Source of the DNA: an uncultured Thermogutta sp.
GTDB lineage: Bacteria > Planctomycetota > Planctomycetia > Pirellulales > Thermoguttaceae
NCBI GenBank assembly: GCA_937128505.1
Contig: CAKZMM010000035.1
Coordinates: 1 to 64,000 of the forward strand
DNA length: 64,000 nt
Direction: 5' to 3'
The notes beneath the pieces were generated by a model, which had not been told where the DNA came from, searched no databases, and saw only the letters and a list, made by a program, of their open reading frames with translations. A program made the position numbers and the translations under genes. This document shows positions 1 to 64,000 of the stretch, one piece after another. Positions within the stretch are counted from its first letter, which is position 1. Each line of letters opens with the position of its first letter.

Positions 1-415
1 ACTAGCTCATTTTGTTAGAGGCTCTTAGTCAATGAATGGGGAGGATGTTCGGGGAAATACCCTAACTTCATGCGCGTACTTGGTTGCAACAAGACATCTG
101 AGTAACTGCACCAACTTTGGACAGCACCGTTCGATCATTCGAGTCATTTGAAGCCCGCAATTGAAGTCCGCAAGTATTGAAACTTTTCGCCGCGGGCGAT
201 GCGCGGGGCAATGGGTGAGTTCAATAATCAATGTCATCATGTAAGAAATGCTTTCGAAATAAAAGTAAAGATAGCGTAAGCGCAACTTTGAAGTTCTTGG
301 GTGCCGTATTCTTAAACTCGAGTACATCGCTTTCTGCGGGCTTCTGCTGGGTGCAATTTCTGCTTAATTTTCTATAAATGCGTGTTGGGGTTTCACGGAG
401 GAAAAAGTTTAGGCC
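1..415. other. intergenic leader before the response regulator
   Basis: No convincing gene is seen here. A 100-codon open frame on the minus strand (25-327) has no recognisable motif and no clear ribosome binding site, so it is not called. A GGAGG at 397-401 lies 14 bases before the ATG of the following response regulator and is a loosely spaced ribosome binding site. No promoter can be placed with confidence. Confidence 0.5.
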
Positions 416-1861
416 ATGGCAGGTTCAGCAGTTCGCGAAAGACGTTCTGGGGAAGCGAGGGCCGAAACCCCTCCGGCGGATTTGCGGGGAAAAGTTCTTG
501 TGGTGGATGACCACGCACAGGCCCGGGAGTCCATGGCGGAAGTGTTGCGCGCAGCGGGGCATACGGTCCACTGCTGTTCGAGCGCGGCGGAAGCACTTCA
601 ACGAATCGAGCAGGATCACTACGAATGTATTCTGACCGACTTAAAGATGCCCGGAATGAGTGGTGTCGAGCTTGTGATTCAGCTCTCCAAGCGACGCTAT
701 CCCGCTTCGGCGGTTATGATTACGGCTCATGCCTCCGTCAGCACTGCCGTGGAGGCGATGCGGCACGGAGCCTTCGACTATATTGAAAAACCTTTCGACG
801 CCGATCAGTTGGAGCGGCTTGTAGCCGAAGCCATTCGACATCGTCGGATGCTTTTTGGCGTAACGGGTGGGGGAACCTTCCAACCGGCAGCGCCGCGACT
901 GGTCGGCAGTAGCCCGTTGATGCAACAATTGCGCCAACAAATTGAACAGATTGCCGCCACCTCCGAGACGGTATTGATCTGTGGGGAAACCGGCACGGGA
1001 AAGGAGTTGGTCGCGCGGGAAATTCATGCCCAAAGCCCCCGCCGTCACGCTCCGCTAGTCAGCGTGAATTGCCCTGCGCTTTCCGCCCAACTGATGGAAA
1101 GCGAACTTTTCGGCCACGAGCGAGGGGCGTTTACCGGGGCGGAGTCCACACGAATCGGGCGGTTCGAGATGGCTCATGGCGGCTCCATTCTGCTGGATGA
1201 GGTTACCGAGATTGAACCACCGCTTCAGGCCAAGCTGCTCCGAGTCCTTCAGGAACGCACCTTTGAGCGTGTCGGCTCAAGCCGCTCGATCCATGTGGAT
1301 GTCCGCGTTCTTGCCACCACGAACCGAAATCTCGAGCAGGAGGTAACCGAGGGGCGGTTCCGGCAGGATCTGTACTATCGTTTGGCCGTAGTGCCCATTC
1401 ACGTGCCACCACTCCGCGAGCGGCGTCAGGATATCCCGGATTTAGCCGAATATTTTTTGGCCCGGGCTGCGGAGCGTTTAGGCCGTCCCACTCCGCCGTT
1501 GGATGCTAACGTGATCAAACTTCTCATGGAGCATGATTGGCCGGGAAATGTTCGCGAATTAGAAAATGTGATCACCCGGATCAGCGTGCTGAGCGAAGAC
1601 GGTTCGATCACTCCTGAACATCTTCGTCGGTGGCTGACACCGCCTTCATCGCGGAGCAAATTGCCCCAGGAGCCAGACATTCCGGTGGGCATGAGCCTCG
1701 AAGAAATGGAGCGCAAATTGATTGAAGCCACCCTCGAACATTATGGGGGGCACCGGGCAAGAACGGCTCAGGCACTCGGCATCGGGATTCGAACTCTCAC
1801 TGCAAAGCTCCGGCAATACGGTTATGCCCCGCGAGAAAAATCATTTGTGAGAGAGAAGTAA
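416..1861 (+). CDS. sigma-54-dependent response regulator, NtrC family
   Basis: This is a cytoplasmic two-component regulator that would activate sigma-54 RNA polymerase when phosphorylated. All three family domains are present. The N-terminal receiver has the acidic pair D31-D32, phosphoacceptor D75 (LTDLKMPG), T103 and K125. The central AAA+ domain (about 162-390) has Walker A GETGTGKE at 190-197 and the sigma-54 contact loop GAFTGA at 237-242. The C-terminal Fis-type helix-turn-helix spans about 430-470. The length of 481 is normal for the family, and no key residue is missing. About 25 extra residues precede the receiver. No partner histidine kinase lies in the window, so its signal and targets are unknown; the kinase may be upstream of the window or elsewhere. 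I saw no clear sigma-54 promoter (GG-N10-GC type) at neighbouring genes, so there is no evidence that it controls them. Confidence 0.95.
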
Positions 1862-2194
1862 TGTGATCGAGAAGTAATTTGCGAGAGAGGTAGAGGGAAA
1901 AGTAGCAAGAGAGCGATTAAGCGCCTGTAACAAGTCCGTATACCCAGCTGCGGGCCCTGGGCAGGGGGAAATAATGGAACCTTCGGTGGGTCGATTCAAT
2001 CCGAGGTTGATCCGAAAGGAATCGGGGTATCAGGCCGAACCTTTAAGATTCCACGAAAGGTTCGCGCTAGATTACGTCAATTCTCGATGCCACTTCCGTT
2101 TGAAGCGTCTTTTGCCCGTTTTGCTGACGTCGTGACCCGCGCGGATACTCATTCCCAGGAAATGAAACACCTGAACCAGCCAGAGGAAATGTTC
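1858..2194. other. gap between convergent genes, with imperfect repeats
   Basis: The gap lies between the regulator (plus) and the PPC protein (minus). Its first 60 bases are purine-rich and repeat imperfectly around the string GAGAAGTAAT, beginning at the stop codon of the regulator. It contains the inverted repeat annotated at 2036-2064. No gene is seen. Confidence 0.5.
2036..2064. terminator. hairpin between convergent genes, possible bidirectional terminator
   Basis: CGAACCTTT and AAAGGTTCG form a perfect 9-base-pair stem with an 11-base loop. It sits between the ends of two convergent genes, where a terminator would be expected. There is no T-run on either side, so it is not a canonical intrinsic terminator. 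An operator or a chance palindrome are alternatives. Confidence 0.35.
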
Positions 2195-4396
2195 CTATTT
2201 GATGACTCGGGCTTCGACATTGGCTATTTGCCCATTAGCAAACTCTTCTGTTAAGAGCCATTCCTGGAAAAGGGTCTCGATTTGGCGGACGTATCCTTCC
2301 ACAGATGCCTGGGTAGCAGTGCGCGGAACATCCTTCGGACGATCTTCATCACGGATGGGGGGCCGGAGCCGTTCGTTAGGCGGCTGATAGTTGGGACTGA
2401 ATACCAGCACCGGCAGGTCTTCGGCCGGCAGTAGATGCCGCCACAAAAACGCCTGCATCCGATCTTCCGCCGGCACGGCCTGACGGATGATTTCCTGCTC
2501 GCCCACCTTGGCCACGCCCAATACCGTCAAATTGACGGGGTTTTCCATAGCGGTTAAGGTCGTTCTCAAGGTCAGGTTTACTGCTTCTTGTTTTGGGCCA
2601 AGCGTGGCACCTTGTGATTCCAAACCGGGCGGCAGATCTTTGAATCTTAAGGTAATCGGTCCTTCGAACCCATCTTTTCGGATGGCAAACACCGTCAAAG
2701 CGGCCGTACCATTGCTCCGGATATTCAGACGGGAAGGAATCGTTCGCAGAGCAAAATCCGGCCGGGGCAAGCTGATTCGTAGTCGGTATGCAAATTCATT
2801 TCCCCCTTGTTGGCAGGTTTCCCCCAAGTGCACGAAGTATTTTCCGTCTGAAGGCAAATGGACGATCAGGTACGAATCGGCATGATGGGTATTCAGCCCG
2901 GAGCCGGCGTCGTAATGGTCGTCGTTCATTGCGAGGATTTTGCCTTGTGAATCCGTTACCTTTAAGAACGAATCCATGGGCGAAGCAAGCCGGCGGGCGT
3001 GAACCTCTGCAACGATGGTCTGGCCTGCCTTCCCTTCCACCTCGAAAACATCCAAATCCCCGGGATGATCCATTCGGCCATTGAAAATTACGGGCAAGGA
3101 AACTTTCTGAGCTTGCGCCGGGTCATCGTTGGGTTCCGTTTCAAAACTCTCCGGCAGCGTGTCCAAAGCGAAGGGGACATAGTTCGAAAACGTATTTCCC
3201 ACAGCCGCCGCGATTAGATGAATTCCCGGACCTGCTTCAGCCGGAGGTGGGGTGAGAACCGCACCGTCCAGATGCCACCCCCCCAACTCGATCTTGACCG
3301 GGTCGCCTACTCGCGCCCCCAATGGGAAAATGTGGGTGATATAGGGGAGCTCGCCGATCGTGATCCGATAAACGAAACTCTCGCGACCACGGAATAAGGC
3401 ATCATAGATGGTTAAGACATACTCCCCATCCTCCGGCACTTCAAAGTAAAGAACGGGATCTGGGTGGAACCGAAAATCGTCGTTGTAAGCGACCTCTCTC
3501 CCATGTGCATCATACAAGCGGACCACTGCTTGGAACCAACCGGGCACAGCATCTGCCACATACGGAACCAATTCCCGGGCTTTGACGGAAATGACCAACC
3601 GCTGCCCTTTTTTCGCGTGGAACCGATACCGATTGATCTCTCCCGCTGCCACCTGACCATTCATGGTACACGGCAAAGTGATCCGCACTTCTTCCTCCTC
3701 CGGTGGGCGAACACGTTGGGCGAGATGTTCCCGGCCCAACACCGGAAGTTGGCACGTCTTCATCGGTTTTCGTGCCACCTCCGGTGTATGACCGACATAG
3801 AAGGGAAGTGCATTAGAAACCCCACGCCTGGTGACCAGGCGAATCTCTCGGCGGCCAGGTCTGGCATCCGGCGCAATGGTTACCTCGGCAAAGATCAGCT
3901 CGCAATGGGAGCGGACCGCAGGAAATCGCTCATCTTCGTCGAAGATACTTTCGATCCGCCTAATCAGGTTTCGCTTGGCCAACTCTCTTTCGGGCAAAAC
4001 CGCAGCATCCGTTGCGGTTGTCAGCTTGGCAAGGAGTTCCGGCGGTGCGATCGGAGCGGGAAATTCGTAGTATGCCCATTTCGCGACCATCTCGTCGCTT
4101 AGGGTAGTTTCGGGCTTCTTCAGCAGATTGAGTTGCTGACGGAGTAAGTCAAGCTCCTGGTTTCCCAGGACGCGATAATAATCGAGAAGTCGAACGGAAA
4201 CACCCTCACCGCTTACGATCAAACCGCTTGGGTAAGCCAGAGTTTGGCCGCCCAATCGAATCGTGAAGGTGGTTCCCTGCTGGCCGCCGGCCGGGTAAAC
4301 GTAGCCGATATACTGTTGGGCCTGAGCCTGCGAATGGCAAAGGATTAAACTGATGAGCGCCGCTACGGCAATCGCGATGTTTGCAAATCGTCTCAT
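2195..4396 (-). CDS. secreted protein with two PPC (pre-peptidase C-terminal) domains
   Basis: This 733-residue protein starts with a Sec-type signal peptide (hydrophobic residues about 6-20, Ala/Gln-rich cleavage region near 26). It contains two beta-sandwich PPC-like domains, at about 250-350 and 435-540. Both have the pattern of a GE/GD-phase start, a K-G-Q turn, and 'DD' calcium-type turns (YNDDF, MNDDH). The remaining segments look like immunoglobulin-type beta domains. PPC domains are usually non-catalytic modules on secreted proteins; no protease or other catalytic motif is visible. In planctomycetes such proteins are often found beside DUF1501 and DUF1549/DUF1553 genes, as here. The start is the ATG before the signal peptide; upstream only a weak ACGGAA precedes it. 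Function unknown, probably extracytoplasmic structure or binding. Confidence 0.85.
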   Translation of the reverse strand: MRRFANIAIAVAALISLILCHSQAQAQQYIGYVYPAGGQQGTTFTIRLGGQTLAYPSGLIVSGEGVSVRLLDYYRVLGNQELDLLRQQLNLLKKPETTLSDEMVAKWAYYEFPAPIAPPELLAKLTTATDAAVLPERELAKRNLIRRIESIFDEDERFPAVRSHCELIFAEVTIAPDARPGRREIRLVTRRGVSNALPFYVGHTPEVARKPMKTCQLPVLGREHLAQRVRPPEEEEVRITLPCTMNGQVAAGEINRYRFHAKKGQRLVISVKARELVPYVADAVPGWFQAVVRLYDAHGREVAYNDDFRFHPDPVLYFEVPEDGEYVLTIYDALFRGRESFVYRITIGELPYITHIFPLGARVGDPVKIELGGWHLDGAVLTPPPAEAGPGIHLIAAAVGNTFSNYVPFALDTLPESFETEPNDDPAQAQKVSLPVIFNGRMDHPGDLDVFEVEGKAGQTIVAEVHARRLASPMDSFLKVTDSQGKILAMNDDHYDAGSGLNTHHADSYLIVHLPSDGKYFVHLGETCQQGGNEFAYRLRISLPRPDFALRTIPSRLNIRSNGTAALTVFAIRKDGFEGPITLRFKDLPPGLESQGATLGPKQEAVNLTLRTTLTAMENPVNLTVLGVAKVGEQEIIRQAVPAEDRMQAFLWRHLLPAEDLPVLVFSPNYQPPNERLRPPIRDEDRPKDVPRTATQASVEGYVRQIETLFQEWLLTEEFANGQIANVEARVIK

Positions 4397-4716
4397 GGTT
4401 TAGTTCCGTTTCTCGATCGCACAAGCCGCCTGGAAAAACACGGTTGGGAAGACTCTGATCGACGACCCCGCTTCGCAGAGGCGATGGCTCTCCGCGATTG
4501 TGGATACTTTTCGTTTCTCGCGACGGGCTTCAGATCGCATCTCAGGCGCAAGGCGCATCACACTCCGCGTGGGCCCGCCGTTGATAGGCCTTACCATACG
4601 GCGAAACCGACCTCCTACGCCGCCGTTGGGGTTTTATCAACCAAGCTACCAACAAAATCGATCGAACCACCATAAACGCAAGAGCGCGTGAGCGCGAGTC
4701 GGGATCAAACTCACGC
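4397..4716. other. intergenic gap, nothing recognised
   Basis: These 320 bases separate the DUF1501 gene from the PPC gene on the minus strand. Short open frames exist but none shows a motif or ribosome binding site. The length suggests the two genes may have separate promoters although their order and strand agree. Confidence 0.4.
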
Positions 4717-6135
4717 CTAAATCAGCTCTTCCAGAAGCCCGGCCGAGGGCATGCCCTCGTTTTCTGCATCCAGCACATACGCATCCAACCCCAAAGGATG
4801 GGGCAGCTTCGTGTGACTATCGATCCCTGCAAGCAAGTAGAAAGTGCCTAACAAATCCGCGGGATAAACCGGTCTTTCTTTGACCTTTTCCGCCTTTTCG
4901 TCACTGGAACCAAGGACTCGACCACCTCGGAATCCCCCACCGGCCACGAGCACACTAAAAACGGCACCGAAATGGTGACGACCACCGTTCCAGGGAGGTG
5001 CCCAGTCGACCTTCGGTGTTCTCCCGAACTCGCCCGTGCACCAGACCAACGTCGTGTCCAACAAGCCGCGCTCTTGAAGGTCCGCAATCAAGGTGGCAAG
5101 GCCCTGGTCAAGCATCGGGCATTGCCGCCTCATGGTGGCGAAATGGTTCGCGTGGGTATCCCAGCCGCCCGGGAAGCTGATGGTAATATACGGCACACCC
5201 GCTTGTACCAGGCGACGTGCCACCAAGCATTCCTGACCGAAGGTATTCCGCCCGTATCGGTCTCGCATCTCCTTCGATTCATTGTCCAGATTAAACACTT
5301 CGCGACCTTCGCCCATGATTAACTCATATGCACGTTCCTTGGCCTCTTCAACCGCGGCCATCTCCGCGGCATCCGCAGCGCCGTAGCCCAGAAGATTGAG
5401 CTTTTGGAGCAGTTGCCGCCGTGCTTGTTGCCGAGTGTCGTTAATTCCGCGGTTCACAATTCCCTGAACCTCGAATCGCTGTGCGTTGGGATCCCCCCCG
5501 GTAGCGAAGGGCTTATATGCCGGTCCAAGGAATCCCTCCTCGGAAAAACGTCCCGCCGCTTGCAGCATCACGATGTAAGGCGGAATGAGCCCCTTATACT
5601 CGTTTCTACGGAAGTAGGTGAAGATGGCACCCACGCTGGGATAAGAGAGGTTTCCGCCGGGTTTGTGGCCGGTTTGCATCAGGTAAGCCGCGGTCTCATG
5701 CCCGTTATTGCCGTGCGTCATGCTTCGAATGATCGAGTACTTATCAGCGACTCTGGCCAACATGGGGAAAAGCGAGGTCAACTGAATCGCGTCAACGTTC
5801 GTGGGAATGACCCGGTCGAACTCGCCGAGATACTCGTAGCCTGTGCCGGGTTTCGGATCCCACGTGTCATTGTGGGACATACCGCCCCAAAGAAAGATCT
5901 GAATGACCGACCTGATCTTCGGCTTGTCCTTAGCCTTTTCCTTTGCCTTTTCATCATGAGCAGCTTTTTCGCGGGCTAGGGCGTCTTCATCTGCTTTCGC
6001 CGATTGCGCGGCGTAAGCGATTGGGTTCAATTGACTGGCAGCCGCTACCACCCCGGCTGCCGCCAACGTGCCGCGCTGAATGACCTCACGGCGAGAAACC
6101 GACTTTTCAGAACGGGGGTCGGGGTTGGTCCTCAT
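4717..6135 (-). CDS. DUF1501 domain protein, Tat-exported
   Basis: DUF1501 proteins (PF07394) are abundant in planctomycetes; they have a sulfatase/phosphatase-like fold but no established activity. This one is 472 residues. The N-terminus has a twin-arginine signal (SRREVIQRGTLAAAG, about 13-27) followed by Ala-rich hydrophobic residues, so export by Tat is expected. An unusual Ala/Lys/Glu/Asp stretch (about 45-72) follows the signal. Family landmarks follow: LWGGMSHNDTWDPKPG near 85-100, THGNNGHETAAY, GGWDTHANHF, CTGEFGRTP, and a GGRHHFG segment. The ATG is preceded by AAGGAGG with 8 bases of spacing, fixing the start. It lies downstream of the DUF1549/DUF1553 gene, its usual partner. The pair is thought to act together outside the cytoplasm, but the role is unknown. 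Confidence 0.92.
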   Translation of the reverse strand: MRTNPDPRSEKSVSRREVIQRGTLAAAGVVAAASQLNPIAYAAQSAKADEDALAREKAAHDEKAKEKAKDKPKIRSVIQIFLWGGMSHNDTWDPKPGTGYEYLGEFDRVIPTNVDAIQLTSLFPMLARVADKYSIIRSMTHGNNGHETAAYLMQTGHKPGGNLSYPSVGAIFTYFRRNEYKGLIPPYIVMLQAAGRFSEEGFLGPAYKPFATGGDPNAQRFEVQGIVNRGINDTRQQARRQLLQKLNLLGYGAADAAEMAAVEEAKERAYELIMGEGREVFNLDNESKEMRDRYGRNTFGQECLVARRLVQAGVPYITISFPGGWDTHANHFATMRRQCPMLDQGLATLIADLQERGLLDTTLVWCTGEFGRTPKVDWAPPWNGGRHHFGAVFSVLVAGGGFRGGRVLGSSDEKAEKVKERPVYPADLLGTFYLLAGIDSHTKLPHPLGLDAYVLDAENEGMPSAGLLEELI

Positions 6136-6423
6136 TGTGTTGGCCTCCTTCCACTGCGGGATATGTTGGGGGCGAACGATATTGTTGGGGGCGAACGTTT
6201 CTGCCTAACTCTTGCCGATAGTGACTAACTCTTGCTATCCGTTTAAGGCATTTCCGATTTATTTTCCTTGTAAATCCATACCTTGCTGTCTCTGACCGAC
6301 CCTTGCTAACTGATTAACTCTTTCTATCTGTGATTAACTCCTTCTATCTGCGACTTAATCTTGCTTTGGCAACCCCATCCTTCGGATTTCAGACCCGATT
6401 GCGAATGAATCGCGCACCACGAA
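6136..6423. repeat. intergenic region with 19- and 20-base-period repeats
   Basis: The gap between the DUF1549/DUF1553 and DUF1501 genes is mostly repetitive. TGTTGGGGGCGAACG occurs twice about 19 bases apart (6164-6197). CTAACTCTTGC occurs at 6205 and 6225 (period 20). GATTAACTCYTTCTATCTG occurs at 6312 and 6332, with a degraded third unit at 6352. The repeats run nearly the whole gap. No gene or terminator is visible. Confidence 0.7.
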
Positions 6424-9400
6424 TTAATGCCGCATGAGGAATTCCGGGGTATTCATGAGCGCCCACACCAGGTCGTGCCACAGGGCCGGCCCCTGGGCAA
6501 CGCCTGCTTTGGCATACTGCTCGGCTGCTTGGTACTCCGCCTCTGTCGGAAAGCGCGACAAAATCGTTAAATAAAGCTTCTCGACAATTTCCCTCGGTTG
6601 TCCGCCTGCGGAGATCATGGCCGCCAATTTCGGCCCGGTCTGAATTTTGTTCTGAATGTGTGCCGAATTCAGCATGTGAAGCCATTGGAAAGGCCCCAAT
6701 TCATTCACCCTTTCAGCTTCCATCCCAGTTGCGCGGGCAGAACGGCCGAAAAGCGTTAAGAATGAATCCGTAACACTCCCGTCCGCTATCGCCGTAGCAC
6801 TCACCCCTTTTGGAATGTAGGTGAATGGTTCAGGCACCGCGCTAGTGTACAAATCGGAGGAACCGGTGATTTGGTTCACTATGTCTATCAACACTTCTGC
6901 GTCAATTCGCCGGAATGCGTAGCTGGCGAATTGTGCGGCGGCTTCCGGTCGCCGATCCCTCGGAAGCGAGGAGAATTGATAGGTGGTTGAAGTCAGGATC
7001 AACCGTTTTAACTGCTTGAGATCGTAACCGCCTGCAACGAATTCTTTTTCCAAGTAGTCCAACAATTCCGGGTTACTCGGCGGATTATCCTCCCGGATGT
7101 CATCCGGCTCATGAATGATCCCTCGCCCCATGATCCAGGCCCAAGTGCGATTGACAATTGCCTTGGCGAACCACGGGTTGTCGGCTCGAATCAACCAGTC
7201 GGCAAATACTACCCTGGGATCACGGTCCGGGGGAATCACGACCGAAGTTCCGTCCGGGAAAACCGCCTGCAAGGCACCGTTTGGAGCGATCGGCTCGGGA
7301 AGGTTTCCAGGAATTTGATTCGTCGCCGTAACCGCCGCAGCCACCGCATCAATTCCCGCAGCTACACAGCCCGGGAAACTGGTTGACTTCAGTGGATCCC
7401 AAAAGACAATTTCTTCTTTCCACTCGGAGGTGGGCTTATAACCGACCTGCGAGAAAAACACCGCTAAGCCCGCCCTGCGTTCTTGAGGCCAAAGATCCAC
7501 GCGGGTCCCCATGAACGCAAGACCCGCCACCGCAGCGATTCCTTCCGGAGTGCGGTTCTGAATGGCCCGATAAAAGTTCACCGGCCCTACCCGGAAATTG
7601 CTTCCGCTTGAGGTAAGGAGCTCTCGAGCGAATTGGTCATAAGGCTTATTTCGGGCAATCGACTCCCATATCCATCGGTGATAAGCCTGGGCCGCATTGG
7701 GCCAAACCTTTACCGGGAATTCCGCCTTGATACGGAGGATGTCGCTCCACTTCATGGCCCAGTAATCGAAGTGGGCTGGATCATCCAAAAGCCGATCCAC
7801 CAAAGCCGTTCGTTTATTCGGGTCACCATCGAGGATGAATGACCGAGCCTCCTCCGCCGTTGGGATTTTACCGGTCAGATCCAAATACACACGGCGGACG
7901 AAGACCCCATCAGAGCAAAGGGCCGGCTGAATGCCCATGCTACTAAGCTTGGCGAAGACGATTTCGTCGATACGATTCGCCGGTTGCGGCGGCTCCGGAC
8001 TTTCGAAAACCTCCTGGATCCGTTGGGCGGCTAGCAGTCGTAAAAGCGCGGCCCGGGCTTGTTCCGCTTCTGCCCGCTTTTGATCCGCAACCCTTCTGGC
8101 TTCCAAATAAGCCGCGCGCGCCTTTTCCACTTCCTGCTTTAGGGGCTCGGTAGCCGCTTCCGCTTGTTGAGCGGCTTCTTCCTCGGCCTGATAACTCTCC
8201 TTGGCGGCGGCGATCCGCTGTTTCAGGTTTTCCAGCGCATCCTCGGCCGCCTTTTTTTGCGCCTCTGTTCGCGCCAGATTCTGAGCCCCGTTATTGGCCT
8301 GAAATGTCGCTTGCTCGAGCTTTTGCCGCACGGGGTTCAAGGCAGCCCAAGCCTCCGCCATTGCCTTTCGCTTCGCTTCTGCTTCTTGAGCCGCCTGTTG
8401 GGCGAGTGCATCTAGGAGAAGTAGTTCCTTGGCTGCCTCATGGGCCGCCTGATGGGCCGCGGTGGCGGTAGCCACATCATTTTGCGCTTGGGCCAGTGCG
8501 TCTTCCACCGCTTTCTTCCGTGTTTGAGCCTCACTGAGCTTTTGGTCGGCAGTTGCCGCCTGGGCCTCGGCCTGCTTCTCCGCTTGCTCGAGTTTCGCCA
8601 GAGCCTCGCGGGCCTCCTCGGCAAGTTTGCCATCCGCAGCCGCCTTCTCCGCAGCTTGTTTTTTCTCTTCTTCCGATTTGTTGGGATCCTCCGCTACTTG
8701 CTTGGCAAGAACCTCCGCTTCTTGGGCAGCTTTGGAAGCATTTTCGACCGCACCTATTGCGGCAGCCTTTTGCTCGCGGAGCTTAGCCAAAGCTTCCTCA
8801 GCCGCCTTCTTCTGAGCCTCTGCCTGAGTAAACGCTTCGGTGGCTCCCTGGAGCTGTGTCTGCGCTTCCTGCTCGGCTTTTTGAGCTTGAGCCAAAGCAG
8901 CCGCTGTTTCCACGGCTGCCTTGCGCTTCGCCTGAGCATCTGCCGCCTCTTGCGCTTTTTGCTCGGCGAGCTTAGCTGCCTCTTGAGCCGCCTGCTCCGC
9001 CCCCTCCAAACCGGCTAGCTGTTCTCTGGCCGCAGCCAGCGCATCATCGGCTGCCTTCTTTTGGGCTTGCGCATCGGCCAGTCGTTTCGCCGCTGCCTGC
9101 ACTTCCTTCTCCGCCGGCGGGATGGCAGCGCTAGCTTTAGCCACGGCAGCGTTCGCCTCTTGAAGGGCTTTTCGTTGGGCGGCTAATTCATCAGCCGCCT
9201 CCTTCTTTTCCGCTTCAGACTTATTAGGGTCTTCCGCGAATTGCTTCGCCTTCGCTTCAGCCTCTTGAACGGCTTTCTCGGCGGCCTTTAGAGCCGCGTT
9301 CGCTGCCTCTAGCTGACTTTTTGCATTGGCTAGAGCCTCGTCAGCCGCTTGCTTCTGAGCTTCTGCGGCGGCGAGCGTCTGAGCAGCGGCATCCGCTTGT

Positions 9401-10026
9401 TTTTGTGCGTTTTCTACAGCCGCACGGGCTTGTGGCAAAGCACCTTTCGCAGCTTCGGCCGCCTTCCGAAGGGTCGCGGCCTTAGCCCGCGCAAGCTTCG
9501 CTTCCATTTCGTGTTTATTGGCCGCCTCAGCCGCGGCCTTAGCCACAGCCGCAGCCTCTTCGGCTGCTTTTTTCGCGGCCTCGTAGGCTTCCTGTAACGG
9601 TTGAAAAGCTGCCCGGGCCTCCTCTAGCTGCTTATCCAGGACCGGTTTCGCGTTTGTCGCATCTTCAAATGCCTTAACAAAAGCGGCCAAATTCGCTTCC
9701 GCCTGCTCCAATAGCTTTTGCCCCTCTTCGCCGGCTAGCCTTTTACTTTCCGTCGCTATTTGCCGTTTGGCATTCGCTGCGCTTCGTGCCTCCGCGAACG
9801 CAGCATCGGCCTTTTGGAGGGCTTCTCTCAAGGGAGCCAAAGCTGCCTCAGCCTCGCGAGCCGCTTTCTCCGCCGCTTCGAGTTGTGCCTGGGCTTGAGC
9901 TACGGGATCCGCCGGTGCGGGCGAAGAGGCCGGGGGCAGCTCCTGTCCGCCGCTTATAGTCGCGCAAATAAAAACCCCAAGGCCGAAAACCGCCCGAAGT
10001 AGATAATTCTTTTTGGCCATGGTCAT
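6424..10026 (-). CDS. DUF1549/DUF1553 (PSCyt2/PSD1) protein with giant coiled coil
   Basis: The C-terminal half (about 680-1200) carries the planctomycete-specific DUF1549 domain (RIDEIVFAKLSSMGI, RRVYLDLTGKIPTAEE, DDPAHFDYWAMKWSDILR) and DUF1553 domain (NPWFAKAIVNRTWAWIMGRG, LLDYLEKEFVAGGYDLKQL, LYLTILSRFPTEAE). Before it, residues about 35-660 form a very long, Ala/Glu/Gln/Lys-rich helical region predicted as coiled coil, with repeated AxxAxx blocks and an EDPNKSE-type insert occurring twice. Many relatives carry a cytochrome c domain (PSCyt1, CxxCH) at this place; no CxxCH heme motif is present here. An N-terminal hydrophobic segment (about 8-24) suggests export or a membrane anchor. Two start codons are possible: ATG at 10026, or ATG at 10020, which has AGGG 7 bases upstream. 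It probably works with the DUF1501 protein. Activity is unknown. Confidence 0.9.
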   Translation of the reverse strand: MTMAKKNYLLRAVFGLGVFICATISGGQELPPASSPAPADPVAQAQAQLEAAEKAAREAEAALAPLREALQKADAAFAEARSAANAKRQIATESKRLAGEEGQKLLEQAEANLAAFVKAFEDATNAKPVLDKQLEEARAAFQPLQEAYEAAKKAAEEAAAVAKAAAEAANKHEMEAKLARAKAATLRKAAEAAKGALPQARAAVENAQKQADAAAQTLAAAEAQKQAADEALANAKSQLEAANAALKAAEKAVQEAEAKAKQFAEDPNKSEAEKKEAADELAAQRKALQEANAAVAKASAAIPPAEKEVQAAAKRLADAQAQKKAADDALAAAREQLAGLEGAEQAAQEAAKLAEQKAQEAADAQAKRKAAVETAAALAQAQKAEQEAQTQLQGATEAFTQAEAQKKAAEEALAKLREQKAAAIGAVENASKAAQEAEVLAKQVAEDPNKSEEEKKQAAEKAAADGKLAEEAREALAKLEQAEKQAEAQAATADQKLSEAQTRKKAVEDALAQAQNDVATATAAHQAAHEAAKELLLLDALAQQAAQEAEAKRKAMAEAWAALNPVRQKLEQATFQANNGAQNLARTEAQKKAAEDALENLKQRIAAAKESYQAEEEAAQQAEAATEPLKQEVEKARAAYLEARRVADQKRAEAEQARAALLRLLAAQRIQEVFESPEPPQPANRIDEIVFAKLSSMGIQPALCSDGVFVRRVYLDLTGKIPTAEEARSFILDGDPNKRTALVDRLLDDPAHFDYWAMKWSDILRIKAEFPVKVWPNAAQAYHRWIWESIARNKPYDQFARELLTSSGSNFRVGPVNFYRAIQNRTPEGIAAVAGLAFMGTRVDLWPQERRAGLAVFFSQVGYKPTSEWKEEIVFWDPLKSTSFPGCVAAGIDAVAAAVTATNQIPGNLPEPIAPNGALQAVFPDGTSVVIPPDRDPRVVFADWLIRADNPWFAKAIVNRTWAWIMGRGIIHEPDDIREDNPPSNPELLDYLEKEFVAGGYDLKQLKRLILTSTTYQFSSLPRDRRPEAAAQFASYAFRRIDAEVLIDIVNQITGSSDLYTSAVPEPFTYIPKGVSATAIADGSVTDSFLTLFGRSARATGMEAERVNELGPFQWLHMLNSAHIQNKIQTGPKLAAMISAGGQPREIVEKLYLTILSRFPTEAEYQAAEQYAKAGVAQGPALWHDLVWALMNTPEFLMRH

Positions 10027-11768
10027 TCCCTACGCCCTCGGAGATGTAACTACACTGGGTGCGGATGATGCAGATTCCGACTCGAATTGTTCCAGAAGCC
10101 CAACTCTCTTGAAACCCTCGCCGAAAGCGTACGCCACACGGGGAGCCACCAACATATGCGAGCGCCATTTCCAGCGGTCGCCGACTTGCCAAAAGCATTC
10201 GCAGCGATGATCGCTCCGGCGCAAAAAATTACGGACTTTTTTGGTATCAATTGCACAAAGGAGTTGCGTGGGACAATTGGGTCGGAAAACGGGCTCAGAA
10301 CCTACAGGCTAATATGTAGCTTCTATCAGCTTCAAAGACGGCGTTTGTTTTTCAGCCCAAAGTTAGGAGAGTTTCGGCGGTTTTTGAGGCCGGCTCCGCT
10401 GCGACAACCGCCGGAAGGAAATTAAAGGAAATTAAAGGCATCAAATCCTTTGTTCGGATTTTTGCTAACAATTGCGATTTACCGCTTACTCCACAAACCC
10501 GAGACCGAACTCTAAAGGCGAACGGAAGTTCAAACCCGCTTTAGGTATTCCGGAGTTCACACCAACCTTAAAGGTTTCGGAGAAAGCGAAGCTTTATGCT
10601 TTATTTCTCGGGTGAAAAATCCCGGTCTGAAAGCCCCAGGACCTATAGAAAGTAAAACCGAACCGCCTAAGCAAGTTAAGTAATGTCAGCGGTTCACGAA
10701 TTATATCAAGGATTTAATTTACAGGAGTGAATTGCGCCGGCGAAATCACGTTTGGAAAGAATGTTCTCTTCGAGTTTTTGCATCAAGCATCTGGAGCTGC
10801 ATCCCCAAAACGCAGCAGAAAGCAGCACGAACCCGTCGGTATTACACCCGTTAACCCTAGCTTAACTCGGGAATCCAATCTCCGCTAGAAGGCAGGGTTG
10901 AACTTTCGCGTCTCCTGAGGCTCGAAGAAGAAAACTTAAATCCCGCATCCGACTCGGTTTTCGGGTCGCCGGCGGAGCTTCGGGGACGCCGGTTTAATTC
11001 CCGGGGTTTCGCCGAAACCCTAAATTTTACGTATTTTCAGTTTACCGCCCGCGGATGAGAGAAGTCAACACCCCGCACGGCAAAAAGCTTTGGCAACGCT
11101 GGTTGTTCAAAAAACGGTTCAGAGAAATGCCTGTGAGTTTCTTTATCGCAAATCCGGCACCGAAAACCCTCCTTCGGAGCAATCCTCGAAAGGCCGAAAT
11201 AGCTCGGGTTCATCCTGGAGCGTTCAAACTCCGGCTCTAGATCTTGATTTCGGTTTGATACCTGGGGCAGAAATTGTTACCAGCCAATAGGCATCCTGCG
11301 AAGTGCGCCGACAGGATCGCCAGAGCCGATTAGCACACCCCTCCTGCTTGCCGCGGCCGCGATTAAGACACATGCAAGTTTCTCGTTAAAATTCACGCTT
11401 CCTGAAGTCGATCGAAAAGCCGCCCATCGGAGGCACTTTGCTACTTTTTTCATGCAGAAAAGTTAATCGGGGCAGTGTCGAAACTCACCTCGCAAATGAG
11501 CCACCATTCGCGAAGGGGCGCCCCCAATTCACGATACTCAAGTCAACAGTACACTCGACGCATCCTTACAGAAGGAATCAAGGGACGCTTGACCACGGCT
11601 CTTCCAGCAGAGATTGTCGTAGCATAAAGAAAACTAGCGGGAAAAAAATACTGGCGGGAAGCAAAAAAGGAAGGGGGCGGTCATCGCGTCGGGATGAGGG
11701 ATCGTGATCAGCAAAGAAGAAAGGCTCCGGCGTACTGTGCGACCTTGATTGGGGAAGTCCCGTGGCAA
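10027..11768. other. 1.7-kb gene desert
   Basis: No open frame here has a recognisable motif or a good ribosome binding site. Those present on both strands (for example 10087-10425 plus) look like chance frames. It should hold the promoter of the DUF1549/DUF1553 gene at its left end. It contains a small direct repeat (AGGAAATTAA twice at 10416-10435) and two adjacent hairpins near 11.0 kb, annotated separately. Confidence 0.45.
10969..11028 (+). ncRNA. tandem hairpins, possible 3' end of an unannotated RNA
   Basis: Two perfect stems lie 11 bases apart in a gene desert. The first pairs CCGGCG (10969-10974) with CGCCGG (10987-10992) across a 12-base loop. The second pairs GGGTTTC (11004-11010) with GAAACCC (11014-11020) across three bases and is followed by TAAATTTT. 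The second could be a weak intrinsic terminator reading on the plus strand. No plus-strand gene lies upstream, so a small RNA is one explanation. Chance is not excluded. Confidence 0.3.
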
Positions 11769-13457
11769 TCAGAGTTCTCCGGTCAGGGCGGCTAGACGGC
11801 TGCGAAGGCGACGGATCTCCTGACGATAGAGTAGCTCCTTGGTTTGCCACTGACGGCAAAGATCTTTGATCGAGGCTTCACGATTAGCCAAGTCTTCCCG
11901 CTGAATCGCTAACCCAAAAGCTTCTTGAGCCAACTGGGTCGCCGTCCGGGCTGCCCAATCCTCAATAAGTTGTTTTTTCGCATGGAGGTTTTGCAATTCC
12001 GTGCGAATCTCGGCGCGTAAAGCTTCCAACTGCTCAATGACCTTTTTTGCACGCTCCGAATCCTCTTCCAGAAGAGGATTGAGGGCAAATTTCGTGAGCC
12101 ACTCGCGGAGTTCTTCTAAGGTGATCCCTCGCAAGTATGCTTGCGATTGAGTAAGCTCTGTTTGTGCAGCGATTCGACGCCACAACTGTTCAGTCACAAG
12201 CCGCAGTTGAAGCGTAGTGTGCTGGGTGGCTTCAAGCTCGCCTTGCAGTTGCAGGAGCACGGCACGTTGGTTGGCAAGCTCCTTTTCGCGACGTGCAAGA
12301 CTCATCCGTTGCTGCTCTAGGCCAAGAGATTTCTCCTCCCAAAGAGCGTGCCATTTTTCGCGCTGGAAAGAAATCTCCTCCTGCAACTTGCGGCGCTCGG
12401 CGTTCAAGGCTTCACGCTCTGCCTCAAACCGCGCAACCTCTGCGGCAAGCTCCTGCTCGGATTGCTCGAGAGATTCAAGGCGGCGGAGGAGCTCGGCCTG
12501 CTGGCGCGATAGTCGTTCGGACTCATCCCGCAGATCCGCCTGCTGTTGGCGAAGTTCGGCATTCTTCTCGCGTACCTCAGCCCTGAGCTGCTCGCTATAT
12601 TCTTCGGCTGCCCGCCGATGCCTTTCAATCTGCCCATAGAGCTCGCGCACTAGCGCCCGAAAGGCCCCCTTCTCCGCCTCCAATTGCTGCCGCTGAAAAG
12701 CAATCGACTGCTCGACCTGCTGGCGACGGGATTCCAAGTTTTGGCGCTGTCGGGCTATTTCGGCGATTTGCCGAGATATGGAGTCCTCCAGGGTCCTTCG
12801 CTCAACGGCCAGTACCGCCTTTTGATCGTTCCAAATTTTCTGGATTTCAAGTCGCTCGGCCTCCAGTGAGGCCCGCTCAGAAGCCACTTGGCGTTCGAAG
12901 GTTGCGTGCTTGTCCTGGAGCAAAGCTTCTTGCTCGGTTAGGGCTGCACCTCGAAGTTCTAAATTGCTGAGAAGATGTTCCAATTCGGCTGCCCGGGCCT
13001 GAAGCTCCTTTTCCCGCTCCGCCAACTGCTGTTCTCGGCGAGTGCATTCCGATTGGTACTCCTCGACCGCCAAGCGGAAAGCCCGGAGTCGGGATTCGAG
13101 CTGGGCCCATCGAGCATTCAGCACAGCCTCCCGGCGGTCCAACTTTTTTTGGCGCCTCCGTAGTCGGCGCGCTAATTCCCGGGCCTGTAACTGGATTTGC
13201 GATATTTCTTCACCACCCGTGGGTAATGGGACCACAAATCCCGGATTTTCCGGCTCGCTCGATTGCGATGGGGGATGATCGCGGCTGTATCCCGCAACAT
13301 GTAACTCCTCTTTAGATCCAACTGCTTCATCCCCCGACAAGGGCGAATGAGGACCATCGATCCGAACCTCCGACAACGGGGGGCCATTCGGCAGGACGTT
13401 GACGTCCTCCGACAAGTTCAGAAGGCTTGCGGGGTTCGCGGTATCACGTTGGCCCAT
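11769..13457 (-). CDS. large coiled-coil protein, function unknown
   Basis: This 562-residue protein has a disordered Pro/Ser/Asp-rich N-terminus (about 1-90) and then almost continuous charged heptads (about 95-560) rich in Gln, Glu, Arg and Leu, typical of a long coiled coil. No catalytic motif, signal peptide or membrane segment is seen, so it is probably cytoplasmic. Family databases tend to label such regions SMC-like through composition alone; there is no ATPase head, so it is not an SMC protein. The start is set at the ATG preceded by AGGAGG with about 4 bases of spacing. An open frame continues 42 codons further upstream but has no comparable site. A structural or scaffolding role is plausible but unproven. 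Confidence 0.8.
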   Translation of the reverse strand: MGQRDTANPASLLNLSEDVNVLPNGPPLSEVRIDGPHSPLSGDEAVGSKEELHVAGYSRDHPPSQSSEPENPGFVVPLPTGGEEISQIQLQARELARRLRRRQKKLDRREAVLNARWAQLESRLRAFRLAVEEYQSECTRREQQLAEREKELQARAAELEHLLSNLELRGAALTEQEALLQDKHATFERQVASERASLEAERLEIQKIWNDQKAVLAVERRTLEDSISRQIAEIARQRQNLESRRQQVEQSIAFQRQQLEAEKGAFRALVRELYGQIERHRRAAEEYSEQLRAEVREKNAELRQQQADLRDESERLSRQQAELLRRLESLEQSEQELAAEVARFEAEREALNAERRKLQEEISFQREKWHALWEEKSLGLEQQRMSLARREKELANQRAVLLQLQGELEATQHTTLQLRLVTEQLWRRIAAQTELTQSQAYLRGITLEELREWLTKFALNPLLEEDSERAKKVIEQLEALRAEIRTELQNLHAKKQLIEDWAARTATQLAQEAFGLAIQREDLANREASIKDLCRQWQTKELLYRQEIRRLRSRLAALTGEL

Positions 13458-14756
13458 CTTCCCTCCTTGCCATGGGCAGCTTACGGGTCGCGATTTGCCA
13501 TTGCAGGACCGGCTCCGGCTCTGCCGAACCTCGTCCAGGCCCCGGTGCGACCGGGTCAAAGCTTCAGCATACCCCACCGCCAAGGGGACAAGCGTTGGAC
13601 TTTCCTTATGATTTCAAAAACTCCGGATCCCAAAACATCGACTTGATCGCGAATTAAGAAGGCTAGGTGTAACCAAAAAAGAGAGGGCGGAAATTCGCGG
13701 GTTTTTTATCCTTTCAAAGAGTTATTTTTTTCGAACAGATTGGTGGTAGCTGGAAGCGTAATTCCCCTTTCAGCCGGTCGCTATTCCCCGTTAAGCCCGC
13801 AGGCAGACTTGTACGAGAGGGTAATCAATACCCGGGCGATTGGATTAATCAATACTCATGCAATAAGGAATAAGCTTCATCGCATGATACTTACAAGAAA
13901 TTTATAATTTCGAATTCTGAAGCAGCACGTCATTTAAGTTGACGCGGGCGCCGGATCCTCTCGACAGCTTCAAACAATCTTAATGCACGACCAATATCGT
14001 AATCTAAGTTACAATTCGATGATTCTTTGCGGGCCGAGTAACCATATTTGCCGGTAAAAGCTCTTCGATGCGAAAGGTCACCTTAAACCGAAAATCCGCG
14101 TTTCTAAAAATCGGCGAATTTGGGCAGAAGGTTGAAGACACTTTTAAAAAGGCTGAAGACGCGTCAAGTGTGTACAGTTCTCAAACGGACGTTCGACGAG
14201 GGGCTCACGCATTTTTTTTGGCAAGGATGGAGACACACGTTACAAAGCTTTTTTTGGTAGAGCAAAACTTTTTAGGCTTGCGCACGCTACGACTAGACGC
14301 GCACCTGCCGGAACACGCACAAGCTTTAGTAACTTTTGTATTCCGGTGACCAATTTCGACGCCTAACCTCCGCCATCTCAGGAGTTTCCGCGACAAGTTA
14401 ACCAGTTAAATGTTCACCCCAGGGATGATCCGTGGGACTACAGAATGCGCATACTGAGGAACTTAGTAAGTATGGATAATTAAAGGAAAAGTCGTGGAGG
14501 TTGCATTTGCACTAAGCCCGCTGAAAAGAAACCAGAAACCCCTCTTTCGATAAGGAATCAGGTTAAAGTTCAAGCGGAATGCGCCCAGAATGGCTGCATG
14601 CGAAACAAAAGTAGCGTCCCAAAGATGGAGAACAAGGACGGAGAATTAGAGGAGAATTAGAACATAAATCAAACGATGATTTCAGGCTTTTTCGCGGCTT
14701 ACCGCCATTAGCGGAGATAATTCACCTTGCTCACTCAAGCCGGCATCTTGCGTGGC
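13458..14756. other. 1.3-kb gap, nothing certain
   Basis: The gap lies between thioredoxin and the coiled-coil gene on the minus strand. A 93-codon plus-strand frame (14068-14349) has no ribosome binding site or motif and is not called. GGAGAATTAGA is tandemly duplicated at 14640-14661. Base composition is more AT-rich than in the genes. Confidence 0.4.
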
Positions 14757-15089
14757 TTATGCAGTCTCCCGCGCCCGATTTAACGCTTCCTGAAGCCGGT
14801 TCTTGGGCTGCACTCCCACAAACCGCTCGACCACTTCGCCGTTCTTGAACAGCAACAAAGTAGGGATGCTGTAAACGTCATATTTTGCTGCCAGGCGAGG
14901 GTTTTCGTCCGTATTTACTTTTCCTATTTTCACGACCCCAGAATTTTCTTTCGCCAGTTGCTCAATGGTCGGCATGAGTGCCCGACACGGGCCACACCAT
15001 TGTGCCCAAAAATCGACCAAGACCACACCGCCGGCTTGAAGCACCTCGCTCTCGAAATTTCCCTCATTAATTTCCAGAATATCTGCCAT
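14757..15089 (-). CDS. trxA: thioredoxin
   Basis: This is a small cytoplasmic disulfide reductase that keeps protein cysteines reduced, itself reduced by thioredoxin reductase. The 110 residues cover one complete thioredoxin fold. The active site is WCGPC with C32 and C35, preceded by VDFWAQ. The cis-proline loop is YSIPTLLLF, and the family's C-terminal FVG...L helix region is intact. The start chosen is the ATG giving MADILEIN, with GAGG six bases upstream; a TTG four codons earlier is less likely because it would place the ribosome binding site inside the gene. Adjacent genes are far away, so it is probably transcribed alone. Confidence 0.97.
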   Translation of the reverse strand: MADILEINEGNFESEVLQAGGVVLVDFWAQWCGPCRALMPTIEQLAKENSGVVKIGKVNTDENPRLAAKYDVYSIPTLLLFKNGEVVERFVGVQPKNRLQEALNRARETA

Positions 15090-15830
15090 GTCGAACCTCA
15101 ATTGTACATCAACTTGATAACCTGCTTGTCGAACGAAACTTGGTAATGTAAACCTCGTGCAAGTATCGTTGAGAGGATTACGGGCTCTGAAATTAGCGCC
15201 CCACCGCTACTCCATACTGCCGAGACTCTACGCGCTAAAGTAAACGAATACCTTTTTCTTTGTTTCCAGTACGGCCCATCGCTCCGGGTCTTGATACTCA
15301 CAAGCGGGGCGAACTTCAGCAAAAAAGTCAGCTTTCCCACCGGGCCACGCACCCACGACGCCTTAGTTGCCAATATTCTATCGAGTTGGGAACACTTCAA
15401 TAGGGGGAGCGGAACGGCACGATCAAGTTTCTGGAACCATTGCCTCACTTTCAGATGGTAATCTCGGAAGATCCTTCTCCCCAGCAAGCACATAACCCGC
15501 TTGGAGATCTTGGGGATTACACAAGAAGCAACGTTGTTTGCAAACTCTCGTAACCGTCAAACGCATCGAGAAGCCGTGAGGACTGATCGCGGTAGCACGC
15601 CTTTCGACAGGCTTTTGTTGGCCACGAGACGATCAGATGCTTTTGCCCCGGGTATAGCGAAGGGGAAAAACGACTGCCACCGTCCTATTTCCCCGGGTAG
15701 TATTTACCCCTGCGTTCGATCGTAAGGCGTGCAGACTCCCTTGATTGCTACTGATTGCTACGCCACGAGATACTTGCCCCTGCCCCAACTGCAAGATGGG
15801 GGGTGCTGCCGACCAAAACGTTCACGTTCT
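15090..15830. other. gap between kinase and thioredoxin genes
   Basis: No gene is supported. A 131-codon minus-strand frame ends at the thioredoxin start (15098-15493) but shows no known motif. TGATTGCTAC is tandemly repeated at 15742-15761. The thioredoxin promoter should be within the first 200 bases above 15089; no clear -35/-10 pair was identified. Confidence 0.4.
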
Positions 15831-17348
15831 TCACGCCTCCTCTCGCAGAGTAAAATCACCGGCGTTTTCTTCAGCCGATTGAGTTTCGGCGATTAGCCGA
15901 GCAATTTCCTGCCGAAGGCGTCCGAGGGTTACTGGCAAAGTCAGCACCACCCGGTGGGGCCCCGTGACCGCATCGCCCTGGAGGTGGCTCTGATTTTGAT
16001 CGAGGAGGAGTATTGCCGGCAACTTGGCCGTGCGATCCATCTCGGCAAGGCGGTTGAATGCCGCCAGAGCCCGCTGCCCAAGATCTTGGGCATTGAACAC
16101 GACGCACCGGGCCGGCAATTGATCTTCAAGCTCGAAACGCTCAGTGGCCCGATCCGGATCGCTTGTCAACAGAACCCTGTAACCGGCCCGCTTCAATCCC
16201 TCCCGCAAGATATCCTGCATCTTCAAGTTGGCCTCCACGACCATTACCGCCGAGGTGGGGGCGGCCTTTGCCGGAGCCGTCCCAGATGCGGCATCCGCAG
16301 CGCGTGTGGCCAATTCTCGTTCCTCGACCGCCTCGCCCGAAAGCTCCCGATGGGCCAAACCGAGATCAAAGAGCACTTCACTTGGGGTTTGGTACCGACG
16401 ATCAGGATTAAGCTGCATTGCTTTATTCACCACCACTGCCACGCACCGCGGGATCGTTTTATCGACATCTTGAATCGGTAGCACCTCGATGAAACGCCGT
16501 TTGCTCATCCGCTGGCTTCTCTCGCGTGGTTCTGGCAGCGGCCACCGCCCGATCAACATGTTGTAGTAGATGCAACCTAGGAAATAGATATCACTCCGCG
16601 GGTCTCCCTTCTCGACCCCGGAAATTTGCTCCAAAGCAGCGTAATCCACGGTTCTTGGGTTTTGACTTCGCTCCGGTGCCTCGTCCTCCTCCATGCCGGC
16701 CAAGCCAAAGTCCACCAACTTAGCCTGCCCTCTGCTGGAAACCAAGACGTTAGTCATCTTCAAGTCACGGTGGCTAATCCCCCGCTCGAAGGCATGCCGA
16801 AGCCCATTCGTGATGTCAATCATTAACTTGGTAGCCTGAAGAGGATCGACTTTTTTTCGAATCTTCACAAAATCGCGCAGGCTGTGCCCCTCGACAAATT
16901 CCATCACAATATAGTAGTTGTTTCCGGAGGATCCGACTTCGTAAATGGGGACAATGTTGGGGTGATTTAAAGTCTTGCCCACCTCCCCTTCCCGAAGGAA
17001 GTGGTTTGTCGTCTTCGGATTGTCGCTGAAACGGCTTCGCAATACCTTGATGGCCACCACTTGCCCGGTGTCCCGGTGCACGGCACGAAAAACCCGGGCA
17101 AATGTTCCCGCACCCACCAGGTAGAGCACCTTGTAATTGCCGTAGAAAAATCCCGTTCGCTCGCCTTTCATGAGGCGGTCGATTTGATAGTTCGTGAGGA
17201 GCCCGCGCCGAATTAGCAATTGAATTAACTCGTCGCAACTGACAGCGTGGCTTCCGAAATGGGCCCAGATCTCCTGAAGTTGACGCTGACTGAGAAGCCC
17301 AAGATCAAACGCGGCGTCTGCAAATTCTGCTGCGGTTAAGCCCGGCAT
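15831..17348 (-). CDS. Ser/Thr protein kinase fused to a degenerate receiver domain
   Basis: The protein (505 residues) has three parts. Residues 1-68 are a helical module (LLTNYQIDRLMKGE) shared with the other kinase in this window. Residues about 72-340 are a eukaryotic-type kinase with catalytic K101, HRD aspartate D195, N200 and DFG aspartate D213, so it should be active. The usual HRDLKP is HRDLKM here, a minor change. Residues about 366-490 resemble a response-regulator receiver (VMVVEANLKMQDILREGLKRAGY, then FNAQDLG and LTLPVTL). However, the acidic pair, the phosphoacceptor Asp and the KP lysine are all replaced, so it cannot take phosphate by the normal mechanism. No membrane segment is seen; it is likely cytoplasmic. 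GGAGGAGG upstream supports the ATG. Substrates unknown. Confidence 0.92.
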   Translation of the reverse strand: MPGLTAAEFADAAFDLGLLSQRQLQEIWAHFGSHAVSCDELIQLLIRRGLLTNYQIDRLMKGERTGFFYGNYKVLYLVGAGTFARVFRAVHRDTGQVVAIKVLRSRFSDNPKTTNHFLREGEVGKTLNHPNIVPIYEVGSSGNNYYIVMEFVEGHSLRDFVKIRKKVDPLQATKLMIDITNGLRHAFERGISHRDLKMTNVLVSSRGQAKLVDFGLAGMEEDEAPERSQNPRTVDYAALEQISGVEKGDPRSDIYFLGCIYYNMLIGRWPLPEPRERSQRMSKRRFIEVLPIQDVDKTIPRCVAVVVNKAMQLNPDRRYQTPSEVLFDLGLAHRELSGEAVEERELATRAADAASGTAPAKAAPTSAVMVVEANLKMQDILREGLKRAGYRVLLTSDPDRATERFELEDQLPARCVVFNAQDLGQRALAAFNRLAEMDRTAKLPAILLLDQNQSHLQGDAVTGPHRVVLTLPVTLGRLRQEIARLIAETQSAEENAGDFTLREEA

Positions 17349-18596
17349 TCCTCGATGCCTCCTCCGCTCTTAAAACAAGAGCTATATCAGTAATAAGAGC
17401 TTTATGAGTAAAGAATCAACGTGTTCCTGCAACTCAGTAATCTTTGGCTTGTGGTGCTAAAACCTTTGATGCGTGGCGCTCCAATGGCTCAAATAGCCAA
17501 TCCATCGCCCCGCACCGCGAATAAACCCAAATCCTACGAATGCATCTTGCCACTACCAGCCCCAGATGACCATTAAGCCGATTATGGTAAAGTCTTTCGT
17601 GGATCGCGGCTCTGCAAGCAATCCGCGCTCATGCCCTTCAAATGAACACGAGTCAACGGTCCCTGTTTGATTCCTTACAAAATAGCTAACGCTCCACCAG
17701 TAAAATCTTTAGAGGAAACCGCGAATTTAAGTTCGTAAAACCTCATCCCACCATACTAACTTCGACAAACCAGCCAGGCAACCGGCCGGCGCTGACATCA
17801 CCGGGCGGTTTCTCCGCAGAGATCCAAACTAGATCCAAATGGGTCAAAACTCAGCGTCTTCACAAGTTACCCCGGGTTTGGGAAAGTTGATTCCTTGTGA
17901 TTGCCGGAGTTTAAGTTATTCCTCTTCAGTGTCGACTCCGGTGTTGACGGTTTTTTCAGGAATCCACCCGGGGGTGGCCGTTTTTTTCCCAATTGGGCAG
18001 GTAGGTTTCCAGCTGGGTAGGTAGACAGCTGGGGAATACCCTCTGCCAAGGCAAGAAAATGTGCTGGTCTCGGAAATCATCGGAAATCAAAGGATTGTAG
18101 GTAGATGGGTGGTGAATCCCTTAGGCCCGAACCCCCAGAGCTAAACTCCAGTTGGAGGTGGAGTGTCGGCGGGGGGAGCTAGCCCGGAAGCTTCGATAAG
18201 GCATTTGGAACTTCTAAGACAATCGGGGCGGTCGTTTGCGGAAGTTATCCGCGGTTGGGGTTTTCTTGCGAAAAATGTGGATTCTTCAACCCCAGGTTGC
18301 AATCGCGGCGAAGCAAATCGCTTCTATATAACGCGTTGATTAACCCGGCCCGCTGAGTCTCCGCTTCCAAAAAATCCTTCAACGTAGCGAAGATTGGCAG
18401 CGGACGTAAAAACTTAGTTGGCCCCGAATGACTGGACGACAATTAAATTGATTGAAAATTAAATTGATTGAAAATTGATTGAAATTGATTGAAGGACACG
18501 GACGGATTAAGTAATGTGTCGGAGACTACTCCGAACACGTGTGGCTGACTGTAGGGGTCGGCCTAGAGAACCAACCTTTCTGGCGAGCCCGGTGCC
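17349..18596. other. 1.25-kb gap with short duplications
   Basis: No gene is supported. CGGAAATCAT/CGGAAATCAA is a 10-base doublet near 18075. At 18441-18493 AATTAAATTGATTGAA is repeated twice in tandem and then shortened copies follow. An intrinsic-terminator-like hairpin at 17964-17987 is annotated separately. Confidence 0.45.
17964..17987 (+). terminator. orphan intrinsic-terminator-like hairpin
   Basis: CCACC (17964-17968) pairs with GGTGG (17973-17977) across a CGGG tetraloop, followed after three bases by seven Ts (17981-17987). This is a plausible Rho-independent terminator reading rightward. There is no plus-strand gene upstream for more than 10 kb, so it may end a small RNA or be accidental. 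Confidence 0.4.
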
Positions 18597-18884
18597 TTAC
18601 TTGGAATCTTCCAAAAGTTTTCGGTACGTATCCCGTTCGCGGCGGGTCGCCTCCAGATCGAAGATAAGATACTTCATGTCGAGCCTAAGCTGGGCAAGTG
18701 CCTCCTGAACCAGCGTTAGGATCTGACGTCGCCGGTGAGCTCCTTGAATGACCCTCTCCACAATCGGCTCTAGCTCTTGTCGGTATAGGCTGGGCAACTG
18801 CGCCAAGGCCGAGGCCAACTCCTGAACTTCTGCGGGAAGGACCGTTTCCGGGGCAGTGTGAAATCGTGGATTTGAGCTGCTCAT
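18597..18884 (-). CDS. small helical protein, function unknown
   Basis: This 95-residue protein is not recognised. It is predicted to be nearly all helical from residue 15, with a charged C-terminal half (RLDMKYLIFDLEATRRERDTYRKLLEDSK) that looks like a coiled coil. It has no signal peptide, membrane segment or cysteine. The regular amphipathic pattern and codon use similar to neighbouring genes suggest a true gene. The start is set at the ATG giving MSSSNPRF, with AAGG upstream; an ATG 12 codons earlier has no ribosome binding site. It could be a small DNA- or protein-binding factor, but nothing in the sequence decides this. Confidence 0.55.
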   Translation of the reverse strand: MSSSNPRFHTAPETVLPAEVQELASALAQLPSLYRQELEPIVERVIQGAHRRRQILTLVQEALAQLRLDMKYLIFDLEATRRERDTYRKLLEDSK

Positions 18885-19318
18885 GGGGCCTGCACCTTCG
18901 TGTAAAGAGAGCATGATCATATTCCGCGGATGCAGGCGGCATGCCAGCCCCGGTACGAGTAGAAGTGAATCGCCTAACTTTCGTTTTCAACAATGGTTAC
19001 GACGATCTGGTTTGCAAGAGCGATGTTGGCGTGATGCGAAAAGTCTACAGAATGATCTAGGCAACAAAACCGGATGATGTTACAAGCCTTCAGTGCCCGA
19101 ATCAGGAGCAAGTAACTCGCTCGAAGTTGCCGGAGTACGACACCATAGCGGCGATTCTTTCCGCCGAAGAGGTTTCGGCAATACTGGGCCTCGATTCGGC
19201 TATATCGGGCAGCAACTCGGCAAGAGTGAGCAATTCGGCAAGAGCGAGCAATCGGTGAGAGTGAGCAAAACGAGGGATCTTCCCGGCCCCCTTGCGATAG
19301 AACTCGACGGCATCACCC
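18885..19318. other. divergent promoter region with 18-base repeats
   Basis: The gap lies between the small minus-strand gene and the large plus-strand gene, so it should carry both promoters. At 19212-19264 three consecutive units of about 18 bases (GCAAYTCGGCAAGAGYGA) occur just before the large gene. No gene is seen. Confidence 0.5.
19212..19264. repeat. three 18-base tandem repeats
   Basis: Units start at 19212, 19230 and 19248: GCAACTCGGCAAGAGTGA, GCAATTCGGCAAGAGCGA, and a 17-base third copy GCAATCGGTGAGAGTGA. They differ at only a few positions and end 55 bases before the large plus-strand gene. Confidence 0.85.
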
Positions 19319-22300
19319 GTGGGTAAAGCCTTTCAGACGGCTGAAAAGACACCGTACATCAGGCTCAGATTCTCCGTGACCAATTCGGCAAGGATTCAGA
19401 CCGCTCGGCACCGGGGAAGAATCGTCATACCGGCAATCTACCCGGAACTGGAATTCCGGAGTGCCCGGTCCGCCACGCCAATACTTTTGTTTATCGTTGT
19501 GATAATCTTTATTTGGTGGCTAAATGCTGTGTCTTCGTGGTCTGTCAAGGCCAGCCCTCTGGAGGACTATTCAACCCCCAGAAATTATAGTTCAGCAGAG
19601 CGATCGCCTTTGTCACGTATTTCTCGATGGCGGGTGGAGGAGGGTAACCCATCATCCTCAATTAAGGTTTTAGAGCCCACGAACGATCAACTGTTACCCG
19701 ATAGGACGACCCAATTGTTTCAACTGGCGGCCAAAAAGCCCTCCCAGGTCTCCCTCGTCTATCCGATTCCACCGCTTAGGGTCATCAACGAGCTAAAGGT
19801 CAAGGTATGGGTTAAATCAGATCAACCAGGTGCGATCCTCCAGCTAAGGATCATACTGCCCGAGGCAAGGCACCCCGAGACCGGTAAACCCCTGGAAACT
19901 TTCCTTTTGTTTCAAGAGTACAGGCGGCCAAACCGCTGGGAAGAGTTGATTGCTGAAGATGTGGCGCGAAAACTTCGGCAGCAACTATTCGTCTTGCGAG
20001 CTAAATTCGGTTCTTCCGTTGAGTTAAGGGGAGCCGTCGTTGATCAAGTGATGGTACGGGTTTATGTGGCCCAAGCTCCCCAGACCATTATTGTCGGTGC
20101 ACCTCAAATTGAAGGTGCGGTACATGATTCAGAAGTTGTCGTTAGTTCCTTCCAGGGGCCTCAACCTCTAAGTAGTGTAAGTAGCTTTTCGGCCCGGCAG
20201 CCCGGCGTCCATCTCGGGCACCCGGTGGCGATTCCTAGTCACCCTCACGCTGGTCCCTCAAGTCTCGCTCACCCAGGCTCACACCATCGGAACGATTCAG
20301 AGCGTCGACATCAAGCCGTGCGGTCAGAGGAGTTCGGTGCTGGAGCGCATCGTTCGGTTTTGGGGGAACGGTCTGCGGTGATATCAGCCGGTTACATCGA
20401 GGCCCCCGAGTCATATTCGCCGGAGCAAATGCTCCAATCTGACATCTCATTGTTCGAAGATTCGGATCCCAAACCGGATTTGCCCACACGAAATGAGTCA
20501 AATCTCAATTACGAAGAAAGCTCGCCCCAAGCCGATGGTCCCCGACACAAAGGTATTGGCCGAAGCTCGGAAGGCCCGGATACCCGCGCGGAGCAGCATA
20601 GTCAGTCCGAGAAACACCTGGGGGGGCAAGAGATGGCCCAAGCTGCCACGACAACCGCGGGAACGGGCACGCAACCAGATTTTTTGCACTGGGCAATCGA
20701 TTCTTTTCAGGAGGTAGGCACAGCTAACCAAGACACGGGAGCATCTGCCCCGCCTGGTCAGCGCCGTGCCTCATACGAAAGTCCATCACCGGTAACACCG
20801 AGGGCTCCGTTTCACATGCCCATAGCATGGGCCGAACAAAGCGGGCAGCCTTCCTCGCCTACCCGCATGGTTGGATCCTCACTAATGGTGGGCAACCGGC
20901 CCATGTTTCCGCGGCTCTTAGCGTGGCGAGGCGAGTCGGTTTCCTCCTTGCGGCAACTTGGGGTGAACGGAATCTGGATCGATTCTCCTTACCCGGCGGA
21001 ACTGCTACCCCAGGCGCGGGAACACGATTTTTGGGTGGTTCTTCCCCCGGTTTTCCCCCCTGTGGGGGACACCCACATGAGCGATTCGACCGCTGATGGC
21101 TTTGAAGCGGCCTCCATACGAGGGCGCATAGCGAGTTCTCCACACCGGGAGCCCGCGATGGGAGTCACGACTGCTTATACTTTCGCCGAAGTTGCGAAGT
21201 TTCCGCCGGAATTCCCTGCCGGGACGCGCACCGGGAGCCAATTAATTCAGCCTATGGCATTTTTTGCTAGCGATCCTGCTGTCCAGTCCCCAGGTGTGTG
21301 GCCGCAGTATCCCGGAGACTATTCCCGAGTACTAGGGTGGGTTCTACCCGGGGATGCGAGGCGAGAATCCCTGGATCAAGCCCGCTTAATAGCAGACCAT
21401 TTACGCGGCGGATCTTGGCCTGTGCCGGCGCCACTTGTTTGCCGATCGATAGAAGCCACACACGACTATAGCCGAATCGCCGATATCCTCCTGCTTGAGC
21501 GACCGTTGTTGGGAGGGAATTTAGAGCTGGAGTCATGGAGCCAGTGGCTTCGCGGGCGAAGTTTTCTGGCCCGGCCAGGCACCCCTTTTTGGGCCGCCAT
21601 TCCCGTGGATTACCCCCCTCAACTGTTGGAGCAAATCCACTTTTGTAGCGTTTTACCAGAATCGACACCGGTGCCCACTTGGGAGCAAGTGAGGTTGGCT
21701 GCTTTTCAGGCTCTGAGCGCAGAAATTCGCGGATTAGTGTTCACTGCCTCGGCTCGGCTCGACTCCCCCGATCGTTCTGCGGAAATTCAAAGATGTATTC
21801 TGGAACTAATCAATTTAGAACTCCAATTAATCGAACCGTTCCTTGCGGGGGGGACTTTCGTGGGTCAAACCGGCCCCACCGAGTCCCTGCCGGTAAAATG
21901 GGGCATGTATCGGACCGAAAGAGCCCGGCTTCTGATGCCCGTTTGGGTCGAGAGGTGTTCGCAGTGGGTCTGTCCTGCGGCCAGCGCGTTTCAATTGCCC
22001 CTTGTAATTGCGGGGGTTCCCGAGTCGTACAATGCCTATTTGATCGTGCCGGGGGCGATTCGCCCGTTGCGCCACCGCCGGGTAGCCGGCGGAATCGAAG
22101 TAATGCTCGATGAATTTACGGTAGCGGGGCTTGTGCTCCTGACGCAGGATCCCCTCATTATGGGTGCACTGAATGCCCGGGCATCGGAGCTGGGGCCGAG
22201 GACAGTTTCGCTCCTGATTCGGCATGCTCGAGATCGCCTTTCACAATTGGCGGCATACCAACGGTTCTTCGCCGGCCCCGGGGTTCCAGAGTCTTGGCAG

Positions 22301-23128
22301 CGGAACCACATCGTCCAGGCCGAAGTTTATTTGCAGCGCGCCGGCACCGCACTGCAAGCCTGGCAATACGCGGAAGCATGGGCAGAGGCTAACCGCGCCC
22401 TCCGACTGATTCGCACAGTAGAACACGATTGGTGGCAATCGGTTGCGACATCTTTGGGTACACCGGTCGCTCATCCCCTGGCGGTGAGCTTTTCAACAGC
22501 AGCCTGGTGTCGGGAATCACTAAGCCGCTTGGCCACCGGATCGTGGAGCGAGGAGCTTTTACCGGGCGGGGATTGTGAAGACTTGGGACTGATGCTCCAG
22601 CTCGGTTGGAGGCATTTCCAAAACCCACATGAACCTGCTGCGGTCCTTGCCGCACTGAGTCCGGAGGCAGCCCACTCGGGAAGGTTTGGGCTCGAAATCC
22701 GCGTCGAACCTAGACCCGGTGAGCGTGAATACGGAGTACTGGAATCGATACCCGCCTGGGTCTTAACCCCCTCGGTACCCGTCGAAGCTGGCGACTGGGT
22801 GTGTGTTCAGGTGTGGGTGAATATCCCGGAGCCTTTGCGGAGTTCCGTGGACGGTTTCATCGTGGCTGAGAGCCTCGGGGGAATGCCGCTGGCTGCACGC
22901 TGGACGAAGAGCGACGGGTGGCAGTTGATCCGGTTGTACCGCGTTGTACCGCCGAACCGACGCCTGGAAATCGCCCTGGGTGTGGCGGGTTACGGCAGGG
23001 TAATGCTCGACGAGATATCGGTACGGCGACTTTCTTCGGCCGCCTTTCCCGGTGTCGTCCCCGATTGGAGCCAATCAGCTTTCTCACGGGGACCATCCGA
23101 TTTTTCCCGCGAACCATCCAACAATTGA
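19319..23128 (+). CDS. large membrane-anchored protein with possible TIM-barrel domain
   Basis: This 1269-residue protein is not recognised by name. A strong hydrophobic segment (ATPILLFIVVIIFIWWL, about 52-70) anchors it, probably with the rest outside. Residues about 85-250 look like a beta-sandwich. About 250-520 are low-complexity, rich in Ser, Pro, His and Gln and probably disordered. About 525-830 contain strand/helix alternation with GVNGIWIDSPYPAEL and FWVVLPPVFPP, resembling the early strands of a glycoside-hydrolase TIM barrel. The C-terminal 170 residues end in a carbohydrate-binding-like beta-sandwich (WTKSDGWQLIRLY, GRVMLDEISVRRL). Function inferred as extracytoplasmic glycan binding or processing, with low confidence; no catalytic acid pair could be assigned. 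The GTG start has no good ribosome binding site; an internal GTG (residue 20) is an alternative. Its last 139 bases overlap the convergent thioesterase gene. Confidence 0.75.
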   Translation: MGKAFQTAEKTPYIRLRFSVTNSARIQTARHRGRIVIPAIYPELEFRSARSATPILLFIVVIIFIWWLNAVSSWSVKASPLEDYSTPRNYSSAERSPLSRISRWRVEEGNPSSSIKVLEPTNDQLLPDRTTQLFQLAAKKPSQVSLVYPIPPLRVINELKVKVWVKSDQPGAILQLRIILPEARHPETGKPLETFLLFQEYRRPNRWEELIAEDVARKLRQQLFVLRAKFGSSVELRGAVVDQVMVRVYVAQAPQTIIVGAPQIEGAVHDSEVVVSSFQGPQPLSSVSSFSARQPGVHLGHPVAIPSHPHAGPSSLAHPGSHHRNDSERRHQAVRSEEFGAGAHRSVLGERSAVISAGYIEAPESYSPEQMLQSDISLFEDSDPKPDLPTRNESNLNYEESSPQADGPRHKGIGRSSEGPDTRAEQHSQSEKHLGGQEMAQAATTTAGTGTQPDFLHWAIDSFQEVGTANQDTGASAPPGQRRASYESPSPVTPRAPFHMPIAWAEQSGQPSSPTRMVGSSLMVGNRPMFPRLLAWRGESVSSLRQLGVNGIWIDSPYPAELLPQAREHDFWVVLPPVFPPVGDTHMSDSTADGFEAASIRGRIASSPHREPAMGVTTAYTFAEVAKFPPEFPAGTRTGSQLIQPMAFFASDPAVQSPGVWPQYPGDYSRVLGWVLPGDARRESLDQARLIADHLRGGSWPVPAPLVCRSIEATHDYSRIADILLLERPLLGGNLELESWSQWLRGRSFLARPGTPFWAAIPVDYPPQLLEQIHFCSVLPESTPVPTWEQVRLAAFQALSAEIRGLVFTASARLDSPDRSAEIQRCILELINLELQLIEPFLAGGTFVGQTGPTESLPVKWGMYRTERARLLMPVWVERCSQWVCPAASAFQLPLVIAGVPESYNAYLIVPGAIRPLRHRRVAGGIEVMLDEFTVAGLVLLTQDPLIMGALNARASELGPRTVSLLIRHARDRLSQLAAYQRFFAGPGVPESWQRNHIVQAEVYLQRAGTALQAWQYAEAWAEANRALRLIRTVEHDWWQSVATSLGTPVAHPLAVSFSTAAWCRESLSRLATGSWSEELLPGGDCEDLGLMLQLGWRHFQNPHEPAAVLAALSPEAAHSGRFGLEIRVEPRPGEREYGVLESIPAWVLTPSVPVEAGDWVCVQVWVNIPEPLRSSVDGFIVAESLGGMPLAARWTKSDGWQLIRLYRVVPPNRRLEIALGVAGYGRVMLDEISVRRLSSAAFPGVVPDWSQSAFSRGPSDFSREPSNN

Positions 23129-23541
23129 CGGCGGCCAACGACGGGAAAAGCTTCAATCATCTCAGGCGGAATTCTTCTGGGCATTCCCGTTCGATAATCG
23201 ATAAATGCCCAGAGTGTTTCCGCCACCGCGAGCCGTGTGTTCTCATCCTCCGCGAAGAATTCGAATTGCCGCAGCGACGTGGCGCGATGAAGCGTGGCGA
23301 CCCACGTGCGAATAACTACCTTCTGCCCGCTGCCCGCCGGCCGCAAGTATTCAATGTGGTGCGATCGGACCACCCATCCTGCGCCGACTGCGCGATACCG
23401 CTCGCCCGGCCACCCTTGGGCCGCCGAGTGAGCCAAAGCTGCCTCTTGCATCCATTGAATATAGGCAACGTTGTTAGCGTGGCCTAAAGGATCAATTTCG
23501 TCTGGCCGCACTTCGCGCACATAAACAAATACTTCGGGCAT
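22990..23541 (-). CDS. acyl-CoA thioesterase, 4HBT hotdog family
   Basis: Hotdog-fold enzymes of the YbgC/4-hydroxybenzoyl-CoA thioesterase type hydrolyse acyl-CoA esters. Residues 1-140 match: VRPDEIDPLGHANNVAYIQW contains the catalytic-type D17 and the GHxNN signature, followed by hotdog strands. The family is usually 130-150 residues; this protein has 183. The extra C-terminal 45 residues are polar, without structure, and are encoded by the strand opposite the 3' end of the 1269-residue gene (22990-23128). AAGGTCG five bases before the ATG supports the start. Substrate cannot be told from sequence. In proteobacteria YbgC sits beside tol-pal genes; that context is absent here. Confidence 0.9.
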   Translation of the reverse strand: MPEVFVYVREVRPDEIDPLGHANNVAYIQWMQEAALAHSAAQGWPGERYRAVGAGWVVRSHHIEYLRPAGSGQKVVIRTWVATLHRATSLRQFEFFAEDENTRLAVAETLWAFIDYRTGMPRRIPPEMIEAFPVVGRRQLLDGSREKSDGPREKADWLQSGTTPGKAAEESRRTDISSSITLP

Positions 23542-24155
23542 GGAACGACCTTTTACTCACGAACATTTGGCCGATCGAAGTGAAACTCCCGCGCAGGCCG
23601 ATGAACCGGTACAAACGCTAAAGTTTGCGAAGGTTTCCTAACTATCCTCTGCCTCAGCGTTGAATAACCAGATTATACCGGAGTCGACGGGGTTGAAAGG
23701 GAGATCGAGAGACGATTGAAACTGATTCCAAGCACGCTTGAAATCGCCGTAGGATTCTAGGACACCGGAACATTGAATCAGTAGCGAGCGCGGCAACAAG
23801 TTGCAATCAAGGCCGGGGTTGAACCCGTGCCGATCGACATGCCCTATCGAAGATATCGGGATGTCCTATCCAAGGAAACCGAACGATTCGATCCCGAGAT
23901 GAATTCGAGAATTCGACACTTTTCGTTACAACCTTTGGTTGCAATCCCTTACTCCTCCGCCAAGGTTGCAAGAATCCAGAACGACAATCTTCCGAATGAA
24001 AAAAACTAACGTCATCCCCGTTTTCGTGGCAAGCCCCGGAACTCCCCCTGTGCGGGGCTGCGCGCCTTGCCTTTCCAGTTTCCAATACTACCGATCGACC
24101 GACGCATACGACCGATCGACTAGCGCACATCCCTAGCGCACATTCATGCACATCC
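23542..24155. other. gap between glgP and thioesterase genes
   Basis: No gene is supported. The thioesterase promoter should lie near its right boundary at 23542. Near the left boundary are a hairpin (24032-24059) and a 23-base tandem duplication that runs into glgP; both are annotated separately. Confidence 0.45.
24032..24059 (-). terminator. glgP: possible glgP terminator hairpin
   Basis: AGCCCCG (24032-24038) pairs with CGGGGCT (24053-24059) about 100 bases past the glgP stop on the minus strand. A T-run follows on that strand only after 27 bases, so it is weaker than a classical intrinsic terminator. Confidence 0.35.
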
Positions 24156-24170
24156 CTAGCGCACATTCAT
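24125..24170. repeat. perfect 23-base tandem duplication across the glgP stop codon
   Basis: Bases 24125-24147 and 24148-24170 are identical. The glgP stop codon (24156-24158) lies in the right-hand copy, and the last codons (MNVR then stop) are therefore present twice, the second time beyond the stop. The duplication does not change the protein. Confidence 0.95.
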
Positions 24171-26354
24171 ATCGCAGCTCAATCCGCCGGCAGCCGGTAA
24201 ATACGCATGGATAACGTAGTCGGCCACCATGCGGTGGGCACTAAACCGCCATGCCAGCGAACTGATCGAGTTTTTCATTCGCTTGATCCATCCGTGGGGC
24301 AGGCCGTCAAGATCCCGATCGTAGTAGAGAGGAACGACCTCCTTTTCCAAGACCTCGTAGAGGGCTTCTGCATCCCGGGCGTCGGTGATGTCGGGATTTA
24401 CGTGCGCCAAACCCCGACCGATCGCAAAGCCGTTAACCCCGTCGTAAGCCTCTGCCCACCATCCATCGAGGATCGAAAGGTTTAGTACGCCATTAAGCAC
24501 GGCCTTTTGCCCGCTGGTGCCGGAGGCTTCCTCCGGCCGCCGCGGATTATTTAGCCAGACATCCACCCCCTGAATCATGTGGCGGCAAACGTTGATGTCG
24601 TAATCCTCGACAAAGGCAACCTTCCCGGCAAACCGCGGGTCATGCCGCAGGTTTGCCACCCGTTGAATTAGTCGTTTACCCGGCTCATCCGCCGGGTGGG
24701 CTTTGCCGGCAAACACCAATTGGATCGGTCGTTGAGGATCGTTGACCAACGCCGCGAGCCGATCAAGATCTCGGAGAATTAAATCCGCGCGCTTGTAGGT
24801 GGCAAATCTTCGGCCGAAGCCGATCGTCAACACATTCGGATCGAGCATGGTGCGAGCCGCCTCGATGGCTTCCTCGCTCTCACCTCGGCGACGGCACTCG
24901 CGGCTGACTCGGCGACGCACAAAGCTCAGCAGTTGACTCTTTAAACTGTAGTGAGTTTCCCAAAGTTCTCCGGGATCTACCTGATGGATCGTTTGCCAAA
25001 CCTCGGGCTCGCCCATTCGGTTCCGCCAATCCGGCGGGAAATGCCGGTCATAAAGCAGTTGCATTTGCCATGCCAGCCAAGTGGGAATATGAACGCCATT
25101 GGTGATGTGACCTATCGGGATCTCTTCCTCTGCACGCCAAGACCAAACATTTGCCCACATTTTCTGGGTGGTTCGCCGATGAAGGGCACTCACCGCATTG
25201 GCACGCCGCGATAATTTGAGCCCAAGCACCGTCATGCAAAACGGCTCGTTGGGGTTCGTGGGCTCGACGCGCCCCAACCCCATCAATTGATCTGGCTTAA
25301 TCCTTAATCCCTCTCGCAAGGGCCCCAAGTGCTCCTCGATGAGTCCTCCGTCGAAGCGGTCGTGACCCGCCGGCACCGGAGTATGCGTAGTGAAAACGGT
25401 CTGCTGAGCGACTTGTCGGAGCGCATCCTCAAAGGTCAAACCATCCTCCTGCATTCGCTGACGAATCGCCTCCAACGTCGCGAAAGCACTATGCCCCTCG
25501 TTTAGGTGATATACCCCCGGGTTGATCCCTAAAGCCCGCAGAGCGCGAACCCCGCCGACCCCGGCGATTAATTCCTGGCGGATGCGGGTACGCTGATCGC
25601 CGCCGTAAAGACGCCTGGTTAATTCGCGGTCCTCCGGACTATTGCCTTCCACGTCACTGTTGAGCAGATAGATACTCACCCTCCCGACCTGCATCCGCCA
25701 AACCTTTGCCAATAATCGGCCACTGCGGGTATCAATGGCGACGATGACCGGTCGGCCTGCCGAATCGACCGCCGGCTCAACGGGAAGATTTTCTACCTTG
25801 ATGTCCAAATACTCTTCGAGCTGCCAGCCGTTGATATCTAGACGCTGCTTGAAATAACCTTGATCGTAAAAAAGCCCTACAGCAACCAACGGAACACCGA
25901 GCTCGCTTGCGCTCTTAACGTGATCCCCCGAAAGCACTCCCAAGCCGCCGGAATAGATCGGGACGGATTCATGGATCCCAAACTCGAGCGAAAAATACGC
26001 CACGGGCCGAGAGCCCAAAACCCCGCTATGTTTGAAACCCCACATCGGAGTTTCTGACAAGTATTCCTTCAAACGGCGGTAAGCGTAGTTAATCCGGCTA
26101 TGAAGCACTAATTCAGACGCCCGGACCTCCAACCGCTCCGGAGTAAATTCTTTCAAAAGGGCAATTGGATTGTGGTCGAGCTGCCGCCAACGGATCGGGT
26201 CTAAGTCCCGGAAAAGATTGATGACATCAGGCTGCCAACTCCACCACAGATTGCTCGCTAAGGCAAGACATTTCTCGTAGAGAGACTCGGCCGAAAGTTC
26301 TGGAGCACGGGGACGAGTGGTGCTATTCGTGAGTATCGTTTCCGCCTCAGCCAT
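24156..26354 (-). CDS. glgP: alpha-glucan phosphorylase (GT35)
   Basis: The enzyme releases glucose 1-phosphate from glycogen or maltodextrin using phosphate and pyridoxal phosphate, in the cytoplasm. The 732-residue protein begins with a DUF3417-type domain (LASNLWWSWQPD..., about 30-145), then the phosphorylase core, including YFSLEFGIHESVPIYSGGLG, HLNEGHSAF and TTHTPVPAGHDRF. The PLP-binding segment is EASGTSGQKAVLNGVLNLS, with the lysine conserved. This is the shorter bacterial/archaeal phosphorylase type rather than the E. coli GlgP type. AGGAGG lies 7 bases before the ATG; a GTG one codon earlier is also possible. An inverted repeat upstream (26410-26436) may be an operator. No other glycogen gene is in the window. 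Confidence 0.96.
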   Translation of the reverse strand: MAEAETILTNSTTRPRAPELSAESLYEKCLALASNLWWSWQPDVINLFRDLDPIRWRQLDHNPIALLKEFTPERLEVRASELVLHSRINYAYRRLKEYLSETPMWGFKHSGVLGSRPVAYFSLEFGIHESVPIYSGGLGVLSGDHVKSASELGVPLVAVGLFYDQGYFKQRLDINGWQLEEYLDIKVENLPVEPAVDSAGRPVIVAIDTRSGRLLAKVWRMQVGRVSIYLLNSDVEGNSPEDRELTRRLYGGDQRTRIRQELIAGVGGVRALRALGINPGVYHLNEGHSAFATLEAIRQRMQEDGLTFEDALRQVAQQTVFTTHTPVPAGHDRFDGGLIEEHLGPLREGLRIKPDQLMGLGRVEPTNPNEPFCMTVLGLKLSRRANAVSALHRRTTQKMWANVWSWRAEEEIPIGHITNGVHIPTWLAWQMQLLYDRHFPPDWRNRMGEPEVWQTIHQVDPGELWETHYSLKSQLLSFVRRRVSRECRRRGESEEAIEAARTMLDPNVLTIGFGRRFATYKRADLILRDLDRLAALVNDPQRPIQLVFAGKAHPADEPGKRLIQRVANLRHDPRFAGKVAFVEDYDINVCRHMIQGVDVWLNNPRRPEEASGTSGQKAVLNGVLNLSILDGWWAEAYDGVNGFAIGRGLAHVNPDITDARDAEALYEVLEKEVVPLYYDRDLDGLPHGWIKRMKNSISSLAWRFSAHRMVADYVIHAYLPAAGGLSCDMNVR

Positions 26355-26409
26355 CACTTCGCCTCCTGAGCACGGACTGGGTACCCGTTGGAGTTATTTC
26401 GACCAAAAG

Positions 26410-26436
26410 ATGGCATTTTAAACATTTTTATGCCAT
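26410..26436. promoter_or_regulatory. glgP: inverted repeat upstream of glgP, possible operator
   Basis: ATGGCAT (26410-26416) and ATGCCAT (26430-26436) form a perfect 7-base inverted repeat, with a 13-base AT-rich centre, 56-82 bases before the glgP start codon. The spacing suits a dimeric repressor or activator site. No regulator is identified, so the assignment is tentative. Confidence 0.3.
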
Positions 26437-26970
26437 TCGGCGACACCAGTGTTCGAGGGGCAAGGGAGCAATGGCTGATGATCGCTCGCAAAAGGGCCAA
26501 AGTTTGTGCTCATAGACCACAGCGTCACTGATTGCTAACCAAACGATGCTTTTCTAGTGTGTGACTCCCTTCTCAGCCGAGAAGTGCAAATTTTGCTATG
26601 GGCCGCCTTACAGTGGGGGCCGTTTCTCAACAGCAAGCTGTTAGCCCCGAAAAATGGACAGAAAATATATAATGTTTGCAAAGTTAATGCAGTTTTATCG
26701 CCAAATTGTTACGAAAACACATGATTGGCTTCCTAACCAAAGCTTTAGCCGGCTAAATTCTACCAAATTGACTTTTACAGTGACTATTTAAGTCTTTAAG
26801 GCATAACGGCTTACTCATTTAAGGATGGTTTGACTCACTGATTCGAAAATGATTTTTAGGTTTTTTTCAGCCGAGATTTTCTGAATTATCGGGTAGATGA
26901 ATCATAAGGCTTTTGGTAGAGAGATGATACTATGCAGCTTTGGCGTGGAAAGCCCTCCTTTTCCTTAAGT

Positions 26971-27006
26971 ATTTGACGCGAAAGACGAATTTGACGCGAA
27001 AGACGA
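26971..27006. repeat. perfect 18-base tandem doublet
   Basis: ATTTGACGCGAAAGACGA occurs twice without a gap (26971-26988 and 26989-27006). It is intergenic and not related in sequence to the other repeats in the window. Confidence 0.95.
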
Positions 27007-27092
27007 GACGTAAATTTGATCCAAGAATCGGGTGCCACTGCCGGAATTCTGAGAGGATTACTGCACGCGGCTTGGCGCCTACTGGACGCTAG

Positions 27093-27130
27093 GACGTATG
27101 AAATAATCTACGACGTATGAAATAACCTGT
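27093..27130. repeat. imperfect 19-base tandem doublet
   Basis: GACGTATGAAATAA occurs at 27093 and 27112, followed by diverged 5-base tails (TCTAC and CCTGT). Confidence 0.85.
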
Positions 27131-27365
27131 AGTGCGGGCCCCTCTTGCGCCATATTCGGACTTCTGGACCCTACGAGCTCTGAAGGTAGACCGAGACCGG
27201 CATTAACCGAAATCCGCATCGAATGTTGCGAAAACAGCGCCGGGCCAATCCGCGTCGGAAGGCGGGTAGCAACTCCGACCGAAGTTCTGTGCAACCCGTT
27301 TGAACCTTACTTTTCTAAGCGTTTCTCGGATACCGGGCTGTGACTCATCACTCTTTTCGCTCCAC

Positions 27366-27448
27366 CCCCCACCTACCTCGGGGGAAATATGACCCGGAGA
27401 AGGGTTTGAAACTGCTGGAAGGCCATCCCCCACCTACCTCGGGGGAAA
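27366..27448. repeat. duplicated hairpin repeat, 61 bases apart
   Basis: A 22-base sequence is present identically at 27366-27387 and 27427-27448. Each copy has CCCCC, the 9-base loop ACCTACCTC, then GGGGG and AAA, so it can fold into a five-pair GC stem. The 39 bases between copies are unique. The geometry recalls a two-repeat CRISPR, but the repeat is short and there are no cas genes. Confidence 0.85.
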
Positions 27449-27558
27449 AAAAAGAAATGGCGACGATTAAATGCCAAATGCTCGAATTGCTGCGGGAAAA
27501 CGGGGAAAGATGTCTCCTGCCCAACCGCGTGGTGGCCCATCTTTTCGAGAATCTCCCG

Positions 27559-27594
27559 TGTGAAGATGTTTATTCTTGTGAAGATGTTTATTCT
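27559..27594. repeat. perfect 18-base tandem doublet
   Basis: TGTGAAGATGTTTATTCT occurs twice without a gap (27559-27576 and 27577-27594), in the same gap as the 26971 doublet but unrelated in sequence. Confidence 0.95.
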
Positions 27595-28062
27595 CAGGCC
27601 TTTTGAGGTGGTGTTTATTTTCGAGATTTTCGAGATTTTTGCGGCTTAATTTAGGTCTGGCGCACATTGCGAACCGTGTCACGAAGCATGACATGAAACC
27701 AAATAAGCTTGCCTATGTCTGGCCCAAACCGGCACCGGTGAAACCTTTTTGAATTGCGCTTGAGCCTTTCAAACGAGCCAACCGGGTTTTACACTAAAAA
27801 AGTGTCGAATTTTCGTTGTCTGAGGCGGTTCCCCGAAAACGACGTTTTGAAGCATGTTCGGGTTTCGGTCCCGGACATTTTTAGCATTTACGCCATTTGG
27901 TCATCGATGCTCCGAATGTGGGCGGAAAATCTTCGGCATGGGTCGTTGATTCGGCCGCCCAGTTTCAGCGGTACTCGCCGTCAATGACGCCTCTTCATCA
28001 GCCCGCGGCGGATATTGAACTGGCTTCGAGCACCTATTTTTTTTCGAGAAGGAGCGTGGGAA

Positions 28063-29241
28063 ATGTTGCGTCCCGCTACTCGCCGACAATTTCTTCGGAC
28101 CGCCATATGGTCTGCCGGTATCCTAGGACTGAGTGAAGGTCGGTTTGCCAAAGCAGCTCCGACAGCTCAGATCCACGAGCTAAGGGTCATTAGTCATCAG
28201 AGTTTTTTTTATCACGGCTGGCCCACTTTAGCACGGCGCCGAAATGGGCAACTTCTTTTGGTTTATTCGGGCGGGCGGGAAGCACACGTATGTCCGTTTG
28301 GTCGTGTGGAGCTAATGCGGTCCAACGACCGTGGTGAGAGCTGGACATGGCCTCAGGTGATTATGGATAGCCCCATCGACGACCGCGATGCCGGCGTCCT
28401 GGAAACCTCAAAGGGAACCATTTTGGTCACTACTTTTACCTCATTGGCCTATACCCCCATGCTGGAAGCGCAGCGGAAGTTAGCGCCGGGTTCGCCTGGG
28501 AGTTGGCCCCAAGAAAAGTTGCAAAAGTGGGTTGCGGCGCACGAGCGAGCAGATGAAGTGGGACGTCAGGAAGTATTAGATGTTTGGATGTGCCGCTCGA
28601 CCGACGGCGGCTTGACGTGGTCAGGTCGATATCGGTGCATGGTCAACAGCCCCCACGGGCCGTTTGAGTTGGTCGATGGTCGGCTACTTTATGCTGGGAA
28701 AGAGTTATGGCGAGGCCAGAAACGAGTGGGAGTTTGTCAGTCGACCGATGACGGGCAAACCTGGGAATGGCTTTCGGAAATTCCGGCTCGCCCGGGGGAC
28801 GATCCTGCTCAATATCACGAACTACATGGCGTACAAACACCCGAGGGCCGGATTGTGGTGCAAATTCGCAATCATAACAAGCAAAATAATAATGAAACCC
28901 TCCAGTGCGAATCGGACGATGGGGGAAAGACCTGGATGCAACCCCACCCGATCGGAGTATGGGGTTTACCATCCCATTTGCTCCGGCTTCGCGACGGCAG
29001 GTTACTGATGACTTACGGACATCGTAGACCCCCCTTCGGAAATCAGGCACGCCTTTCAGCCGATGGGGCAAGGACGTGGTCTGAAGCCATAATCATTTCC
29101 GGAGACGGAACGAACGTCGATTTGGGCTATCCATCGACGGTAGAGCTCGAGGATGGCACGCTCCTTACGGTTTGGTATGAACTGATGGCCGGCTCACCGT
29201 ATGCCGTATTGCGACAAGCTCGTTGGACCTTGCAAGCTTAG
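28063..29241 (+). CDS. Tat-exported BNR-repeat (sialidase-like) protein
   Basis: This is a six-bladed beta-propeller protein of the sialidase/BNR type. Of 392 residues, the first 35 form a twin-arginine signal (TRRQFLRTAIWSAGILGL). Five Asp-box motifs (SxDxGxTW) follow: SNDRGESW, STDGGLTW, STDDGQTW, SDDGGKTW and SADGARTW. An RRRNGQLLLVYSGG segment corresponds to the first blade of exo-alpha-sialidase-like proteins, and DDRDAG and the C-terminal YPSTVELEDGTLLTVWYE region also match that family. In planctomycetes these proteins are common; true sialidase activity is unproven for most, so glycan-related or unknown function is the safe call. The start is the ATG at 28063 with AAGGAG nine bases upstream; an upstream in-frame start would spoil the signal peptide. 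Confidence 0.9.
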   Translation: MLRPATRRQFLRTAIWSAGILGLSEGRFAKAAPTAQIHELRVISHQSFFYHGWPTLARRRNGQLLLVYSGGREAHVCPFGRVELMRSNDRGESWTWPQVIMDSPIDDRDAGVLETSKGTILVTTFTSLAYTPMLEAQRKLAPGSPGSWPQEKLQKWVAAHERADEVGRQEVLDVWMCRSTDGGLTWSGRYRCMVNSPHGPFELVDGRLLYAGKELWRGQKRVGVCQSTDDGQTWEWLSEIPARPGDDPAQYHELHGVQTPEGRIVVQIRNHNKQNNNETLQCESDDGGKTWMQPHPIGVWGLPSHLLRLRDGRLLMTYGHRRPPFGNQARLSADGARTWSEAIIISGDGTNVDLGYPSTVELEDGTLLTVWYELMAGSPYAVLRQARWTLQA

Positions 29242-29688
29242 TCCGGTGCATCTTTTGCCCAATTGGTGTGCAAAAGTCTAGGTTTTCCCAGGGTGCTTTA
29301 GAGTGTGCCGGATATAACCGGATATAAGCAGCGAAAGATCGAAAAAATTCGGGTCCGAAGAGCTTCAAGCTCAAAATTCTCTGGCATAGGATTTGCGGGC
29401 CCGTTCCCGTGCCATGTAGCCTGGGGAGGTTTGACTTTTCCAGAATTATTGGCGAAACTTGCTGTTATAAAAGAAATCCTCAAACGACCGGACAAAGCTT
29501 GCATAGGCTCCGGTGTCCGACGAAAAGCCAAGGTGCGAGTCAAAAGTAATTTGGTGACGACCTTCGGCCGAAAAAGCTCGCGTCGGAAACGGGCGGGAAA
29601 TTTCCCCGGCCCTCAGTGGCAAGGTGAATGGGCCGATTAACGATTTAGTCGGCGGTGACCGTTATAAGGACTTGGTCGGCGGAATCCA
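29242..29688. other. gap between sialidase-like gene and nifU
   Basis: No gene is supported; a 111-codon GTG-start frame at 29305-29640 is basic and motif-free. CCGGATATAA is duplicated at 29310-29330. A hairpin at 29252-29276 may end the upstream transcript. Confidence 0.4.
29252..29276 (+). terminator. possible terminator after the sialidase-like gene
   Basis: CTTTTGC (29252-29258) pairs with GCAAAAG (29270-29276) 11 bases past the stop codon. The following bases are TCTAGGTTTT, only a weak T-run. Confidence 0.35.
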
Positions 29689-30720
29689 GTGAGCGAGGAA
29701 CAAACGCCCGTGGCGTGGGAATACAGTGAGAAGACGAAGCGCCTGTTTTTGGATGCTATCCACGGAAAGCCGGGAACTCACCTCGGTGAGATCGCCCAGC
29801 CGGATGGCGTAGGCGAGTATGGGTCGATTGTTTGCGGGGATGCGATGCGATTTATGTTCCGATGTGACAGGCATCCCACGGATCCCACGCAAGACGTCAT
29901 TGTGGAGGCGAGGTATTTAACCTTCGGGTGTACCTCGGCGATCGCATCCTCGGAGGCTTTGTGTAGCATTTTGGAAAACGGCCGGTATACACCCATTAAG
30001 GCCCTGGAAATTCGTAATAGCGACATCGTGGAGTATCTCGAGGGCCTCCCGGAGCAAAAAATCCATTGTTCCGTGATGGGAACGGAGGCGCTTCAAGCGG
30101 CGGTTTTCGATTGGGCGCGGCGGCGGGGGGTGGATCTACGCACCTTGGGACTGGACGTTCATCCCGAGGAAGAGCACGGGCGAGTGGTTTGCAAATGCTT
30201 TTCGCTGACAGAACCTTATCTTAAGCGGAAAATCCGCGAGCTGAATCTGCGCACTATTCCGGAGATCATCAACGCCCTTAAAGCGGGCGGGGCTTGCATG
30301 TCGTGCCATTATGCGCCGGGAGGATTGCAGGATCTCTTGGATGAAGTCTGGGGCGTGCGTCAACTTAGGGTCGTCGCATCAGCAGGGGAGAGTGCGGCTT
30401 TAGCCACTGAGGTTCAAAGGGCCGTCGCGGAGGAACGACCGCACGGTAGCTTGTTGGATCAAGCAGAATGGGCCGCTTCAGGAATTTCCGCCTATCAATT
30501 TGGTAAGAAAGTCGAAAAGGCAATCGACGATTATATTCGTCCGATGCTCGCTCAGGATGGAGGTGACTTGGAAATAGTCGATATCAAAGGAAACTTGGTG
30601 TACTGTCGGCTGTCGGGAGCCTGTGCGGGCTGCCGGGGCGCTGCTCAGACCCTCAAACTGATGATTGAACGCACCTTAAAGGAGATGGTAGACGAGCGCG
30701 TTCGCGTTATCCAAGTTTAG
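29689..30720 (+). CDS. nifU: Fe-S cluster scaffold NifU, full three-domain form
   Basis: NifU receives sulfur from NifS and assembles Fe-S clusters for transfer to target proteins. All three domains are present in 343 residues. The IscU-like domain has C49 (VCGD), C81 (FGCTSAIASSEAL) and C127 (HCS). The central BFD-type [2Fe-2S] domain has C168, C170, C203 and C206 (CKC ... CMSC). The C-terminal NifU/Nfu domain has C312 and C315 (CAGC) after AQDGGDLEIVDI. It is slightly longer than typical NifU, mainly in the linker around 225-265. The start is a GTG with only a weak upstream GGCGGA. The nifS gene follows after 454 bases. No nitrogenase genes are seen, so a housekeeping role is likely. Confidence 0.96.
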   Translation: MSEEQTPVAWEYSEKTKRLFLDAIHGKPGTHLGEIAQPDGVGEYGSIVCGDAMRFMFRCDRHPTDPTQDVIVEARYLTFGCTSAIASSEALCSILENGRYTPIKALEIRNSDIVEYLEGLPEQKIHCSVMGTEALQAAVFDWARRRGVDLRTLGLDVHPEEEHGRVVCKCFSLTEPYLKRKIRELNLRTIPEIINALKAGGACMSCHYAPGGLQDLLDEVWGVRQLRVVASAGESAALATEVQRAVAEERPHGSLLDQAEWAASGISAYQFGKKVEKAIDDYIRPMLAQDGGDLEIVDIKGNLVYCRLSGACAGCRGAAQTLKLMIERTLKEMVDERVRVIQV

Positions 30721-30792
30721 GCCAAATTTTCGTTCCAGCCCGGCACGGAATGAGGGCGGTCAAACTTGAGGAGTTTTTTCCGGTTGCCGTTC

Positions 30793-30953
30793 GGATGATT
30801 CAACGTTGATCGGACGATTCAAAAGTTTTCGGATGACCCAAAGATTTGGGATGATCCAAAAACGTTCGAATGATTAATAATTGATCAGATGGTCCATAAT
30901 TTCTGGATGGTCCAAAAATGATCGGACATCCTTAAAAAATATATGAACGATGT
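30793..30953. repeat. degenerate array of eight to nine 18-19-base units
   Basis: Units aligned on the consensus GGATGATCCAAAAA start at 30793, 30812, 30831, 30849, 30868, 30887, 30905 and 30924, with a weaker ninth at 30945. Spacing is 18 or 19 throughout (21 to the last). The core GGAYGRTYC is kept while the A/T-rich part varies. No open frame uses the array. It lies between nifU and the downstream terminator. Confidence 0.85.
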
Positions 30954-30988
30954 AAAATTTATACGTTAATCGGCAAGAATTTTTATGG

Positions 30989-31010
30989 GCCGCCACTGTG
31001 GGCGGCTTTT
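30989..31010 (+). terminator. intrinsic terminator between nifU and nifS
   Basis: GCCGCC (30989-30994) and GGCGGC (31001-31006) form a perfect stem with a 6-base loop, followed directly by TTTT. This is a good Rho-independent terminator for nifU transcription. Confidence 0.7.
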
Positions 31011-31174
31011 AGGGGCGGCACATTGGGTCGAAAGGGTGACCAACGTGATGAGCCCGGGCACCCTTAACCGCAGCTTGTCAAACGCGTCTTTCTTGGCGAC
31101 TGACACAGAAAACCGGCATTATCCAACTAGCGGTCAAGACCGGTAACAAATCAAAAGGACTTTCTGAATTACTT

Positions 31175-32407
31175 ATGCGAATTATTTACCTCGACAATAA
31201 CGCCACCACTCCCATCGCACCGGAAGTCTTCGAGGCGATGATTCCTTTCCTGACGGGGGAGTACTTCAACCCTAGCTCGATGTATGACCCCGCGCGGCGC
31301 GTTGCTCAGGCGATGGGAGAAGCACGAAGGACGGTCGCCCGGCATCTGGGTTTTGTCGACCCTAGTGAAATCATCTTCACTTCTTGTGCTACGGAAAGTA
31401 ATAACGCAGCCATCGTGGGGGTAGCCAAGGCAAACTCGGCACGGCGGCACATTATTACAACGGCTGTAGAGCATCCGGCGGTCCTCGAAGTTTGTAAAGA
31501 GATGCAGCGTCAAGGATACGACGTAACCTTTCTCCCCGTGGATCGCCACGGTAACCTTGACGTTACCACGTTTATCCGGGCTTTGCGTCCGGACACCTTG
31601 CTCGTGACGATCATGCACGCCAACAACGAGACCGGCGTGTTATTTCCCATCGGGGAGCTTGCGCGCATTACTAAGGAGACCGATCCTTCCATCGTCTTCC
31701 ACACAGATGCAACCCAAACGGTCGGTAAAATGCGAATTGATCTGAGCGGCGGGTTGCGCCATGTCGATTTGCTCTCTTTTTCGGGCCACAAGCTGCATGC
31801 TCCGAAAGGTGTAGGGGTGCTGTTTGTGCGCCGGGGCACTCGTTGGCGGCCAATCATGATCGGTGGGCATCAAGAGCAGGGCCGTCGGGCCGGCACGGAA
31901 AATGTTCCTTATATCATCGGTTTGGCCCGAGCTATGGACCTGGCAGCCCAGCACGTGGAGGAAGAGGAGACTCGTGTCCGCCGGCTCCGAGATCGGCTGG
32001 AGAGAGAATTGGTTGCGAGAATTCCCTACATAGAAGTCAACGGACGCGGGGCACCGCGGCTGCCCAACACGCTGAATCTCTCGTGTCATTTTATCGAGGG
32101 GGAGGCGATGCTTTTCGAACTGAGCGATCACGGGATTTGTGCATCCAGTGGCTCTGCGTGTACCTCCGGATCGCTGGAACCCTCCCACGTACTTTTGGCC
32201 ATGCACGTGCCGGTTACAGCAGTGCATGGATCAATCCGCTTCAGTCTCAGCCGCTACAATACTGAAGAAGAAATCGATTATGTCATTCAGGTCTTCCCGG
32301 AGGTGGTAGCCCAGTTACGCCGGGCATCCCCGTATTGGGATAGTCAACTCAATGCCCCTCGCGAGGATGCCCAGCAGCTTTTCCTGGCCGCCCAACCGGG
32401 TATATGA
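31175..32407 (+). CDS. nifS: cysteine desulfurase NifS
   Basis: NifS removes sulfur from cysteine, giving alanine and a persulfide that feeds the NifU scaffold. The 410-residue protein is a class V aminotransferase with YLDNNATTP at the N-terminus, H100, D178 (HTDATQ), the PLP lysine K206 (SFSGHKLHAPKG) and the catalytic cysteine C329 in the mobile loop SSGSACTSGSLEPSHVL. This short loop is the NifS/IscS (group I) type. Two features make the pairing with nifU plausible: same strand and complementary function. A hairpin terminator lies between them, so they may be separately transcribed. The C-terminus has about 20 residues after the usual end of the family. The ATG has only a distant AAAGGA upstream. 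Confidence 0.96.
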   Translation: MRIIYLDNNATTPIAPEVFEAMIPFLTGEYFNPSSMYDPARRVAQAMGEARRTVARHLGFVDPSEIIFTSCATESNNAAIVGVAKANSARRHIITTAVEHPAVLEVCKEMQRQGYDVTFLPVDRHGNLDVTTFIRALRPDTLLVTIMHANNETGVLFPIGELARITKETDPSIVFHTDATQTVGKMRIDLSGGLRHVDLLSFSGHKLHAPKGVGVLFVRRGTRWRPIMIGGHQEQGRRAGTENVPYIIGLARAMDLAAQHVEEEETRVRRLRDRLERELVARIPYIEVNGRGAPRLPNTLNLSCHFIEGEAMLFELSDHGICASSGSACTSGSLEPSHVLLAMHVPVTAVHGSIRFSLSRYNTEEEIDYVIQVFPEVVAQLRRASPYWDSQLNAPREDAQQLFLAAQPGI

Positions 32408-32950
32408 TTGCCGGAAACTTTACGAAAATTTCGCCAAACTGAGCTTCATTTTCCACTTCCGTCGCCCGGGAACCTTATCCAAGCGATGAGGAGTAATCTT
32501 GCAGCTTTGGGGAGGTTACCAGAGCGCTATGATGATTTTTCCGCGGTGCCTTTGTGGTCGATGGAATTTGAAGCAATGCTCCCAGGAAACTCTCACGAAG
32601 CGCTTGCGAACCTTTTAGCCCTGAAGAAAAAATCAAAGGGAAGGATAGAAAGGAAGGATAAATGTACCGCGCAAGGTCTGTAAATATCGGTCGGAAGGTA
32701 ATCGCACTGTGAAAACACTGGCTTAAAGACGCAGGAAAAGAGCGCATTGAAGAGACTCGCAGAGGCAAACACGAAAACTTGTCCGGCTCCCCGCGAGACT
32801 AGCTCGAAAAAAGGGTTTTCGGGTTGTGCGGCTTTTGGCTTAGCCAGGCAGTGACGGATAGGTAACCAATCACTCGATTCTCGCTACGTGCCCTCCGCTT
32901 GAGATGTGATCTAAAGCGTGTTCGGAGAAATCAAAGGAATTCCCGTTCCC
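32408..32950. other. gap after nifS, nothing recognised
   Basis: A 91-codon frame begins with TTG right after the nifS stop, but it lacks a ribosome binding site and known motif. No terminator or repeat was found. Confidence 0.4.
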
Positions 32951-34261
32951 ATGCGAGGTTCAAAGAAAATGCCACAAGCAGTATGGATTCTGGTCCCGGG
33001 CACGATTGATCCGCGTAGTAGTCAATCTGTTCCGCGGAGCGAGGGTTCTCGTTCGTTTGCGTGCCCCAGAGGCAACGGGTTTTTTTGTGGACAATGGCTC
33101 ATTTCGCTCCTTTTGGGCTTGGTGAATTGGTTCACGGGATCAGCGATTCTTTGCGCCGAAAATCCGGCGGTTGTGCCTGGGGAAAATATTAAAGTGCTTC
33201 GCGTTTACATCGGGACTTACACGACGGGAGAAAGCCGCGGGATTTACACCGCGCAAGTAGACCTCGATCGAGCCACTCTGAGTGAGCCGGTTTTGGCAGC
33301 ACAGTTGCGTAACCCATCTTTTTTGGCGATCCATCCGACCAAGCCCGTGCTGTACGCGGTAGGAGAGATGGCCGATTTCCAGGGAAAACGCATGGGTGCC
33401 GTCACCGCCTTAGCGATCGAGCGGCCAGCGGGCACACTGCGGCTTTTGAATCAGCAGCCGTCGGGTGGAGCTGGGCCATGCCACTTGTGTGTGGATAGTT
33501 CTGGTGAGTTTGTGGTTGTGGCTAATTATGGGGCAGGAAGTACCGCATGTTTTCCGCTGGCTCCTGACGGTTCATTGAAGCCGGCTTCCGCGATCGTTCA
33601 GCACCAAGGTTTCAGCGTTCATCCCACTCGGCAGAAGGGACCGCATGCACATCAGGTCAGAATGCCGCCTGGCAAAGACCTCGTTCTTGTGCCGGATTTG
33701 GGTTTGGACAAAGTGATGTTGTATCATCTGGACAAGGAGAAAGGGGAGCTTCGGGCGGCGAATCCGCCGAGCGTTTCGCTGCCGCCGGGCTCGGGCCCCC
33801 GCCATTTGGCCTTTGGACCCGGTGGTAAATTTCTGTATGTGCTCAACGAACTCAGTTCGTCGATTAGCGTATTTGCATGCCGGGACTGGATTCCCTTGAA
33901 GTTGGTGCAAACAGTCTCGGCGTTGCCCGCGGATTTTCCTGGAGATAACACTGGGGCTGAAGTGGTGGTGCATCCCTCCGGTAGGTTTTTGTATAGTTCT
34001 AATCGCGGTCATGACAGTATTGCAATCTTCTCGATCGACCAAGCCAACGGCACCTTGACCTTGCGGGGTCATGTACCCAGTGGGGGCAGAACACCGCGAA
34101 ATTTCAACATCGATCCCTCCGGCACCCTGCTGATTTCTGCAAATCAAAACTCAAACAACATCCTCGTGTATCGAATTGATCAGACCACCGGAGAACTTAC
34201 GCCTTCCGGTTCAGAAATCAAGGTGGGTGCCCCGGTGTGCATCATCTTCGCAAAATTTTGA
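32951..34261 (+). CDS. exported lactonase-type beta-propeller protein
   Basis: The protein matches the seven-bladed lactonase family (PF10282), which includes cytosolic 6-phosphogluconolactonase of the YbhE type. Landmarks include VYIGTYTTGESRGIYTAQVDLDRATLSEP, PSFLAIHPTKPVLYAVGE, GGAGPCHLCVDSSGEFVVVANYG, PHAHQVRMPPGKDLVLVPDLGLDKV, GPRHLAFGPGGKFLYVLNELSSSISVF and TPRNFNIDPSGTLLISANQNSNNILVY. A hydrophobic stretch (WLISLLLGLVNWFTGSAIL) precedes the propeller, so this copy is probably exported or anchored, unlike the cytosolic enzyme; substrate is then uncertain. Three starts are possible: GTG 32918, ATG 32951 (AAAGGA 12 bases upstream) and ATG 32969 (GAGG 10 bases upstream). I use 32951. Confidence 0.88.
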   Translation: MRGSKKMPQAVWILVPGTIDPRSSQSVPRSEGSRSFACPRGNGFFCGQWLISLLLGLVNWFTGSAILCAENPAVVPGENIKVLRVYIGTYTTGESRGIYTAQVDLDRATLSEPVLAAQLRNPSFLAIHPTKPVLYAVGEMADFQGKRMGAVTALAIERPAGTLRLLNQQPSGGAGPCHLCVDSSGEFVVVANYGAGSTACFPLAPDGSLKPASAIVQHQGFSVHPTRQKGPHAHQVRMPPGKDLVLVPDLGLDKVMLYHLDKEKGELRAANPPSVSLPPGSGPRHLAFGPGGKFLYVLNELSSSISVFACRDWIPLKLVQTVSALPADFPGDNTGAEVVVHPSGRFLYSSNRGHDSIAIFSIDQANGTLTLRGHVPSGGRTPRNFNIDPSGTLLISANQNSNNILVYRIDQTTGELTPSGSEIKVGAPVCIIFAKF

Positions 34262-34946
34262 TGTGCCGAACCGATAGATCATTTCGACTTGCTCGGCATA
34301 GTAGGGTTGACATCACGTTACGAAAAGCGGATTTCAATAGACGGTTTGCAGCTTTCGCACCTTGCGATACGGCTTCGAGGCTTACAATCGTAAGCACCGG
34401 GTGAGCATTTGGAAGTTTCGACGGATGGCGAAATCTTCTGGCCCTCCACTGTGCAACCATGTTTCACGAGAGTGAGATTTCCGACGGGGGGCTATTTGTG
34501 CACGCCAAACGGGCTTTCGCGTGCACCTGGAAGGAGCCTTGAAGCGCGGTTGAAGCAGTAAGAGGAGGTATGAATGGAATTTAGGGGCGGGAACCTCCTG
34601 AAAAATCAAGTTTCTTCTCGCACATGACCTTCGAACTCAGATGATCTTTGAACTTAGATGCCTTCGAATTCAGATGACCTGCGAATTCAGATGACCTGCG
34701 AACTGCAGTGATCTTCGGACCGAGAGGGTCTTCGCAACCGGGCGATCTTCGGACGGTGAAAATCCTCGAACGGTTTCGGCTTGTTAGGGCGTTACCACCT
34801 TACTAGGAAGGATGCAAAAAGACGCGGGTCATTAGCCCGCAGATCCAAAAAAGTTGCTTCTTGAATCGAAAATCGGTCGGTAAAGGGCGAAGAAACCGGA
34901 ATAGACACCGATCATGAAATCCAATGCACATCGGAGGAACCTTTGG
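34262..34946. other. gap with nine-unit 17-base array
   Basis: No gene is supported. The array at 34624-34775 is annotated separately. The bases after it lead into the ribosome binding site of the substrate-binding lipoprotein. Confidence 0.5.
34624..34775. repeat. degenerate array of nine 17-base units
   Basis: Units start at 34624, 34641, 34658, 34674, 34691, 34708, 34725, 34742 and 34759, a strict 17-base phase with one 16. The first is ATGACCTTCGAACTCAG; all keep a core close to YCTTCGAA, which is nearly palindromic. Divergence rises toward the right end. It is noncoding and lies 170 bases before the substrate-binding lipoprotein gene. Confidence 0.88.
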
Positions 34947-36002
34947 ATGCTGGCCCGGAAAGCTCTGGTTAGAAAAAACAATCGGTGCGTATTTGCCGGC
35001 TTCGTTTTGATGATCACAGCGGTTTGGATTGCAGGATGTTATCACCCGGAACAAGGGCCCCCACGCGGCGCGGGGCACGGCGGAAATACGCGCTCATTAC
35101 CCGGGGTCTCCTCGCAAGCGGGCGCACAATCGGGACCCGCAAGCGCCGAGCGCACGTATGTAATCGGGATGAGTCAGTGCAACCTCGGTGAGCCCTGGCG
35201 GGTGCAAATGAATGCCGACATCAGGGCAGCTGCGGAAACACACCCGAATTTGGAGGTCATTTTCAAAGATGCACAAAACGATACTCTTCGTCAACGGACA
35301 CACGTCGAAGAGTTCATTAGCGCTAAGGTGGATCTCATTATTATCAGTCCGAAGGAAGCGCAGCCGTTGACCGAACCCGTGGCCCGGGCCTATCAGGCAG
35401 GTATCCCTGTGATTGTTTTAGACCGTGCCGTTTTGGGAGACCAGTACACGTGCTTCATCGGCGCCGACAACAAGAAAATCGGTTATGCCGCGGGAAAGTG
35501 GTTGGTTGAAAAACTCGGGGGCCGGGGCAAGGTCGTTGAACTGATGGGGTTGATGACCTCCACTCCGGGGCAGGACCGGCATACGGGGTTTCGCGAGGCG
35601 ATTGCCCGAAGTGAAATCGAGGTGATTTTCGAGGCGGATATGAAGTGGTTGGGACCGAATGCCCGACGGGAAATGGAATCCGCTTTGGCGAGATTTGACA
35701 AGATCGATGCCGTGTACGCGCACAATGATCCTGCTGCCCACGGTGCTTATTTGGCCGCAAGAGCAGTGGGGCGCGAGAAGGAGATGCTCTTTGTCGGAAT
35801 CGACGCATTACCCCATGAAGGCGTCGCATACGTCAGGCAGGGCATCCTCAGTGCTACCTTTCAATATCCCACAGGTGGCGCCGAGGCAATCGATATCGCG
35901 TTGAAAATCCTGCGGGGGGAAAGGGTTCCCAAAAAAATCGTGCTCGGATCCCGGGTATTTACCGTAGAAAATGTCGATCGTGGCGGAGATCCCATCGAAT
36001 AA
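34947..36002 (+). CDS. sugar-type ABC substrate-binding lipoprotein
   Basis: This is a periplasmic binding protein of the ribose/galactose type (Peripla_BP_4). The signal peptide ends in a lipobox (WIAGC), so the mature protein is lipid-anchored. The core shows the family landmarks: IGMSQCNLGEPWRVQMNADI, VDLIIISPKEAQPLTEPV, GIPVIVLDRA, CFIGADNKKIGYAAGKWL, DRHTGFREAI, DAVYAHNDPAAHGAY, and FVGIDALPHEGVAYV. No ATPase or permease gene is next to it, so its transporter is elsewhere or it serves as a sensor. The start is the ATG at 34947, with GGAGG nine bases upstream; an ATG 11 codons earlier lacks one. Ligand unknown. Confidence 0.9.
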   Translation: MLARKALVRKNNRCVFAGFVLMITAVWIAGCYHPEQGPPRGAGHGGNTRSLPGVSSQAGAQSGPASAERTYVIGMSQCNLGEPWRVQMNADIRAAAETHPNLEVIFKDAQNDTLRQRTHVEEFISAKVDLIIISPKEAQPLTEPVARAYQAGIPVIVLDRAVLGDQYTCFIGADNKKIGYAAGKWLVEKLGGRGKVVELMGLMTSTPGQDRHTGFREAIARSEIEVIFEADMKWLGPNARREMESALARFDKIDAVYAHNDPAAHGAYLAARAVGREKEMLFVGIDALPHEGVAYVRQGILSATFQYPTGGAEAIDIALKILRGERVPKKIVLGSRVFTVENVDRGGDPIE

Positions 36003-36684
36003 CGGAGCGGACTTGAAATTACCGCGCGAATTTCACGCGATCTACGGCGGATGAGATCTTCCAGGAAGAAGCCCCTTTTCCGCAATTTCTTGGGGGTTCG
36101 GCGTCATCCGTCCCAGTGCGCATCCGCGCGGAAATCTCCCTTCGGTCAGTCGCGGCTCGCAAATTCAACCGTCAAACGTCGTGGGAAGTTCGGCCACGAA
36201 GATCTGGCCATGCCCTGCGAATTTCTGCAAAAAGTCCGATTTTCCCTCTCCCCTCTATGCAACGTCAACCGCTCGAAAACCGCACCGTTACCCCGCGCCG
36301 GGTCGCGCCGTTTTAGGGCGATCGGCTGCCAACAATTTGCCCTCACGTCGGCGAATTACCCTTTGCAAAGATCGCGAAGGGGCCCCGCGTCTCCACTTGC
36401 ACAAACCAATCATTGCATCGCCCGCAGTAACGCAACGGCTTCGGCTTCAGCGAGCTAATCTTATTCGGCGTTCGAATCTTATTCGGCCCTGGAATCTTAT
36501 TACCCTCCATGCAACGGTCTTTCGGATGCGGAACAGCGCCGGTAGTTTCGCCATTTTCGCCACAAGTTGCTTTTTAGGTGCCTAGTGACTAATCGCTTCG
36601 GCCCCGGTGTTGTAAACTTGTAACAAACTCGGAAAATGGAGCCGCCAAGGGTAGGTCCGACAGATTTCAAAACGGAGGTGGCGA
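36003..36684. other. gap with an 18-base triplet repeat
   Basis: Open frames here are short and motif-free. AATCTTATTCGG-type units occur three times at 36455-36508. The promoter of the alanine dehydrogenase gene should lie near the right end. Confidence 0.45.
36455..36508. repeat. three 18-base tandem units
   Basis: Units start at 36455, 36473 and 36491: AATCTTATTCGGCGTTCG, AATCTTATTCGGCCCTGG, AATCTTATTACCCTCCAT. The left half is conserved and the right half varies. Confidence 0.88.
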
Positions 36685-37794
36685 ATGGTTATCGGCGTAC
36701 CGAAGGAGATCAAAGAGGGAGAACACCGGGTGGCATTGCTGCCCGAAGGGGTGGAAACCCTGTTGCGCATGGGACACCGTGTGGTCGTGCAGCAAGAGGC
36801 AGGATCGGGGGCCGGGTTCTCCGACAATCACTATCGCCAAGCAGGAGCCTCCTTGGTTTCGACGGCCGCAGAGGTTTTTGCCGAGGCTGATCTTATTGTC
36901 AAGGTTAAAGAGCCCCAACCGGAGGAAATCCAGCACTTACGCCCCGGACACATCCTGTTTACATTTCTGCATTTGGCGGCGGATCGTGCTTTGACGGAAG
37001 GACTGCTGCGGTCTGGCGTTATCGCCCTGGCGTACGAAACATTGAGCGAAAACGACGGCCGGTTGCCGCTTCTGATTCCTATGAGCGATATTGCCGGCCG
37101 TTTGAGCGTGCAGCAAGGGGCTCGCTTCTTGGAGACTTCATCAGGAGGCCGCGGTATACTGCTCGGAGGGACTCCGGGAGTAGAGCGGGGACGTGTGCTC
37201 GTCATTGGAGCTGGCACCGTGGGGACCAGTGCCGCGCGAGTGGCGGCAGCCTTAGGAGCGGAAGTCGTTCTGCTGGATATCGATCCGGCTCGGCTACGTT
37301 CAGCCGCCGAGCTCTTTCCGCCAAATGTCACTCCTCTATTCAGCACCCGACAAGCAATCCGGGAGCAACTTCGCCTTGCGGACCTGGTGATTGGGGCTGT
37401 TTTGATTCCGGCAGCCAGAGCGCCTCAGGTGATTGAGCGAGAAGACCTGGCCCTAATGAAACCGGGTGCCGTGATTGTGGATGTGGCGATCGATCAGGGG
37501 GGGTGTGTGGCCACAAGTCGTCCTACGACCCACCTGCAACCGACCTATGTCGTCGATGGCATCATTCATTATTGTGTGACGAATATGCCAGGGGCGGTGG
37601 CGCGAACAAGCAGTTTGGCACTCGCTCAAGTGACTTTTCCTTGGATTGCCCGATTGGTCTCGCTGGGATTGGAGCGCTCTACGCAGGAATTTACACCGCT
37701 GGCCCGAGCCGTTAACATTTACCTCGGAGAGCTGACCTGCCGGCCGGTTGCTGATTACTTCGGACTGCCTTATAGTAATCGCTTCGGGAAGTGA
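36685..37794 (+). CDS. ald: alanine dehydrogenase
   Basis: The enzyme interconverts L-alanine with pyruvate and ammonia using NAD in the cytoplasm. The 369-residue protein matches full length, with the substrate residues R15, K75 and H96, the NAD-binding GAGTVG (175-180) and D270 (VDVAIDQGG), in the same positions as in characterised enzymes. The start MVIGVPKEIKEGEHRVAL is the standard N-terminus, with GGAGG 7 bases upstream. It may contribute to nitrogen metabolism together with GltBD, but it is not in their operon. The purE-mtnA pair follows on the same strand after 123 bases. Confidence 0.97.
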   Translation: MVIGVPKEIKEGEHRVALLPEGVETLLRMGHRVVVQQEAGSGAGFSDNHYRQAGASLVSTAAEVFAEADLIVKVKEPQPEEIQHLRPGHILFTFLHLAADRALTEGLLRSGVIALAYETLSENDGRLPLLIPMSDIAGRLSVQQGARFLETSSGGRGILLGGTPGVERGRVLVIGAGTVGTSAARVAAALGAEVVLLDIDPARLRSAAELFPPNVTPLFSTRQAIREQLRLADLVIGAVLIPAARAPQVIEREDLALMKPGAVIVDVAIDQGGCVATSRPTTHLQPTYVVDGIIHYCVTNMPGAVARTSSLALAQVTFPWIARLVSLGLERSTQEFTPLARAVNIYLGELTCRPVADYFGLPYSNRFGK

Positions 37795-37917
37795 GGAAGT
37801 AGCTCTCAGGAAGACGGTAATTGTGGGTTAAACGATGGGCGATTTCTTCTTGTGTCGTTCACTGTTTTGTGCGGAAGCTTTGTAACCTCGGTCGTTTGGG
37901 AAAAGGGCAAAGAAAAA

Positions 37918-38433
37918 ATGTCAGAGCCGGTACCGTTGGTAGCAATCTTGCTGGGCAGCGATAGCGATTGGCCGAAGATACGCCCAGCGGCTGAGGCGTT
38001 AGAGGAATTGCAAGTTAGTTATCAAGTTCGGGTAATGAGTGCGCACCGCTCGCCAGAAGTGGTCCGGGAGTTCGTAACGGGGGCTGCGGAGCGCGGAATT
38101 AAGGTTATTTTGGCCGCTGCCGGCGGTGCGGCTCATTTGGCTGGCGTCGTAGCGGCGCACACCACCTTGCCGGTGATCGGAATCCCGGTTCCGACGGAGC
38201 TAGCTGGCGGCTTAGACTCGCTTTTGTCCATGGTGCAAATGCCCGGGGATGTGCCGGTCGCAACCGTTGGTGTGGGAAGTGGCGGCGCACGAAATGCAGG
38301 AATTCTAGCTGCTCAGATTCTTGCGCTGAGCGATTCGGCTTTGCGTGAACGATTAGTCACTTTCAAGCGAAAGTTAGTCGAAAAGGTGTTAGCGAAGGAT
38401 TCCGCACTTCAGTCGCAATTGAAAAAATCATAA
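37918..38433 (+). CDS. purE: N5-carboxyaminoimidazole ribonucleotide mutase
   Basis: PurE converts N5-CAIR to CAIR in purine biosynthesis. The 171-residue protein has the family landmarks GSDSDWPKI near the N-terminus, SAHRSPE with H43, and GGAAHLAGV and GIPVPTELAGGLDSLLSMVQMP. The ATG at 37918 follows AAGGG; an upstream in-frame start would add 22 unconserved residues. The gene for its partner PurK (N5-CAIR synthetase) is not nearby, so it must be elsewhere if this is a class I enzyme. The mtnA gene begins 20 bases after the stop, so the two are likely cotranscribed. Confidence 0.96.
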   Translation: MSEPVPLVAILLGSDSDWPKIRPAAEALEELQVSYQVRVMSAHRSPEVVREFVTGAAERGIKVILAAAGGAAHLAGVVAAHTTLPVIGIPVPTELAGGLDSLLSMVQMPGDVPVATVGVGSGGARNAGILAAQILALSDSALRERLVTFKRKLVEKVLAKDSALQSQLKKS

Positions 38434-38453
38434 CCGAGGCGATCATCCCCCCA

Positions 38454-39530
38454 ATGAGTTTCGAGCCAACCCCGGAACCTTGGCCAGTCGAGAACATCCG
38501 ATGGGTGGGTGGATGTGATGGGTGGTTGCGGCTACTGGATCAATCCCAGTTGCCAGGGCGCGAAGTTTACATCGAATGTAGAGAAATTCACACCTTATGG
38601 GAAGCGATTCGTGCGCTTCGTGTGCGGGGCGCACCGGCAATAGGAATCGCGGCGGCATATGGGGTATGTCTGGGATTACAAGGTTCGTTCAGCAGTCGAC
38701 AGGAAATTGAAACTCGGTTGTCGGAAACCATTCAGTATTTGGCTTCGGCCCGTCCCACCGCCGTGAACCTATTTTGGGCTTTGGAGCGGATGCGGCGTCG
38801 GGCAAGCTGTTTTCCGGAGGCTGCCCCAGAAGAACTGCGGCAACTGCTTTTAGAGGAGGCCCTGGCGATCCATGCCGAAGATCGCTTGATGTGTCAAGCG
38901 ATAGGCAGTCATGGTGTATCCCTTGTACCCCACGGCGCAGGCATACTCACTCATTGCAACACGGGTGCCTTGGCAACTGGGGGGTTAGGGACGGCTTTGG
39001 GCGTCATCTACACGGCTTTCTCGCAAGGGAAAAAAGTTCACGTTTATGTCGACGAAACGCGCCCTTTGCTGCAAGGTGCTCGACTGACCGCATGGGAATT
39101 AGGTCGTTGGGGGGTACCGCACACTCTAATCTGCGACTCAACAGCAGCGGTCCTGATGAAGCACGGCCGAATTCAGCTTGTAATCACCGGGGCGGACAGA
39201 ATTGCCGCCAACGGGGACACTGCCAACAAAATCGGCACCTACAGTCTTGCAGTTTTAGCTCGAGCTCACCAAATACCGTTTTACGTGGCAGCCCCGAGCA
39301 CGACCTTCGATCTTTCGCTTTCGAGCGGTAGCGAAACCCCCGTCGAGGAAAGGGATCCTGCCGAGGTAGTCCACATCATGGGTCAAGGGATAGCTCCCGA
39401 GGGAGTGCGCGTGTTTAACCCCGCTTTCGACATCACGCCGGCAGAGTTGATTTCCGCCATCATATGCGAGGCGGGGATCATTCAACCGGTAAACTCGGAA
39501 ACGATAGCCCACGTGATTCAGGGCGAATAG
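38454..39530 (+). CDS. mtnA: S-methyl-5-thioribose-1-phosphate isomerase
   Basis: MtnA isomerises methylthioribose 1-phosphate to the ribulose form in methionine salvage. The 358-residue protein belongs to the eIF-2B-like family and has the RGAPAIGIAAAYG segment, the catalytic cysteine C168 (THCNTGALATGG) and the acid D248 (ITGADRIAANGDTANKIG). Length and landmarks match the family. Such proteins are close to ribose-1,5-bisphosphate isomerases, but the Cys/Asp pair with this spacing supports MtnA. It follows purE with a 20-base gap on the same strand. No other methionine-salvage gene is in the window. Confidence 0.94.
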   Translation: MSFEPTPEPWPVENIRWVGGCDGWLRLLDQSQLPGREVYIECREIHTLWEAIRALRVRGAPAIGIAAAYGVCLGLQGSFSSRQEIETRLSETIQYLASARPTAVNLFWALERMRRRASCFPEAAPEELRQLLLEEALAIHAEDRLMCQAIGSHGVSLVPHGAGILTHCNTGALATGGLGTALGVIYTAFSQGKKVHVYVDETRPLLQGARLTAWELGRWGVPHTLICDSTAAVLMKHGRIQLVITGADRIAANGDTANKIGTYSLAVLARAHQIPFYVAAPSTTFDLSLSSGSETPVEERDPAEVVHIMGQGIAPEGVRVFNPAFDITPAELISAIICEAGIIQPVNSETIAHVIQGE

Positions 39531-39927
39531 TTGTCCCCTCGTAAGCCTTGCTTATAGCCCGAGCGTCACGTGTCTCTTGTTCGTGCGTGGGGCTTTCCCC
39601 TCGAAAGCCTCGCTGGTCGGCCGTAGCAAAGACGCTGACACTCCGGTGAATTGAGGAGCGTGATGTGAGATGACGGCAGGGGGGAAAACTTTTTGCTATG
39701 TTAACGGTGGGAGACCTCGGGCACTTCTATAGCGAGCAGAGAATGATAGCTTCTAACAACGGCGGCAAGCATTGGCCGTTCCGCGCTGGGAAGCGTTAAT
39801 GCCGGGGGCTATATCGAGCGCGATAGCCCATCTTATTTTCTCCTCTTATTTTCTCCGAATCCGGGCAGATCATTCCCGGGCTGAAAGGTTGTTGGTATTT
39901 CAGCAACGTGGTACCACCTTCACACTG
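39531..39927. other. gap between convergent mtnA and DUF2520 genes
   Basis: No gene is seen. TCTTATTTTCTCC is duplicated in tandem at 39831-39856. No clear terminator was found for either gene. Confidence 0.4.
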
Positions 39928-40866
39928 TCAGGGCTGCTCAAGGAGTGTCATGATTTTTTCGAGAGTTTCTCGGGGGGCTCTGCCTTGCTGTTGCGCAAGC
40001 TGGACCGCGATCTTACCCGCGGCTTGATAAAGAGGAATGATCTCAGGCACCTTCTCGCCGATGGCTTTCAAGTGAAGTGTGACAAGCCGCGTGTCTCCCC
40101 TGGCAATGGGACCGGTGAGGGCGGCAACCGTTCCTAAACGGAAGACGTTCTCTAAAGTTTCACGGATCAGCGGCTGCGTGATGATCATCGCGTGGTGCCG
40201 GGGCAAACCGGCAGCTTCTAAACAGCGGAGGCCTGCCTCTAAAAGTGCCGTCAAGTAATTGCAGACTACGACTAACCCCGCATGGTAAAGCGACTTTTGT
40301 TGGGGGGATAGCTCAAGCACTTTGCACCCGGAAGCTTGACCCAAAAGACCCAAAAGTTCGCAAGCTTTAGGTTCGCCTTCTACGGTGCAAAACGAGCCTT
40401 GCAGTGAGCGAGCGGCCTGTTCGGGGTCTGCAAAACTGCGAATCGGGTGAAAACTAGCCACGAAGGCCCCGCAAGACCGTGCGGCTGCGAGTTCCTCGGA
40501 ACTTAAGGCCCCACTTAAATGAAACACACTCATGCCGGGCCGTAATCCACCCTCTTGGGCAGCTTGGGCACACGCGGCGGCAATCTGGTCGTCTGGTGTG
40601 CCGATCAACAGGAGCTCTGCCTCCGGCAAGTCCCGTAACCGGCTGACCGGCGATCCTTGCCCGATAAACTCAGCAGCTTCTCTGGCACTGGAAATGGAGC
40701 GGTTTAAAATACCGCCAATTTCGATGTGGCCTGAGATTCTCCAAACCCGGGCCAAAGTTCGGGCTGCCTTACCGCAACCCAAAATATTCATTCGCTTGGG
40801 CCACCCTACACCGGCGTTTAGCTCGGCCGCCGCGGGTGCATTCGCGTCGTTCTCTTTAGCCCACAT
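39928..40866 (-). CDS. Rossmann-like and DUF2520 domain protein
   Basis: This 312-residue protein has an N-terminal NAD(P)-binding Rossmann domain (MNILGCGKAARTLARVW) similar to the one in pyrroline-5-carboxylate reductase and prephenate dehydrogenase, followed by ELLLIGTPDDQIAAAC, VFHLSGALSSEELAAARSCGA, SFHPIRSFADPE, and the DUF2520 helical domain (LSPQQKSLYHAGLVVVCNYLTALLEA). Proteins with this architecture are widespread but their reaction is uncharacterised. The GCGKAA glycine pattern (G-x-G-x-x-A) is intact, so a dehydrogenase or reductase is inferred. Two starts are possible: ATG at 40866 with AGG upstream, or ATG at 40791, which begins right at the Rossmann strand. It is alone on the minus strand. 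Confidence 0.88.
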   Translation of the reverse strand: MWAKENDANAPAAAELNAGVGWPKRMNILGCGKAARTLARVWRISGHIEIGGILNRSISSAREAAEFIGQGSPVSRLRDLPEAELLLIGTPDDQIAAACAQAAQEGGLRPGMSVFHLSGALSSEELAAARSCGAFVASFHPIRSFADPEQAARSLQGSFCTVEGEPKACELLGLLGQASGCKVLELSPQQKSLYHAGLVVVCNYLTALLEAGLRCLEAAGLPRHHAMIITQPLIRETLENVFRLGTVAALTGPIARGDTRLVTLHLKAIGEKVPEIIPLYQAAGKIAVQLAQQQGRAPRETLEKIMTLLEQP

Positions 40867-41375
40867 GGTCGCTGCCTAAGAGCCATCACTTTTGGGTCGC
40901 TCACTAACACGTGGCTAAAAATCAACTATATTCCCTTAAGAAAGCAGCTTTAGGTTTTCCAAGGTGGAAAAGTCTGTCGTTCGTATTCCAGGAGGTATTG
41001 CACGATTTTCTAAAGGCTGTAAGAAACGTGAAAACAGTTTCGCCCTGCAAGGTCCGAACCGCGAGGACAGGGTTGACTCGATTCATCCGATTCTAAAAAT
41101 GTCTTCGAGGTTCGCCAATGGTGGTGGGGATGGGGTGCCCCTTTCGGGATTCCGCTTTGCGGCCGGCATGCGTCGACTTATGAGGGGGTTGGGGGAGGGT
41201 TTTCACCGGATAACTTTCGTGCTTGTGTCTCATGGGAAGGTTATTTTGGTTTATTGGACGGCAAACTTATCGAAGTTTTGTGTACTATCGAAGTTTTGTG
41301 TACTAAGGTCCCTCAACCAAGTCGGAGTGGCTTGCGAAAATTCTGAGCCAGCAGAAAAGTTTTGAGGACCACGAA
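40867..41375. other. mgtE: divergent gap before mgtE
   Basis: No gene is seen. I looked for a magnesium-sensing M-box leader of mgtE but found no convincing match. An 18-base tandem doublet lies at 41268-41303. Confidence 0.45.
41268..41303. repeat. perfect 18-base tandem doublet before mgtE
   Basis: TATCGAAGTTTTGTGTAC occurs twice without a gap (41268-41285 and 41286-41303), 72 bases before the mgtE start codon, so it could fall in the promoter or leader. Confidence 0.95.
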
Positions 41376-42749
41376 ATGGTGATCAACACGCTCTATCTGC
41401 CCGAACTTCGCGAAATGCTTGCCTTGCGCGATGTCGAGGGCTTACGGGAGTTTTGTACGGCAATTCACCCAGCTCGGGTCGCCGAGTTCATGGAAGGACT
41501 GACTCCCGAGGAGGCCTGGGAGGTTTTGCAGTATGCCGAATCGCCTCTGCGGGAGGAAATATTTGGTTATTTCGACCGGGAGAAACAGCAGGCGATTGTT
41601 GGCCGATTGAGTCCGGAGGAAGCGGGTAAGTTGATCACCAATTTGCCCCCGGATGATCGGGTGGATTTGCTCAAGACGATGGATGTCGAGCTGGTCGGCC
41701 AGCTTTTGACGGAGGTTCCCCTCGAAGATCGCCGGGATATCTTGCGGCTGACTGCTTATCCCGAGAATACGGCGGGGGCCGTGATGACGACGGCCTTCGC
41801 CAAGGTGCCCGGAGATATGACGGTCCGGGCAGCCCTGGAGGAGTTAGCCCGGCAGGCAGCCGAGTTGGAGACGATTTACTACGTCTATGTCGTCGATGAG
41901 CAACAGCACTTGCAAGGAGTCGTTTCGGCCCGGAGGCTGCTTTCAGCCATGGGCCGGCCGGATACCCCGATCCGCGATTTGGCTGAAGAGGCACTGATTA
42001 CCGCCTATGTGCTGGAGGACCAAGAGGAGGTGGCCCGGAAAGTCGCTCGCTTCGACCTTTTGGCCATTCCTGTGGTGGATGAGGAAAACCGAATCCTGGG
42101 TATTATAACCCACGACGACATCATTGACGTAGTCGTGGCCGAAGCTACAGAAGATGCCCACCGCATGGGTGGTATCACCCCACTGATAGAGAATGTGCTA
42201 GAAGCTCCTTTCTATACAATCTGGAGGAAACGCGCAATCTGGCTTTCGGCATTGTTCGGGGCAGAACTTCTGACCTTTACCGCCTTAGCGAGTTTCGAGG
42301 AAGCGATCGCGGCCGTGATCGCCCTGAGTCTTTTTGTGCCACTGGTGATCTCCACAGGCGGAAATTCTGGCTCGCAGGCAGCCACTTTGATGACTCGAGC
42401 CTTGGCACTTCGACAAGTGACCCCCCGGGAGTGGTGGAAGGTGCTACGGCATGAGCTTGTCATGGGTTTGGCCTTGGGGGTGACCCTGGGGGCGATCGCC
42501 TTTGTGCGAGCCATGCTGACGCCGCAATCGGTACTCGGGAATGCCGATCGCTTGGTTTTGGCGTTAGTCATCTCTCAGGCAGTGGCCGCGGTTTGTCTTT
42601 GGGGAAGCTTGATCGGTGCACTGCTTCCGCTGGGCTTTCGGGCCCTGGGCCTGGACCCCGGGTTCGCTTCTAGCCCCTTTGTCGCCACCTTCGTCGACGT
42701 AACAGGCATCGTCATTTACTTTACCATTGCCGAGCTGTGGCTTTTCTAG
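41376..42749 (+). CDS. mgtE: magnesium transporter MgtE
   Basis: MgtE is a dimeric inner-membrane Mg2+ channel gated by cytoplasmic Mg2+ sensing. The 457-residue protein has the N-terminal superhelical domain (about 20-130, with EEAGKLITNLPPDDRVDLL), two CBS domains (about 135-255, TAGAVMTTAF and IPVVDEENRILGIITHDDIIDVV) and a C-terminal membrane domain of about five helices, including the family's VPLVISTGGNSGSQAATLMTRALAL. The start ATG has GAGG upstream. The bioA gene begins 30 bases after its stop on the same strand. Some family members prefer Co2+ or Ca2+, but Mg2+ is the expected ion. Confidence 0.97.
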   Translation: MVINTLYLPELREMLALRDVEGLREFCTAIHPARVAEFMEGLTPEEAWEVLQYAESPLREEIFGYFDREKQQAIVGRLSPEEAGKLITNLPPDDRVDLLKTMDVELVGQLLTEVPLEDRRDILRLTAYPENTAGAVMTTAFAKVPGDMTVRAALEELARQAAELETIYYVYVVDEQQHLQGVVSARRLLSAMGRPDTPIRDLAEEALITAYVLEDQEEVARKVARFDLLAIPVVDEENRILGIITHDDIIDVVVAEATEDAHRMGGITPLIENVLEAPFYTIWRKRAIWLSALFGAELLTFTALASFEEAIAAVIALSLFVPLVISTGGNSGSQAATLMTRALALRQVTPREWWKVLRHELVMGLALGVTLGAIAFVRAMLTPQSVLGNADRLVLALVISQAVAAVCLWGSLIGALLPLGFRALGLDPGFASSPFVATFVDVTGIVIYFTIAELWLF

Positions 42750-42779
42750 CGTATTTGGGCTCTAACGGTGCTCAAACCC

Positions 42780-44162
42780 ATGAAGGAACGTTCATACAGT
42801 ATTGGCGGCTATTCGGCAAATGTGGCCGATTTGCTTCGTTGGGATCGCCTCCATTATTGGCATCCATTTACTCAAATGGCTGAGTATGAGCCATTGATCT
42901 TCGAGCGTGCAGAAGGATGCGAGTTGATCGATATCGAGGGCCGCCGATATATCGACGGTGTCAGTAGCTTGTGGTGCAATATTCATGGCCACCGGCACCC
43001 GCGAATTGACGCCGCCATCGCCGAGCAACTTGAGCGGGTAGCGCATGTGACGGCTTTGGGGGCTTCGAATCCTACGACCATCGTTTTGGCCAAAAAATTG
43101 GTGGATCTGGCCCCTACCGGGCTAGAGCATGTTTTCTTCTCAGACGACGGTGCTACGGCGGTAGAAGTCGCCCTAAAAATGGCGTTTCAATATTGGCGAC
43201 AGTCTTCGCCGCCAAGACCTGAAAAAACTCTCTATGTTGCCTTTGCAGAAGCATATCACGGGGACACCCTGGGCGCGGTGAGCGTAGGGGGGGTTGAGCG
43301 ATTTCACGGGATGTTCCGGCCGCTACTGTTTGAGTGTCGGCGGCTTCCTACGCCGGATAGCTACCGCACTCCTTCCGGGGTTCGGGGGGAGGAGGTATGC
43401 CAATTTTATTTAGATCAATTGGAGGCCGTGCTTCGAGCGGAGCACTTGCGGATTGCCGCTGTGGTGATTGAACCGCTCATCCAAGCGGCGGCGGGGATGA
43501 TCTTTCACCCCCCGGGGTTTTTGAGGGGAGTGCGCGAATTGACCCGACGGTATGACGTTTTTCTCATTGCCGACGAGGTGGCTGTGGGAATGGGGCGAAC
43601 CGGTCGCCTCTTCGCGTGTGAACACGAGGGAGTTGTCCCCGATTTTCTGTGCCTTGCCAAGGGGCTTACCGGCGGTTATTTGCCGCTGGCGGCCACGCTG
43701 ACCACCGCTCGAGTTTGGCAGGCTTTTCTTGGTACCTACGCGGCGGGAAAAACGTTCTTTCATGGACATACGTACACGGGAAATCCTCTGGGAGCGGCTG
43801 CTGCTTTAGCGACCCTCAGGGTCTTTGAGGAAGAAAAGACCCTGGATCGACTGCCGGCAAAGGCTGCTCGATTGGCCGCGCATCTGGAACGTATCCGCCA
43901 GTTACCTCATGTAGGTGATGTACGGCAAAAAGGATTGATTGCGGCGGTGGAGCTTGTGCGCGATCCCGAAACGAAAGAACCCTATCCCTGGGAAGAAAAG
44001 CGGGGCTTTTTGGCTTGTCGCCGCGCGCGGGACTTCGGCGTTTGGTTGCGACCGCTGGGGAATGTGATCGTGATCATGCCCCCACTGAGCATTGAACTGG
44101 ACCAGATCGACCAAATCGGCAAGGCGGTGGAGGAGGGGGTTCGCTTCGCGACGAGTTGGTAA
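42780..44162 (+). CDS. bioA: adenosylmethionine-8-amino-7-oxononanoate aminotransferase
   Basis: BioA makes 7,8-diaminononanoate in biotin synthesis, with S-adenosylmethionine as the amino donor. The 460-residue protein is a class III aminotransferase with the BioA markers YWHPFTQM near the N-terminus and VSSLWCNIHGHRHP. It also has FSDDGATAVEVALKMA, YHGDTLGAVSVGG, the PLP aspartate in LIADEVAVGMGRTG, the PLP lysine in CLAKGLTGGYLPLAAT, and HTYTGNPLGAAAA. The start is ambiguous (GTG 42768 or ATG 42780). It sits after mgtE with a 30-base gap, but bioB, bioD and bioF are not in the window, so the biotin pathway is dispersed. Confidence 0.95.
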   Translation: MKERSYSIGGYSANVADLLRWDRLHYWHPFTQMAEYEPLIFERAEGCELIDIEGRRYIDGVSSLWCNIHGHRHPRIDAAIAEQLERVAHVTALGASNPTTIVLAKKLVDLAPTGLEHVFFSDDGATAVEVALKMAFQYWRQSSPPRPEKTLYVAFAEAYHGDTLGAVSVGGVERFHGMFRPLLFECRRLPTPDSYRTPSGVRGEEVCQFYLDQLEAVLRAEHLRIAAVVIEPLIQAAAGMIFHPPGFLRGVRELTRRYDVFLIADEVAVGMGRTGRLFACEHEGVVPDFLCLAKGLTGGYLPLAATLTTARVWQAFLGTYAAGKTFFHGHTYTGNPLGAAAALATLRVFEEEKTLDRLPAKAARLAAHLERIRQLPHVGDVRQKGLIAAVELVRDPETKEPYPWEEKRGFLACRRARDFGVWLRPLGNVIVIMPPLSIELDQIDQIGKAVEEGVRFATSW

Positions 44163-44895
44163 CGTCGTCGAAATCCCGCCTGCACTTGACGTAGCGATCC
44201 ACCGGGAAGTGTCCTTCGCTATTTGCTGGTGATGTTCGCCTCAAACCGCAAGCGGAATCACCGTTGTCTCGGCTTAAGGTCTTGCAGGACAACGAGTTAT
44301 CTGTGATCCGAAAAGTTGCAGCGTCGCTTTGTTCGCCGAGCCCTGCAAGAGCCGTTTTCCCGGTCTTTTCGCTTGTTCTTGCCGGTGCCGTTTGCAGTTT
44401 GAGGTTCTCCGAACATTCGCAGAGGAGCGCACCACCTGACAAGTCTTACACCGAAATTGAGGGTGCTCGGGAATTTTCAGAGGATGTGGGGATCCAGCTC
44501 ACTCGTGGGCTCCGTTCTGTTGAGGACGGCGATTAGCCCATCAAGGATTTTGGGCTTTCTTTTCGGTCCGATACGTGGGAGTTTTTTCCGGTCCGATACA
44601 TGGGGATTGGCCTTTCGGAGCTTGAAAAAAAATTTGGAAAACAAATCGTCACTAGTTTTATCAAGCTTCGAAAGGTTTTTGCTAAAAAGTTTTCTACATT
44701 TACCTATGAAATGTTTATTTATTTACCTATGAAATATGAAATATAGCCCTGTCCCAATATTGAACTCACCTCAATTCAGCTCCCGGACACCCACACATAA
44801 ATCCTCTAACGCACCTAAATCCTCGAAACGAACTCACAAGTCAATTCTGTCATTAAGCTTGCACTGCAGTTCTAGAAGCAAAAATCGCATCAGTC
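44163..44895. other. gap between convergent bioA and gltD
   Basis: No gene is seen. GGTCCGATACRTGGG occurs twice about 26 bases apart (44562-44602), and TACCTATGAAAT at 44701 and 44724 (period 23). The right half is AT-rich. No clear terminator for bioA or gltD was found. Confidence 0.45.
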
Positions 44896-46407
44896 TCAGG
44901 AAATGGCAACACCTAGCGGCGATACTGCCATGGTGGGCCGGTGCGCGGACGCACCACCGTACGAATTCGACGGACGGGCCGCACCGTTTGCCAGAAAACG
45001 GTCGATAGCCTTCGCTGCTTGGCGACCCTCGAAAATCGCATGAACCACAAGCGAGGCACCGCGCCGACAATCGCCCGCCGCGAAGACGCCGGGGCGACTG
45101 GTCATCCAATTCTGCACGAACACATTGCCCCGAGGATCTAACTCTATGCCTAATTGGGTCAATAGCTCGTCGTGCACTACGTGGAGAAACCCCATGGCCA
45201 CGAGCACTAAGTCTGTCGGTAAAGTAAATTCTGTCCCCGGCACAGGTTTCATCTGCCAACCACTTTCGGTTTTCTCCCATTCCACCCGGCATGCGTGCAA
45301 TTGGCGAACGCAACCATCGGTGCCGCTTAAACCGGTGGTGAGTACCGACCAAAGGCGTTTGCATCCCTCCTCGTGAGAAGTTGAAGTGCGGAGGATTTTG
45401 GGCCACAACGGCCACGGCGTTTCAGGGTTATATGACTCCGGAGGCTGCGGGAGGATTTCAATCTGGGTGACCGACGCCGCTTGTTGCCGAACGGCGGTGC
45501 CCACACAGTCGCTCCCGGTGTCGCCACCGCCTATGACCACAACATGTTTGTCCCGGGCATCGATCAAAGGTCTCTTGACCAACTCCGGAAGATCGCCGGC
45601 AACACGCCGATTTTGCTGGGTCAAATACTCCATCGCGAAGTGGACGCCTTGCAGCTCGCTTCCTGGGACAGTCAATGGGCGCGGTTGCCCCGCCCCCATT
45701 GCCAGAAGCACGGCATCAAATCGTTCGAGGAGGTAGGAGCCGGATAAGTCGCGACCAACATACACATTCGGTTCAAACCGCACCCCCTCCGCGACCAATT
45801 GTTCCAGGCGGCGGTCAATGATTCGTTTTTCTAACTTGAAATCGGGGATCCCGTAGCGAAGAAGCCCCCCTAAGCGGTCGTCTTTCTCAAAGACCACCAC
45901 TTGATGTCCCAATCGGTTTAGCTGCTGAGCGGCCGCCAAGCCGGCAGGCCCAGAGCCGATAATCGCTACTTTCTTCCCGGTTCGCGATGCGGGGCGAAGT
46001 GGTCTGACCCAACCTTCGGCAAACGCACGCTCGATGATTTGTAGCTCGATGTGCTTGATATTGACCGGCTGGCTATTGATCGAAAGGGTGCATGCCGCCT
46101 CGCATGGAGCGGGACAAACCCGACCGGTAATTTCGGGAAAATTGTTCGTGGAATGAAGGTTTTCAATTGCCTCTTGCCATCGGCCGCGATAAGCCAGCTC
46201 ATTGAATTCGGGAATTCGGTTGAGCACGGGGCATCCACTCGCGTGACAAAACGGAATCCCGCAGTCCATGCATCGTGCTGCCTGCTGACGAAGTTGCTCC
46301 GGTGTGAGCATGAGATCGACCTCGCGCCAGTCGCCGATGCGCTCGACCACCGGCCGATGCGGAGTTTCCAATCTCTGATATTCGATAAAACCTGTTGGAT
46401 TACCCAC
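44896..46407 (-). CDS. gltD: glutamate synthase small subunit
   Basis: GltD is the FAD/NAD(P)H-oxidising subunit that passes electrons to GltB for glutamate synthesis from glutamine and 2-oxoglutarate. The 503-residue protein has the N-terminal cysteine clusters for two 4Fe-4S centres (CMDCGIPFC, GCPVLNRIPEF, CPAPCEAAC), then an FAD-binding GSGPAGLAAAQQLNRLGH, and a second nucleotide-binding fold with VVIGGGDTGSDCVGTA. The C-terminus GVFAAGDCRRGASLVVHAI is typical. It starts with a GTG preceded by GAGGAGG at six bases' spacing, and that start overlaps the gltB stop by 8 bases, indicating translational coupling. Confidence 0.97.
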   Translation of the reverse strand: MGNPTGFIEYQRLETPHRPVVERIGDWREVDLMLTPEQLRQQAARCMDCGIPFCHASGCPVLNRIPEFNELAYRGRWQEAIENLHSTNNFPEITGRVCPAPCEAACTLSINSQPVNIKHIELQIIERAFAEGWVRPLRPASRTGKKVAIIGSGPAGLAAAQQLNRLGHQVVVFEKDDRLGGLLRYGIPDFKLEKRIIDRRLEQLVAEGVRFEPNVYVGRDLSGSYLLERFDAVLLAMGAGQPRPLTVPGSELQGVHFAMEYLTQQNRRVAGDLPELVKRPLIDARDKHVVVIGGGDTGSDCVGTAVRQQAASVTQIEILPQPPESYNPETPWPLWPKILRTSTSHEEGCKRLWSVLTTGLSGTDGCVRQLHACRVEWEKTESGWQMKPVPGTEFTLPTDLVLVAMGFLHVVHDELLTQLGIELDPRGNVFVQNWMTSRPGVFAAGDCRRGASLVVHAIFEGRQAAKAIDRFLANGAARPSNSYGGASAHRPTMAVSPLGVAIS

Positions 46408-49400
46408 TGAAAACCTCCTCGGTTATTGCAGTTTGTTCGCCTCGAGTTGCTTCTCGTTCTTTTAATTTCTCTAAAGCCTTCCGATAATCGATCGGCATCA
46501 CTTTTACGAATTTGCCGCACATATCAGCCCAATTCTCCAAAATTCTGTGGGCCCGGCGGCTCCCGGTCCAATAATAATGCTGTTCGATAAGCTGTCGTAA
46601 ACGATTCGCATCACTAGGATGCCAAATCGTCTCTAGCTCCACCATGTCCAAATTGCAGACGGTGTCGAAAAGCTGATGCTCATCCAACACATAGGCGATT
46701 CCCCCGCTCATGCCCGCGGCGAAGTTCTGCCCTGTGCGGCCGAGCACGACCACCACGCCGCCCGTCATGTATTCGCAGCCATGATCACCCACCCCTTCTA
46801 CCACGGCAATCGCTCCGCTGTTTCGCACGGCGAATCGTTCGCCTGCCAGCCCATTGATGTACACTTCCCCCTTGGTGGCGCCGTACAGGACCGTGTTGCC
46901 CACGATGATATTTTGGGCCGGATTGAAGGGGGCTTCGGGCGGGGTTTGAACGATGATCCGACCTCCGGATAACCCCTTGCCGAGATAGTCGTTGGCATCG
47001 CCGATAAGCTGTAAGGTAATACCCGGCGCAAGCCAGGCCCCAAAGCTCTGCCCGGCGGTTCCTCGGAACACCAGATGAACGGTTCCCTCCGGAAGTCCCC
47101 GCGCCCCGTACCGCTTAAGCACATGAAAACTGAGGATCGTACCCACCGTACGATGAACGTTGCGGATCGGCATTTCCAGGCGAATCCGTTCCCCATGGTT
47201 CAAAGCCGGCTTGACGCGCGGCAGAATTTCCCAATCCAAATGATCTCGGTGCTTATCATCCTGCGGACGCACGCAGCGTAAGGGGAAACCATTTGAACGA
47301 TCGACCGGCTGAAGAATCGGCTCCAGGTTGAGCCCCTTTGCCTTCCAGTGATCGATGGCCTTTCGCACCTGAAGCCTTTCCACACGGCCGATCATTTCCT
47401 CGAATTTGCGGAAGCCCAACTCGGCCATGATGTGCCGAATTTCTTGCGCGACAAACGTCAGGTACCGCACCAAATACTCGACTTTACCGTTGAATCGGGC
47501 CCGTAGGTCCTGCCGCTGCGTGGCGATTCCGACCGGGCAAGATCCCAGATGACACTTACGCATCAAGATGCAACCAAGTGAGACGAGGGCGGCCGTCCCG
47601 AAGCCGAAACGTTCAGCCCCCAATAAGGCAGCAACGACGACGTCTCGACCCGTGCGCATCTGACCGTCGACTTGCACTAAGATCCGGTCCCGAAGGTTAT
47701 TCAAGATCAAAGTTTGCTGCGTCTCTGCCAGACCGATTTCCCAGGGAATGCCCGCGTGCTTGATGGAAGACCAGGGGCTTGCGCCTGTGCCGCCATCATG
47801 GCCCGCAATCAATACCTCATCGGCATTAGCCTTAGCAACTCCGGCGGCCACCGTGCCCACGCCGACTTCCGCGACCAGCTTCACCGAGACTTTCGCCTCA
47901 GGATTAGCACATTTCAGATCGTAAATTAATTGAGCGAGATCTTCGATCGAATAAATATCGTGGTGGGGAGGGGGCGAAATGAGCGAAACCCCCGGCGTGG
48001 AATGACGCAACCGTGCAATTTCTTCGGTCACCTTGTGGCCCGGAAGCTGACCACCTTCACCGGGCTTAGCCCCCTGAGCCATTTTAATCTGAAGCATTCG
48101 CGCATTCGCGAGGTATTCTAGGGTGACGCCGAATCGGCCGCTCGCCACTTGCTTAATGCCACAATTAGCCGACTGACCGGCATATATCCCCTCGCGAATC
48201 GGCTGATACCGGCCGGGATCTTCCCCCCCTTCGCCGGTGTTGGACATGCCCCCTAATCGATTCATGGCAATAGCCATTACTTCGTGCGCTTCCTTACTAA
48301 TCGAACCGTGGGAAATCGCCCCCGAATAAAACCGCTTGACGATTTCCTCGACCGGTTCGACCTCCTCTAAAGGCACAGGCGTACCCGGTACGAATTCGAA
48401 CAGGCCTCGCAAGGTACCCAAGCGGCGGTTTTGGTCGTTGACAGCGCGGGCAAATTCGAGGTACTTCTCCCAATCATTGAAAAGCACCGCATGCTGGAGC
48501 AACGTGACGGTCTGAGGGTTCCACAGGTGATGTTCTCCATCCACCCGGTAGTGATACTCCCCTTCATAGTCCAATTCCAAACTGCCGGGCTCTCGGGGGC
48601 TAAAGCCACTTCGATGCCGGGCCACAGCTTCCCGAGCGATTTCCGCCAGCCCGATCCCGCCGATCCGCGAGGGGGTACCCGTGAAACATTTGTCAATCAC
48701 GGCTTGGCTCAGGCCCAGGGCCTCAAACTGCTGAGCACCGACGTAACTCCGCAGGGTGGAAATCCCCATTTTCGACATCGTCTTCAAGATGCCTTTCTTG
48801 ATGGCCATGATGTACTGATCCACCCACGCCGCCGGCTCGGTCTCGCGAGGCAAATCGCCATCTTCCCAAAGTTTGTAAATCACCTCAAAAGCCAAATAAG
48901 GGTTGATCGCGTTTGCCCCATATCCGCACAGCAAACAAAAATGCTGAACCTCCCGAGGCTCTCCGCTTTCGATCACAATTCCGGCCTCGGCCCGTAAACC
49001 CTTTCGCAATAGCCCGTGATGTACAGCTCCCGTGGCAAGCAGGCTGGGAATCGGAACGCATTGCGGTGACACCTCTCGGTCGCTCAGGATTACCAGCGTG
49101 GCACCTTGACGAATGGCATCTGCCGCTTGTTCAATCAATCGGTCAAGAGCGTCACTCAGCGTCCGGCCGGGATCATTGCCATCCGGACGGAAGAGCATCG
49201 GTATCGTCGCCACGCGGAAATCCCGCCGCTGAGCCCTCCGCAAGCGCTCGACATCCTCGTTCGTGAGGATGGGGTGAGGCAACTTGAGCTGCCGACAATG
49301 CTCCGGGGTTTCGTCCAGCAAATTCCGCTGTTTTCCCGTGAAAGTCATCAGCGACATCACCAATCCTTCCCGAAGCGGATCAATCGGCGGATTGGTCACC

Positions 49401-50971
49401 TGCGCAAAAAGCTGCTTGAAGTATGAGAAAAGGAGCTTAGGACGATCCGACAGTACTGCAAGAGGTGTATCATTTCCCATGGAGCCCACCGGCTCCTGAC
49501 CGTCCTTCGCCATCGGCAGGAGAATCATCTGAAGATCATCGCGGGTATACCCAAATGCCCGAAGCCGCTGGTGGAGCGTTTCCGGATCGGTGGGGCGGAC
49601 CACCGCCGGTTGAAATAGCCCGCGAAGCTCGATTCGATTTTCTTCTAACCAACGCCGGTAGGGGCGACGACGCGCAAGCCTGCTTTTCAATTCGCTATCG
49701 CGAATGATCCGCTTCTGTTCCAGATCCACCAGGAACATTTTGCCCGGCTGAAGACGGCCTTTTTCGCGAACTTTTGCCGGTGGGATATCGATCACGCCCG
49801 CCTCACTGGCCATCACCACCAGGTCATCCTCCGTGACCAAATACCGACAGGGGCGAAGCCCATTGCGATCCAGGGTTCCACCGACAAGCCGTCCATCGCT
49901 GAAGACAATGGCCGCCGGGCCATCCCAAGGCTCCATGATGGCCGCGTGATACTCGTAAAAGGCACGCTTATCCATGCTGATGTGGTACCGAGGTCCAAAA
50001 GCCTCGGGAATCATCATCATCAAGGCATGCGGAGCACTTCGGCCGGCTCGCACTAGAAGCTCCATCGTGTTATCGAACCAGGCGGAATCGCTTCCACCGG
50101 GATCGAGGATTGGGCCAATCTCGGAAAGATCCTCGCCCAACGCCGGGCAAGACATCGTCTTCTCGTGAGCCCGGATCTTATTGGCATTCCCCCGAAGCGT
50201 GTTGATCTCGCCATTATGAGCGATTAAACGAAAAGGCTGAGCCAAAAACCAACTCGGAAAGGTGTTGGTGCTATAACGCTGATGCACCACCGCCATAGCG
50301 CTGGTCATCCGCGGATCCGACAGATCGGGGTAATAAGCTCCTAATTGCGGCGCAAGGAACATCCCTTTATAAACGATGGTTTGCGACGACATCGAGCAGA
50401 CATAGAAGTCCTTCGCCCCCAGATTGAGCTGGTTCCAAATCCGCCGCTCGATGACTTTTCGCGTTACAAACAACCGCCGCTCAAAGGCCTCGCCCTCCCA
50501 ATTTCCGCCCGCCAAAAAAGCCTGTCGGACCACGGGCTCCGCAGACCGCGCAATCGCACCAAGACAACTGTTATCGCACGGGACATCGCGCCAGCCGAGG
50601 ACATATAAGCCTTTTTCCACAGCGGTGGACTCGAAAATGGCAATGCAGCGTTCGCGCAATTCGCTCTGCTGGGGCAAAAACGCCATGGCGACGGCATAAC
50701 GCCCCGGTTCCGGTAGCAGAATGCCCCAACAGGCCGCCTCGTCCCGCAAGAAAGCGTCGGGAATTTGCAGTAGAATTCCCGCACCATCACCGGTGATTCC
50801 GTCCGCCCCGGCTGCCCCCCGATGCTGAAGGTTCAAAAGAATTTCCAAGCCTAATCGAACAATTCGATTTTCGCGCTGACCCGAGATATTAACTACGGCT
50901 CCGACGCCGCAGGCATCGTGCTCGAATTGCGGATCGTATAAACCTTGTCGCTGACCACTTTTGGCTTCCAC
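46400..50971 (-). CDS. gltB: glutamate synthase large subunit
   Basis: GltB carries the glutaminase site and the synthase site joined by an ammonia tunnel. The protein has the N-terminal glutaminase with the nucleophile cysteine in HDACGVGAV, the FMN-binding synthase domain, the 3Fe-4S cysteine pattern CILMRKCHLGSCPVG, and the C-terminal beta-helix (GXGXG) domain (GDANDYLGKGLSGGRIIV). The frame stays open to a TTG at 51031. I prefer the GTG at 50971 because TGAGG lies nine bases upstream; the propeptide before the cysteine would then be 20 residues, versus 40 for the TTG. In known enzymes the propeptide is removed to free the cysteine. Length (about 1520) is normal. It is first in a gltB-gltD operon. 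Confidence 0.96.
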   Translation of the reverse strand: MEAKSGQRQGLYDPQFEHDACGVGAVVNISGQRENRIVRLGLEILLNLQHRGAAGADGITGDGAGILLQIPDAFLRDEAACWGILLPEPGRYAVAMAFLPQQSELRERCIAIFESTAVEKGLYVLGWRDVPCDNSCLGAIARSAEPVVRQAFLAGGNWEGEAFERRLFVTRKVIERRIWNQLNLGAKDFYVCSMSSQTIVYKGMFLAPQLGAYYPDLSDPRMTSAMAVVHQRYSTNTFPSWFLAQPFRLIAHNGEINTLRGNANKIRAHEKTMSCPALGEDLSEIGPILDPGGSDSAWFDNTMELLVRAGRSAPHALMMMIPEAFGPRYHISMDKRAFYEYHAAIMEPWDGPAAIVFSDGRLVGGTLDRNGLRPCRYLVTEDDLVVMASEAGVIDIPPAKVREKGRLQPGKMFLVDLEQKRIIRDSELKSRLARRRPYRRWLEENRIELRGLFQPAVVRPTDPETLHQRLRAFGYTRDDLQMILLPMAKDGQEPVGSMGNDTPLAVLSDRPKLLFSYFKQLFAQVTNPPIDPLREGLVMSLMTFTGKQRNLLDETPEHCRQLKLPHPILTNEDVERLRRAQRRDFRVATIPMLFRPDGNDPGRTLSDALDRLIEQAADAIRQGATLVILSDREVSPQCVPIPSLLATGAVHHGLLRKGLRAEAGIVIESGEPREVQHFCLLCGYGANAINPYLAFEVIYKLWEDGDLPRETEPAAWVDQYIMAIKKGILKTMSKMGISTLRSYVGAQQFEALGLSQAVIDKCFTGTPSRIGGIGLAEIAREAVARHRSGFSPREPGSLELDYEGEYHYRVDGEHHLWNPQTVTLLQHAVLFNDWEKYLEFARAVNDQNRRLGTLRGLFEFVPGTPVPLEEVEPVEEIVKRFYSGAISHGSISKEAHEVMAIAMNRLGGMSNTGEGGEDPGRYQPIREGIYAGQSANCGIKQVASGRFGVTLEYLANARMLQIKMAQGAKPGEGGQLPGHKVTEEIARLRHSTPGVSLISPPPHHDIYSIEDLAQLIYDLKCANPEAKVSVKLVAEVGVGTVAAGVAKANADEVLIAGHDGGTGASPWSSIKHAGIPWEIGLAETQQTLILNNLRDRILVQVDGQMRTGRDVVVAALLGAERFGFGTAALVSLGCILMRKCHLGSCPVGIATQRQDLRARFNGKVEYLVRYLTFVAQEIRHIMAELGFRKFEEMIGRVERLQVRKAIDHWKAKGLNLEPILQPVDRSNGFPLRCVRPQDDKHRDHLDWEILPRVKPALNHGERIRLEMPIRNVHRTVGTILSFHVLKRYGARGLPEGTVHLVFRGTAGQSFGAWLAPGITLQLIGDANDYLGKGLSGGRIIVQTPPEAPFNPAQNIIVGNTVLYGATKGEVYINGLAGERFAVRNSGAIAVVEGVGDHGCEYMTGGVVVVLGRTGQNFAAGMSGGIAYVLDEHQLFDTVCNLDMVELETIWHPSDANRLRQLIEQHYYWTGSRRAHRILENWADMCGKFVKVMPIDYRKALEKLKEREATRGEQTAITEEVFSG

Positions 50972-53281
50972 TACTACAATCCTCACGATAAAGCAAATCG
51001 AACCGTATTGATTACTGACCGCAATGGGCAAATAAAATGTCGTTCTCTATTTTCCAAAAGTATGGAGCCGAGTCTTCTTCCAAATCGTCTTCGCCAGAAA
51101 CGCTCGTGAAACCCCCGAACACCGTAAGATCGCTTAACGCAAAAAGATCAAACTACTTATCTAAAAACCGGACGTTTCATTTGTTACAATCTCGGCTTTT
51201 TCTTTCGGCCCAGCCAAGAAGCCCATTTGGGATAATCCGCAGCGAAACACACTCGGTGGTGCCGTGATCACCCCCACCGTTCTCCAGTGGAGTGAGTATT
51301 TAAAAATTTGGTAACGCCGAGAGAGATCATCTCACCTCGAACTCGACCCGTTCGTCCCCAGAGATTCACACCCCCAAGTGGCATGCCCCCAGTTTGGCTA
51401 AACCCAAATAAAGCTGAGCTTCCTTCAGTACAAAACCGGCTAAATAAATTTTCGCCTAACATGTGATCTGGCTTTCCCAAACCCACTCTTGAAACGCCGA
51501 TTTTCCCGATACCTCCAAATACTCTTTCTAAAAATGTCGATCCAAAAATTTCATCCTACTTTGACAATCACTTTTCCTCATGCCGGGCGGGATCCCGGAG
51601 ACTATGGAATTGCCAGGTTAATGAGCTAACTAACCGCGGGGGTTCAAATCCCCGCAAAGTTCTCAGATTTCTCCCAAATTTTTGGCCCTTTCCGATTGTC
51701 TTTTTGACCTCGCTCTTCAGCCCTTCATGATCCGAAAAGCTATCACCAAAAAAGCTAATGCCGATTTAAATAAGCTAATGTAAATATCGGATTTTCGATT
51801 TATTCTATTCTCTAATTTTACCCGGGTCTACGTAGAACCGAGGTTTTTACCAGACTGTGCCGAAAAATGCAACGTGCGACACGCATGCAAGTTTGGTCGC
51901 GACCGGAACTAACTATTAGGAGATGCAATTAAAGAATTAAATGATCCTCTATGATAGATTAGCGAAAACTTATTTCGTTGCCGTTCTCCAATAGTCTCAT
52001 CGAGATGGACATTTCCGGCCGTCTAACCCAGCTAAGGGGCTGCGGCGCTTGTGGGTTTCAGACGTTTGCGGTAGGATTTCCTCTGGCCACGCAAACGCGG
52101 TGCATTTGTACCCGGACTGAAACATGAATCGGTAAACGAAACCGGGGGTTGCACACGCTGGTGGTTTAGCCAGCATCCCGAGGCGTGAAATCAAAGAATA
52201 AAAAAGAAATAGAAAAGATATTTCTCGGCAAAAGGCCGTTGAGCTTCCAGATTCTTTAACGATCGTTGGAGGGATTCACCGGTTTCTGGCGATCTTGCCG
52301 ATAAATAAGTTATAATTGCGTAAGATTTGGAACTTACCCAGTAGCAGTTGGAGCTTAGGCGGTAGCCGTTAGTAAAAGCTGGGTTATCAAGATTAAGTGA
52401 ATATCGAAGAAAAGATCAGCCCTCTGCGGTGTTCGTGTTGTCGACGTTCAAGTATCCGGGTAGTCAACACTTTTAACCAGGAGTGTGGGCAAATTCGAAG
52501 TGCGTTCGAATACGAATGAACCCGCTTGTGCCGGCTTTGACTGGCGGCGGGATCGTTTCGATTCGGGCCCCCCGCACATTTTTGGCTTTAGGGCTCCCGG
52601 GACGAAGTCGCCACGGCATGCGTTGGAGGGCTGACTTTTTTTCGCGAAACCCGGTTTTTCGCAAATTGTCGTAGCTTGCTGCGCAGAAAAACGCCGACGC
52701 ATCCGCGATTTCTTGCCGGCATCACACCGCAATCGCAAATACCCATTCCGGAGATTAAGATTTACTTATCTTTCGCCACCTCCTCAGCAAGTCGGATTAC
52801 TCGTTGACCTTCGCACCATCTCTGGCCCGAACCCATGGTGTAAAGGTCGTGCCCCACGATGCTATTCGCTTAAGCGAGTTATGCGACGGTTCCATCAACC
52901 CGCAAATCAACCGGCCCACGCGCAGTAAACCTAGTGGAAACATTACACCCGCGGTATTTATTTTCTCCGCGATTATGCTAATTTTCTCGACTTTTCTCGA
53001 CAATTCCGACGTTCATGTGCGAACGCCAAAATTGTTTGACTTTCGCCTTCTTCTCTGAAACCATTTAGCGCAAACTTACCGCCAACCTCATAAGGCGAAG
53101 TCCGGGGGGTTTGAAAAAAAGGTGGGCCCACGAGGCCTTAGGTTAATTGTGGATAGTCGTGCTATTCACTAGTCGTTATCCCGCCCAAAACCGAAGGGCT
53201 TCTGCAAAGTTGAAGGGGAATTTCTAAGAGGTTTAGCAGTCCAAGATCACTTTAATGGGAGAGAATCTCAAAGGGTGCATC
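50972..53281. other. 2.3-kb gene desert
   Basis: This is the largest gap in the window, between divergent gltB and larE. No protein gene is supported. It holds a three-hairpin tRNA-like element (51583-51655), three 21-base imperfect repeats (TTGGARCTTA... at about 52327-52368) and a GTGGGCCCAC palindrome at 53122-53131. The promoter of gltB should lie in the left end. Confidence 0.45.
51583..51655 (+). ncRNA. three adjacent hairpins, the last like a tRNA T-arm
   Basis: CCGGG/CCCGG (51583-51587 with 51594-51598), GGTTA/TAACC (51616-51620 with 51631-51635) and GCGGG/CCCGC (51636-51640 with 51651-51655) are perfect stems. The last two are directly adjacent. The third loop is GGTTCAAATC, matching the tRNA T-loop core GGTTCAANTC, although the stem register is off by one base. 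No acceptor stem pairs around it, and the 3' end is not CCA. It could be a tRNA remnant or an unrelated small structured RNA. Confidence 0.35.
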
Positions 53282-54169
53282 ATGAAAGTCGAAGAGGACA
53301 AGAATCTCCCTGTGAGTCTGCAACAAAAACGTGACCAATTGATTGCGTTATTGCAAAGCTTCGGTAGCTGTGCTGTGGCGTTCTCAGGGGGTTTGGACAG
53401 CACCGTGTTGGCAAAGGCCGCTTTCTTGGCACTTGGGGATCGCGCGATTGCGATCACCGGCTACAGTGCCAGCATGGCGAGCGGGGAGCTGGAAGAATGT
53501 CGGCAGTTGGCTCAGCTGATCGGAATCCGCCACATCGTGTTGGAAACGGGCGAACTCGGCGATCCCAATTATCGTCGCAATGGGCCGGATCGATGCTTTT
53601 ACTGCAAGAGCGAGCTTTTTAGTCGAGTAGGGGAGTGGGCGGCCAAGCTCGGGGTTTCGGTCGTCGTAGACGGGACGAATGGGGATGATCGATTCGATCA
53701 CCGACCCGGTTCCCTCGCCGCCCGGCAATATCAAGTTCGAAGCCCGTTGGCGGAGTGCAATCTTTCTAAGGCTGAGCTTCGACTCTTGGCGAGTCGCTGG
53801 CAACTTCCTGTGTCGGACAAACCGGCAACTCCGTGCTTGAGTAGTCGGATAGCATATGGAGAGGAGGTCACGCCGGAGCGCCTTGCCATGATCGATCGGG
53901 CAGAACAATTTCTACGCTCGAAAGGTTTTCGGCTCATGCGGGTACGTTATCACCGGGGCGATATGGCGCGTATTGAAGTTCCCATCGCTGAATTAATGCA
54001 TTTTGTGGAAGAATCCTTCCGGCAAGAGTTGATCGACGAACTCCATTCGATTGGGTTTAAGTTCATCACCCTCGATCTGGAGGGATTCCGCTCAGGTAGC
54101 TTCAACGTGTTGGTACCGAGTGAGCAACTTCAAACCGAAGCACGCATGGGACCTCGGGCTAATTTCTGA
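53282..54169 (+). CDS. larE: LarE-type ATP-dependent sulfur transferase
   Basis: LarE is a PP-loop ATPase that adenylates the pincer-cofactor precursor and donates sulfur during synthesis of the nickel-pincer nucleotide of lactate racemase. The 295-residue protein shows the PP-loop SGGLDS (35-40), the landmark CFYCKSELF, VDGTNGDDRFDHRPG, and TPCLSSRIAYG, where C185 matches the sulfur-donor position of the family. The C-terminus (VRYHRGDMARIEVP) also matches. The ATG at 53282 has AAAGGG eight bases upstream; an ATG nine codons earlier lacks a site. No larA, larB or larC is in the window; many genomes carry isolated larE-like genes, so the sulfur acceptor is uncertain. Confidence 0.93.
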   Translation: MKVEEDKNLPVSLQQKRDQLIALLQSFGSCAVAFSGGLDSTVLAKAAFLALGDRAIAITGYSASMASGELEECRQLAQLIGIRHIVLETGELGDPNYRRNGPDRCFYCKSELFSRVGEWAAKLGVSVVVDGTNGDDRFDHRPGSLAARQYQVRSPLAECNLSKAELRLLASRWQLPVSDKPATPCLSSRIAYGEEVTPERLAMIDRAEQFLRSKGFRLMRVRYHRGDMARIEVPIAELMHFVEESFRQELIDELHSIGFKFITLDLEGFRSGSFNVLVPSEQLQTEARMGPRANF

Positions 54170-54550
54170 GAAACCCCAAGGGACCCGGTAGAGGCACAGA
54201 AGATGTAACACTGGGGCAGCGGTACGACGGCCCCCTCGGGCAAAGCAGGGGCAAGATGACTTTCCATGATGAAATGGACGATTTCCATGATGAAATGGAC
54301 GAGCGGGCTGTCGGGTCGGATTACGAGTCGACATATCCAAGGGGCAACACGACTTCACATGATCAGATCGACGAGCGGCAAATTTAAACCTTTTTGAGCT
54401 TTACAGGCTCGCTTCTTCCCGCTTCGTGCTGACCAATCCTCGGAAAAGATGTTCTCCGAAGTCTTCCCGCATTTTCGGGTGTGCCAAGTAAGGAGTCTGA
54501 TCTTTAAGACGTGTGATTTTCTACCGGCATAGTCGCCCATGCTTTACGTC
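54170..54550. other. gap with a perfect 21-base doublet
   Basis: The gap lies between convergent larE and the second kinase gene. Bases 54261-54281 and 54282-54302 are identical. A weak 5-pair hairpin occurs near 54440. No gene is seen. Confidence 0.5.
54261..54302. repeat. perfect 21-base tandem doublet
   Basis: Two identical 21-base copies sit head to tail, each containing TTTCCATGATGAAATGGACG plus A. TCCAT and ATGGA inside the unit are themselves inverted, so each unit can fold. Confidence 0.95.
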
Positions 54551-56473
54551 CTAGCGGCGCATCCAAAGAAGAATGCCGAGGATCAAAGCTAGCAGCAACC
54601 CGCCGGCGATAATCCCCCAGATCCATGGCGGGAATTCCGATCGTTGAGTCCGTCGGCTAATCGGCCGCGAAGGATCAATCTTCACCTCGGGCACTGTCTC
54701 TGAAAGAGGCGGCTTTTCCGCGAATAACGATTCCGACTCGTCGACAATATTTTGGCCGGAAAATTGAGCGGGAGTTTGTGCTGGTAATCCCGTGGTCCCG
54801 CGCGCGGGGCTAACCGTCCTATGCCGAGCGGAAAGCGAGTCGGCCTTTTCCCCGAGGGACCGCTCGCCAATCGGCTGGAACTGCGAGGCTGAGCGCTCGA
54901 CCCTTGCGGAGCTTCGCGTGCCCGCCGGAGGTGCTCCTGCCGCAGCATCGCGCAAACCTATGGGCTCCCCACTTGCGCGGGAATCGGGAACGGAAATCTC
55001 CGGGGTTTCGGACATAGTTGGATCCGGAGAACCCGGCACTTTAACAGGGGTGGAAGGCCTCACCGGTGCCCCCTGTCTTGATCGGGGCTGCAACACGGCG
55101 CTGGATTCGGGAGCCGGTTCCTCGACGAGAGGCTTAGCTCGGCGGAGTACCTTCCGCCCGACTGTCTTGCCGGAGCCCTCTGCACCGCTGGGTGTGGTTG
55201 TACCAGCTTTCTCCTGAGTTTGCTGATCGGGGAGCGACGGCGATTCCAATACCTGCCCCGGCATCCCAAAACTGGCCTCATCCCCAGGGCTTCCCGAAGA
55301 CTTCAAGGGCGATACCGTCTGATCGACAGATCCAGCCGCATCAACGGTACCCGGGCTTAAACTTGCCTCAGCCGCCCGTATTGCAGATCCCCCGGCAATT
55401 TGCGGATGCTCGCAGGTGGGGATACCGGCCGGGCCGACTACAAAATCCCCCTTCAGCCAGCGGTCCAAAAACTCAGCGGCCTCCTCGGCAGTCTGCGGTC
55501 GGTCTTCCGGCCGTTTGGCCATCATTCGAAAACAAAACTCCACGAGAGCCGGCGGGGCATCAGGCCGAAAGCGATAAATGCTCGGGGGTGTTTGCTTTTG
55601 ATGAGCTAATAGCCGCTGAGCGATCGTACCTTCTGCAAATGGCGGCTGGCCCGTAAGGAGGAAATACAACGAGCAACCAAGACTGTAGATATCAGCCCGA
55701 GCATCCGCGGCATGACTATCCAGAGCCTGTTCCGGCGCCAAGTAATCGGCGGTGCCCAGAACGTTTTCGTCGCAAACAACAGTCAATGAGGCTTTACCTT
55801 CGTCAGCGGCAGAGAACCGTGCCAAACCCAAATCGAGTAATTTTACAACGTTATTGCGGTCCACTAAAAGATTAGCAGGTTTGACGTCTCGATGGACTAA
55901 ACCTGCCCGATGGGCGACTGACAGTCCGATCGCAGCCTGGCGGATATAATCCGCAGCACGCTGATAATCGAGGGGACCTTCGCGGCGCACGAGGGTGGCT
56001 AAATCGCAGCCCTCTACGTATTCCATCACCAAAAAGTGAATATCGTCTTCATGCTCGACATCGTAAGCGCGGACGATATTTGGATGATCGAGCCTGGCGG
56101 CGGCCTGGGCCTCGCGGTAAAACCGCTGAAGATACGATGAGTCACTTACCCGCTTTTGGGGTAGGACTTTAATTGCCACCCGGCGGCGCATGAGTAGATG
56201 TTCTGCAAGGTAAACATTGCTCATTCCGCCGCTGCCGAGATGGTCGAGCAACTTATAATTCTTCAAAATGAATCGCTTGTATCGGCCGTTTAGAAGTTGC
56301 TCCGCTTGCCATGGGGTAAGAAGCTTTTGCTCGACAAACCAATCGGCCAACGTTTTGGCTTCCCCGGGAAGGCCTCCCCGTTGTTGGTAAAGGGTCTCCG
56401 TCGCAGCATGGATCTGCGGTTCGGGGACCAGGCCACTGCGGCTTAGGAGTTCAAGAAACCGCTCTGGCGTCAC
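54551..56473 (-). CDS. membrane-anchored Ser/Thr protein kinase
   Basis: The protein has 640 residues. Residues 1-70 are the helical module seen also in the kinase at 15.8-17.3 kb (FVEQKLLTPWQAEQLLNGR). Residues about 73-345 are the kinase domain, with glycine loop GSGGMSNV, K102, HRD aspartate D196, N201 and a DLG (D214) in place of DFG. All catalytic residues are present, and the segment GTADYLAPEQ is standard. Residues about 350-610 are a Pro/Ser/Glu-rich disordered linker, and one membrane helix (WIWGIIAGGLLLALILGILLW) ends the protein, placing the kinase in the cytoplasm. Unlike PknB-type kinases there is no external sensor domain. The start is a GTG with poor upstream signal. Substrates unknown. 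Confidence 0.93.
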   Translation of the reverse strand: MTPERFLELLSRSGLVPEPQIHAATETLYQQRGGLPGEAKTLADWFVEQKLLTPWQAEQLLNGRYKRFILKNYKLLDHLGSGGMSNVYLAEHLLMRRRVAIKVLPQKRVSDSSYLQRFYREAQAAARLDHPNIVRAYDVEHEDDIHFLVMEYVEGCDLATLVRREGPLDYQRAADYIRQAAIGLSVAHRAGLVHRDVKPANLLVDRNNVVKLLDLGLARFSAADEGKASLTVVCDENVLGTADYLAPEQALDSHAADARADIYSLGCSLYFLLTGQPPFAEGTIAQRLLAHQKQTPPSIYRFRPDAPPALVEFCFRMMAKRPEDRPQTAEEAAEFLDRWLKGDFVVGPAGIPTCEHPQIAGGSAIRAAEASLSPGTVDAAGSVDQTVSPLKSSGSPGDEASFGMPGQVLESPSLPDQQTQEKAGTTTPSGAEGSGKTVGRKVLRRAKPLVEEPAPESSAVLQPRSRQGAPVRPSTPVKVPGSPDPTMSETPEISVPDSRASGEPIGLRDAAAGAPPAGTRSSARVERSASQFQPIGERSLGEKADSLSARHRTVSPARGTTGLPAQTPAQFSGQNIVDESESLFAEKPPLSETVPEVKIDPSRPISRRTQRSEFPPWIWGIIAGGLLLALILGILLWMRR

Positions 56474-57519
56474 GGCGCGATCAGAAGCCTATAACGAGGT
56501 GAAATTCCAAGTTTTCGACCAACCGTTTACTTTTGTGCATTTTACCGCACGTCAGGGGGAATGCTCAAAGGAATGCGAGAAAGGTTTCTCGCTAGTCCAC
56601 GAGCGAAGAGTTGGGAGTTTAGGGGGACTGCGGGGCATCTAAGCCATAAAAATCGGTAAGCTTCGGCTACCACGGACGATAAGTGCTCGCGTACGAAGGA
56701 TGATAGGTGCAAACACAGTATTCTTCTATCCTTCCGGTTTTTGGGCTCAAATGTGAATCTTGGATCTGGGAAGTTTCCTCCGCTCCAACCTTGGGATTTC
56801 GTGCCAAACTTCTTTTTTTTAAGAATTTCTTTAAGGATGATCTTTCAAGAATGATCTCAAAGAAGAGCATCTAGATTGCGTATCTGGCGACTTGGTAATT
56901 AAGCAAAAAATTTTGTGTGCGCAAGGTTTCCCGAACGGAACTTCGAGTTTAAGAAAAACTTTCACGCGTGCTCGGGGTTGACTTGGGTCAGTGGGACGGG
57001 TTTCCGACATTCGCCGACTGACGTATGTCAAGGGTGTGTTGCTTCGGGATCGACAAAATTCTGCTGTAGATCAAGCAACTGTTTCTGGGGCTTTGGCACA
57101 AGAACTCGAAACCGCAACTTTCTGCCGAAAAATCTTTGCCTTGTGTTACCCTATATGGGAAGTTACGATGGCACCCAGGGATAGGGCAGAAAACCACGAA
57201 TTGTGATATATCTAATGACGATTGTTTCGTAGCGATGGATTTAACTTAGATTCGGGCAAAAGGGAAGAACGCGCTGGTCAGATGGCAGGCTGATTGAAGC
57301 GTTCCTACGGTATTGTAGCGGTTGCAAGTCGAGCACGGTTGAAGCTCGGTGTTGTAAACTGCTGGGTTGGGCGAAAACGCAAATGAAGTGGAACATTAGA
57401 AGAGGGATAGATCAGTAAGAACACACACATCAGCTTAAATCATTTCCGGTAGTAATTTTCTCTAGGTCAAAAAAACGCAACACTTTTTTAACCACGATCA
57501 AATTGGGCGAGGTAAACAA
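56474..57519. other. 1.05-kb divergent gap
   Basis: The gap lies between the second kinase gene and the protease gene. No gene is supported. Weak short duplications occur, such as GGAYGATARGTGC at 56673 and 56698. The promoter of prc should lie in the AT-rich last 100 bases. Confidence 0.4.
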
Positions 57520-59586
57520 ATGCGAACTACCCGACTTGGCCACTGTCGCCGTCTCACAATTTCTGCGGCTTATTTCTTTTCAGTCCTTCTCATCAACCTC
57601 TTTGTGTTTCATCCGGCGCAAATTCACGCCGAACCTACGGCTCCTTCTGCCCGAGATCGCCGAATCACCCTTGCTGTCATGGAGCTACTTCGTCGCGACC
57701 ACATAAGCGGTCGCGCGGTGGACGACGAAATTGCCCAGCGAATGCTGCAACAGTTTTTGGACATGTTGGATCCTTGGAAACTCTATTTTTACAAAAGTGA
57801 CGTAGAGCAATTTCGTTCGCGAGTTTCGCAACTTGACGACATGCTGCGTCGAGGGGACACGAGTTTTGCGTACGAAGTGTTCAACCGGCTATTGCAGCGG
57901 ATTGACGAACGAATAGCGGTGGCGGATCAAATTCTCGGTACGCCGCTGGATTTTTCGGTCCCGGAAGAGACGGTCCGCGATCGAAAGCTGCTCGATTATC
58001 CGGCGAATGAACTGGAGGCTTACGACCGGTGGCGGAAACGCATCAAACACGATCTTCTCTTGCTCAAAGCCGACGGCACGGAAGGCCAAGCAGCGATCGA
58101 TAAGCTCTCGCGCCGGTACAAGAGCTTCGCGAAGCGGATGCATCAAACCGACGACGAAGAATTGCTTGAAATGTATCTGACGGCATTAACATCCTCCTTC
58201 GACCCTCATAGCAGTTATATGTCGCCGAGTACGCTGGAAAATTTTGAAATCGTTATGCGGTTGGAATTGGAGGGGATTGGGGCAGCGCTTCAGAGCGAAG
58301 ATGGCTATACGGTGGTGAAGGAAATCATCCCGGGGGGCGCGGCCGCTCGGGATGGGCGGCTTAAGGTTGGCGATCGGGTGATCGGCGTCGGTCAAGGGCA
58401 GGAGGGCGACATTGAAGATGTGCTCGACATGAAACTTTCCGACGTCGTGAAGCGGATCCGGGGGCCAAAGGGTACGGTAGTTCGTTTGAAAGTTGTCAGC
58501 AGTGAGGGGGGCGAACCACGCGTCGTTGATATTTTACGTGACAAAATCCAGCTCAAAGATAGCGAGGCTCAAGGTCAGGTATTCGAATTGGGGCAAAAAC
58601 CCGATGGAATGCCTTACCGAATTGGCGTGATCGATCTACCGAGTTTTTATATGGACATGGAGGGGGCTCGCCGCGGACTGCCTGATTATAAGAGCACGAC
58701 CCGCGACGTCCGGCGCGTTTTGGAGCAGTTCAGTGCTCAGGGTGTGGATGCGGTAGTGCTCGATTTACGAAGAAATGGCGGCGGCGCCCTCCAGGAGGCT
58801 CTAGCTCTTACGGGCCTTTTCATTGAGGAAGGACCTCTTCTTCAGGTAAAAGATGCGAATGGTCGTATTCTTCCCTACTATGATCGCGATGGCGAGATGC
58901 TGTGGAAAGGGCCGCTAGTCGTAGTCATAAGCAAGTTCAGTGCGAGTGCGAGTGAAATTTTGGCGGGGGCGATTCAAGATTACCGCCGCGGTTTGATTGT
59001 CGGCGACAAGACCACGCACGGAAAAGGCACCGTGCAAAGCCTCATCGATATTGGGCAGCAACTTGTACCATTTAATCCTCCGCGTTTAGGGGCTTTAAAA
59101 ATCACCATGCAGCAGTTCTATCGGCCTGGTGGGGATAGCACGCAAAACCGGGGTGTTGTGGCGGAAGTTGAGCTTCCCTCCATCACAAGCCACTTAGATA
59201 TTGCGGAATCCGACTTGGACTATGCGCTGGCTTTCGACCGCGTACCTCCTCTTGAGGTAAAGCCGTATAACTTCGTCGATCCCGGGCTGGTTGCCGAGTT
59301 GGCTCGCCGTAGTCAGGCTCGAATTAGCCAAGTTCCGGAATTCCAGCGAGAATTGGAGACGATTGCCCGTTATCTGAACCGCAAAAACCGCAAGACGATC
59401 AGTCTGAAAGAGAACGAATTCTTGGCGGAAGTCAAGAAACTAAACGCCGATAAGCGCGAAGAAGAACTTTTCCGGCAGATGATCGACTCCGACTCCGTCG
59501 GCATCAAGAGGGATTATTACCTGGACGAAGTCTTGGCGGTCACCTTAGACTACCTAAACCTGCGGCAAGTAGCCCAAAGATTTTAA
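57520..59586 (+). CDS. prc: tail-specific protease, Prc family
   Basis: Prc is a periplasmic serine protease (S41) that degrades proteins with nonpolar C-termini. The 688-residue protein has a signal peptide (hydrophobic residues 12-30, cut near AQIHAEP), an N-terminal helical domain, a PDZ domain at about 250-335, and the S41 catalytic domain. FSASASE contains the catalytic serine S476, and HGKGTVQ the general-base lysine K502. The C-terminal DUF3340-type domain is present (ESDLDYALAFDRVPP, YLNRKNRKTISLKEN). Length is close to the 682 of the E. coli protein, so this is the long Prc type, not the shorter CtpA type. GAGG seven bases before the ATG supports the start. It is probably monocistronic. 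Confidence 0.96.
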   Translation: MRTTRLGHCRRLTISAAYFFSVLLINLFVFHPAQIHAEPTAPSARDRRITLAVMELLRRDHISGRAVDDEIAQRMLQQFLDMLDPWKLYFYKSDVEQFRSRVSQLDDMLRRGDTSFAYEVFNRLLQRIDERIAVADQILGTPLDFSVPEETVRDRKLLDYPANELEAYDRWRKRIKHDLLLLKADGTEGQAAIDKLSRRYKSFAKRMHQTDDEELLEMYLTALTSSFDPHSSYMSPSTLENFEIVMRLELEGIGAALQSEDGYTVVKEIIPGGAAARDGRLKVGDRVIGVGQGQEGDIEDVLDMKLSDVVKRIRGPKGTVVRLKVVSSEGGEPRVVDILRDKIQLKDSEAQGQVFELGQKPDGMPYRIGVIDLPSFYMDMEGARRGLPDYKSTTRDVRRVLEQFSAQGVDAVVLDLRRNGGGALQEALALTGLFIEEGPLLQVKDANGRILPYYDRDGEMLWKGPLVVVISKFSASASEILAGAIQDYRRGLIVGDKTTHGKGTVQSLIDIGQQLVPFNPPRLGALKITMQQFYRPGGDSTQNRGVVAEVELPSITSHLDIAESDLDYALAFDRVPPLEVKPYNFVDPGLVAELARRSQARISQVPEFQRELETIARYLNRKNRKTISLKENEFLAEVKKLNADKREEELFRQMIDSDSVGIKRDYYLDEVLAVTLDYLNLRQVAQRF

Positions 59587-60011
59587 AAAGCTGAGCGTTT
59601 AGGCAGCTCCGCCGATCGCGAAAAGTACGCCGGTTATTTCGACTGTTGAGCGTTTAATTCGAAAAACTGATGCCCGGGAGGTAAGCCCGGGGGTTCCGTC
59701 GAAAACTCTTTGAAAGATATTCTGAGATAATCTGATTTAATTGATTTTTAACTTTGCGCCCCTAACTGGCTCTCACCTGCACCATTTGAACCGGTTACCG
59801 CAAATCTCAAGCGGTCATTTGCCCGGCGGCCCCCCGCCTACTTTTTTCCTGAAGAACCTCTGCATCAGGAACCGATGTCCCGACGCTCTAAAGCCCTACA
59901 CGAAAAGTTTCTCAAAGGTTGACTTTCGACCCCGCGTTATTGAACCTGGACGAGTCCCTGGTGCCCGCCAGCGGTGAATCTCGGAACCGCGATTGCCCGA
60001 GAGATCCCTAC
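59587..60011. other. gap between convergent prc and manC
   Basis: No gene is seen. TGAGCGTTTA occurs at 59592 and 59647. A CCCGGG/CCCGGG hairpin (59673-59691) lies 86 bases after prc but lacks a T-run, so it is only a weak terminator candidate. Confidence 0.45.
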
Positions 60012-61115
60012 TTAGAGGTACTGGTGCCATCCCCGATCCGCTAAGACGGTCACGACCTTGCGAAGCTGCTCCTCGCAATCTTTTCGTGCCACGAGGGTGG
60101 CATCCTTGGTCGCTACCACAATCAAATCATTGACCCCCACGAGCACCACAAGATGATCCGGGTCAGCACTGCGGACGATGTTCCCGTGCCCGGAAAAGAT
60201 CAGGTGTTGCGAGCCGGACACAACGTTCCCCTCGGTGTCCCGGGCAAGTATCCGTTCCAAAGCTCGCCAATTTCCCACATCATCCCACTGGAAAGGTGCC
60301 TCCAGCACGATGGTGTTGGTTGCGCGCTCCATGACAGCATAATCGATAGAGATAGGCGAAATCGCGGCAAACTCGCTACGCAAAATTTTTAGAAACTCGG
60401 GAGAATCAGCGGCGTTCGCTATCCGCTCCAAGTGCTCGGCTAAGGCGGGAACAAATTCCCGAATGGCCTCGAGGATCGTTCGGGCTTTCCACACAAAGAT
60501 ACCGGCATTCCAATAGAATCGGCCCGACGCCACATATTCTTGGGCCACGTCGACCCGCGGTTTCTCGTGAAACTTTTTCACCTGATAGCAAGGAATGGAG
60601 CCTCCAAAATCTGAAGGTGGTTCGTTAGCCAAAGGCTCATCCCGTTCGATGTATCCGAACGACTCCGCCGGGTAAGTGGGCCGAATCCCGAAAGTAACAA
60701 GCCGTTTTGGATCCCGCTCAACCAAAGCAACTGCCTGGCGAATGGCGCGCCGCAATTCTTCTTCCGGATGAATCACATGATCGGAAGGCATGACCGCCAT
60801 GATTGCCTCGGGATCTTCCCGTAGGATTCGATGTGCGGCCAAACCGATGCACGGTGCGGTATCGCGTTTCGAAGGTTCGATTAAAATCGCTTCCCGGGGT
60901 AAAGCCGGAAGTTGTGCAGCGATCAACGGTGCCAATCGTTCGGTTGTCGCAATGATAATCCGGTCCAAAGGTACGAGATCACCGAGACGGTGCACCGTCT
61001 GCTGGATCATGGTGTGAGGACCCAAAAGAGGGAGCAGCTGTTTGGGGAGATTGGCGCGGCTTTCCGGCCAAAATCGGGTTCCGGTGCCTCCCGCCATGAT
61101 CACTACATATAGCAT
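60012..61115 (-). CDS. manC: mannose-1-phosphate guanylyltransferase
   Basis: The enzyme makes GDP-mannose from mannose 1-phosphate and GTP in the cytoplasm. The 367-residue protein is a nucleotidyltransferase with the signature MAGGTGTRFWPESRANLPKQLLPL at the N-terminus, PCIGLAAHRI, MPSDHVI, and FHEKPRVDVAQEYVASGRFYWNAGIFVWK. It lacks the C-terminal phosphomannose isomerase domain of bifunctional ManC/AlgA proteins, as is usual for the short type. The start ATG has AAAGGA seven bases upstream; a frame open 22 codons further is not conserved. It lies 114 bases downstream of the UAP1-like gene on the same strand, so the two may be one transcription unit. Confidence 0.93.
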   Translation of the reverse strand: MLYVVIMAGGTGTRFWPESRANLPKQLLPLLGPHTMIQQTVHRLGDLVPLDRIIIATTERLAPLIAAQLPALPREAILIEPSKRDTAPCIGLAAHRILREDPEAIMAVMPSDHVIHPEEELRRAIRQAVALVERDPKRLVTFGIRPTYPAESFGYIERDEPLANEPPSDFGGSIPCYQVKKFHEKPRVDVAQEYVASGRFYWNAGIFVWKARTILEAIREFVPALAEHLERIANAADSPEFLKILRSEFAAISPISIDYAVMERATNTIVLEAPFQWDDVGNWRALERILARDTEGNVVSGSQHLIFSGHGNIVRSADPDHLVVLVGVNDLIVVATKDATLVARKDCEEQLRKVVTVLADRGWHQYL

Positions 61116-61229
61116 CCGTTCGTCCTTTCTCTGGTAATTCGGTTCGTCCTCAGCCCGAAAAGCGACCCGACGCCGTGCCACTAGGAGGCGTCCGACGCCG
61201 CTGCAATCGGCTAATCTACCGGTGCATTC

Positions 61230-62636
61230 TTACCGCAGGTAGGTTGTCTGACTGAAAAAAGTCCCGGGGGCCAGTTTTTCGCGCAATTTCTCTGGTCCCC
61301 ACGCAAACAGCGGACTAATTTCAACCGGAACTTCCTCAGCCGCACCCATTCCGGCCTTAATCAACCATCGGCGCCAAAGGTTTATCAACGACGCACGCAC
61401 TGACTCCGGGGTATCCCCCGCAGGATCGCCGGAGGCATTCTTCAAAGGTGCAAAATGCTCTTCTGCAAGCACTTCCACCAGAAGCGGGCGACGTGCATGG
61501 GGCAACACATCGAAGATAAATCGCTCGAACTGAATGGCGTTTGGTCCGCTAGGCTCAACTAGATTCCCGTTTTTGTCCAAAAAAGGCACCTTCTTCCTAG
61601 CAACGTGGAAGGGAAGCAGATCATTCCGCAGGACAACTTGCCTCAGAAAATCGACCTCGAAGACGTGTACCGCAATGCTTCCGTACCGCAGAACTAAAGA
61701 ACCGTCCTCGTAACGCCAATTGGCCCACTGTTCCGGCAGGTCGCTGTATTCGATGACATGCACGCGGTCACCCACTTGAACGACATTGCCGAGGCGATCG
61801 GTGGGGGTTTTCTTCTGAATCACTTTCGTGGTGAGATCCGCTTTAGCCAAGACGTGATACCCGATGAGTTCTGGGGAAGCGACATCCACCAGAGGATTAT
61901 CCACTTGAAAATAGAAAAGGTGCCTGATTCCCCGGTGGTGTAGCGTCTCCAATAGCGCGGTTCGGGCCAGGGCCGCCAACAAGCCACCATGACCATCAGG
62001 ATTCTGAGCCAACCGCCCTTTGCGTGCCAAAAGGAGCCGCCCGGTTTGGCCATCCACAACCGGCATCGTTCCCTGGCTCAGGAAAAAGATTTGCTCTTTT
62101 CGCAAGCCGAAATACTCATGTGCTTCAAAAAATGCGCGGGTCTGGCAATCTGTGGCGGGACTGGTCATCACCACGAGGGGGATCGATGCCTCTGCCGCCC
62201 GAGCCAACGCAAGAATCTTTTCGACGTGGAGTTGAAAGAGGCTAATCCCTGAAACCGGACCGATCGGAAAAACGCCCTTTGGATAAGGAAACCCTAAACG
62301 CGTCCCTTTTCCACCGGCCACTAACACAACCCCAACACGCCCGGTCCGCAACGCTGCCCAACCTGCGGTTTTTGCCTGCTGAGGGGTCCACTCGGCCGTA
62401 CCATGTCCTAGACGAATCACTTCCGGAGGCTGGCACTGTCGCAAGAGTCGCTCGACCTCAGCATTTTGTTCATTAGCTTGCTTATATAGTCGGTTAATTA
62501 ACGAGAAATCGATTTGTCGGAGCTCGTCGACAAACTCAGCCCGTTCGACGTCCGTTAGATCATCCCAAAAAGCGACCAGGTGCTGTTGGCCAAATTGGCG
62601 CAAAGTTTGTTGAACGTCTTTAGGCACACGTTTCAT
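61230..62636 (-). CDS. UDP-sugar pyrophosphorylase, UAP1-like
   Basis: The 468-residue protein belongs to the UDPGP family of the eukaryotic UAP1 type (UDP-N-acetylglucosamine pyrophosphorylase), not the GlmU type. Landmarks are GVVLVAGGKGTRLGFPYPKGVFPIGP (nucleotide site), PLVVMTSPATD, FFLSQGTMPVV, NPDGHGGLLAALA, FYFQVDNPLVDVASPELIGYH and an SIAVHVFEVDFL segment. The substrate could be GlcNAc 1-phosphate, GalNAc 1-phosphate or glucose 1-phosphate; sequence alone does not separate them. The start ATG lacks a strong ribosome binding site. It precedes manC on the same strand and may share a promoter, giving two nucleotide-sugar enzymes together. Confidence 0.9.
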   Translation of the reverse strand: MKRVPKDVQQTLRQFGQQHLVAFWDDLTDVERAEFVDELRQIDFSLINRLYKQANEQNAEVERLLRQCQPPEVIRLGHGTAEWTPQQAKTAGWAALRTGRVGVVLVAGGKGTRLGFPYPKGVFPIGPVSGISLFQLHVEKILALARAAEASIPLVVMTSPATDCQTRAFFEAHEYFGLRKEQIFFLSQGTMPVVDGQTGRLLLARKGRLAQNPDGHGGLLAALARTALLETLHHRGIRHLFYFQVDNPLVDVASPELIGYHVLAKADLTTKVIQKKTPTDRLGNVVQVGDRVHVIEYSDLPEQWANWRYEDGSLVLRYGSIAVHVFEVDFLRQVVLRNDLLPFHVARKKVPFLDKNGNLVEPSGPNAIQFERFIFDVLPHARRPLLVEVLAEEHFAPLKNASGDPAGDTPESVRASLINLWRRWLIKAGMGAAEEVPVEISPLFAWGPEKLREKLAPGTFFSQTTYLR

Positions 62637-64000
62637 GACTTCTTAGCCTAAGAAAGTGACATTAGACGTCGGTATGTGCGGTTGGCGATCGATCTGAAGC
62701 TGAATTTCGGAAGCTGCAACGCGTGTCTAGAGATCAAGAATTAATCTCAGAAACCGCTGATTTAGTGAGAAACTGCCTTGAGCGCGAACCGAAATTCTTC
62801 ACCGATGTTCCAAGCGCATTTTCAGAAACTTGGGTTTGCTTGCCGATCCGTTCAGCAACGGTTCAAATTGCGTTGAAATTAATAACATGTTAAATCAACG
62901 AGGGGTCTCAAAGTTTACTATTTTCACGAAACCCGTGTAAAGCAACACGATCGACTCGGCCAGTCGCAACGGTAATCTAAAAACTGTTTCGATATTTTGT
63001 TTCGGCGACGCAATCCTCAGACTCGTACTCCGGAGAGCTTCCCGCCCCCAGGAAAAAGGCGCATAGCAGCCCTAACGAAAAACCTTATTTTACAGGCCAA
63101 TAAGCCTCCGGCACAAATCGCGAGATGAATACCTCGAAACATCTATCGACTCGAATCGCGATGCACAGAGTCCGTAAACGGGGTTTACCGGATCCGAAGC
63201 AATTGGAAGCTTGGTAAACTTAGTATCACTCATGCCAGGCCGCAACCCCTAACGGTGAGGGTGTGAGGAGAGAAGGGACACTGACCGACTCAAAAGAATT
63301 TTTTTGAGAGCATGCTACGACAATTACGGAGTTCCTAGGTCAAGATAGGGGTCATTGGCTTTCGGCCCCCGTGTGTTTCCGCGGATGGGTTCGTCGACAA
63401 AAAGTCCGGCATAACCTCGCATCATCCACCTGCGAATCCAATGCCAAGGTGAATAATTAAGCCAGCTCAATCATATGGTATACGCCAATTTTAATTGTAA
63501 TTCTGGGTAGTCTGGCGGAATTCGCCGCCGGTCTAGCCCCCCAAGATCAAAGTTGCTAGGAATTTTAGGACTCACTTTTCACTGGTGAATTTTCACCGGA
63601 GAAGTGACACAAAAGACCTTAGAAAGAGGTAGGAAAAGGAAAGAAAAAGGTACAAAAAACTCTTACGAAATCTTGGATTTTACGTTTACGGATCATTTAG
63701 GGTTCCCTCCCTAGGGCAATTTTTAGCTGCATTTCCTCAATAACCGCTTAGTTGCCAATCTCTCGAATGAAATTTTCCCATATTATCCAAACTATGCATT
63801 CAATCAATTTTCGCGGTGCGTGCATCAAGGATCCCAAGGCCTATATCCCCTCTCGGACTTTCAGGTCATTTTGCGAAATCCTCACGTACGGTCCGGACCC
63901 CGAGGAAGAGACTGCATAGCGTTTTCTAGACTTTCAGATCGTTTCGTCTTTTAAACTTTCAGACCGTTTTGCGGAGTTCTCACTCACCGGAAAATTGTGG
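62637..64000. other. 1.36-kb gap at the window end
   Basis: No gene is supported to the window end. A long hairpin lies at 63572-63607. CTTTCAGRYC-type segments followed by TTTTGCG recur at 63859, 63928 and 63956. The promoter of the UAP1-like gene should lie near 62640-62900, where the sequence is AT-rich. Confidence 0.45.
63572..63607. other. long intergenic hairpin
   Basis: TCACTTTT (63572-63579) pairs with AGAAGTGA (63600-63607, one G-T), and CTGGTGAA (63582-63589) pairs with TTCACCGG (63592-63599, one T-G), with two unpaired bases on the left arm. In all about 16 pairs fold within 36 bases. No T-run follows on the plus strand. It could be a regulatory RNA element, an operator or a relic of a small mobile repeat. 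Confidence 0.5.

Follow-up and report, generated by a model that had tools for sequence, protein, structure and literature searches.

A degenerate 17-bp tandem array in a Thermogutta genome probably grew within a genome-wide burst of short duplications with topoisomerase I-like edges

RESULTS

The array lies between two genes that are not neighbours in two relatives from the same genus

The stretch of DNA analysed here (the window) comprises 64,000 nucleotides of contig CAKZMM010000035.1, part of contig 35 of a draft genome of an uncultured Thermogutta sp. (GCA_937128505.1; 5.58 Mb in 198 contigs). A 652-bp gap between a gene for a lactonase-family protein and a gene for a substrate-binding protein houses an array of nine degenerate units of ~17 bp, which we refer to as the focal array (Table 1). 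In G001 and G002, two relatives from the same genus, the homologues of the genes neighbouring the array are located on other contigs and the gene order is not shared. The substrate-binding orthologue trails an ABC permease gene there after a short gap, and no array precedes it. In the present genome the substrate-binding gene is separated from the permease; the sole permease match is found on another contig (L262), where it is followed by a gene that we take to be ribokinase-like.

Table 1. Coordinates of the features in the window (m, extension of a duplication in bp)
Feature	Position	Strand	Remarks
Lactonase family seven-bladed propeller protein gene	32918..34261	+	upstream of the focal array
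Focal array, nine degenerate ~17-bp units	34624..34776	.	TRF, shift-17 self-match
Exact 17-bp square within the focal array, m=4	34665..34702	.	
Periplasmic substrate-binding protein gene, Pfam Peripla_BP_4	34914..36002	+	downstream of the focal array; putative lipoprotein with a putative sugar specificity
Region of a second degenerate array (period 18-19), unit unlike that of the focal array	30789..30923	.	three TRF rows
Degenerate 18-bp x 2.5 array, different unit	36457..36501	.	far side of the substrate-binding gene
Exact 10-bp x 2 duplication, m=0	15742..15761		C at -4 on + strand, both edges
Exact 13-bp x 2 duplication, m=0	39831..39856		C at -4 on + strand, both edges
Exact 10-bp x 2 duplication, m=0	52982..53001		C at -4 on + strand, both edges
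Exact 10-bp x 2 duplication, m=0	18070..18089		G at +3, both edges (= C at -4 on - strand)
Exact 10-bp x 2 duplication, m=0	29308..29327		G at +3, both edges (= C at -4 on - strand)
Exact 18-bp x 2 duplication, m=0	27559..27594		fits same-strand and opposite-strand pair alike
Exact 10-bp x 2 duplication, m=0	22933..22952		pair on opposite strands only, counter to the strand preference
Exact 18-bp x 2 duplication, m=0	26971..27006		1/4 edge letters
Exact 11-bp x 2 duplication, m=0	14640..14661		1/4 edge letters
Exact 23-bp x 2 duplication, m=0	24125..24170		1/4 edge letters
Exact 21-bp x 2 duplication, m=0	54261..54302		1/4 edge letters

The focal array bears the marks of local growth

An earlier, sequence-only reading of this DNA had described nine units that start every 17 bases with a single exception of 16 and that end at 34775. 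The array is real and far above chance, with two small corrections: the unit lengths are, from left to right, 17, 17, 16, 17, 18, 17, 17, 17 and 17 bp, i.e. there is one unit of 18 bp besides the one of 16, and the ninth unit ends one base further to the right. Self-match over 34624-34790 was 0.57 at a shift of 17. At the remaining shifts between 5 and 59 it was 0.14-0.35, save for shifts 33, 34, 50 and 51 (0.37-0.43), which sit close to multiples of 17. Over periods 10-30, the focal array is also the best 120-base self-match of the window (75/120), while the best value in 40 random sequences of equal dinucleotide make-up was 56. TRF reported a period of 17 with a score of 109 for the first 94 bases (34624-34717, five to six units); it stopped at 34717 because the last units are too decayed to be recognized by the program.

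The decay runs in one direction. Deviations from the consensus along the array, from left to right, number 1, 2, 3, 3, 2, 4, 6, 6 and 7 (Spearman 0.92). Adjacent units are more similar to each other than under shuffled order (p = 0.018) and the distance between units rises with their separation (p = 0.011). The focal array is thus a minisatellite both in its form (head-to-tail units in the range of ~9-100 bp, at least two copies) and in its unit-by-unit growth history.

The same reading had emphasized a near-palindromic, CTTCGAA-like core that is kept in spite of strong divergence. The core is indeed the most conserved stretch of the unit, but its conservation relative to the rest reached only p = 0.063 when window lengths of 5-9 and all positions were allowed (single lengths of 5-8 gave p = 0.029-0.22, with p = 0.029 for seven columns), exact CTTCGAA is present in just two units (34629 and 34662), and the window as a whole shows no enrichment of the heptamer (11 occurrences versus 15.5 expected). 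The core may be under weak constraint. Its palindromic character is unremarkable, as 23 of the 113 consensuses with a period of 14-20 among the arrays of the sampled genome contained a 6-bp palindrome, and so do 23% of random 17-mers. Nor is it surprising that the phase survived while the sequence decayed: 48 of 61 diverged arrays (those with a match of at most 90% and at least 2.5 copies, counted in the first 662 kb sampled) contained at most 5% indels.

A second copy of the focal array was not found, as BLAST of 34600-34800 against the genome returned only the query region itself. A paired-core pattern had nine matches in the genome, two of them inside the focal array and seven scattered, and the reversed control pattern had four. 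Between 34200 and 35000 we detected no promoter-like site (0.5 expected) and one terminator-like site on the minus strand (0.8 expected). No Rfam match was obtained in this interval at E values up to 1, and an RNA element was therefore rejected as the identity of the region.

We read the focal array as a product of local growth because of the gradient of divergence, the likeness of neighbouring units, the non-significant conservation of the core and the lack of a second copy. Very probably, it is one locally grown tandem repeat of a burst that affected this whole genome.

Short tandem duplications are in excess in this genome and have private units

The focal array has company in the window, where TRF detected 31 arrays with a score of at least 40 (overlaps merged). 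Two degenerate arrays with different units flank it, one on each side and less than 4 kb away (30789-30923 and 36457-36501). By eye we also noticed a 22-base direct repeat, CCCCCACCTACCTCGGGGGAAA, which is present twice at 27366-27448, 61 bases apart, has inverted C/G ends and differs from the short arrays.

We then compared the density of arrays with that in other genomes. All genome-wide counts come from 1.05 of the 5.58 Mb, consisting of a first sample of 662 kb and 386 kb more; two wholly masked stretches (4.8 kb together) were left out of later length counts, and the gene calls rest on a simple rule that takes the longest frame. TRF found 274 arrays in the 662 kb, which corresponds to 41.4 per 100 kb. 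The densities were 9.0 and 6.0 in G001 and G002 and 9.0 and 10.5 in G026 and G041 (200 kb each), 21.2 in 13 further relatives pooled, and 17.1 in 80 other loci, which include G001, G002 and other family members and are therefore not a fully separate control. Stretches of some relatives, such as G034 and G012, had TRF array densities near that of the present genome. For exact duplications with a unit of at least 10 bp, there were 10.9 per 100 kb here versus 1.0 in G001, 1.0 in G002, 0.5 in G026 and 2.0 in G041, 1.9 in the 80 loci, and 4.5 in the pool of 13 relatives, where two G034 stretches (L220 and L221) supplied 10 of the 25 cases. By chance, ~0.2 exact duplications per 100 kb are expected for units of at least 9 bp.

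The units are private to their sites. Among 204 arrays with a consensus of at least 14 bp there was one matching pair (same length, at least 80%), in a comparison that covered equal-length units only, and this single pair lay at two contig ends. Array density was 0.98 per kb between divergent genes, 1.20 between convergent genes and 1.09 between codirectional genes. Intervals between convergent genes, in which a promoter is not to be expected, have an equal density, so the arrays do not follow promoters.

Genes are largely spared. The density of exact duplications was 31.7 per 100 kb in intergenic DNA and 2.0 per 100 kb in genes (an about sixteen-fold difference). The unit length was divisible by three in 11 of the 14 exact duplications in genes compared to 44 of the 107 between genes (p = 0.010, eight duplications straddling a gene end being left out), and in 51 of 83 TRF arrays in genes compared to 69 of 169 between them (p = 0.003). 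As they are rarer in genes and mostly keep the reading frame there, the exact duplications of this genome are natural.

Fresh duplications have little microhomology and a C at position -4 of their edges

Our set of fresh duplications consisted of 129 exact two-copy duplications in the 1.05 Mb with a unit of at least 9 bp (mostly 9-27 bp). The match did not extend beyond the unit at all in 67 of them and extended by one base in 29, so that 96/129 had an extension of 0-1 bp and slippage at repeats already in place need not be invoked. In being independent of repeats, the genome-wide set behaves as expected of topoisomerase I-linked duplication.

The 67 extension-free duplications were scored for a signature, a C at -4 from the edge or a G at +3, which is its equivalent on the other strand. 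It was first seen on inspecting 39 edge columns in the discovery stretches, and the test was fixed in writing before the additional 386 kb were fetched. In the discovery stretches (43 extension-free duplications), C at -4 was present outside the left edge in 22 cases and G at +3 outside the right edge also in 22, and the matching letters inside the unit were present in 20 and 16. In the unseen stretches (n = 24) we counted 38 signature matches versus 21.3 at shifted pseudo-edges, a number reached there once in 4000. Taken singly in the unseen stretches (n = 25, as one contig-end duplication was counted here that is left out of n = 24), the four letters gave p = 0.014, 0.0024, 0.19 and 0.13, the last two, from the right edge, being not significant.

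When all 67 duplications were pooled, there were 118 matches compared to 59.6 at shifted pseudo-edges (maximum of 4000, 84). The signature is confined to offset 4: the count outside the unit was 65 there versus 26-36 at the other eleven offsets, and the count inside was 53 versus 14-31. The swapped letters were depleted at the edges (25 versus 60.7). None of the four edge letters was present in 6/67 duplications. Genome-wide, the duplications thus have edges like those of cleavage sites with a C at -4; the founding edges of the focal array itself are unreadable.

Older and shorter repeats were also scored. Decayed duplications (n = 86) had a weaker signature (114 versus 83.9, z = 3.8), units of 7-8 bp showed it weakly, and in units of 5-6 bp it was absent, as expected were such units chance matches. 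No signature was seen in the small set of duplications from the relatives (n = 25, stretches of 17 genomes, z = 0.45) or in the small set from the 80 other loci (n = 17, z = 0.72). We tried G034, a member of the same family, as a second case of the edge pattern and rejected it, as all of its nine two-copy exact duplications had extensions of 1-8 bp and none was unambiguous; the duplications of G034 look as if they stem from another process.

The two edges of a duplication are preferentially marked on the same strand

Pairs of C on the same strand were found in 34/67 extension-free duplications and pairs on opposite strands in 18/67. The permutation p value of the same-strand preference was 0.0003 for the pooled set and 0.0005 for the discovery stretches; in the unseen stretches alone the preference was not significant (9 versus 7, p = 0.25). 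In the window, 6 of the 11 extension-free duplications have a same-strand pair and two have an opposite-strand pair (one of these fits both), and none lacks all four letters.

The same-strand model was the best of nine that were fitted with background rates set by hand. Its log-likelihood was -174.1. The model of independent edges reached -180.3 and that of opposite strands -191.2, and the opposite-strand models as a group spanned -191 to -199. As the fitted site strength was 0.68 and six duplications are letterless, other routes may add cases. A held-out class was provided by the duplications of all stretches with an extension of 1-3 bp, and hence with ambiguous edges (n = 45), which had been unused in discovery. 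Here, 23 same-strand pairs were observed versus a mean of 8.2 and a maximum of 14 over 38 shifts, while opposite-strand pairs numbered 10 versus a mean of 6.8 and a maximum of 14.

Topoisomerase I and DNA polymerase I have matches in this genome and Ku has none

The genome contains one match to type IA topoisomerase, an open frame of 913 aa. One gene for this enzyme was likewise present in each of seven other genomes tested, G001 and G002 included. Ku, the prerequisite of Ku-dependent end joining, had no match in the present genome (G000), in G001 or in G002, and 10 of 60 genomes had one. Within this family 36/37 genomes were without a Ku match, and matches were present in 9/23 genomes from the other families of the order.

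Loss of DNA polymerase I was rejected as the cause, as both of its domains were matched in this genome; the 5'-3' exonuclease domain was matched in 13/13 genomes and the polymerase domain in 11/13. A phage-like contig of the same genome, L206, has a match to a divergent second family A DNA polymerase, and no tandem repeat of the first sample scored higher than one on this contig. Its genes presumably include thymidylate synthase-like, deaminase-like and pentapeptide-repeat-like ones.

DISCUSSION

A same-strand double cut by topoisomerase I as a possible origin of the duplications

Topoisomerase I and reverse gyrase are described as favouring a C at -4 of the cut (PMC7587558), and an E. coli topA mutant, R168C, is reported to produce de novo tandem duplications of 2-19 bp that are independent of repeats (PMC6954433; the mutant is also mentioned in PMC8546631). 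The letter preference at the edges makes topoisomerase I the most likely candidate for the duplicating enzyme. We propose that the focal array started when a short piece of intergenic DNA without repeats was duplicated head to tail, in one event of a burst in this species. Topoisomerase I (type IA) would make two cuts in a single strand, both at CNNN^ sites and some 9-27 nt from each other, and the 3'-OH from the right-hand site would be rejoined to the 5'-phosphotyrosine end at the left-hand site. In this way the intervening stretch would be copied with no need for sequence homology. The 3'-OH would have to be on a second copy of the strand, which we infer to be either the newly extended or the sister strand. 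Cleavage on the same strand followed by wrong rejoining would explain the homology-free edges, the broad range of unit lengths and the strand pattern. An altered or misregulated enzyme would explain why this species is affected and its genus relatives, which likewise have one such gene, are not.

The two-copy products would then enlarge unit by unit through ordinary slippage or recombination. In the focal array, which we regard as neutral, the older units would now be on the right and would have decayed by substitution. This comes close to the second option of the sequence-only reading, a young array that has only had time for substitutions. Because its founding edges have been overwritten, the birth of the focal array is assigned by its membership in the burst. 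The account as a whole, a member of the burst that was founded by a topoisomerase I duplication and grew locally, appears to us reasonably probable. For the broader proposition, that a natural bacterium has passed through a topoisomerase I duplication-mutator history across its genome, with same-strand CNNN^ double cuts 9-27 nt apart that were misjoined, we see about an even chance.

Other origins of the duplications and of the focal array

The signature identifies a cut preference and not an enzyme, so another nuclease, a recombinase or a mobile element with the same preference for C at -4 could be the maker. We consider this doubtful, given that the published preference of topoisomerase I matches (PMC7587558) and that a topoisomerase I mutant gives like events in E. 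coli (PMC6954433). The breadth of unit lengths (9-27 bp) is, in addition, unlike fixed target-site duplications.

Replication slippage is the usual explanation of bacterial minisatellites. It (or recombination) most likely drives the later growth of the arrays, the focal array included. That ordinary slippage at short repeats also founded the duplications, with no special enzyme, is unlikely: 67 of the 129 fresh duplications are extension-free and a further 29 have a single extra base, slippage does not predict a C(-4) signature at offset 4, and neither G001 nor G002 shows the excess.

Staggered nicks on opposite strands, followed by fill-in and homology-free end joining as in plants and mammals, would likewise yield tandem duplications largely devoid of microhomology, and a mammalian route of this kind has been described at breaks with complementary overhangs (PMC8355091). 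This origin is still less likely here, because the opposite-strand models fit worse than the same-strand model, the opposite-strand pairs of the held-out class stayed within the shifted controls, and no Ku was found.

The sequence-only reading had offered, as the first of two options, a run of binding sites for one protein, and we weighed the version in which one regulator of the downstream gene binds the focal array and TTCGAA-like cores are under selection. The hexamer is palindromic, the most conserved stretch coincides with the core, and the array is upstream of a transporter-type gene. We nevertheless regard this explanation as very improbable. Neighbouring units resemble each other along a gradient of divergence, two arrays of the same style with other units are found within 4 kb, the genome searches turned up no further array of this kind, and no array precedes the orthologues in G001 and G002. 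The core conservation falls short of significance, 23% of random 17-mers contain a 6-bp palindrome, and arrays are equally dense between convergent genes.

An assembly or sequencing artefact, which a draft in 198 contigs might invite, is scarcely credible in view of the scarcity and frame-keeping of duplications in genes, the many decayed copies and the sequence-specific edges.

Relation to known systems and significance

The duplications most resemble those of the E. coli topA R168C mutator, which are also short, head-to-tail and independent of repeats (2-19 bp, in galK). R168C is a laboratory point mutant whose duplications, as its report states (PMC6954433), have no common motif and no high similarity to known cleavage sites, whereas here a natural genome contains 129 exact two-copy cases in 1.05 Mb, with units of mostly 9-27 bp, a C at -4 of the edges and a preference for one strand. 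Tandem arrays as such are familiar from a survey of bacterial satellites (PMC6749651), which counted 29 satellites in the planctomycete Rhodopirellula baltica; in its account most prokaryotes have few, while the present genome has dense low-copy arrays with private units, far above its two same-genus relatives. In the anammox planctomycete Kuenenia, 260 short tandem repeats were detected by TRF in one genome, with settings that differ from ours, so that the counts are not comparable, and the part of the paper that reports them gives no edge signature or mechanism (PMC5854607). Duplications at mammalian break sites are similarly small and largely without microhomology in wild-type cells, but they arise by end joining of staggered breaks (PMC8355091), unlike here, where no Ku was found and the edges pair on the same strand.

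The origin of tandem repeats from unrepeated DNA was called unknown by the topA study (PMC6954433). If our account is true, de novo tandem repeats in bacteria would gain the motif that they have lacked, together with a same-strand mechanism. A genome rich in fresh, sharp-edged events makes the birth of tandem repeats directly testable, and in such a genome a regular array in front of a gene is no evidence of regulation.
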